Positions 1 to 34,909 of a DNA stretch of 34,909 bases are shown here, piece by piece. The stretch is from Actinomycetota bacterium. Lineage in GTDB: Bacteria > Actinomycetota > Actinomycetes > S36-B12. Both the position numbers and the translations under genes were made by a program. Where the stretch lies: positions 1 through 34,909 of the forward strand of contig JAQCEO010000017.1 in the NCBI GenBank assembly GCA_027729805.1. Direction: 5' to 3'. Every line of letters begins with the position of its first letter. Position 1 is the first letter of the stretch. The notes beneath the pieces were generated by a model that was given only the letters and a program-made list of their open reading frames with translations, was not told the DNA's origin and did not search any database.

Positions 1-1
1 A

Positions 2-100
2 CTGATTCAGTCCATCGCCATGGAAGAAGGCCTTCGGTTCGCCATCCGCGAGGGTGGGCGCACCGTCGGCGCCGGCCGCGTTATCAAGATTCTGAAGTAG
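2..100 (+). CDS. tuf: Elongation factor Tu, C-terminal end (partial)
   Basis: Only the last 32 codons are present; the gene begins before the window. The frame reads ...[16 protein letters not shown]... and ends [10 protein letters not shown]-stop, the characteristic end of domain 3 of EF-Tu, the GTPase that carries aminoacyl-tRNA to the ribosome. Position directly upstream of rpsJ is the usual str-to-S10 junction in Actinomycetota. The stop codon lies inside the first copy of an 18-bp tandem duplication (88-123), so the last codons of tuf are repeated just after the gene. Identity is nearly certain despite the short length. Confidence 0.95.
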
Positions 101-123
101 TTGGGGATTCTGAAGTAGTTGGG
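88..123 (+). repeat. Perfect 18-bp tandem duplication over the tuf stop codon
   Basis: Bases 88-105 and 106-123 are identical copies of an 18-base unit (gattctgaagtagttggg). The first copy contains the last codons and stop of tuf; the second is in the untranslated region. A perfect, immediately adjacent copy suggests a recent slippage event. It leaves the EF-Tu protein unchanged because translation stops in copy one. Confidence 0.95.
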
Positions 124-124
124 A

Positions 125-148
125 GGGGGTGGCATAAATGCCACCCCC
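125..148 (+). terminator. GC-rich hairpin after tuf
   Basis: GGGGGTGGCA (125-134) pairs perfectly with TGCCACCCCC (139-148) around a TAAA loop, a 10-bp stem. No T-run follows. It sits 25 bases after the tuf stop and about 85 bases before rpsJ, so it probably ends or attenuates the tuf transcript; GC-rich stems lacking a U-tract are common at gene ends in Actinomycetota. Confidence 0.7.
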
Positions 149-233
149 ACTCGGCAAGCACTGCCTGCAAGACCAGAAACAACCGCGCGAACCTGAAGCA
201 GTCGGCACACTAGAAGTAAGGACACCAGCCACC

Positions 234-542
234 ATGGCGGGACAAAAGATCCGCATTCGGCTTAAGGCCTACGACCATGAGGTCATTGATTCTTCGGCGC
301 GCAAAATCGTCGAGACAGTGATCCGGACAGGCGCGAAAGTTGCCGGCCCGGTGCCGCTGCCAACGGAGAAGAATGTGTACTGCGTTATCCGTTCGCCGCA
401 CAAGTATAAGGACTCACGCGAGCACTTTGAAATGCGCACACACAAGCGCCTCATTGACATTCTCGACCCCACGCCGAAGACGGTTGATTCGCTTATGCGC
501 CTTGACCTCCCAGCTGGTGTCGATATCGAGATTAAGCTGTAA
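234..542 (+). CDS. rpsJ: 30S ribosomal protein S10
   Basis: 102 residues, the usual S10 length. S10 is part of the 30S head and, as NusE, of the transcription antitermination complex. The sequence begins [19 protein letters not shown] and contains the conserved [10 protein letters not shown] and [10 protein letters not shown] segments. The ATG at 234 is chosen because it matches the family start; the frame is open upstream to 138 but that part resembles nothing. An AAGGA ribosome-binding site lies at 218-222. It is the first gene of the S10-type cluster. No clear -35/-10 pair was found in 149-233, although a promoter is expected there. Confidence 0.97.
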
Positions 543-555
543 GGACGCGAAGACA

Positions 556-1200
556 ATGAGTACCAATGTGAAGGGCGTGCTGGGCGAGAAGCTCGGCATG
601 ACCCAGGTATGGGACGACAACAACAAAGTCGTGCCTATAACTGTGGTCAAGGCCGGTCCCTGTGTAGTTACCCAGGTACGGACCCCAGACAAAGATGGTT
701 ATTCCGCCGTGCAGATTGCCTTCGGGGCTATTGATCCGCGCAAGGTCAATAAGCCAGATGCCGGGCAATTCGTCAAGGCGGGCGTAACTCCGCGCCGCCA
801 CTTGGTGGAGATTCGCACCGCCGATGCCACGGAGTACACCCTCGGACAAGAACTTGGCCCCGACACCTTTGAGGCGGGCCAACTAATTGACATCGTGGGC
901 ACCACCAAGGGCAAGGGTTTTGCCGGTGTGATGAAGCGTCACGGTTTCCACGGCTTGCGCGCCACCCACGGAGTTACCCGCAAGCACCGATCACCGGGAT
1001 CAATAGGTGGTTGCGCAACCCCGGGCCGCGTTTTCAAAGGGATGAAGATGGCCGGTCGGATGGGCGGCGAACGCCAGACCACCTTGAACTTGGTCGTCTA
1101 CGGCGTCGATGTCGAAAAAGGCTTGTTACTCATTAAGGGTGCCGTTCCCGGCCCCAAGGGTGGTTTGGTATTCGTGCGTACCGCTGTGAAGGAGGGCTGA
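556..1200 (+). CDS. rplC: 50S ribosomal protein L3
   Basis: 214 residues. L3 is an early 23S rRNA-binding protein whose long loop reaches the peptidyl transferase region. The start at 556 gives [20 protein letters not shown], the conserved N-terminus; the frame is open further upstream inside rpsJ but that part is not homologous. The loop with [14 protein letters not shown] (from residue 118) and [15 protein letters not shown] is intact. It lies 13 bases after rpsJ, with AAGGA at 541-545 as ribosome-binding site, and 2 bases before rplD. Confidence 0.97.
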
Positions 1201-1202
1201 TC

Positions 1203-1877
1203 GTGACTTCTGTAGACGTTCGCACTCCGGCCGGTAAGGCATCGGGCAAGGTCGAGCTCCCGGCTGAGATTTTCGATGTGCAGGTCAATATCCCGCTGAT
1301 CCACCAAGTGGTGGTGGCCCAGCAGGCCGCTGCGCGCCAAGGTACCCACGCGACCAAGACCCGCGCTGAAGTAAGTGGTGGTGGGCGTAAGCCGTACAAA
1401 CAAAAGGGCACCGGCCGGGCGCGCCAGGGTTCGATTCGGGCACCGCAGTACGTTGGTGGTGGCGTGGCCCATGGGCCGCAGCCGCGTGATTATTCGCAGC
1501 GCACCCCGAAGAAGATGAAGGTTGCCGCACTTCGCGGTGCTTTATCGGATCGGGCCCGCGAGGATCGCATCCACGTGGTTTCTGAACTCGTGACCGGCGA
1601 AGTCCCCTCGACCAAGAGCGCCGCCGCATCCCTGTCTGCCCTGGGCTTGGAAGGGCGCGTACTGGTTGTCCTCAGCCGCGCTGAGACGACTTCTTGGCTG
1701 AGCTTGCGCAATGTTGACAACGCGCATGTGGTTGCACCGGACCAACTCAACACGTATGACGTCATCGTTAGTGATCAGGTGCTTTTCACCAAGGCCGCCC
1801 TCGAGGCATTTCTCGCTGGGCCCCCTAAGGGCAAGGGCATCAAGTCGGTTGCGCGGCAGTCGGAGGTAGAAGCATGA
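1203..1877 (+). CDS. rplD: 50S ribosomal protein L4
   Basis: 224 residues from a GTG start. L4 binds 23S rRNA and its extended loop lines the peptide exit tunnel. That loop is recognisable as [19 protein letters not shown] followed by [11 protein letters not shown] at about residues 58-90. GTG at 1203 is preceded by GGAGGG at 1192-1197 inside the end of rplC. Its last four bases (ATGA) overlap the rplW start, implying translational coupling. In some bacteria L4 represses its own operon; nothing in this sequence shows that here. Confidence 0.97.
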
Positions 1878-2173
1878 GAATCCAAGACCCCCGCGATATC
1901 TTGATTTCACCAGTTATCTCCGAGAAGAGCTACGGGCTCCTTGATGAGAACAAGTACACCTTCATCGTTTCTACCGATGCCAACAAGACGCAGATCAAGA
2001 TTGCGGTTGAGAAGGTTTTCGGGGTGAAGGTGATCAGCGTAAACACGCACAACCGTGAAGGTAAGCGGATTCGCACCCGCACTGGCTTCGGCCGCCGTGC
2101 AGCAACAAAACGAGCGATCGTTTCTGTTGCCGCCGGTGACCGCATCGACATCTTCGGAGGCCCGGTCTCCTGA
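1874..2173 (+). CDS. rplW: 50S ribosomal protein L23
   Basis: 99 residues. L23 sits at the tunnel exit and is the docking site for trigger factor and signal recognition particle. Family signatures are [16 protein letters not shown] near the N-terminus, [17 protein letters not shown], and the [20 protein letters not shown] loop. The ATG overlaps the rplD stop by 4 bases. Length and ends match the actinobacterial family. Confidence 0.97.
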
Positions 2174-2204
2174 CCGGGCAATCGACTAACGAGACGGAAG
2201 AGCT

Positions 2205-3041
2205 ATGGGAATCCGCAAGTACAAGCCGACCACACCGGGCCGTCGTGGCTCAAGCGTGGCCGACTTCGTCGAGATCACGCGGTCAGAACCGGAGAAGTCA
2301 TTAGTACGTCCGCTGCCTAAGAAGGGCGGCCGTAACAACTCCGGCAAGATCACCGCCCGCCATCAAGGTGGTGGCCATAAGCGTGCCTACCGAGTCATTG
2401 ATTTCAAGCGTGCGGACAAAGACGGTGTGCCCGCTCGCGTGGCGCATATTGAATACGATCCAAACCGCACCGCACGAATCGCGCTCTTGCACTTTGCTGA
2501 TGGCGAGAAGCGCTACATCATCGCGCCGAATAAGCTTAAGCAGGGGGATCCCGTGGAGACCGGCCCAAGTGCCGATATCAAGCCCGGTAACAACTTGCCA
2601 TTACGCAATATCCCGGTTGGTTCGGTTATCCATGCCGTAGAGCTCCGGCCAGGTGGCGGAGCCAAGATTGCCCGTTCTGCTGGTTCAAGTGTCCAACTTG
2701 TTGCCAAGGACGGTCCGTATGCGCAGTTGCGTATGCCATCGGGTGAAATCCGCAACGTTGATCTGCGAGCACGTGCGACGATCGGCGAGGTTAGTAACGC
2801 CGAGCAATCCAATATCAACTGGGGCAAGGCTGGCCGAATGCGTTGGAAGGGCAAACGCCCAACGGTCCGCGGTGTCGCCATGAACCCGGTTGACCATCCA
2901 CATGGTGGTGGTGAGGGTAAGACTTCTGGTGGCCGTCATCCGGTCAACCCAAATGGCAAGCCAGAAGGTCGTACTCGCAGGGCCAACAAGGCCAGCGACA
3001 TGTTCATCGTCCGACGCCGCAAGACCGGCAAGAAGCGATAA
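2205..3041 (+). CDS. rplB: 50S ribosomal protein L2
   Basis: 278 residues, typical. L2 is needed for subunit joining and peptidyl transfer. The sequence begins [20 protein letters not shown], has the [20 protein letters not shown] block, and near the C-terminus [20 protein letters not shown] with the conserved histidines at about 231 and 233. The basic tail ends RRRKTGKKR. It lies 31 bases after rplW with a purine-rich GGAAGAG ribosome-binding site at 2196-2202. Confidence 0.97.
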
Positions 3042-3053
3042 GGGAAGCGAAAT

Positions 3054-3335
3054 ATGCCACGCAGTCTGAAGAAGGGTCCATTCGTGGACACCCATCTACT
3101 CAAAAAGGTGGAGGTCCAAAATGCGGCCGGGTCAAAGAGTGTGATCAAGACTTGGTCACGTCGTTCCATGATCATTCCGATCATGTTGGGCCACACGATC
3201 GCAGTCCATGACGGGCGCAAGCATGTACCGGTTTTTGTCTCGGAGAACATGGTTGGGCACAAGCTCGGCGAGTTCGCCCCGACCCGGACTTTCAAAGGCC
3301 ATATCAAGGACGACCGTAAGGCCAAGAAGCGCTAG
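3054..3335 (+). CDS. rpsS: 30S ribosomal protein S19
   Basis: 93 residues, the family length. S19 forms a complex with S13 in the 30S head near the A and P sites. Signatures are [16 protein letters not shown] at the start and [20 protein letters not shown] in the middle, then [16 protein letters not shown]. It follows rplB by 12 bases. A longer 55-base gap follows before rplV. Confidence 0.97.
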
Positions 3336-3390
3336 TAAAAAAGTTTCATAACCGACCACAGACCGAGCGACGAGAAGCAAGGGGATAGCG

Positions 3391-3966
<576 letters not shown>

Positions 3967-3973
3967 CCCGACC

Positions 3974-4795
3974 GTGGGCCAGAAAGTAAACCCGCACGGC
4001 TTCCGCCTGGGGATCACCACCGATTTCACGTCGCGATGGTTCGCTGACTCCGCAAAGACCGGTCAGCGCTACCGCGATTACGTTGATGAGGATGTGAAAA
4101 TCCGCAAGTTGCTCGCGAGCGGCATGGAGCGAGCAGGTATCTCCAAAGTGGAGATCGAGCGCACCCGTGAGCGGGTTCGTGTCGATATTCACACCGCGCG
4201 TCCGGGGATCGTCATCGGCCGTCGTGGTGCCGAGGCCGACCGGATTCGCGTCGATCTCGAAACCTTGACCGGCAAGCAGGTGCAGTTGAATATTCTTGAG
4301 GTGAAGAACCCCGAGATTGATTCGCAGTTGGTTGCACAAGGTATTGCCGAGCAGCTCTCCAGCCGCGTTTCCTTCCGTCGCGCAATGCGCAAGGGCATGC
4401 AGAGCACGATGAAAAGTGGCGCTAAGGGTATCCGGGTTCAGGTCTCCGGCCGCCTTGGTGGCGCTGAAATGTCGCGCACTGAGTTCTACCGCGAAGGCCG
4501 GGTGCCATTGCACACGTTGCGCGCTGATATTGACTACGGCTTCTATGAGGCCCGGACCACTTTCGGCCGAATCGGTGTGAAGGTTTGGATCTACAAGGGC
4601 AATGCTCCAAGTACCCGCGCGGAGCGCGAGGCAGCGGCAGCAACAGCCCGCTTGGGCCAGCGGGCCGCAGCACCAGCCCGCCCACGTGGTCCGCGCTCGT
4701 CAGATGAGTCGGTCGAGGCTGCGGTTGTTGAGGCTGCGGTTGTCGAGGCTGCGGTTGTCGAGGCTGCGGTTGGCACCGAAGTGCAGGAGGGCTAA
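3974..4795 (+). CDS. rpsC: 30S ribosomal protein S3 with a repetitive C-terminal tail
   Basis: 273 residues from a GTG start; the S3 core is about 210-230. S3 lies at the mRNA entry channel. The start [15 protein letters not shown] is canonical. The KH domain carries [17 protein letters not shown] at about 76-92, and the C-terminal domain includes [20 protein letters not shown]. After about residue 215 the protein becomes alanine-, arginine- and then glutamate-rich, with four exact VEAAV units at residues 247-266. The ribosome-binding site lies in the rplV stop region (AAGGGATGA). Confidence 0.96.
4712..4771 (+). repeat. 15-bp tandem repeat in rpsC (VEAAV units)
   Basis: Four adjacent 15-base units (gtcgaggctgcggtt) run 4712-4726, 4727-4741, 4742-4756 and 4757-4771. 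Only the second differs, by one base (gttgag for gtcgag), which is synonymous. Each encodes V-E-A-A-V in frame. This is the second 15-bp in-frame repeat in neighbouring ribosomal genes but is unrelated in sequence to the rplV repeat. Confidence 0.95.
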
Positions 4796-4797
4796 CC

Positions 4798-5220
4798 ATG
4801 CTGATACCGCGTCGAGTCAAGCATCGCAAGCAGCACCACCCAACGCGCCGCGGCGCGGCATCAGGTGGCACCGCTGTGACCTTTGGGACTTTTGGGTTAC
4901 AGGCCCTAGAGCCCGCATACGTCACGAACCGGCAAATCGAGTCGGCTCGTATCGCCATCACCCGGCACATCCGTCGTGGCGGCAAGGTGTGGATCAACAT
5001 CTACCCAGATCGCCCGCTTACCAAGAAGCCGGCCGAAACCCGCATGGGTTCTGGCAAGGGTTCGCCGGAGTGGTGGATCGCGAACGTCAAGCCAGGTCGG
5101 GTGATGTTCGAACTTTCATACCCAGACGAGAAGATTGCGCAGGAAGCACTTACCCGTGCCATGCACAAACTTCCGATGAAGTGCCGAATTGTCCGGCGCG
5201 ATGAAGCAGGTGAGGACTAA
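4798..5220 (+). CDS. rplP: 50S ribosomal protein L16
   Basis: 140 residues. L16 helps shape the A-site tRNA channel of the large subunit. The start [19 protein letters not shown] and the blocks [20 protein letters not shown] and [19 protein letters not shown] are conserved. It begins 2 bases after rpsC, with AGGAGG at 4785-4790 as ribosome-binding site, and its stop is immediately followed by the rpmC ATG. Confidence 0.97.
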
Positions 5221-5451
5221 ATGGCGGCTGGTACCCAAGTTGGTGAGCTTCGCAACCTCGATAGCACTGAATTGACGGCCAAACTCCTGGAGTCCAAGGA
5301 AGAGTTGTTCAACTTGCGCTTCCAAGGTGCGACCGGGCAATTGGAGAACCACGGACGCCTCCGCGCCGTGCGCAAGGATATTGCGCGGATCTACACGATC
5401 TTGCGTGAGCGTGAGTTGGGCATTACGCCCATTGAGGGTGGTGCCGCATGA
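5221..5451 (+). CDS. rpmC: 50S ribosomal protein L29
   Basis: 76 residues, a two-helix coiled protein at the tunnel exit beside L23. Signatures are [20 protein letters not shown], then [20 protein letters not shown] and [15 protein letters not shown]. It begins at the base after the rplP stop and ends in a 4-base ATGA overlap with rpsQ. A short hydrophobic-acidic end ([10 protein letters not shown]) follows the core. Confidence 0.96.
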
Positions 5452-5732
5452 GTGCGAACGAAGTTAGTAGTGATGCAGAAAAACGCGGTAATCGCAAGAC
5501 CCGTGAGGGACTGGTAGTTAGCGACAAGATGGACAAGACGGTGGTGGTTGCGGTCGAAAACCGCTTCAAGCACCCCCTTTATGGCAAGGTCGTCCGTCGG
5601 ACGAGCAAGTTAAAGGCGCACGACGAGGCCAACGCAGCCGGGATCGGTGACCGTGTTCTCGTCATGGAGACCCGCCCGGTATCAGCGACAAAGCGCTGGC
5701 GACTGGTGGAGATCCTCGAGAAAGCCAAGTAA
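5448..5732 (+). CDS. rpsQ: 30S ribosomal protein S17
   Basis: 94 residues. S17 is a primary 16S rRNA-binding OB-fold protein. The core begins around residue 17 ([21 protein letters not shown]) and contains [19 protein letters not shown] and [20 protein letters not shown]. The first 15 or so residues ([15 protein letters not shown]) are a charged N-terminal extension. Overlaps rpmC by 4 bases; last gene of the S10-type block before rplN. Confidence 0.96.
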
Positions 5733-5790
5733 TCCAGCACAAAGTTCCGCCAGGCTCGGAAGCGAACCGGCATACGATCAGGAGAATGAA

Positions 5791-6159
5791 GTGATTCAGC
5801 AAGAGTCGCGGCTAAGAGTCGCCGATAACACGGGCGCGAAGGAACTCCTTTGCATTCGGGTGCTCGGTGGGTCCGGTCGACGCTACGCCGGTATTGGCGA
5901 CGTTATCGTCGCGACGGTGAAAGACGCTATTCCCGGTGGCGGGGTCAAGAAGGGCGAGGTGGTGAAGGCTGTCATCGTGCGTACCCGCAAGCAGCACCGT
6001 CGCCCCGATGGTTCCTATATCCGCTTTGATGAAAACGCAGCGGTCATCCTCAAAAGTGATGGTGAGCCGCGCGGGACTCGAATCTTTGGTCCAGTTGGTC
6101 GTGAGTTGCGCGAGAAGAAGTTCATGAAGATCATCTCGTTGGCCCCGGAGGTGCTGTAG
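5791..6159 (+). CDS. rplN: 50S ribosomal protein L14
   Basis: 122 residues from GTG at 5791, exactly the family length. L14 lies at the subunit interface. The sequence starts [20 protein letters not shown] and continues with [20 protein letters not shown]. The frame stays open upstream into rpsQ, but the family start and the AGGAG ribosome-binding site at 5780-5784 decide for the GTG. First gene of the spc-type block, 58 bases after rpsQ. Confidence 0.96.
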
Positions 6160-6161
6160 TC

Positions 6162-6524
6162 ATGCCAGATCTGCGAATTCGCAAAGGCGACCTAGTTCAG
6201 GTCATCTCGGGTAAAGACCGAGGGGTCAAGGGCAAGGTCATTGAGGTCATCCCCCATGCAGATCGCATAATTGTTGAGGGCGTGAACCGCATCAAGAAGC
6301 ACACCAAGGTCGGGCAGAACGCTCGCGGCGCCAAGACCGGCGGCATCATCACAACCGAAGCCCCGATCCATGTGTCCAATGTGATGATCATTGATCCGGA
6401 GGATGGCCGCGCATCTCGCATCGGTTACCGCCGCGAGACGGTCGAGAAACGCCGCCCGGACGGCTCAACCTATGAAGCAGAGCGCAGCGTGCGCATCTCA
6501 CGTCGCACAGGTAAGGACATCTGA
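6162..6524 (+). CDS. rplX: 50S ribosomal protein L24
   Basis: 120 residues. L24 initiates 50S assembly. An N-terminal KOW motif is visible ([20 protein letters not shown], residues 7-26), followed by [12 protein letters not shown] and the [17 protein letters not shown] block. It starts 2 bases after rplN, using GGAGGTG at 6147-6153 as ribosome-binding site, and its TGA shares one base with the rplE ATG. Confidence 0.97.
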
Positions 6525-7087
6525 TGACTTCGCCAACAACCATGGCTCCGCGTCTAAAGGCACGTTACCGCGAGGAGATAGTGCCCGCGCTGAAGATAGA
6601 ATTCGCATTCCGAAACATCATGCAGGTGCCAACTGTCACCAAGGTGGTAGTCAATATGGGTGTGGGTGAAGCCGCCCGCGACTCCAAGTTGATTGAGGGC
6701 GCGATTCGTGACCTCACCGAGATCACCGGACAAAGACCGCAGGTCACCAAGGCGCGTAAATCGATCGCCCAATTTAAATTACGTGAGGGTCAGCCCATCG
6801 GTGCCCACGTGACTTTGCGCGGTGATCGCATGTGGGAATTCCTTGACCGGTTGCTTTCGGTCGCGCTGCCACGTATTCGTGACTTCCGTGGGCTCTCGCC
6901 CAAGCAGTTCGATGGTAGGGGCAACTACACCTTTGGTCTCAATGAGCAGTCGATGTTCCATGAGATTGATCAGGATAAAATCGATCGCGTCCGTGGTATG
7001 GACATTACGGTTGTTACGACCGCTCAAAATGATGCTGAAGGCCGAGCTTTGCTTCGCCTTCTCGGATTCCCCTTCAAGGAGGCCTGA
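6524..7087 (+). CDS. rplE: 50S ribosomal protein L5
   Basis: 187 residues. L5 binds 5S rRNA and contacts P-site tRNA and S13. Recognisable blocks are [54 protein letters not shown] and [18 protein letters not shown]. The ATG overlaps the rplX stop (TGATG), suggesting reinitiation. A second ATG at 6542 (MAPRLKAR) could be an alternative start; the first gives the tighter coupling. Confidence 0.97.
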
Positions 7088-7092
7088 TCCAT

Positions 7093-7278
7093 ATGGCAAA
7101 GAAAGCACTTATCGAAAAGCAGCAGAAGAAGCCTAAGTTCAAGGTGCGGGGTTATACCCGTTGCAACAAGTGTGGACGCCCACACGCGGTCTACCGCAAG
7201 TTCGGCCTGTGCCGGATTTGCGTGCGTCAAATGGCACATGCCGGCGAATTGCCGGGTGTGACTAAAAGCTCCTGGTAA
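7093..7278 (+). CDS. rpsN: 30S ribosomal protein S14, zinc-binding type
   Basis: 61 residues, the short type Z. Four cysteines, C24-x2-C27 and C40-x2-C43, form the zinc site that marks the zinc-containing paralogue (rpsZ). Signatures are [20 protein letters not shown] and LPGVTKSSW. It lies 5 bases after rplE with AAGGAGG at 7077-7083 as ribosome-binding site. Some Actinomycetota also carry a long zinc-free paralogue made under zinc starvation; none is in this window. Confidence 0.97.
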
Positions 7279-7294
7279 TCAACGACGTCGCAGG

Positions 7295-7309
7295 TCCGGG
7301 TCTCCCGGA
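7295..7309 (+). promoter_or_regulatory. Small hairpin between rpsN and rpsH
   Basis: TCCGGG (7295-7300) pairs perfectly with CCCGGA (7304-7309) around a TCT loop. It occupies the 58-base gap before rpsH, the gene for S8, which in Escherichia coli represses the spc operon by binding mRNA. A regulatory role here is only a guess; it could equally be a processing or pausing element. Confidence 0.35.
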
Positions 7310-7336
7310 AACCACTACGAGGAAGGCCGACTGGCC

Positions 7337-7735
7337 ATGACAATGACTGACCCGATAGCCGACATGCTTGCGCGCCTGCGCAATGCAAACTCGGCGTATC
7401 ACGATTCGGTGACGATGCCGCACTCCAAGATGAAGGAAAGTATCGCCGAGATCCTCAAGCGCGAGGGTTACATCGGTGGTTGGACCATCTCGGATGCGGT
7501 TGTTGGCAAGACACTTACACTGGAATTGAAGTACGGCCCAACGCGCGAGCGATCAATTGCCGGGCTGCGCCGGGTATCAAAGCCGGGCCTTCGGGTCTAC
7601 GCGAAGAGCACCGGCATCCCGCGCGTACTAGGCGGCCTCGGTGTCGCAATTTTATCCACCTCTTCCGGGCTGCTGACCGATCGTCAAGCCCATTCGAAAG
7701 GCGTAGGTGGGGAAGTCCTCGCCTACGTCTGGTAA
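7337..7735 (+). CDS. rpsH: 30S ribosomal protein S8
   Basis: 132 residues. S8 is a primary 16S rRNA binder that organises the 30S platform. The start [20 protein letters not shown] is canonical, and the C-terminal domain contains [20 protein letters not shown] and [20 protein letters not shown], ending GGEVLAYVW. The ATG at 7337 is chosen over the one 6 bases later because the family starts MTMTDP. It follows a 58-base gap containing a small hairpin. Confidence 0.97.
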
Positions 7736-7753
7736 CCGGGAAGGAGCGCGCAA

Positions 7754-8296
7754 ATGTCACGTATCGGACGCATGCCGATCCCGGTTCCTTCCGGGGTCAA
7801 TGCCCAAATTGCCGGCAATGACATCACCGTTACCGGCCCTAAGGGCACGTTGTCGCTGACGGTTGCCGATCCGATCGTTGTGGAGAAGCAAGACGATGGC
7901 ACGTTGCTAGTCACTCGTCCAGATGACGAGCGCGCATCGCGGTCACTTCATGGCCTAACTCGCACCCTGGTCGCCAACATGGTTACCGGTGTCACTAACG
8001 GGTATGAAAAGACGCTGGAGATTGTTGGCACGGGTTACCGTGTTGCAGCCAAAGGCACCGACCTGGAGTTTGCCCTGGGGTTCAGCCATCCCGTGGTGGT
8101 CACGGCACCGAAGGGTATCGCCTTCCGGGTCGAGAGCCCGGTGAAGTTCACGGTGGTTGGTATCGATAAGCAGCAAGTCGGCGAAGTAGCGGCCAATATT
8201 CGCAAGTTGCGCAAGCCGGAGCCATATAAGGGCAAGGGCGTGCGCTATGAGAACGAGGTCGTCCGCCGCAAGGCCGGAAAGGCGGGCAAGAAGTGA
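7754..8296 (+). CDS. rplF: 50S ribosomal protein L6
   Basis: 180 residues. L6 has two similar alpha/beta domains and lies near the GTPase-associated centre. The start [20 protein letters not shown] and the C-terminal block [20 protein letters not shown] are typical; it ends [10 protein letters not shown]. The ribosome-binding site GGAAGGAG lies at 7739-7746. Its TGA overlaps the GTG of rplR (GTGA). Confidence 0.97.
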
Positions 8297-8679
8297 GTAG
8301 CTTCGGAGTTAAGTTGGGCGGGTCGGGCAACAGGGTTGCCATTGGCCGCAAGCGTCGTCACATTCGTGTTCGCAAAAAGGTTTCCGGTACCCCGGAGCGT
8401 CCGCGTTTGGTCGTTAGTCGGTCTGCTCGCCACATGGTGGCGCAGGTTGTCGATGACACGCAGGGCCGCACCTTGGCCTCAGCTTCGTCGATGGAAGTTG
8501 ATCTGCGCGCAGCGAGCGAGGATAAGTCTGCGAAAGCGCGCAAGGTCGGCCAACTAATCGCAGCACGCGCGAAGCAGGCCGGCGTTGAGACCGTGGTTTT
8601 TGATCGCGGTGGCAACAAGTACCACGGTCGCGTGGCAGCTCTCGCGGAGGGCGCCCGCGAGGGTGGCCTGGATTTCTAG
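8293..8679 (+). CDS. rplR: 50S ribosomal protein L18
   Basis: 128 residues from a GTG start that overlaps the rplF stop by 4 bases. L18 binds 5S rRNA. Conserved parts are [37 protein letters not shown], and the C-terminal [21 protein letters not shown] ending GGLDF. The first 15 or so residues are glycine/serine-rich, as in actinobacterial homologues. Confidence 0.97.
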
Positions 8680-8729
8680 GCTGATAAGGAAATAGGGCGG
8701 ATCAAGGAATAGGTAGGAGAGGGAACCCC

Positions 8730-9347
8730 ATGGCAGCAACATCGCGTCGCGGAAGCGGCGCCGGCATAGGTACCGGCACCGGTGGGTCCGGTGACCGCAA
8801 GGACCGCAAGGAGCGTGCTCCCCGCGAGGAGAAGTCCGCTTTCATCGAGCGTGTTGTTGCGATCAACCGGGTCTCAAAGGTCGTAAAGGGCGGGCGCCGT
8901 TTTAGCTTTACGGCTCTAGTGGTCGTCGGCGATGGCGATGGCAGCGTTGGTGTTGGCTACGGCAAGGCCAAGGAAGTCCCGGCCGCGATTGCTAAAGGCG
9001 TTGAAGAAGCCAAGAAGCACTTCTTCAAGGTGCCTCGGATCCAAGGCACGATTCCACACCCGATCACCGGCGAAGCTGCTGCAGGTGTGGTGATGCTGCG
9101 GCCGGCCGCACCCGGTACGGGCGTTATAGCTGGCGGACCAGTTCGTGCAGTGTTGGAGTGTGCTGGCATTCACGATGTGCTTAGCAAGTCCATGGGTTCA
9201 GACAATGCGATCAACATCGTGCACGCGACTGTTGCTGCCTTGAAGTTGCTCGAATCACCGGAGGCTGTCGCGGCTCGTCGCGGCTTACCACTTGAAGCTG
9301 TTGCTCCCGCCGCATTGCTGCGGGCCCGCGCCGGGGTTGGTGCCTGA
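8730..9347 (+). CDS. rpsE: 30S ribosomal protein S5
   Basis: 205 residues. S5 contributes to decoding accuracy and lines the mRNA entry. A glycine-rich, charged N-terminal extension (residues 1 to about 38) precedes the double-stranded-RNA-binding domain: [20 protein letters not shown], then [18 protein letters not shown]. The C-terminal domain has [20 protein letters not shown] and [15 protein letters not shown]. Ribosome-binding site is AGGAGAGGG at 8714-8722. Its TGA shares a base with the rpmD ATG. Confidence 0.97.
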
Positions 9348-9529
9348 TGGCTCAACTAAAGGTAACCCAGAAGAAGTCCGAAATCGGTGGCACTTCCAAC
9401 CAGCGCAATACCTTGCGCTCACTTGGACTAAAGCGCATCGGTGACACCGTAGTAAAGGAAGACCGCCCGGAAATCCGCGGAATGGTCAACATGGTGTCGC
9501 ACTTGGTTGTTGTCGAGGAGGTTAAGTAG
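9347..9529 (+). CDS. rpmD: 50S ribosomal protein L30
   Basis: 60 residues, the normal bacterial length. Conserved pieces are [36 protein letters not shown] and [18 protein letters not shown]. The start overlaps the rpsE stop by one base and rplO follows after 2 bases, so the three are probably translated as a coupled unit. Confidence 0.97.
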
Positions 9530-9531
9530 CG

Positions 9532-9972
9532 ATGGCACTCAAGGTCCATCACCTGCGTCCGGCTCCGGGCGCAAAGACGGCAAAGACTCGTAAGGGTCGC
9601 GGCGAGGCGTCAAAAGGCAAGACTGCGGGTCGAGGTACTAAAGGTACCAAAGCGCGCTATCAGGTACCGGCACGTTTTGAGGGCGGCCAGATGCCCTTGC
9701 ACATGCGCCTGCCGAAGTTGAAGGGATTCACAAATCCCAACAAAGTCGAGTTCCAGGTCGTCAATGTGGCCACGATCGACAAACTATTCCCGAAGGGTGG
9801 CGAGATCACCATCGCCGACCTAGTAGCCAAGGGTTCCGTGCGCAAGGGCCAAAAAGTCAAGGTTCTCGGGCAAGGTGAGATTACGGTGGCGGTAAAGGTC
9901 AGTGCCGATGCCTTCTCCGATAGCGCCCGTGCCAAGATCGTGGCCGCAGGCGGTTCCGCAACCGAAATCTAA
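9532..9972 (+). CDS. rplO: 50S ribosomal protein L15
   Basis: 146 residues. L15 is an rRNA-binding protein with a long, basic, glycine-rich N-terminus. Visible blocks are [57 protein letters not shown] and a C-terminal [20 protein letters not shown]. The ribosome-binding site GAGGAGG at 9515-9521 lies inside the end of rpmD. secY follows after 12 bases. Confidence 0.97.
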
Positions 9973-9984
9973 GCAGGAGGCACA

Positions 9985-11283
9985 GTGCACATAAGTGCGT
10001 TTGGGGCTGCCCTGCGTACCCCGGATCTTCGCAAGAAGATTCTGTTCACCTTGGGACTGTTGGCGGTGTACCGCCTCGGTTCCGTTCTGCCGACCCCGGG
10101 TGTCGACTACTCCGCAATTCAGCGGTGTATCGACGTGGTTCAGGATAATTCTGTCTATGCACTGATCAACCTATTTAGCGGCGGGGCGCTCCTGCAGCTA
10201 TCTGTTTTCGCACTCGGCATCATGCCTTACATAACGGCCAGCATTATTTTGCAGTTGCTGACCGTAGTGATCCCACGGCTGGAGACTTTGAAGAAGGATG
10301 GCCAGGCCGGCCAGGCCATAATCACGCAGTACACGCGGTACCTGACCATCGGCCTGGCGATCTTGCAGTCAACGGCCATCTTGTCGCTGGCGCGCACCCC
10401 CGGCGCCTTGTTCAGCGGCTGTAATGAAGCCATTATCCCCAATGACTCGGTCTGGGTGATTTTGGTGATGATCACCGTTATGACCGCGGGTACCGCCGTC
10501 ATCATGTGGTTCGGCGAACTGATCACCGAACGCGGTATCGGCAACGGGATGTCGCTGCTGATCTTCACTTCGATCATTTCTAGTATCCCGGCCCAGTTCG
10601 CCTCTATCTTGGGCAGCCGCGGCATCCTAAGCTTAACCTTTACGGTGCTGATCGGCTTAGTTGTCATCGCGTTGGTGGTTTTCGTTGAACAGGCCCAGCG
10701 CCGAATCCCGGTCCAGTACGCCAAACGCATGGTCGGACGGCGCATGTATGGGGGGACTTCGACCTATATTCCGCTGAAGGTAAATATGGCCGGTGTGATC
10801 CCGGTTATCTTTGCCTCGTCCTTGCTATTCTTACCGACTTTGTTGGTGCAACTGACAGGTAGTCAAGCGGACTGGGCGATCTGGGTGCAGCAGAACTTTG
10901 GCACCGGTACGGGTACCTACTACCTAATGGCCTATTTCGTATTGGTCGTGTTCTTCTGCTACTTCTACGTGTCGATTACGTTCAACCCGGTTGAAGTAGC
11001 GGACAATATGAAAAAGTATGGTGGCTTCATTCCGGGGATCCGTGCTGGTAAGCCCACCGCCGATTACTTGGATTACGTGCTCACCCGGTTGACTGCACCC
11101 GGTTCCCTCTATCTGGGGATGATTGCGGTGTTACCGGTATTCGCGTTTGGCTCCTTGGGTGTGGCAGGTGACTTCATCTTCGGTGGTACCAGTTTGCTGA
11201 TCATGGTTGGCGTCGGTTTGGATACCGTCAAGCAGATCGAAGCCCAACTACAGCAGCGCAACTACGAAGGATTCTTGCGCTAA
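9985..11283 (+). CDS. secY: Preprotein translocase subunit SecY
   Basis: 432 residues from a GTG start preceded by AGGAGG at 9975-9980. SecY is the channel of the SecYEG translocon in the cytoplasmic membrane. The N-terminus has LRKKILFTLGLLAVYRLGS, then the plug region with INLFSGGALLQLSVFALGIM, and repeated hydrophobic segments consistent with ten membrane helices. The family motif ITERGIGNGMSLLIF is present, as is the cytoplasmic loop VEQAQRRIPVQYAKRMVGRR. The C-terminus ends QQRNYEGFLR. The TAATG junction with adk shares one base. Usual position at the end of the spc-type block. Confidence 0.98.
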   Translation: MHISAFGAALRTPDLRKKILFTLGLLAVYRLGSVLPTPGVDYSAIQRCIDVVQDNSVYALINLFSGGALLQLSVFALGIMPYITASIILQLLTVVIPRLETLKKDGQAGQAIITQYTRYLTIGLAILQSTAILSLARTPGALFSGCNEAIIPNDSVWVILVMITVMTAGTAVIMWFGELITERGIGNGMSLLIFTSIISSIPAQFASILGSRGILSLTFTVLIGLVVIALVVFVEQAQRRIPVQYAKRMVGRRMYGGTSTYIPLKVNMAGVIPVIFASSLLFLPTLLVQLTGSQADWAIWVQQNFGTGTGTYYLMAYFVLVVFFCYFYVSITFNPVEVADNMKKYGGFIPGIRAGKPTADYLDYVLTRLTAPGSLYLGMIAVLPVFAFGSLGVAGDFIFGGTSLLIMVGVGLDTVKQIEAQLQQRNYEGFLR

Positions 11284-11852
11284 TGCGCCTGATCATGATG
11301 GGGCCACCTGGTGCCGGCAAGGGCACCCAGGCCGACATCGTCTGTGCCAGCATGTCGGTCCCGCACGTCTCAACCGGGGATATTTTCCGCGCCAATGTCA
11401 CTCAGGGAACGGCTTTGGGTATTGAGGCTAAGAGATATATGGAGGCCGGCGAGTACGTCCCCGATGGCGTTACCAATGCAATGGTTCGCGACCGACTCGA
11501 GCATGCAGATTGTGCGGGTGGCTTCTTGCTTGATGGCTATCCGCGCACAATCGAGCAGGTGAGTGAACTCGACTCCATGCTCGCTGCACAAGGTGTGGGT
11601 ATCGATGCGGTAGTTGAACTTACTGTCGACATCGACGAAGTTGTGAAGCGCTTGGTGAATCGTGCCATTGAACAAGGACGAGCTGACGACACCGAGGAGG
11701 TAATCCGCCGCCGCCTCGAGGTATTCGCCAAGCAAACGGCACCGCTCACCTCGCTATACGCGAGTCGGGGTTTACTAATTCAAGTAAGTGGAATGGGTGA
11801 CATCGCCGAAGTGACAGCTCGCATTGAGGCCGCAATTAGTGCCAGTGCGTGA
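11283..11852 (+). CDS. adk: Adenylate kinase
   Basis: 189 residues. It catalyses ATP + AMP = 2 ADP. The Walker A loop is GPPGAGKGT at residues 7-15, and the AMP-binding part includes STGDIFR, EYVPDGVTNAMV and GFLLDGYPRT. It is the short form: the region after RLVNRA goes straight to EQGRADDTEEVIRRRLEVF, so there is no zinc-binding LID insert, as in other Actinomycetota. Starts on the last base of the secY stop; map follows after 6 bases. Confidence 0.97.
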   Translation: MRLIMMGPPGAGKGTQADIVCASMSVPHVSTGDIFRANVTQGTALGIEAKRYMEAGEYVPDGVTNAMVRDRLEHADCAGGFLLDGYPRTIEQVSELDSMLAAQGVGIDAVVELTVDIDEVVKRLVNRAIEQGRADDTEEVIRRRLEVFAKQTAPLTSLYASRGLLIQVSGMGDIAEVTARIEAAISASA

Positions 11853-11858
11853 TCTTCT

Positions 11859-12659
11859 ATGTTTCGTAAAGGCGAGTCAATCCAGATCAAGTCACCCGAT
11901 CAACTTGCTGTGATGCGTCGTGCTGGACTGGTAGTCGCACTTACCTTGCAGGCGGTGTCGGCTGCGGTACGTCCCGGGGTAAGCACCCGGGAACTAGATG
12001 CCATCGCCCGTGATTGCATCAGTTCCAATGGCGCGACTTCGTCATTTCTCGGTTATCACGGATTTCCCGCGGTTATCTGCACTTCGGTCAACGACGAAAT
12101 CGTGCACGGTATCCCGGGGGACCGGGTACTAAATGCTGGTGATTTGGTGTCGATTGACTGCGGTGCGATCGTCGATGGTTGGCACGGCGATGCGGCCGTC
12201 AGCGTACCTGTGGGCACAGTCGCCGACTCGGTACTGGCTCTATCGGTTGCAACCGAGGCTTCGCTGCGGGCCGGACTGGAACAGGCACGGGCGGGTAATC
12301 GGCTCTCCGATATCGGCCATGCGGTTGAGATGTCACTAACTGCGGCCGGTGACTACGGGATAGTCGAGGAGTACACCGGCCATGGCATCGGCACCAGCAT
12401 GCACATGCATCCGCCCATTCCGAACTACGGTAAGCCCGGCAAAGGGCCGGTATTAAAAGCGGGGATGGCATTGGCGATTGAACCCATGGCCACTTTGGGG
12501 TCGGCTGAAGTCGCAGTGCTGGCCGATGGCTGGACCGTGGTGGCTTTGTCGGGGGCACCGGCCGCGCACTGGGAACACACAGTGGCCATCACCGAGGCCG
12601 GCCCTTGGGTACTTACCGCACTTGCCGATATTCGACTGGGTCCAAAGGCGCCCGCATGA
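11859..12659 (+). CDS. map: Type I methionine aminopeptidase
   Basis: 266 residues. It removes the initiator methionine from new proteins. All five metal ligands of the pita-bread fold are visible: D100 (SIDCG), D111 (GDAAV), H175 (TGHGIG), E208 (AIEPM) and E239 (WEHTVAI); H83 in DEIVHGIP is the substrate-contacting histidine. The ATG at 11859 gives MFRKGESIQIKSPDQLAVMR, typical of the family. There is no strong ribosome-binding site in the 6-base gap after adk, so coupling to adk is likely. Residues 215-235 are somewhat divergent but lie outside the active site. Confidence 0.97.
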   Translation: MFRKGESIQIKSPDQLAVMRRAGLVVALTLQAVSAAVRPGVSTRELDAIARDCISSNGATSSFLGYHGFPAVICTSVNDEIVHGIPGDRVLNAGDLVSIDCGAIVDGWHGDAAVSVPVGTVADSVLALSVATEASLRAGLEQARAGNRLSDIGHAVEMSLTAAGDYGIVEEYTGHGIGTSMHMHPPIPNYGKPGKGPVLKAGMALAIEPMATLGSAEVAVLADGWTVVALSGAPAAHWEHTVAITEAGPWVLTALADIRLGPKAPA

Positions 12660-12736
12660 GTGGGTCGGTCACCCGGATCATGCCCGGTGGCACCGGGAAG
12701 TTGCCGGCTGAAGGTTTTGAAGCCTTGACTCGTTGA
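12656..12736 (+). CDS. Possible 26-residue peptide overlapping the map stop
   Basis: An ATG overlaps the map stop in the same ATGA arrangement used by many real gene pairs here and opens a 26-codon frame (begins MSGSVTRIMPGG, ends FEALTR). I recognise no family. It contains a CCCGGT/ACCGGG hairpin (12683-12697) that may instead be the map terminator, and it runs into the -35 of the next gene's promoter. It could be chance or a gene remnant. Confidence 0.2.
   Translation: MSGSVTRIMPGGTGKLPAEGFEALTR
12683..12697 (+). terminator. Hairpin after map
   Basis: CCCGGT (12683-12688) pairs with ACCGGG (12692-12697) around a 3-base loop, 24 bases after the map stop and before a new promoter. No T-run follows. 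It is a modest candidate for terminating or attenuating the spc-type transcript. Confidence 0.35.
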
Positions 12737-12754
12737 ATTCCCGACAGGTATGAT
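12725..12754 (+). promoter_or_regulatory. Promoter of the chagasin-like gene (leaderless)
   Basis: TTGACT at 12725-12730 and TATGAT at 12749-12754 are separated by 18 bases and are close to the consensus of the main sigma factor. The expected start of transcription, about 7 bases after the -10, falls on or next to the ATG at 12761. The mRNA would therefore lack a leader, which fits the absence of a ribosome-binding site. Confidence 0.75.
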
Positions 12755-12760
12755 CAGCCC

Positions 12761-13180
12761 ATGGGAAAACTACTGAAAGCTAGCCTTATCGCCGCCGCCG
12801 CCACGGCGCTCACCTTGGGGGTTACCGCCACTAGCGGTGCGGCAACCTTGACCAAGGGCCCAGACCCCACCTTGTTGGTACTTCGACTGCCGACCCAGGT
12901 CCAGATCAAAGATGGCGTAGCCATCCTGCTGTCGCAGGACACCAATACGACGACCGGGTACTCCTGGAGCATCAAAGTATCCGGCGATAAGTCGGCCGTG
13001 AAGGTCTACGCCGGCGAGTACGAAGCACCGGCCGCTGACGGAGCGGTCGGGGTTGCCGGCACCACCACCTGGTACATCAAGGCGCGGGCCCCGGGCCAAG
13101 CCGTCCTTAAATTAGTCGCCACCCCACCCGGTGGGGGCGCTGGCACCGTGAAGAAGCTGACGGTAACCGTCACCCGGTAG
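12761..13180 (+). CDS. Secreted chagasin-like (inhibitor family I42) protein
   Basis: 139 residues. An N-terminal signal peptide is clear: MGKLLK, a hydrophobic stretch, and a likely cleavage after about residue 28 (TSGAA). The mature part resembles the chagasin fold, small immunoglobulin-like inhibitors of papain-type cysteine proteases. The first inhibitory loop NPTTG appears as NTTTGYSW (62-69) and the second GxGG loop as GAVGVAGTTTW (94-104). The third loop, RPW in chagasin, is replaced by TPPGGG (121-126), so inhibitory activity is uncertain. It has its own promoter and sits between map and infA, where no such gene is usual. Family call moderately strong; target unknown. Confidence 0.7.
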   Translation: MGKLLKASLIAAAATALTLGVTATSGAATLTKGPDPTLLVLRLPTQVQIKDGVAILLSQDTNTTTGYSWSIKVSGDKSAVKVYAGEYEAPAADGAVGVAGTTTWYIKARAPGQAVLKLVATPPGGGAGTVKKLTVTVTR

Positions 13181-13413
13181 GGAGGAAAGTAGCGAGGAGG
13201 CGGCGGGCCCGGCCCCGGCGCCCGGACCTTCATTGGCCAAATTTGGGGGGGCGATTATGAGGAAATGGCCCCGGCCCGTAGACTCAGTAGGCTGAGGTGG
13301 GGCTTCCCCGTTCGTTCGCTGGCAGATTCTCGGGTTTCCGGGTTTTTTTTGGCGCGTTACGGGGGGTTGCGCTGTGAAAGCAGCACTCAGCGCACCTGGT
13401 GAAAGCGGAGGAT
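13181..13413 (+). other. Long intergenic region before infA
   Basis: This is the longest non-coding stretch within the ribosomal cluster (233 bases). Its first half is extremely GC-rich. It holds short hairpins CTCAG/CTGAG (13283-13296) and GGGG/CCCC (13299-13309), a run of eight T at 13343-13350 preceded by GGG-rich sequence, possibly the end of the inhibitor transcript, and a GCGCTG/CAGCGC stem (13369-13393) just before the infA ribosome-binding site. A weak promoter candidate is TTGGCC (13233) with TATGAG (13256), spacing 17. A promoter for infA onward is expected here. Confidence 0.5.
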
Positions 13414-13635
13414 ATGGGCAAGAAAGACGGCGCGATCGAGCTCGAGGGCACGATCACCGAGTCATTGCCCAATGCAATGTTCCGGGTGGAGTTGGACAAC
13501 GGGCACAAAGTGCTCGCGCACATCAGCGGGAAGATGCGGATGCACTACATCCGGATCCTTCCGGACGATCGAGTGGTCGTGGAGCTTTCGCCCTACGACC
13601 TCACGCGCGGCCGGATCGTCTACCGCTACAAGTAA
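13414..13635 (+). CDS. infA: Translation initiation factor IF-1
   Basis: 73 residues, the exact family length. IF-1 is an OB-fold protein that blocks the ribosomal A site during initiation. The sequence starts [20 protein letters not shown] and contains [20 protein letters not shown] and [15 protein letters not shown] at 13414 is chosen over an in-frame start 15 bases upstream because it matches the family and follows the ribosome-binding site GGAGGA at 13407-13412 closely. It is the first gene of the alpha-type block. Confidence 0.96.
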
Positions 13636-13671
13636 AACTGAATCTGCTAGTTCGAACCCAAGGAAGAAGCC

Positions 13672-13785
13672 ATGAAGGTCAAGCCGAGCGTGAAGAAAAT
13701 CTGCGACAAGTGCAAAGTCATTCGTCGCCACGGTCGCGTCATGGTGATTTGCGAGAACGTGCGTCACAAGCAGCGTCAAGGCTAA
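13672..13785 (+). CDS. rpmJ: 50S ribosomal protein L36, zinc-binding type
   Basis: 37 residues, a very short gene. The sequence [20 protein letters not shown] then [17 protein letters not shown] is the canonical L36, with zinc ligands C11, C14, C27 and H32, hence the zinc-containing form. Ribosome-binding site AAGGAAGAAG lies at 13660-13669. It follows infA by 36 bases as in most bacteria. Confidence 0.96.
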
Positions 13786-13809
13786 CCCCTTGAAGTGGTA
13801 AGGCGGGCT

Positions 13810-13944
13810 TTCGGGGAGACAACCCGAACACCTGATAATTACGCGGTACCCGACCCCTTGCGAAAGCAAGGACGACACCTTCGGACACGAGGCCGAAGAC
13901 CTGCCTTGGCGGGCAGGACTGGTACTGCACCCATACCCCGTGCA
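13810..13944 (+). promoter_or_regulatory. Five consecutive hairpins between rpmJ and rpsM
   Basis: The 182-base gap can fold into a row of perfect stems: TTCGGG/CCCGAA (13810-13828); CCTTGC/GCAAGG closing a GAAA tetraloop (13856-13871); CTTCGG/CCGAAG (13879-13898); CCTGCC/GGCAGG (13900-13917); TGCAC/GTGCA (13926-13944). The last ends 23 bases before the rpsM ATG. Such density of stems suggests a structured mRNA leader. In Escherichia coli S4 controls this operon by binding a pseudoknot before rpsM; a comparable role is an inference, and the structure is not that of the enteric element. Confidence 0.5.
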
Positions 13945-13967
13945 TAAGAAGAAGAGAGAACGCCACG

Positions 13968-14345
13968 ATGGCAAGACTTGTTGGTGTTGACCTGCCGCGC
14001 GATAAGCGCATGGCGGTTGCACTCACCTATATCTTCGGCATCGGCCGCTCCCAAGCTGCGAAGGCACTTGCAGCGACCGGCGTGAGCCCGGACCTCAGGT
14101 CCCAAGAATTAACCGATGAACAACTGGTTGCCCTTCGTGACTGGATCGACGTCAACCTCAAAGTAGAAGGCGATCTGCGCCGTGAGGTTGCTGCCGACAT
14201 CAGGCGCAAGGTCGAGATTGGTTGCTACCAGGGAATCCGGCACCGCCGCGGAATGCCGGTTCGTGGTCAACGAACCCACACCAATGCGCGTACCCGCAAG
14301 GGTCCGCGTAAGACCGTCGCCGGAAAGAAGAAGGTCGGCAAGTAA
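13968..14345 (+). CDS. rpsM: 30S ribosomal protein S13
   Basis: 125 residues. S13 lies in the 30S head and makes intersubunit bridges with L5. Conserved pieces are [39 protein letters not shown], the helix-two-turn-helix region, and the C-terminal [20 protein letters not shown] then [18 protein letters not shown]. It follows the hairpin-rich gap; a purine-rich AGAAGAGAGAA at 13950-13960 serves as ribosome-binding site. Confidence 0.97.
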
Positions 14346-14396
14346 GCCGTCCCTTCACCCCAAAAACCCCAGACGAGAACCCCAGGAGAGCAATAA

Positions 14397-14804
14397 ATGG
14401 CCCCGAAGTCAGGCAGCAAGGCGCCCGCTAAGAAGGTGCGCCGCAAAGAGAAGAAGAACGTGGCCCACGGTCATGCTCATATTAAGAGCACTTTCAATAA
14501 CACCATCGTGTCGATAACTGATCCCGCGGGTGCGGTCATCGCATGGGCGAGTGCCGGGCAGGTTGGCTTCAAGGGCAGCCGCAAGTCCACCCCCTTCGCC
14601 GCCCAGTTGGCGGCTGAGGCTGCAGCGCGCCGGGCGATGGAGCACGGCATGCGCAAGGTTGATGTCTTCGTTAAGGGTCCAGGTTCAGGCCGCGAGACGG
14701 CCATTCGGTCCCTGCAGGCAACGGGCCTAGAAGTTGGCTCAATTTCCGATGTCAGTCCGGTACCCCATAACGGTTGCCGTCCCTCCAAACGTCGTCGCGT
14801 CTGA
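14397..14804 (+). CDS. rpsK: 30S ribosomal protein S11
   Basis: 135 residues. S11 is on the 30S platform near the mRNA exit. A lysine-rich N-terminal segment (residues 1-22) precedes the core, which has [40 protein letters not shown] and [20 protein letters not shown], ending [11 protein letters not shown]. Ribosome-binding site AGGAGAG at 14383-14389. Standard position between rpsM and rpsD. Confidence 0.97.
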
Positions 14805-14844
14805 TCGCGCAAAGATCCACAGAGAACTAGGAGAATAATTACCA

Positions 14845-15471
14845 ATGGCGCGATATACCGATGCGGATTGCAAGCGCTGCCGCCGCGAAAAGATGAAACT
14901 ATTCCTCAAGGGCTCCAAGTGCGAGTCACCGAAGTGCCCATTCGAGAAGCGTCCTTATCCGCCCGGCCAGCACGGTCGCGGGCGGTCTAAGGACAGCGAA
15001 TACCTGCTGCAGCTTCGGGAGAAGCAAAAGGCCACCCGGATGTATGGCGTGCTCGAGAAGCAGTTCTCGAACTACTATCTGGAAGCACAGCGTCAATCCG
15101 GTAAGACCGGCGAGAACTTGCTGCGCATCTTGGAGTCTCGCCTTGACAACGTTGTGTTCCGCGCAGGCTTTGCTAAATCGCGCGATATGGCCCGTCAGTT
15201 GGTAACTCACGGACATATGTTGGTTAACGGCCAAAAAGTGAACATCCCGTCTTACCGCGTTTCACCAAATGACATCGTTGAGGTGCGCGTTGGATCACGT
15301 GAGATGACCCCGTTCGTCATCGCGCATGCCGAGATCGGTGATCGCCCGGTACCGGCATGGCTCGAGGTAGTCCCCTCGCAGATGCGGATCTTGGTCCACT
15401 CGCTACCGGCACGCGCCGTAATCGATACCCAGGTCAACGAACAGCTGATCGTCGAGCTCTACTCCAAGTAA
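14845..15471 (+). CDS. rpsD: 30S ribosomal protein S4
   Basis: 208 residues. S4 nucleates 30S assembly and is a regulator of the alpha operon in enteric bacteria. The N-terminus has four cysteines (C9, C12, C26, C31; ADCKRCRREK ... GSKCESPKCPFEKR), a zinc-site pattern. The middle carries KTGENLLRILESRLDNVVFR and the S4 RNA-binding domain SRDMARQLVTHGHMLVNGQK. It ends LIVELYSK. Ribosome-binding site AGGAG at 14829-14833. If an autoregulatory target exists, the hairpins before rpsM are the obvious candidate. Confidence 0.97.
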   Translation: MARYTDADCKRCRREKMKLFLKGSKCESPKCPFEKRPYPPGQHGRGRSKDSEYLLQLREKQKATRMYGVLEKQFSNYYLEAQRQSGKTGENLLRILESRLDNVVFRAGFAKSRDMARQLVTHGHMLVNGQKVNIPSYRVSPNDIVEVRVGSREMTPFVIAHAEIGDRPVPAWLEVVPSQMRILVHSLPARAVIDTQVNEQLIVELYSK

Positions 15472-15553
15472 TCCGAGACCCAGCCATCCGGCTTGATCTC
15501 ACACGGCAACATCGCGACGTCATATATAGGTCGTCTCGGGAAGGAAGTCCATC

Positions 15554-16651
15554 GTGCTTATTAGCCAGCGCCCAATATTCACCGAAGAACCAATCAGTGA
15601 GTTCCGTTCGCGCTTTGTCCTTGAGCCACTTGAACCAGGGTTCGGGTACACCCTTGGTAATTCAATGCGGCGCACGCTGCTGTCCTCGATACCGGGTGCC
15701 GCCGTGACGAGTATCCGAATCGATGGTGTGTTGCATGAATTCACCACGATTCCCGGGGTCAAGGAAGATGTTACCGAGCTAATCCTCAACATCAAGCAAC
15801 TTGTGGTTTCAAGTGAGCATGACGAGCCGGTTGTCATGTACCTGCGCAAACAGGGCCCAGGCGATGTAACGGCGGCCGATGTTCAGCCACCCGCGGGCGT
15901 TGAGGTGCACAACCCAGATCTGCACATAGCGACTTTGAACGGTAAGGGCAAGATCGAGATTGAACTCGTTGTCGAGCGAGGCCGCGGTTATGTGTCAGCA
16001 ACTTTGAACAAGCAGGCAGGACAAGAGATCGGTCGGATCCCGGTTGACTCCATCTATTCGCCGGTGCTGAAAGTGACCTACAAGATCGAGGCAACTCGCG
16101 TGGAGCAGCGCACCGACTTTGACAAGTTGGTTCTTGATGTTGAGACCAAGCAGTCGATGCGTCCACGCGATGCTGTTGCGTCCGCAGGTAAGACCCTTGT
16201 TGAGTTGTTCGGGTTGGCCCGTGAACTCAACTTCGAAGCGGAGGGTATTGATATCGGTCCATCGCCGACCGATTCCTTCGTTGCTGAGCAGTTGTCTACG
16301 CCGATAGAGCAGCTCGACATGACCGTCCGCTCTTACAACTGCCTCAAGCGTGAAGGCATCCACACGGTTGGTGAGCTCATCACCCGGAGCGAGGCCGATC
16401 TTCTTGACATCCGCAACTTTGGGGCGAAGTCGATTGACGAAGTCAAGGTCAAGCTCGTGAGTCTTGGCCTGGCGCTGAAGGACAGCCCGCCCGGATTCGA
16501 TCCAGGCGCGGCCGTCTACTACGACGATGACGATGATTACGATGACGATGACTTCGTCGCCGCGGAGGTAGTCGAAATCGCCCCGGCCGTTGCCATGGTC
16601 GAAGAAACCCTCGAGGATGACTCGGCGTTTGCCGAGGATGAGCGCCTTTAA
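15554..16651 (+). CDS. rpoA: RNA polymerase alpha subunit with an acidic tail
   Basis: 365 residues from GTG at 15554, with GGAAGGAAG at 15539-15547 as ribosome-binding site. The N-terminal assembly domain (to about 230) includes [20 protein letters not shown] and [20 protein letters not shown]. The C-terminal domain (about 250-315) that contacts promoter UP elements and activators has [20 protein letters not shown] and [20 protein letters not shown]. After about residue 320 there is a strongly acidic tail with two runs of aspartate and then VAAEVVE at 335-341. Tails on alpha vary in Actinomycetota; this one resembles the L17 tail encoded next door. Confidence 0.96.
16523..16552 (+). repeat. 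GACGAT-type short repeat encoding poly-aspartate in rpoA
   Basis: Ten consecutive codons at 16523-16552 are GAC or GAT except one TAC, giving two aspartate runs separated by a tyrosine in the RpoA tail. The near-perfect alternation of GAC and GAT is a hexanucleotide-like microsatellite that could change length in frame. Confidence 0.7.
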
Positions 16652-16693
16652 TCCAGTTGCAACCACTGATCTCATTTCGACAGGAGAAGCACA

Positions 16694-17239
16694 ATGCCTA
16701 CGCCAACCAAGGGTCCACGTCTGGGCGGCAGCCCGGCCCACCAGCGGTTAATGCTGGCCAACTTGGCAACCGCGTTGTTTGAGCATGGCAAGATCACCAC
16801 GACCGAGGCCAAGGCCAAGCGGCTGCGGCCGCTCGCCGAGCGCTTGATCACGTTCGCAAAGCGTGGAGATCTGCACGCGCGGCGCCGGGTGCTGATGGTG
16901 GTGCGCGATAAGTCAGTGGTGCATACCCTGTTCACCGAAATTGGGCCGAGTTTCGCAACCCGCTCGGGTGGCTACGTCCGGATCACCAAGATCGGACCGC
17001 GCAAGGGCGATAACGCACCGATGGCCGTCATTGAATTGGTGGAGCCGCTGACCGAGCAGGTGATTGCCGAGGCGACGGCTGCCACCAAGCGGGCCGCCAA
17101 GAAGTCGGCGCCGGCTCCCGAAGTTGAGGTAGTACCGGTTGCCGAGGAAATTGCCGCGACAGAGGTAGTTGAGGCTGACGACGTCGTTGCGGCAGAGGTT
17201 GTTGAGGGGGACACTGATGCGGCCTCGGATAAGTCCTGA
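16694..17239 (+). CDS. rplQ: 50S ribosomal protein L17 with an acidic tail
   Basis: 181 residues against about 116-120 for the core. The core begins [20 protein letters not shown], with [20 protein letters not shown] and [20 protein letters not shown]. From about residue 120 the protein is a low-complexity acidic tail containing VAAEVVE at 165-171, identical to seven residues in the RpoA tail. Ribosome-binding site AGGAG at 16682-16686. Last gene of the large cluster; a strong hairpin follows 18 bases after the stop. Confidence 0.96.
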
Positions 17240-17257
17240 CAGTAAATGATGCTTCGC

Positions 17258-17294
17258 AGCAGCCCGCCACCGGATCATCTGGTGGCGGGCTGCT
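17258..17294 (+). terminator. Terminator of the ribosomal cluster
   Basis: AGCAGCCCGCCACC (17258-17271) pairs perfectly with GGTGGCGGGCTGCT (17281-17294) around a 9-base loop, a 14-bp GC-rich stem, followed by TCATCTT. It lies between rplQ and truA, only 13 bases before the truA start. It is the best terminator in the window, although the T-tract is weak and some read-through into truA is plausible. Confidence 0.85.
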
Positions 17295-17307
17295 TCATCT
17301 TGGGTCG

Positions 17308-18105
17308 ATGAACCGGATCCGCCTCGATATCGCCTATGACGGCCGGGAGTTCGCCGGCTGGGCGCGCCAGCGTGATCTGCGCACGGTGCAAGGTGAACTG
17401 GAGCAGATGATCGGCAACCTGGTCGGCACCGAGGTGGAAATTACCTGTGCGGGTCGCACCGATGCCGGGGTGCACGCACGTGGTCAGGTAGCCCATGTTG
17501 ATGTGCCAACCTGGCCCACCGATTTAGATACCTGGCGATTGAATCGGGCCCTGCCGGCCGATATTCGGGTCCTGGCTATCAGTGCGGTGCCAAGTGATTT
17601 CGATGCGCGCTTCTCGGCTCTTTGGCGCAGGTATACCTACCGGGTCTGTGACAGCCCCATCGGCCCGGCACCACTTGATCGCGGTCACGTGCTGCAATGG
17701 GGTAAGGCACTAGATCTTGATGCAATGAACGCAGCCGCCCGGCCGCTGATCGGCGAGCATGACTTCACGGCCTATTGCAAGATGCGTGAGGATGCGTCAG
17801 CGGTGCGCGCGTTGATGGATCTGCACTGCGAGAGAGTCGGAGTTGACATTGTCATCACCGTTATCGCAGATGCCTTCTGCCACTCGATGGTGCGCAGCTT
17901 GATCGGCGCTCTCTTGCCGGTGGGCGATGGGCGTAAGTCGGTGACCTGGCCCTTCGACATGTTGACCTCGGGGATTCGGGGGGCCGCGGTAATGCCACCG
18001 CACCCATTGGTGCTGGAAGAGGTCGGTTACCCAGCAGATAGCCAATTTCTTGATCGGCAACTACAAACCAAACAGCATCGATCCATTCGTGAGTCGGGCG
18101 GGTGA
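17308..18105 (+). CDS. truA: tRNA pseudouridine(38-40) synthase
   Basis: 265 residues. TruA converts uridines 38-40 of the tRNA anticodon arm to pseudouridine. The start MNRIRLDIAYDGREFAGWAR is canonical, and the catalytic aspartate is D52 in CAGRTDAGVHARGQ. Further conserved parts are FDARFSALWRRYTYRV and HDFTAYCK. There is no ribosome-binding site between the terminator stem and the ATG, so translation may depend on read-through or a very short leader. Its last four bases (GTGA) overlap the ABC-F gene. Confidence 0.96.
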   Translation: MNRIRLDIAYDGREFAGWARQRDLRTVQGELEQMIGNLVGTEVEITCAGRTDAGVHARGQVAHVDVPTWPTDLDTWRLNRALPADIRVLAISAVPSDFDARFSALWRRYTYRVCDSPIGPAPLDRGHVLQWGKALDLDAMNAAARPLIGEHDFTAYCKMREDASAVRALMDLHCERVGVDIVITVIADAFCHSMVRSLIGALLPVGDGRKSVTWPFDMLTSGIRGAAVMPPHPLVLEEVGYPADSQFLDRQLQTKQHRSIRESGG

Positions 18106-19763
18106 GCCACGTCGATGTGCAGCATGTCAGTTACAGCCTGCCCGATGGTCGAGTACTTCTGAATGACATCACTTTTCGGATTCCGGACGGTGCAATTGCA
18201 GCCCTAGTTGGCCCAAATGGCGCCGGTAAGACCACCTTGCTACGAATGGTCGCTGGTGACATTGCACCGGACACCGGCGCGATCGTGCACAGCGGCCAAC
18301 TAGCGGTGATGCGGCAGTTCATCGGCCAGATTCATGATGGCACCGTTCGCGATTTGTTGCTAAGGGTGAGTCCGCCGGAGCTTCGCAAAGCGGCAGCAGC
18401 ACTTGATGCGGCGGAGTTACGAATGATGGAGATCGATGACGAGTCCTCGCAGATGGCATACGCGTCGGCTATCGCTGATTTCGGTGATGCAGGTGGTTAC
18501 GACGCCGAAGTCACCTGGGATGTGGTGTCGATGGCGGCCATGGGTGAGACATTCGAAACAGTACGCAATCGTCGGGTAAACACCTTGTCGGGAGGTGAAC
18601 AGAAGCGAATAGTTCTCGAGTACCTATTTCGTGGGGTAGAGGAGGTCCTGCTACTCGATGAGCCCGATAACTACCTTGATGTTCTTGGCAAGATCTGGCT
18701 TGAGCAGCAACTGAAAGCGACAACGAAGACCGTTCTCTTAATCTCCCATGATCGTGAACTCCTAAAGCAAGCGGCTACCCACATTGTCAGCGTTGAGTTG
18801 GGGGCGGCTGGCAACAGCATCTGGGTGCACGGAGGGAATTTCGATTCCTATCATGTGGCCCGTCGCGAACGGTTTTCACGCTTAGAGGAGCTACGTCGCC
18901 GGTGGGATGAAGAGCTCATAAAACTACGTGCCTTAGTTCTGGCCTTGCGGGAGAAGGCGAAGTTCAATGACGGTCTCGCATCGCGCTACCAAGCGGCTGT
19001 TACCAGGCTGAAGAAGTTTGAAGAAGTAGGGCCACCGATGGAGGTGCCACGTGAGCAGAACGTCAACATGCGACTCCACGGTGGCCGCACCGCAAAGCGC
19101 GCGGTGGTTGCCAAGCGCCTGGAACTGACCGGACTGACCGCACCATTTGATCTTGAGATCTGGTTCGGTGAGCGATTGGCGATTCTGGGAGCGAACGGCT
19201 CCGGTAAATCACATCTACTTCGCCTACTGGCACGTGGTGGGTCGGACCCAGAGATTGAGCACCAACCCGTGGGGGAGGCGGATATCTTGGCGGTCGCGCA
19301 CAGTGGGTCCGTGCGGTTGGGCTCTCGGGTGCGTCCGGGTTGGTTCGCCCAGACCCATCTGCGCCCTGATCTAACGGGCCGCACCTTGCTCGAGGTGCTG
19401 CATCGTGGTGATGGTCGGCGGGTGGGGTTGCCACGCGAAATGGCCGCCCGGGCCTTGGACCGGTATGAGCTGGCTTTGGCCGGGGAGCAGATATTTGACA
19501 CCTTGTCCGGGGGTCAGCAGGCCCGTTTTCAGGTCCTGCTCCTAGAGCTATCCGGGGCCACCTTGCTGCTGCTGGACGAGCCCACGGATAACTTGGACTT
19601 GGCGAGCGCTGAGGCCCTGGAAATAGGGTTAAATGCCTTCGAGGGGACCGTGGTGGCCGTCACCCACGACCGCTGGTTTGCCCGAAATTTCGACCGTTTC
19701 TTGATCTTTGGCAGGGACGGCTCGGTGACTTTGGCGGACGAACCGGTCTGGTGCGACTGGTAG
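18102..19763 (+). CDS. ABC-F family ATPase
   Basis: 553 residues from GTG at 18102 overlapping truA. Two ATP-binding domains and no membrane segments make it an ABC-F protein, the class that binds the ribosome to relieve stalling or antibiotics. Domain 1: Walker [10 protein letters not shown] (37-45), signature LSGGEQ (162-167), Walker B ending LLLDEP with E187. Domain 2: GANGSGKS (363-370), LSGGQQ (468-473), LLLDEP with E493. The sequences after the Walker B motifs are DNYLD and TDNLD rather than the usual TNHLD. The linker (about 250-330) is rich in arginine and glutamate and predicted helical. Substrate unknown; coupling to truA hints at a role in translation. Confidence 0.9.
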
Positions 19764-19800
19764 CGGAAACCAGGGGTGGTATCGGCTCTGCCCACCCGAT

Positions 19801-19830
19801 TTGGTGCCGGCGCGCCTCCGTGGGTACCCT
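19801..19830 (+). promoter_or_regulatory. Candidate promoter of rplM-rpsI
   Basis: TTGGTG (19801-19806) and TACCCT (19825-19830) are separated by 18 bases and fit TTGnnn/TAnnnT. Transcription would begin near 19837, about 55 bases before the proposed TTG start of rplM. Weak consensus; proposed because a separate rplM-rpsI transcript is expected here. Confidence 0.35.
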
Positions 19831-19891
19831 TGGGGGTCGCGCTTCAAAGATGGCAAGTAATCCCAACGAGCAAAAGTTAAGGTGGCGTCCC

Positions 19892-20335
19892 TTGCGCACG
19901 TACAGCCCCAAGTCCGGTGAGATCACCCGCACCTGGCACGTTATTGACGCCACCGACATCGTGCTCGGCCGCCTTGCCTCCCAAGCTGCAACATTGCTGC
20001 GTGGCAAGCACAAGACCACCTTCGCGCCCCATGTTGATACCGGCGATTTCGTCATCATCATCAATGCCGAGAAAGTAGCGTTAACCGGCTCGAAGAAGCA
20101 GCAGAAGATGGACTACCGCCACTCGGGCTTCCCTGGTGGTTTGCGTGCCACCAACTACGCCGAACTCTTGGAGACTAATCCGCGGCGCGTGCTCGAAAAG
20201 GCCGTCAAGGGAATGCTCCCGCACAATAAGCTCGGGCGTCAGCAGATTAAGAAGCTGAAGGTTTATTCCGGGTCTGAGCACCCACACACGGCCCAGCAAC
20301 CGCTGCCGTTCACGATTACCCAGGTCGCTCAGTAG
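19892..20335 (+). CDS. rplM: 50S ribosomal protein L13
   Basis: 147 residues if started at TTG 19892, the length usual in Actinomycetota, giving (M)[27 protein letters not shown] at 19879-19885 is a good ribosome-binding site for this TTG. An in-frame ATG at 19850 would add 14 residues ([14 protein letters not shown]) that lack family support and has no clear ribosome-binding site, but it cannot be excluded. The core has [40 protein letters not shown] and [15 protein letters not shown]. It starts a new transcription unit with rpsI. Confidence 0.9.
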
Positions 20336-20371
20336 TTTCCCGGCGAAGACAACACGAAAGGATCCGCGGCA

Positions 20372-20878
20372 GTGTCCGAGGCCATGATTGAAGAAGTAGA
20401 CATCGACATCGATGAAGATGCGGATGGTCTGTCGGAGTACACCTCCGAAACTCCAGTGCACCGCGCCGTCGCGGCACGCGATATTGTCGTCGCGCCCGGG
20501 GCTGCCATCGGCCGCCGCAAGGAAGCTATCGCCCGCGTGCGTATGGTTCCGGGCACCGGCAATTGGACCATTAATGGCCGCGCACTTGACGAGTACTTCC
20601 CCAATAAGGTGCACCAGCAACTTGTTAATGATCCGTTTGTGACCTTAGGCGCCGAAGGCAAGTTCGATGTCATCGCGCGCATTAACGGTGGCGGAGTCTC
20701 CGGTCAGGCGGGCGCATTGCGCTTGGGTGTAGCCCGAGCCCTTAACGGAATTGACGTCGAGGGTAACCGCCCGAGTCTGAAGAAGGCTGGGTTCTTGACC
20801 CGCGACCCACGAATCAAGGAGCGCAAGAAGTATGGCCTGAAGAAGGCCCGCAAGGCTCCTCAGTACAGCAAGCGCTAG
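20372..20878 (+). CDS. rpsI: 30S ribosomal protein S9 with acidic N-terminal extension
   Basis: 168 residues against about 130 for the core. The core starts near residue 45 ([20 protein letters not shown]) and ends with the basic tail [12 protein letters not shown], whose terminal arginine contacts P-site tRNA. The first 40 residues are acidic ([13 protein letters not shown]). GTG at 20372 follows AAAGGAT at 20356-20362; a GTG start yields MSEAMIEEV. It lies 36 bases after rplM. Confidence 0.95.
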
Positions 20879-20882
20879 TCCC

Positions 20883-22247
20883 TTGGGTCGGCTCTTCGGT
20901 ACCGATGGTGTTCGGGGCTTGGCGAACAAAGATCTGACCGCGGAAATCGCACTGGATCTTGCTGTTGCTGCTGCCCATGTGCTCGGTGACATCGGCGCCT
21001 TCGCCGGGCATCGACCCAAGGCAGTCGTCGGTAGAGATACGCGCGCTAGCGGTGAGTTCCTTGAAGCCGCGGTTGTCGCGGGCCTAGCTAGCGCCGGGGT
21101 TGATGTCATTTTGATCGGGGTGGCACCGACTCCCGCGGTCGCCTATCTGACCGATGCCCTAGGCGCGGACCTTGGGGTCATGCTGTCAGCTTCACATAAT
21201 CCGATGCCAGATAACGGCATTAAGTTTTTCAATCGCGGCGGGCTAAAACTCGACGACGATATCGAAGATGCAATCGAAGCCCGACTACTTGACCCATGGG
21301 CCGGGTCGATCGGGGAGCGACCAACGGGTGAACAGGTGGGTCGGGTGCGAGCCGATCATGGTGCGATGGCCACCTATGAGCAACATTTGCTCGACAGCCT
21401 GCCAAATGATCTCACCGGTCTAAAGGTTGTTGTTGACTGCGCTAATGGAGCCGCATCGTTCATTGCGCCCGAGGTATTGCGCAGAGCCGGCGCCGAAGTC
21501 ATTGCGATCCACTCGGCACCAGATGGACTCAATATCAATGACGGCTGCGGAAGCACCCACCTAGAAGATCTCCGAGCTGCGGTGCTTAAGAATGGCGCTG
21601 ACGCTGGAATCGCGCACGATGGTGATGCAGATCGTTGCCTAGCAATTGACGAACTCGGCGCGATTGTCGATGGTGATCACATCCTGGCAATCCTCGCCAT
21701 GTCGTTGCGTGACGCCGGCCGCTTGGCGGAGAATACTGTTGTCTCGACTGTCATGGCGAATCTTGGTTTCAAGATTGCGATGCAAGAAGCCAACATCTTA
21801 GTTGTCGAGACCGCAGTTGGTGATCGCTACGTACTTGAGGAAATGCGCGCAAACGGTTATCTCCTTGGGGGTGAGCAAAGCGGCCATATTGTGATGAGTG
21901 ACTTTGCCACCACCGGTGACGGCTTGCTCACCGCTTTGCAGTTACTTGCACGAGCCTGCCAAACCGGCCGGTCACTTCGGCAACTTGCTAGCTTGGTAAC
22001 CAAGCTTCCGCAGGTGCTTATAAACGTCACCGGAGTCGATCGCTCCCGGCTCGATGGCTGCGCAGAGGTCGACGAGGCGGTGACTCAAGCCGCTGCCGCG
22101 CTGGGCGAAAAGGGGCGAATACTGCTGCGACCATCGGGTACCGAGCCCGTGATCCGGGTGATGGTGGAAGCCCCGACCCTGGAGCAGGCACAAAGTATTA
22201 GTGAGTCGATTGCGGCGGTTGTTCGAGTCGCACTCCGCGAGCATTGA
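20883..22247 (+). CDS. glmM: Phosphoglucosamine mutase
   Basis: 454 residues from a TTG start (20883) 4 bases after rpsI; the family start [19 protein letters not shown] requires it, and there is no strong ribosome-binding site. GlmM converts glucosamine-6-phosphate to glucosamine-1-phosphate for UDP-GlcNAc and peptidoglycan. The phosphorylated serine is S104 in [16 protein letters not shown], the metal loop is DGDAD at 246-250, and the C-terminal phosphate-binding loop is [12 protein letters not shown]. Works directly before GlmS in the pathway, whose gene is next downstream. Confidence 0.96.
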
Positions 22248-22540
22248 CCCGGCCCCAAACCCATTGTTGTAAGAGCAGGGTGAGCCAACCGGCGATAGCC
22301 ATTCCGACGATATTTATTAGCACCCGCAGGGCACTTCGCGGTTAGTCCACCTTGGGAGATCCATGTCGTAACCGGGACCAATTGGATCGTGCCGGCTTCT
22401 GCGATCCCCAGTGCGGTGAGTTGGGCCACTAGGCCATTGGTGCTCTCGCGGGGGATATCCGCCCAAATTACGTCACCAACGGGCTTGGCGCTGGCCGCCT
22501 TGCTTAGGTCGGTCGGGCACACTAGGCGCAAAGTGAGCAC
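22198..22540 (-). pseudogene. Decayed DUF389-family membrane protein
   Basis: On the - strand, a frame starting at 22540 reads MLTLRLVCPTDLS, then KPVGDVIWADIPREST and LTALGIAEAGTIQLVPVTT, matching the N-terminal cytoplasmic domain of DUF389 proteins but lacking about 20 residues after TDLS. In another frame (22335 down to the stop at 22198) it reads ALRVLINIVGMAIAGWLTLL followed by [11 protein letters not shown], like the last membrane helix of the same family. About 250 middle residues are gone and the two parts are out of frame. It fills the glmM-glmS gap and its end overlaps glmM. Family assignment is from memory of the pattern, moderately sure. Confidence 0.6.
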
Positions 22541-22544
22541 CCTC

Positions 22545-22550
22545 TACTCT
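22545..22550 (+). promoter_or_regulatory. Candidate -10 element giving leaderless glmS mRNA
   Basis: TACTCT (TAnnnT) ends 7 bases before the glmS ATG at 22558, placing the transcription start at or next to the start codon. No ribosome-binding site exists before glmS and no clear -35 is visible. This is the spacing seen for leaderless genes in Actinomycetota and repeats the arrangement at 12749-12761. Confidence 0.5.
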
Positions 22551-22557
22551 GGCACCC

Positions 22558-24408
22558 ATGTGCGGAATTGTTGGGTATGTCGGCAAGAAGCAGGCCCTTG
22601 AAGTCGTGGTGGCTGGGCTACGCCGGATGGAGTACCGGGGCTATGACTCCGCGGGCATCGCGGTTATCTCCGGTGGCCACCTAGAAGTCCGGAAGAAAGC
22701 CGGCAAATTGGTCAATCTTCAGACCCTGCTGGGCTCAGATCCCCTGCCCAATTCCACCACCGGGATCGGGCATACGAGGTGGGCCACGCACGGCGGCCCG
22801 ACCGACTCAAATGCGCACCCCCATGTCAGCGAGGATGGCACGGTAGCCGTCATACACAACGGCATCATCGAAAACTTTGCCGAACTTCGTGGTGAGCTCA
22901 CCGCAGCGGGCGTCACTTTGACCTCCGAGACCGATACCGAAGTCGTCGCGCACCTCCTCGCCAAAACTCTGCCGGCAGCAGGCAATGACCTCGTGGCTGC
23001 CATGCGCCAAGTTTGTGGACGACTGGAGGGTGCATTCACCTTGGTGGCGATTGATCCGCGGCAACCAGATCTAGTGGTAGGTGCCCGCCGAAATTCGCCA
23101 CTCGTTGTCGGTGTTGGTGTCGGCGAGAACTTCCTTGCCTCGGACGTTTCGGCGTTTGTAGACCACACGCGTAATGCCTTAGAGCTTGGGCAGGATCAAA
23201 TAGTGGTTTTGACGGCGGCGAGCATTCGGGTTATGGACTTTGCTGGGAACCCCGTCGAAGCTCGTCCATTTACCATTGACTGGGATGCATCCGCGGTTGA
23301 AAAGGGTGGACACGATCTGTTCATGCTCAAGGAGATTGCCGAGCAACCAAAAGCCGTGGCCGATGCCTTACTCGGTCGAGTCGGCAACGACGGCCGCATT
23401 CAACTTGATGAAATGGGTTTGGACGATCAGGCACTTCGGGACATCGACAAAGTAGTTGTGGTGGCGTGCGGCACCGCGGCGCACGCTGGCATGGTGGCCA
23501 AGTATGCGATTGAGCACTGGACACGCATTCCCGTCGAGATGGAGTTGGCCAGCGAATTTAGGTACCGCGACCCAATTGTCAATGCGCGGTCATTGGTTAT
23601 TGCGATATCGCAATCCGGTGAGACCATGGACACGTTAATGGCGCTTCGTCATGCCAAGGATCAGGGGGCGAAAACCCTTGCCATTTGCAACACGGTCGGG
23701 TCCAGCATCCCGCGTGAGGCAGATGCGGTCATCTACACCTATGCGGGACCTGAGATTGCGGTTGCTTCGACCAAGGCTTTCTTGACGCAGATCATCGCCG
23801 CCTATTTGGTCGGCCTCTACCTTGCTCAGGTGCGCGAAGTAATGCCCGGCGAGGATATCGCGGCGGTGCTGGCTGATCTTGCAGATATGCCGGGCAAAGT
23901 TGATCTAGTGCTCGATACCGTCGAGCCGGTGCGGGCTTTGGCGCGCGAGTTCGCAGGTGCGCCCTCGGTGTTGTTCATTGGCCGCCACGTCGGGTTCCCC
24001 GTGGCGCTAGAGGGTGCCTTAAAGCTAAAAGAACTTGCCTATATGCATGCCGAGGGTTTCGCGGCCGGTGAACTCAAACACGGCCCGATCGCCCTAATTG
24101 AGGATGGGGTTCCGGTGGTTGTCATCGTGCCGTCGCCGGCGGGTCGGGCGATTCTCCACGACAAGATAATCTCCAATATTCAAGAGGTGCGCGCTCGCGG
24201 CGCCCGCATCATTGCGATCGCCGAGGAAGGCGACGAGAAGATCAACGACTACGCCGACCACGTGATTCGGGTTCCGGTGGTGCCACCGCTCATGGCGCCT
24301 TTGGTGGCAACGGTGCCCCTGCAGGTCTTTGCCTGCGAGATGGCCACTGCCAAAGGCCACGATGTCGATCAACCCCGAAATCTGGCAAAGTCTGTGACCG
24401 TGGAGTAG
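22558..24408 (+). CDS. glmS: Glutamine-fructose-6-phosphate aminotransferase
   Basis: 616 residues. GlmS makes glucosamine-6-phosphate, the first step to UDP-GlcNAc. The N-terminal glutaminase domain begins MCGIVGYVG with nucleophile C2, and has RRMEYRGYDSAGIA, GIGHTRWATHG and HNGIIENF. Two SIS sugar-isomerase domains follow (VVACGTAAHAGMVAKYAIEH; SQSGETMDTL; VLFIGRHVGFPVALEGALKL). The C-terminus RNLAKSVTVE carries the catalytic lysine, K611. No glmS ribozyme is visible upstream. Followed after 3 bases by nnr. Confidence 0.97.
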   Translation: MCGIVGYVGKKQALEVVVAGLRRMEYRGYDSAGIAVISGGHLEVRKKAGKLVNLQTLLGSDPLPNSTTGIGHTRWATHGGPTDSNAHPHVSEDGTVAVIHNGIIENFAELRGELTAAGVTLTSETDTEVVAHLLAKTLPAAGNDLVAAMRQVCGRLEGAFTLVAIDPRQPDLVVGARRNSPLVVGVGVGENFLASDVSAFVDHTRNALELGQDQIVVLTAASIRVMDFAGNPVEARPFTIDWDASAVEKGGHDLFMLKEIAEQPKAVADALLGRVGNDGRIQLDEMGLDDQALRDIDKVVVVACGTAAHAGMVAKYAIEHWTRIPVEMELASEFRYRDPIVNARSLVIAISQSGETMDTLMALRHAKDQGAKTLAICNTVGSSIPREADAVIYTYAGPEIAVASTKAFLTQIIAAYLVGLYLAQVREVMPGEDIAAVLADLADMPGKVDLVLDTVEPVRALAREFAGAPSVLFIGRHVGFPVALEGALKLKELAYMHAEGFAAGELKHGPIALIEDGVPVVVIVPSPAGRAILHDKIISNIQEVRARGARIIAIAEEGDEKINDYADHVIRVPVVPPLMAPLVATVPLQVFACEMATAKGHDVDQPRNLAKSVTVE

Positions 24409-24411
24409 GTA

Positions 24412-25926
24412 ATGATCGCGGCATTTGAGGTGTCCACTATTCGAACCGCTGAGGCAGCCCACCGGCTGGAGTTGGACTCCGGGGTCTTGATGGACCGAGC
24501 GGCAACGGGTTTGGCGCGGCAGATCATTGGCGTACTTCAAGAACTTCGCGGTCAAGTTCGTGGTGCCCGGATTGCAATTGCCGTCGGCGGCGGTAATAAC
24601 GGCGGTGATGCACTTATTGCGGGTGCCAAGTTGGCGCAGCGCGGAGTAGCGGTCACCGCGGTATGCGTGGGAGAAAGTGCCCATGAAGTCGGTATCGCGG
24701 CCCTGCTCCGGGCGAATGGGCGGGTGTTGCAGTGGGATGCGGCCGACAGTGTTCTATCGCAGCGAGAGCCATTCCTTGACGCCGACATCATCATCGATGG
24801 CATCGTTGGCATTGGCGGCACCGGGGCCCTTCGCCCCGCAGCAGCCGTGGTAGTTGAACTCATCAACGCCAGCGGAGCCCTGGTCATCGCCGTGGACATA
24901 CCCAGTGGAGTCAATGCCGATACCGGTGCAGTTGCCGGAATTGCTATCGCCGCCGACGCCACCGTGACATTTGGTTGCCTAAAGCCCGGCTTGCTGATTG
25001 CACCGGGAAGTGGGCTGGCCGGTGGGGTTCACGTTGTCGATATTGGGATCAACGATGCCCTCGGCGACCCGGCGCTTATTGCCTTGACGGATTTAGATGT
25101 TGTCGCATTTGTACCCGAACCCGAGATTGATGACTTCAAATACCGTCGGGGGGTTGTCGGAGTAGCCGCTGGGAGCCGGCGGTACCCCGGTGCTGCGCTT
25201 TTGAGTGTGGGAGCGGCACGCATGGGCGATGTGGGCATGGTGCGCTACCTGGACCAAGGTGACGGGGTGGCCCAGTTGGTACTCGCGGCTTACCCCGATG
25301 TGGTGGCTAGCGGTGCTGACCCAAGTACGTCAGCCCATGTCACAGCCTGGGCCTGCGGTCCGGGATTTGTCCCCGAGGACCTGCTGGCTATTGAGGCGGT
25401 ACTTGGCACCGAAGTGCCGGTGGTACTTGATGCCGGTGCCCTGATGGCGGTGGCGACCTCAGAAGCCCTGCGCACCCAATTACCTGCGCGGGTCGGGATA
25501 ACTGTTATTACTCCGCATACCGGTGAAGCTGCTGCGTTGGCTGCCGCATGGTCGCTCCCGGATGATCTGGGGCGCCTTGAGTTGGTGCAAGCGCTGGCGG
25601 AGCGCCTTAGGGTAGTAGTAGTGCTCAAAGGGCCGGCGACCTTGATTGCGGCACCTGGTGGCTTGGTGCTCGTTGACACCATGGGCGGCGCCGAACTCAG
25701 CACCGCCGGCAGCGGCGACGTGCTTACCGGATTGGCTGCCGCGATCCTGGCGGGTGCCAGTGCTCGGGGCGATATTGACGACCTAGATGATGCGGCCGTG
25801 GCCGTTGCCGCGGCCGTGTGGCTGCACGGGCAAGCGGGGCGGTTAGCGGCCGCGGGAGGCCGGCCGGTTACCGCCATTGATGTCCGGGACCACTTAGCGG
25901 GTGCGGTAGCGCACGTGCGTCGTTAG
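24412..25926 (+). CDS. nnr: Bifunctional NAD(P)HX epimerase / ADP-dependent dehydratase
   Basis: 504 residues. The fusion repairs hydrated NADH and NADPH. The N-terminal half (to about 215) is the YjeF epimerase: AVGGGNNGGDALIAGAKLAQ is the nucleotide-binding loop, with DIIIDGIVGIGGTGALRP and AVDIPSGVNADTGAVAG. The C-terminal half is a ribokinase-like dehydratase: VLDAGALMAV, TPHTGEAAAL, VVVLKGPATLIAAPGG and STAGSGDVLTGLAAAILAG. Starts 3 bases after glmS. In many Actinomycetota acpS precedes this gene; it is absent here. Confidence 0.94.
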   Translation: MIAAFEVSTIRTAEAAHRLELDSGVLMDRAATGLARQIIGVLQELRGQVRGARIAIAVGGGNNGGDALIAGAKLAQRGVAVTAVCVGESAHEVGIAALLRANGRVLQWDAADSVLSQREPFLDADIIIDGIVGIGGTGALRPAAAVVVELINASGALVIAVDIPSGVNADTGAVAGIAIAADATVTFGCLKPGLLIAPGSGLAGGVHVVDIGINDALGDPALIALTDLDVVAFVPEPEIDDFKYRRGVVGVAAGSRRYPGAALLSVGAARMGDVGMVRYLDQGDGVAQLVLAAYPDVVASGADPSTSAHVTAWACGPGFVPEDLLAIEAVLGTEVPVVLDAGALMAVATSEALRTQLPARVGITVITPHTGEAAALAAAWSLPDDLGRLELVQALAERLRVVVVLKGPATLIAAPGGLVLVDTMGGAELSTAGSGDVLTGLAAAILAGASARGDIDDLDDAAVAVAAAVWLHGQAGRLAAAGGRPVTAIDVRDHLAGAVAHVRR

Positions 25927-25951
25927 TTAACCCGTGAGGGACAATGGGCCC

Positions 25952-27043
25952 ATGACCACCGCGATCGTCGATCTCGGTGCCATCGCCCACAATTTGGACC
26001 TGGTGCGCGGTGCCGCACCCGGCATCGAGGTGATGGGCGTGGTCAAGGCCGATGCCTACGGCCACGGCATGCTTCGGGTTGCTGAGGTCTTGCGCACCCG
26101 CGGTGTTAACTGGCTCGGCGTGGCGCTGCCGAGCGAGGCACTGGCCCTACGCGATTTCGGCGACACCGGTCGCATCCTGGCCTGGTTATGGGCGCCCGGT
26201 AACGCAGATATTGAGCGATGTGTGGCAACCGGTGTTGATCTCGGCATCTCGAATTCACATATGCTGCAAGAGGTGGTTGCCGCGGCGGCCGCAACAGGCA
26301 CGAGAGCCCGCTTGCAATTGAAAGTGGATACCGGAGTCTCACGCAATGGTTGTTCGGTATCGAAGTGGCCGGCGCTGGTGGCCGAGGTACTGGCGGCGCA
26401 GCCACTTGTTGAGGTGACCGCGGTGTGGTCGCACCTAGCCAATGCGGATATCCCAGCTGATCCGACGGTGCAGGAGCAAAGCCGGCTATTTGATCAGGCC
26501 TGCGCAATGGCCGAAGCCCTCGGCCTTGATATCCCAATGCGCCACCTGGCAAATAGCCCAGCCGCATTAACGGCACCTAATACCCACTACGACCTCGTGC
26601 GGGTTGGCATCGCCCTGTACGGGGTATCACCTGTTACTGGACTTGATTTTGGGCTGCGCCCGGCCATGACGTTGGTCTCGTCGGTGGCCTCGGTGAAATT
26701 GATCGACGCCGGTACGTCAGTTTCCTACGGCGGTACCTGGACGGCAACGCAGGAAACTCCGATCGCCCTCGTTCTTGGTGGGTATGCCGACGGGATTCCG
26801 CGATCAGCGAGTAACCGCGCGCAGGTTTATCTAAACGGCCGACTGCACCCGATCGTGGGGCGCGTGGCAATGGATCAGTTCATGGTCGCATTACAAGGTG
26901 CGGCATCACCTGGTGATCAAGTGGTCATTTTTGGGCAGGCACCGACGGCGAATGATCTCGCGGGGGCGTGCGACACCATCGGCTATGAAATCGTCACCCG
27001 GATCGGATCTCGGGTGCCACGTGTCTATGTTGGTTGCCCGTGA
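25952..27043 (+). CDS. alr: Alanine racemase
   Basis: 363 residues from ATG 25952. It converts L- to D-alanine for peptidoglycan using pyridoxal phosphate. The cofactor lysine is K32 in MGVVKADAYGHG, and the second catalytic base is Y259 in VSYGGTW; VRVGIALYGVSP and GRVAMDQFMV are also conserved. A GTG 18 bases upstream is in frame, but GAGGGA (25936-25941) is better placed to serve the ATG, and MTTAIVDLGAIAHN matches the family start. Overlaps the hydrolase gene by 4 bases (GTGA). Confidence 0.96.
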   Translation: MTTAIVDLGAIAHNLDLVRGAAPGIEVMGVVKADAYGHGMLRVAEVLRTRGVNWLGVALPSEALALRDFGDTGRILAWLWAPGNADIERCVATGVDLGISNSHMLQEVVAAAAATGTRARLQLKVDTGVSRNGCSVSKWPALVAEVLAAQPLVEVTAVWSHLANADIPADPTVQEQSRLFDQACAMAEALGLDIPMRHLANSPAALTAPNTHYDLVRVGIALYGVSPVTGLDFGLRPAMTLVSSVASVKLIDAGTSVSYGGTWTATQETPIALVLGGYADGIPRSASNRAQVYLNGRLHPIVGRVAMDQFMVALQGAASPGDQVVIFGQAPTANDLAGACDTIGYEIVTRIGSRVPRVYVGCP

Positions 27044-28116
27044 GTCGCGACATGACCAACGCAATCCGGGTGGTTGGTGGTGGCCTATTGGCAGCCGGGG
27101 TGCTTGCGGCTGGGGCCGCGGCCGGAGCAGCCGCGGAGCGGATCATGCTGGCACGTGGGTCAAAGCCCGACGACAAATGGTCAATGGACGAATTCGACCC
27201 TGTTACCCGTGAAGTAATAGCCAGCGATGGAACCGTGCTTCATGTTGAAATTGACGAGAATGAATCGCCGCTGACGATAATTTTCTGCCACGGATACGCT
27301 CTGAGTTTGGACTCCTGGTATTTCCAGCGCAAGGAACTCCAAGGCCAAGCGCGTTTGGTGTTTTATGACCAACGTAGTCACGGGCGCTCTGGCCGTGCGG
27401 ATTTTGATTCACACCATGTAGATCAATTGGGTGAAGATCTAGGTGACCTAATTGTGGAGGTTGCACCAAACGGACCGCTGATGCTCGTAGGGCACTCGAT
27501 GGGCGGCATGAGCATTATGGCATTTGCCGAACAGCAGCCTGAGGTTATCCGCGAGCGCGTCTATGGGGTCGCTCTGATTGCTAGCTCGGCTGGCGGCTTT
27601 ACCGAAGTAACTCTTGGTCTGCCGGCACCATTTGGGCGTATCTTTAACCGTATTGCCGCACCGGCCGCAGCCGCACTTGCTCGGCAGCGCAATCTAGTCG
27701 AGCGCGGGCGCCGAACAAGTAACGACTTAGGCATGCTTTTGACTCGCCTGTATTCATTTGGGTCGGTGGCATCTGAGCAAGCGGGTCAACTGGTTTCGAA
27801 CATGATAGCGGCCACCCCAATTGATGTCCTTGCGGAATTTTTGCCCGCTCTCCAAGATCATGACAAGCGTGAGGCTTTGCCAATACTCCAGCACACCGAA
27901 GTGCTGGTAATAGTAGGTGACTCGGATCGACTCACTCCAAGATCCCATAGCGAGGAAATTGTGAGTCGAATCCCAAGGGCGAGCTTTGTAGTAATTAAAA
28001 ATGGCGGGCACATGGTAAACATTGAGCACCATGAACAAGTTGACGCACTGCTTCAACAACTACTGGTTCGGGTTAAGCGCGACATTGATAGCGCGTCCGG
28101 TAGCGGCGTTGCATGA
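27040..28116 (+). CDS. Alpha/beta hydrolase, membrane-anchored or secreted
   Basis: 358 residues from GTG at 27040, chosen because it gives the GTGA overlap with alr seen at other gene pairs here; TTG 27034 and ATG 27052 are possible. A hydrophobic glycine/alanine-rich segment at about residues 9-32 looks like an N-terminal anchor or signal. The catalytic triad is visible: S153 in GHSMGG, D296 in GDSDRLTP, H324 in NGGHMVNIEH; HGYALSLDSW forms the oxyanion region. An alpha/beta hydrolase between alr and tsaE is a recurrent arrangement in Actinomycetota. Substrate unknown. Confidence 0.88.
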   Translation: MSRDMTNAIRVVGGGLLAAGVLAAGAAAGAAAERIMLARGSKPDDKWSMDEFDPVTREVIASDGTVLHVEIDENESPLTIIFCHGYALSLDSWYFQRKELQGQARLVFYDQRSHGRSGRADFDSHHVDQLGEDLGDLIVEVAPNGPLMLVGHSMGGMSIMAFAEQQPEVIRERVYGVALIASSAGGFTEVTLGLPAPFGRIFNRIAAPAAAALARQRNLVERGRRTSNDLGMLLTRLYSFGSVASEQAGQLVSNMIAATPIDVLAEFLPALQDHDKREALPILQHTEVLVIVGDSDRLTPRSHSEEIVSRIPRASFVVIKNGGHMVNIEHHEQVDALLQQLLVRVKRDIDSASGSGVA

Positions 28117-28589
28117 GGGAGTTTGAAGTCCAGACCGCGGCGTCGATGCAGGATTTGGGTGAACGGATTGGGCGCCGGTGTCGGCCGGGGGATTTAATTG
28201 TTCTAATCGGTGACCTCGGCTCGGGCAAAACCACGATGGTGCAAGGATTCGGGAGGGCTTTGGGCGTAAGCGAACAGATAACCAGCCCGACATTTGTAAT
28301 TGCCCGGGTTCATGTAACAGACATCGGACTACCGCACCTGGTGCACGTAGACGCCTACCGCCTTGGCTCGGCTCTGGAATTTGATGACCTTGGCCTGGAG
28401 GCTGACATCGCGGAAAGTATCACCGTTGTTGAATGGGGCGAAGGCAAAGCCGAGCAGTTGGCCAATGATTACCTGATAGTGCAGATATCTCGAGCCGATG
28501 ACGGCGTCGATGAGACCCGTTGGGTTGAAATCAGCGCTGTGGGTGACCGTTGGACAGTAAGTGACCTTGACTTGATTGCCGGGCCATGA
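28113..28589 (+). CDS. tsaE: tRNA t6A synthesis ATPase TsaE
   Basis: 158 residues. TsaE is the ATPase that resets the TsaB-TsaD complex during synthesis of N6-threonylcarbamoyladenosine at position 37 of tRNAs reading ANN codons. The P-loop is GDLGSGKTT (33-41), followed by SPTFVIARVH; HVDAYRLGSALEFDDLGLE and VVEWGEGKAE are further signatures. The ATG overlaps the hydrolase stop by 4 bases and its own stop overlaps tsaB by 4. The C-terminal 30 residues are divergent. Confidence 0.95.
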   Translation: MREFEVQTAASMQDLGERIGRRCRPGDLIVLIGDLGSGKTTMVQGFGRALGVSEQITSPTFVIARVHVTDIGLPHLVHVDAYRLGSALEFDDLGLEADIAESITVVEWGEGKAEQLANDYLIVQISRADDGVDETRWVEISAVGDRWTVSDLDLIAGP

Positions 28590-29254
28590 TTATTTTGGCT
28601 TTGGATACTGCCTCGGCGGCCACTTCGGTGGCGTTGGTTGATGGGGATCGTATTTTGGGGTCGGAGCGACATGTTGATGCGCGCCGGCATGCCGAACTCC
28701 TAGCGCCGATGATTGCTGCAGTGGTGGCCGGGTGCACCGTGGACGCGGTGGTGTGCGGGGTCGGCCCCGGCCCTTACACCGGGCTTCGGGTGGGAGTTGC
28801 CACCGCGCAGAGCCTCGGACTTGCCTGGGGGGTGCCGGTGGTAGGGATTTGCTCACTCGATGCCATTGCCTATGCCGCGCGCGCAGCCGGAGTAACCGGT
28901 GAATTCATCGCGGCTATTGATGCGCGTCGAAGCGAGGTGTATTGGGCCCGCTACGGCGAACATCGGCTGGCGGGCCCGTTTGTGAACCGCCCCGATGGGC
29001 TCGACCCGCAGGTGCTCGCCCTGCCTTGGCTGGGGGTAGGTACCGCACCACAGTATCCAGATGCCACCGCCTTGGCCCAGCTCGCGATGCCACTGCTTCT
29101 CGCCGAGGTACCGCTCGGTGAACGCATCACCGACCTAGCCACCCACGGGACAGATGACTCCGCGACCGCTAAGCAGCTGGGGCTCCAGCAGCTGTTGCCG
29201 CCGTACCCGCTCTATGTGCGCAAGCCTGATGCGGTTGCAGGTGTTAAGCCATGA
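28586..29254 (+). CDS. tsaB: tRNA t6A synthesis protein TsaB
   Basis: 222 residues. TsaB is an inactive homologue of TsaD that forms the scaffold dimer with it. The start MIILALDTASAATSVALVDG and the block GVGPGPYTGLRVGVATAQSL are diagnostic. Overlaps tsaE and rimI by 4 bases each. It is an ASKHA-fold protein without a complete active site, as expected of the family. Confidence 0.95.
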   Translation: MIILALDTASAATSVALVDGDRILGSERHVDARRHAELLAPMIAAVVAGCTVDAVVCGVGPGPYTGLRVGVATAQSLGLAWGVPVVGICSLDAIAYAARAAGVTGEFIAAIDARRSEVYWARYGEHRLAGPFVNRPDGLDPQVLALPWLGVGTAPQYPDATALAQLAMPLLLAEVPLGERITDLATHGTDDSATAKQLGLQQLLPPYPLYVRKPDAVAGVKP

Positions 29255-29730
29255 CAGCCGTTGAGGTGCGGCCCATGCGCTGGTGGGATATCCCTGCCGT
29301 GCACATGATTGAGACATCAATATTCACCAACGACCCATGGAGCATTGAGCAATTTTGGTCTGAGTTATCAGAACCCACCCGGCACTACTTCATTGCCGCA
29401 ATCGATGGTGACATAGTCGGCTATGCGGGTAGTTTCGTGCTCAGCCCCGAAGCCGATGTGCAGACAATCGGGGTAGCCTCGGGTCATCAGGGCCAAGGAA
29501 TCGGCGGGTTACTACTCACGACCTTGATCGAACATGCGATGCAAGCACATGCAGCGCAGTTGATCCTTGAAGTTCGCTCCGACAATGTGGCGGCGATCGC
29601 TATGTATCAACAATTTGGGTTCGACCGAATTAGTTCGCGCCCCAATTACTACGCCCCTGATGTAGACGCTTTGATCATGCGACTGCGACCACTTGCGCTA
29701 GACACCACTTACGGCGGCGGCAAGCGATGA
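29251..29730 (+). CDS. rimI: Ribosomal protein alanine N-acetyltransferase
   Basis: 159 residues, a GNAT acetyltransferase. RimI acetylates the N-terminal alanine of S18 in enteric bacteria; in this locus it stands between tsaB and tsaD as usual. Signatures are [20 protein letters not shown] near the N-terminus, the acetyl-CoA loop [20 protein letters not shown] and the C-terminal [20 protein letters not shown]. 4-base overlaps on both sides. Confidence 0.93.
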
Positions 29731-30779
29731 TGAGTGAGCCACTTGTTCTAGGTATTGAGACCTCATGTGATGAAACCGGCGTCGGCATTGTTCGCGGTGC
29801 CACCTTGCTGGCAGATGAGGTGGCCTCGAGTGTTGACGAACATGCGCGGTTCGGGGGAGTAGTACCGGAGATCGCTAGTCGAGCGCATCTTGAAGCCATG
29901 GTGCCAACCATTGAGCGGGCCTGCGCGGTCGCGAAAGTCAAACTAAGTAACATTGACGCCATTGCGGTGACCGGTGGCCCCGGGCTTGTTGGCGCACTCA
30001 TTGTTGGGACATCGAGCGCTAAAGCCCTGGCACTTGCCCTTGGCATCCCGGTTTTCGCTGTCAACCACTTGGCCGGACATATTGTCGTTGATGAGCTTGA
30101 GCACGGGCCACTACCCGATTCGGTCATCGGCCTGCTGGTATCTGGTGGACATTCATCCTTAATCCAACTGACCGGGAGTGACTTTCGCGCACTTGGTGCC
30201 ACCTTGGATGATGCCGCCGGTGAGGCCTTCGACAAAGTTGCACGCCTGCTCGGGTTGCCATTTCCTGGTGGGCCTTGGATAGATCAAATAGCGCAAAGTG
30301 GTGACGAAAATGCAATTGCATTTCCACGCGGTTTGACCGCGGCGCACGAAGGTGCAGCCAACAGGTTGAACTTCTCGTTTTCCGGCTTGAAAACAGCGGT
30401 TGCTCGATGGGTCAAGCAGCAGCAGCAAGCCGGCAACGGGGTTTCGGTACCAGATGTCGCGGCCAGCTTCCAAGAAGCCGTGGTGGATGTTCTCACCCAG
30501 AAAGCTTTCGCTGCATGCCAAGACACCGGAATTGAGCATCTAGTTATTGGCGGTGGGGTAGCCGCAAACAGTCGGTTACGAGCCCGAGCACTGGAGCGCG
30601 CTGCCAGCATTGGGGTTTCGGTTCGAATCCCACGCCCAGGGTTGTGCACCGACAATGGCGCCATGATCGCCGCGCTCGGGTCTCGTTTGTTGATGCGTGG
30701 AGCGACCCCATCAGACTTGTCATTCTCGACGACCTCGGTACTGCCCATAGAAACGGTTGTTCTCGATGAACTTGACTGA
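29727..30779 (+). CDS. tsaD: tRNA t6A transferase TsaD
   Basis: 350 residues. TsaD transfers the threonylcarbamoyl group to A37 of tRNA. The start has [14 protein letters not shown]; the iron-binding HxxxH is H114-LAG-H118 in [18 protein letters not shown] and [20 protein letters not shown] are conserved, and [14 protein letters not shown] supplies the C-terminal metal ligand. Two ATGs in tandem (29727 and 29730); the first gives the 4-base overlap with rimI. Overlaps mmuM by 14 bases. Confidence 0.96.
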
Positions 30780-31665
30780 CCGGCCGGGGATCACGATCGT
30801 CGATGGTGGTCTGTCAACACAACTTGAGTTGATGGGCTGTGACATATCGGGCTCCCTTTGGACCGGCCGGGCGTTGCTCGAGAAACCAGACGCGATTGAA
30901 AGTGCGCATCGCGCATTTGTCGAAGCCGGCGCTGATGTGCTGATCACCGCGAGCTATCAGGTCTCGCGCCCAGGGTTCATCGAAGCCGGATTGACCGCAG
31001 CTGATGCGGATCGGTGCCTGCTAAGGAGTATTGAGGTAGCGCGAGCTGCTGGTGCATCGTCTACCATCGTTGCCGCGAGTGTTGGCCCCTACGGTGCGAT
31101 CAGCCACGATGGCGGCGAGTATCGGGGTAACTATGGGCTCAGTGCTGCGCAACTTCGCGATTTTCATCGACCCCGTATTGAAATCCTTGCGAGCGGATCA
31201 CCGGATCTGCTCGCGATCGAAACCATCCCCGATGTGCGCGAGATAGAGGCGATCGCCGACATCCTCGCTGACTTCCCACTCCTGCCGGCCTGGATTACTT
31301 TCACCGCGGCCGATGGCGCTCACACCTGTGCCGGTCAACCGATTGAGGCCGCCATCGAGGTCGCCGATGGGGTTCCCAGCGTGCAGTTGGTGGGCATCAA
31401 CTGCACCGCACCGCAGTTTGTCCCGCAGTTGCTCGTGCGAATCACCGCGACCACAAATAAGGCGGTTATCGCCTACCCCAATGCCGGTGGGGTGTGGTCG
31501 GCCCAAAACGAATCTTGGCAGGAGGTGCCCGCCGCTTCCGGAGCAGCGGACGCCGTTAACTGGGTGGAGTTGGGCGCCACGTGGGTCGGCGGCTGTTGCG
31601 GCACTGATGCTGCAGCAATTTCAGCGATCCGGTCAGCGGTAGGTTGCTTCGTGGTTGAGCGATGA
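30766..31665 (+). CDS. mmuM: Homocysteine S-methyltransferase
   Basis: 299 residues from ATG 30766 (a TTG at 30757 is also in frame). The family uses S-methylmethionine or S-adenosylmethionine to methylate homocysteine to methionine. Zinc ligands are C213 in GINCTAP and C277-C278 in GGCCGTD; the N-terminal [19 protein letters not shown] and ASVGPYGA are characteristic. It overlaps the end of tsaD by 14 bases without a ribosome-binding site, so it is probably coupled. It is the last gene before the accessory segment. Confidence 0.92.
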
Positions 31666-31814
31666 GTTAGTTGGTGATTTGGCAGTTACAAGGGAAGGAA
31701 CCCTAATGCCAACAAGCGGTGTTCCAAGCCAGCACCGCTCACCTGACCGACCTTTGCGCTCATCAATTCTGTAATCAAGGACGGTGCCTAGCTTTTTTAG
31801 GTTGATTTCGTGAT
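31666..31814 (+). other. Intergenic segment after mmuM
   Basis: 149 bases. A 22-codon frame at 31706-31774 (starts MPTSGVPSQHRSP) is preceded by AAGGGAAGGAACCC, which resembles a ribosome-binding site, but the peptide matches nothing I know. A CCTA-GCTTTTTT-AGG motif near 31787-31802 may be a weak terminator for the convergent genes. On the - strand a frame runs across the whole segment without recognisable homology. Confidence 0.3.
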
Positions 31815-32105
31815 TCACGTAGAGTTAGAGGCGAAGACTGGTCCCCGCACTTCGGAGACGTAAGTAACTGGCATTTGAGTTGCTGCCTGAGCACGTATCG
31901 CTTCTTGCTTTTCACGGGCACTGTTAGCTGTTTGCTCATCGGGGTAAATAGTCACCACCTGAAGGGAGTCAGGTCCGGTTTCAACAAAGTAGACACTCTT
32001 GGCGCCTAGGGCCATGACGCCTGGAACAAATTGTGACTGCACGACAGAAGTGAGCGTATCGTCGAGTGTAGAATTTGATGACCACTGACTAATTACACAG
32101 AACAT
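31815..32105 (-). CDS. Hypothetical protein, possibly a dimeric alpha-beta barrel
   Basis: 96 residues starting MFCVISQWSSNSTLDDTLTS, ending EVRGPVFASNST. The ATG at 32105 is chosen over one 18 bases upstream because GAGGAAG (32114-32120, - strand) is well placed as its ribosome-binding site. The pattern strand-helix-strand (AKSVYFVETGPDSLQVVTIY) followed by a helix (DEQTANSAREKQEAIRAQAA) suggests a small ferredoxin-like fold like that of antibiotic-biosynthesis monooxygenase domains, but there is no firm family. Base composition is more AT-rich than the neighbours and it is the only intact - strand gene, which points to transfer with the adjoining IS remnant. Confidence 0.6.
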   Translation of the reverse strand: MFCVISQWSSNSTLDDTLTSVVQSQFVPGVMALGAKSVYFVETGPDSLQVVTIYPDEQTANSAREKQEAIRAQAATQMPVTYVSEVRGPVFASNST

Positions 32106-32234
32106 CTTGTTGCTTCCTCTCATCAGGTGAATGTCTTAGTCATCAAGGAAATTAACATATACTTACCTACAATGCATGAACACCTACTGAATAATTCTGA
32201 AACTCTCCGGACGTCTCCGTTGAGCAAGACCTTT
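32106..32234 (-). other. AT-rich region upstream of the - strand gene
   Basis: This stretch is markedly richer in A and T than the window. Read on the - strand it holds TATGTT-like and TATATG-like -10 sequences with GTTCAT about 16 bases before TATGTT, so a promoter for the 96-residue gene is plausible but weak. No open frame or tRNA seen. Confidence 0.35.
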
Positions 32235-32260
32235 TGACCCGCCCCTGTTTCGTGAGACAG
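32235..32260. repeat. Probable terminal inverted repeat of an IS3-family element
   Basis: The sequence beginning TGACCCGCCCCTGT at 32235, immediately downstream of the transposase fragment's stop (- strand), has the TG...GCCCC pattern of IS3-family ends. The partner end is not found before groES, so the element is truncated. Assignment rests on position and general resemblance. Confidence 0.45.
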
Positions 32261-32275
32261 TTCCTTTGTTAGCCC

Positions 32276-32590
32276 TTAGTGGTGGTTCCAATCTGGTATG
32301 AACTTGTTGGGCGTTAGGTAGCCCAATGAGGAGTGCGGGTGGTGCTGGTTGTAGTCCTGCCGGTAGTCCTCGGCCATGATTTTGGCTTCCAGCAGGGTGT
32401 GGAACTGCGCCACGAACGGGTGCTGCCATGGTGATCCAGGGTCGATGAGAACGATGCCGGTGGGGCTGAACTTGCACCAGTCCGCGATGGCGTCGGAGGT
32501 CATTTCTGTCCCGACATCCATCCTTAGAAACGTGGGGCTGCCGCCGCCCGGTTTGGCGACTAAACCCAATGGGAACGCCCAAAACACCAA
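32276..32590 (-). pseudogene. IS3-family transposase (OrfB) fragment
   Basis: The last about 85 codons read GGSPTFLRMDVGTEMTSDAI, ADWCKFSPTGIVLIDPGSPW, FHTLLEAKIMAEDYRQDYNQ and HHPHSSLGYLTPNKF, the C-terminal part of the IS3-type integrase core. The whole N-terminal half of OrfB and OrfA are missing. Between PWQHPFV and FHTLLE about 15 residues normally present (ESFN...RDE) are deleted in frame, removing the catalytic glutamate of the DDE triad, and the usual DNG after the second aspartate is DVG. It cannot be active. The first 19 codons of the frame are not transposase. Confidence 0.85.
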
Positions 32591-32645
32591 AAAACAACAG
32601 CAAAACCCAAATCAGGTCGGAGAACCCGAAAGCCCGGGCGCCCAC
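32540..32645 (-). pseudogene. Short hydrophobic reading frame joined to the IS fragment
   Basis: On the - strand, another frame from a possible GTG at 32645 reads MGARAFGFSDLIWVLLLFFG then VLGVPIGFSRQTGRR before running into transposase sequence out of frame. One membrane helix followed by a glycine-proline turn and basic residues recalls the N-terminus of TatA-type proteins, but the match is loose and there is no ribosome-binding site. It may be the start of a gene cut by the IS, or chance. Confidence 0.25.
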
Positions 32646-32669
32646 GGCGGGGGAGGTGGACTAGGGCCG

Positions 32670-32696
32670 CTGGCACTCAAGTTGACAGAGTGCTAA
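32670..32696. promoter_or_regulatory. CIRCE operator of groES (HrcA binding site)
   Basis: The inverted repeat CTGGCACTC (32670-32678), nine spacer bases, GAGTGCTAA (32688-32696) matches the CIRCE consensus TTAGCACTC-N9-GAGTGCTAA; the right arm is perfect and the left has two differences at its outer end. HrcA bound here would cover the -35 and spacer of the groES promoter. hrcA itself is not in the window. Confidence 0.92.
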
Positions 32697-32710
32697 TGGA
32701 CCCGTAATGT
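32682..32710 (+). promoter_or_regulatory. groES promoter
   Basis: A perfect TTGACA -35 (32682-32687) and TAATGT -10 (32705-32710) are spaced by exactly 17 bases. The -35 lies inside the CIRCE spacer and right arm begins right after it. Transcription should start near 32717, giving a leader of about 80 bases before groES. This is the strongest promoter in the window. Confidence 0.9.
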
Positions 32711-32752
32711 TCCCTCTGGCACTCCCCACCGGGGACTGCCAACTATCCACCG

Positions 32753-32787
32753 CTCCCGCAAGGGAGTCACCCAACTCCTTCGGAGGG
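32753..32787 (+). promoter_or_regulatory. Hairpins in the groES leader, one covering the ribosome-binding site
   Basis: CTCCC (32753-32757) pairs with GGGAG (32762-32766) around GCAA. Then CTCC (32775-32778) can pair with GGAG (32782-32785), which is part of the ribosome-binding site GGAGGG (32782-32787), with two extra C-G pairs possible across a bulge. Partial masking of the site is seen on paper; thermosensing is only a hypothesis. Confidence 0.4.
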
Positions 32788-32795
32788 ACGCCACA

Positions 32796-33095
32796 GTGTC
32801 GGTCTCCATCAAGCCGCTCGAGGATCGAATCTTGGTCCAAACCCTAGAAGCCGAGCAGACCACTGCTTCTGGCCTCGTCATCCCAGATACCGCCAAGGAA
32901 AAGCCCCAAGAGGGCAAAGTAATTGCGGTTGGCCCGGGTCGTTTCGACGAGGACGGTGCGAAGCGGATCCCGCTCGACATCAAGGCCGGCGATATCGTCA
33001 TCTACAGCAAGTACGGCGGCACCGAGGTCAAGTACAACAATGAGGAGTACTTGATCCTCTCGGCCCGCGACGTGTTGGCGATCGTCGAGAAGTAG
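32796..33095 (+). CDS. groES: Co-chaperonin GroES
   Basis: 99 residues from GTG at 32796 with GGAGGG at 32782-32787. GroES caps the GroEL folding chamber. The start [20 protein letters not shown], the mobile loop [20 protein letters not shown] and [20 protein letters not shown] are canonical, ending [10 protein letters not shown]. Expression should respond to heat through the CIRCE operator upstream. Position next to tsaD-mmuM and before groEL is typical of Actinomycetota, apart from the intervening IS debris. Confidence 0.97.
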
Positions 33096-33125
33096 TTCGA
33101 CCCAAGCATCGTCATTGACGTAAGC

Positions 33126-33165
33126 CGCCCCGGTCACCGGTAGTACCGGGTGCCGGGGCGCTTTC
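33126..33165 (+). terminator. Terminator-like hairpin between groES and groEL
   Basis: CGCCCCGG (33126-33133) pairs with CCGGGGCG (33153-33160), continued inside by CACCGGT/ACCGGGTG with a single bulge, giving about 15 pairs around a 3-base loop, followed by CTTTCG. It lies 30 bases after groES and could lower groEL expression relative to groES or stabilise the groES mRNA 3' end. No CIRCE precedes groEL separately. Confidence 0.7.
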
Positions 33166-33217
33166 GTCAGGCGGTAGCAGTACCTGCCCAACCAACAACT
33201 TGATAACCGTTTCGTAA

Positions 33218-34879
<1,662 letters not shown>

Positions 34880-34909
34880 TCAAAAACAACTAAGGGGCGC
34901 CGCGCAGTT

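Follow-up and report, generated by a model that had tools for sequence, protein, structure and literature searches.

The window analysed here, 34,909 nt of DNA, is contig 38 in a draft genome of 2.03 Mb and carries a ribosomal protein gene cluster that includes an infA-rplQ block (Table 1). Within this block, rpmJ and rpsM are separated by 182 nt (13786-13967), the largest gap between any of its genes; the next largest, between rpsD and rpoA, measures 82 nt. The original prediction, made from the letters of the window, had singled out this gap as the only sizeable one of the alpha-type block and placed a structured RNA in it. The element described below lies in this gap, and rplQ lies four genes downstream of it. 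We also note several other features of the cluster. A gene for a secreted peptidase inhibitor of the chagasin family (12761-13180; Pfam Inhibitor_I42, E 2e-13) sits between map and infA, among the ribosomal protein genes, and a terminator-like hairpin with eight T residues at 13329-13350, upstream of infA, perhaps ends the transcript from map and the inhibitor gene. Judging from the translation, the C-terminal tail of RpoA (16500-16651) is very acidic.

Table 1. Genes and RNA features around the rpmJ-rpsM gap (positions in the window)
Feature	Position	Strand	Basis or remark
rpmJ (L36), gene 5' of the element	13672..13785	+	Pfam PF00444, E 4e-19
P0 hairpin TTCGGG-GAGACAA-CCCGAA, upstream	13810..13828	+	family alignment; weaker support than P1-P4
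P1 5' strand GCGGUACC, long-range stem closing the element	13843..13850	+	pairs with 13921-13928
P2 hairpin CCUUGC-GAAA-GCAAGG	13856..13871	+	stem kept; loop length and sequence free
P3 hairpin CUUCGG-ACACGAGG-CCGAAG, loop is half of the pseudoknot	13879..13898	+	99% of cells paired
Pseudoknot 5' strand CACGAGG, in P3 loop	13886..13892	+	
P4 hairpin CCUGCC-UUGGCG-GGCAGG	13900..13917	+	98-99% of cells paired
P1 3' strand GGUACUGC	13921..13928	+	covariation
Pseudoknot 3' strand CCCCGUG, 3' of P1	13936..13942	+	ends 25 nt before the rpsM start
Putative rpsM ribosome-binding region, purine-rich	13946..13961	+	sequence
rpsM (S13), first gene 3' of the element	13968..14345	+	Pfam PF00416
rpsK (S11)	14397..14804	+	gene order kept in relatives
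rpsD (S4), within the operon in the window; moved elsewhere in Streptomyces and certain other lineages	14845..15471	+	
rpoA	15554..16651	+	
rplQ (L17)	16694..17239	+	tblastn to relatives

Covariation and architecture of the intergenic RNA

Five perfect stems, 29 bp in total, follow one another in the gap: TTCGGG/CCCGAA, CCTTGC-GAAA-GCAAGG, CTTCGG/CCGAAG and CCTGCC/GGCAGG, which correspond to P0, P2, P3 and P4 of Table 1, and TGCAC/GTGCA at 13926-13944. In 2000 dinucleotide shuffles, a set of five perfect stems, each 5 bp or longer and none overlapping another, never arose (shuffle mean, 0.75), and the folding z-score of 13786-13980 is -3.29. All five stems, including the one closed by a GAAA loop, are where they had been predicted, and the last of them, ending at 13944, indeed stops just short of the purine-rich stretch where ribosomes would bind ahead of rpsM.

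We gathered rpmJ-rpsM gaps from the window's family (85 genomes searched), from 80 named genomes and from further regions, and aligned 45 non-redundant sequences of the family with MAFFT. In this family alignment (n=45), 95.2% of cells are in standard pairs, as against 78.9% after shuffling and 35-45% in slid controls; two-sided changes number 257, compared with 80 in the shuffled alignment, and are seen in 23 of the 33 pairs. RNAalifold, run unaided, recovers the same four nested helices, P1-P4. In a class-wide alignment of 58 sequences, 94.3% of cells pair (72.7% shuffled) and two-sided changes are found in 30 of the 33 pairs. At this scale, such changes affect all eight pairs of P1 and six of the seven pairs of the pseudoknot, even though the latter is absent from the structure of the model.

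The pseudoknot was also examined free of any alignment. Each P3 loop was compared with the 3' strand of its own sequence and with those of other species; the own strand gave the better pairing in 18 of 21 loop classes, with exact partners such as CACGGGG/CCCCGTG, CGAGAGG/CCTCTCG, GAAGATG/CATCTTC, CTGAAAG/CTTTCAG and CGGAGG/CCTCCG. Six of the seven pairs form in the window, where one position is an A.C mismatch, and one mismatch among the seven is likewise found in the window's genus; most relatives form all seven. Across relatives, the end of the pseudoknot lies 18-33 nt (median, 23) from the start codon. The first pointer to this interaction came from a single-sequence descriptor search for P1, P3 and the pseudoknot, which separated poorly from shuffles because it could choose the best fit freely. 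We do not count the score of that search as evidence and rely on the alignment and own-versus-other tests instead.

By covariation, the RNA is shown to fold as a junction closed by P1 and holding the hairpins P2, P3 and P4, to which a pseudoknot with the P3 loop is added. The structured RNA proposed between rpmJ and rpsM is therefore borne out by compensatory changes in the gaps of related Actinomycetota, as had been anticipated, although its architecture differs from the five-stem fold of the original prediction. Stems 2-4 of that fold are conserved, whereas stem 1 (P0) is specific to the family, and P1 and the pseudoknot had been missed. Stem 5 (TGCAC/GTGCA), considered as a conserved helix, was rejected, with 64% of cells paired compared with 62% in shuffles; its arms coincide with the end of P1 and a pseudoknot strand. 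P0 is confined to the window's family, where its GGnGAGAnAACC loop is conserved and almost invariant. Support for the outer stem of P0 from the own-versus-other comparison is modest (4.9 versus 4.2 bp), RNAalifold predicts only two of its pairs, and no equivalent was seen by eye in Streptomyces or Mycobacterium. P0 with its GGnGAGAnAACC loop is perhaps an extra contact for a protein.

Distribution and comparison with known leaders

Although built from the window's family only, a covariance model locates the element in the corresponding position of Streptomyces (E 1e-11 to 1e-4) and also of Mycobacterium, Frankia, Demequina and others. Of 394 Actinomycetes genomes, at least 219, from 88 of 121 genera, gave a match in a whole-genome search with a broader model under strict filters (E<=0.01), nearly always one per genome. 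The number of genomes is a lower bound, because missed genomes carry the element under default filters: it was found in this way in the rpmJ-rpsM gap of the 14 genomes of the class missed in the phylum scan and of two genomes with off-target matches. Nearly all the Actinomycetes that we examined, Mycobacterium and Streptomyces among them, have thus retained the element through compensating mutations. All 29 inspected neighbourhoods of model matches place the element between rpmJ and rpsM; Dietzia keeps it, with no rpmJ found between infA and rpsM. Three apparent second copies were discarded, two as chance matches inside coding sequence and the third because a contig end had divided a single locus into two matches. 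Outside Actinomycetes, in the acidimicrobial, coriobacterial and other genomes inspected, the element is absent and the gap, mostly 1-46 nt, has no room for it, and the weak matches in other classes of the phylum were not near rpsM.

When the window was compared with Rfam 15, no family reached its gathering score, and in 12 diverse loci no family was found near the element even at E<=10; this applies to the S4 and alpha-operon leaders, RF00140 among them. S4 leaders preceding rpsM are known from Clostridia and Fusobacteriales (Eckert and Weinberg 2020, PMC7247131), and the accessible text of the same work, the largest recent survey of ribosomal leaders, contains no actinobacterial S4 or rpsM leader. 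Similarly, no actinobacterial leader of this type is described in the accessible text of a 2024 review (PMC10931766), and we found no earlier description of the element in the open-licence literature. In Mycobacterium tuberculosis, Arnvig et al. 2011 (PMC3207917) report a highly expressed rpsM 5' UTR of 216 nt and suggest coordinate regulation; this UTR agrees with transcription of the element, while the main text is without a structure, a pseudoknot or wider conservation. A homology between rpsM and rpoA leaders has been claimed for the same species (PMC3207917), but our model found no match before rpoA in mycobacterial loci. The class-wide structured RNA is new to the libraries and open-licence papers searched, and the kind to which we assign it, the ribosomal-protein leader, is known.

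Several known leaders invite comparison. The S4 leader of the Escherichia coli alpha operon (Alpha_RBS, RF00140) also precedes rpsM of the same operon and has a pseudoknot near the ribosome-binding site. There, however, a complex pseudoknot is described at the rpsM initiation region (PMC10931766), whereas the actinobacterial element combines a junction of four helices with a pseudoknot made by a hairpin loop, and this pseudoknot stops 18-33 nt upstream of the start and excludes the translation initiation site. The leaders of Clostridia and Fusobacteriales occupy the same position before rpsM-rpsK-rpsD-rpoA-rplQ, but belong to other phyla; a mimic, GUAA, is conserved in the fusobacterial leader and GAAA occurs in that of Clostridia (PMC7247131), and neither is conserved in the element. 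The predicted L17 leader of Actino- and Proteobacteria is an actinobacterial ribosomal-protein leader linked to a gene of the operon, rplQ; rplQ is the only regulated gene listed for it (PMC7247131), while the element precedes rpsM instead. Finally, the mycobacterial rpsO (S15) leader has a pseudoknot that lies upstream of, rather than over, the initiation site and is required for autoregulation by the ribosomal protein (PMC8470358). It concerns another gene and another ligand, and we regard it as a functional precedent and not as a relative.

Most knowledge of how bacteria control the synthesis of their ribosomal proteins comes from gammaproteobacteria and bacilli, and almost nothing is established for Actinobacteria (PMC8470358). 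The element adds a covariation-supported RNA, with no Rfam entry, before the operon for S13, S11, S4, the alpha subunit of RNA polymerase and L17, in the class to which Mycobacterium and Streptomyces belong. Its pair-by-pair structure model is open to direct probing, and a new Rfam family could be started from the alignment.

Predicted function and candidate ligands

On comparative grounds, we consider it probable that the element, which is conserved throughout the Actinomycetes, serves the rpsM-rpsK-rpsD-rpoA-rplQ block as a cis-acting ribosomal-protein leader, with which these bacteria probably adjust the output of several ribosomal proteins. In the mechanism that we envisage, the element would be transcribed together with rpsM, and a ribosomal protein encoded by the operon, when in excess over rRNA, would bind and stabilise the junction and pseudoknot. 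The stabilised fold might then impede the 30S subunit in reaching the ribosome-binding site next to it, lowering translation of rpsM and the genes coupled to it, until plentiful rRNA draws the protein off and translation resumes. The pseudoknot lies beside the ribosome-binding site, not over it. A switch in which the 3' strand of the pseudoknot sequesters that site was rejected, pairing with the own site being no better than with the sites of other species (3.69 versus 3.69). Because the pseudoknot leaves the site uncovered and pairing with it is at the level of chance, we only infer the block of initiation.

The element raises a testable question, namely which protein feeds back on the operon, and whether this is still S4 where S4 has moved away. 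For the predicted leader, we hold S4 on the one hand and S13 or S11, taken together, on the other to be similarly plausible ligands, each tentatively so, and regard any other ligand as rather unlikely. The original prediction had invoked S4, the autogenous regulator of this operon in enteric bacteria, as grounds for a control element of the same genes. A conserved and covarying RNA at this place has strong support, and a control element is the best reading of it; the new evidence neither demonstrates nor favours a link to S4.

That the element binds S4 as an autogenous leader, with a function like that of the leader of the E. coli alpha operon, is a possibility to which we can give only guarded credence. 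The element shares its position in the operon with the E. coli leader, and most relatives have rpsD in the operon, as does the window, where it lies two genes downstream. According to PMC7247131 and PMC10931766, experiments support S4 as the ligand in E. coli and Firmicutes, and S4 is the predicted ligand in Clostridia, Fusobacteria, Bacteroidia and Flavobacteria. However, the element is intact in 29 loci that lack rpsD in the operon, 24 from Streptomycetaceae and five others, the latter including Cellulomonas, Pseudactinotalea, Demequina and Ruaniaceae. In these rpsD-less cases, the S4 gene lies elsewhere in a divergent form, which matches the description of zinc-free S4 (PMC3087516), and no credible copy of the element was present upstream of any of the 15 rpsD genes, relocated or second, for which flanking sequence was at hand. 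The GUAA of rRNA-mimicking S4 leaders is not conserved either, being found in the core region of 19 of 134 gaps, and the Rfam S4 and alpha-operon leaders gave no match at E<=10. It is because the element persists without rpsD, is not repeated before relocated rpsD and lacks a conserved GUAA that we do not favour the link to S4, which could possibly act on the element in trans.

We also note that the relocated rpsD of Streptomyces (loci L197-L201) has a long, very conserved and apparently structured leader of its own, about 220 nt upstream, in which GGGCAGCC...GGCUGCCC enclose GUGCUGCACGUAUGUGCCCAGACCAGGGGAGC and are followed by UUCCCCGGCUGCGGA and GCGACCUCCC. This leader is unrelated to the rpsM element, has no leader-type Rfam match and is a candidate S4 leader in its own right. 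In Streptomyces zagrosensis, a partial S4 match between rpsK and rpoA (about 1923-2201 of that locus), in a space smaller than the whole gene, is possibly a remnant of a lost in-operon rpsD.

S13 or S11, the proteins encoded first after the element, are as likely as S4 to be the ligand. The genes rpsM and rpsK follow the element in every inspected locus where the flank reaches, including those without rpsD, as would be expected if one of their products were sensed. But rpoA and rplQ are retained as well, so gene order alone cannot single out S13 or S11, and to our knowledge neither protein is an established leader ligand. That the element represents an undescribed, class-wide RNA family of Actinomycetes with S13 or S11, and not S4, as its ligand is a suggestion that we advance with caution. 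If true, the alpha operon of Actinomycetes would be run by a sensor not known elsewhere, and the survival of the element after loss of rpsD in Streptomyces and several other lineages would be natural evidence of it.

Readings in which the element is not a protein-binding leader fare less well. It might be a structural element that has no protein ligand and stabilises or processes the mRNA or separates the expression of rpmJ from that of rpsM, and its dense, stable fold (z -3.29) between cistrons that may need different output would suit such a role. We nevertheless consider this improbable, since the class-wide covariation of the pseudoknot and its fixed distance from the start (18-33 nt) exceed the needs of a stability hairpin. 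GC-rich hairpins upstream of a gene could also belong to a transcription attenuator or terminator. Here, a T-run is present in the last 35 nt of none of the 134 gaps, the plus strand has no terminator-like site within the gap and, with no U-run after the fold in any of the 134, attenuation is very unlikely. Equally hard to credit is a standby Shine-Dalgarno-like site in the P3 loop (GGAGG in many species) that is conserved as sequence: the CGGAGG of Streptomyces and Mycobacterium does resemble a Shine-Dalgarno sequence, but elsewhere the loop reads GAAGATG, CTGAAAG, CACAGGG or CTCAAGG and the partner strand has altered to match, so that it is the pairing that is kept and not the loop sequence. 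The chance that the gap holds a small coding gene is negligible, as the 50-codon GTG-start frame open at 13795-13947 in the window contains stop codons in several species or strains of its own genus and lacks conservation beyond that genus, and the variation, rich in indels, follows base pairing.

Two further observations count against the ribosomal-protein leader that we prefer. One is the pseudoknot mismatch in the window's own genus. The other comes from Geodermatophilaceae, three members of which, with rpmJ-rpsM gaps of 13-27 nt (about 56 nt in a fourth), appear to have lost the element; members without it keep rpsM-rpsK-rpsD-rpoA (L048, L051, L058). In the same three loci, the gap between rpsM and rpsK is unusually long, about 120-250 nt, and might hold a replacement for the element.
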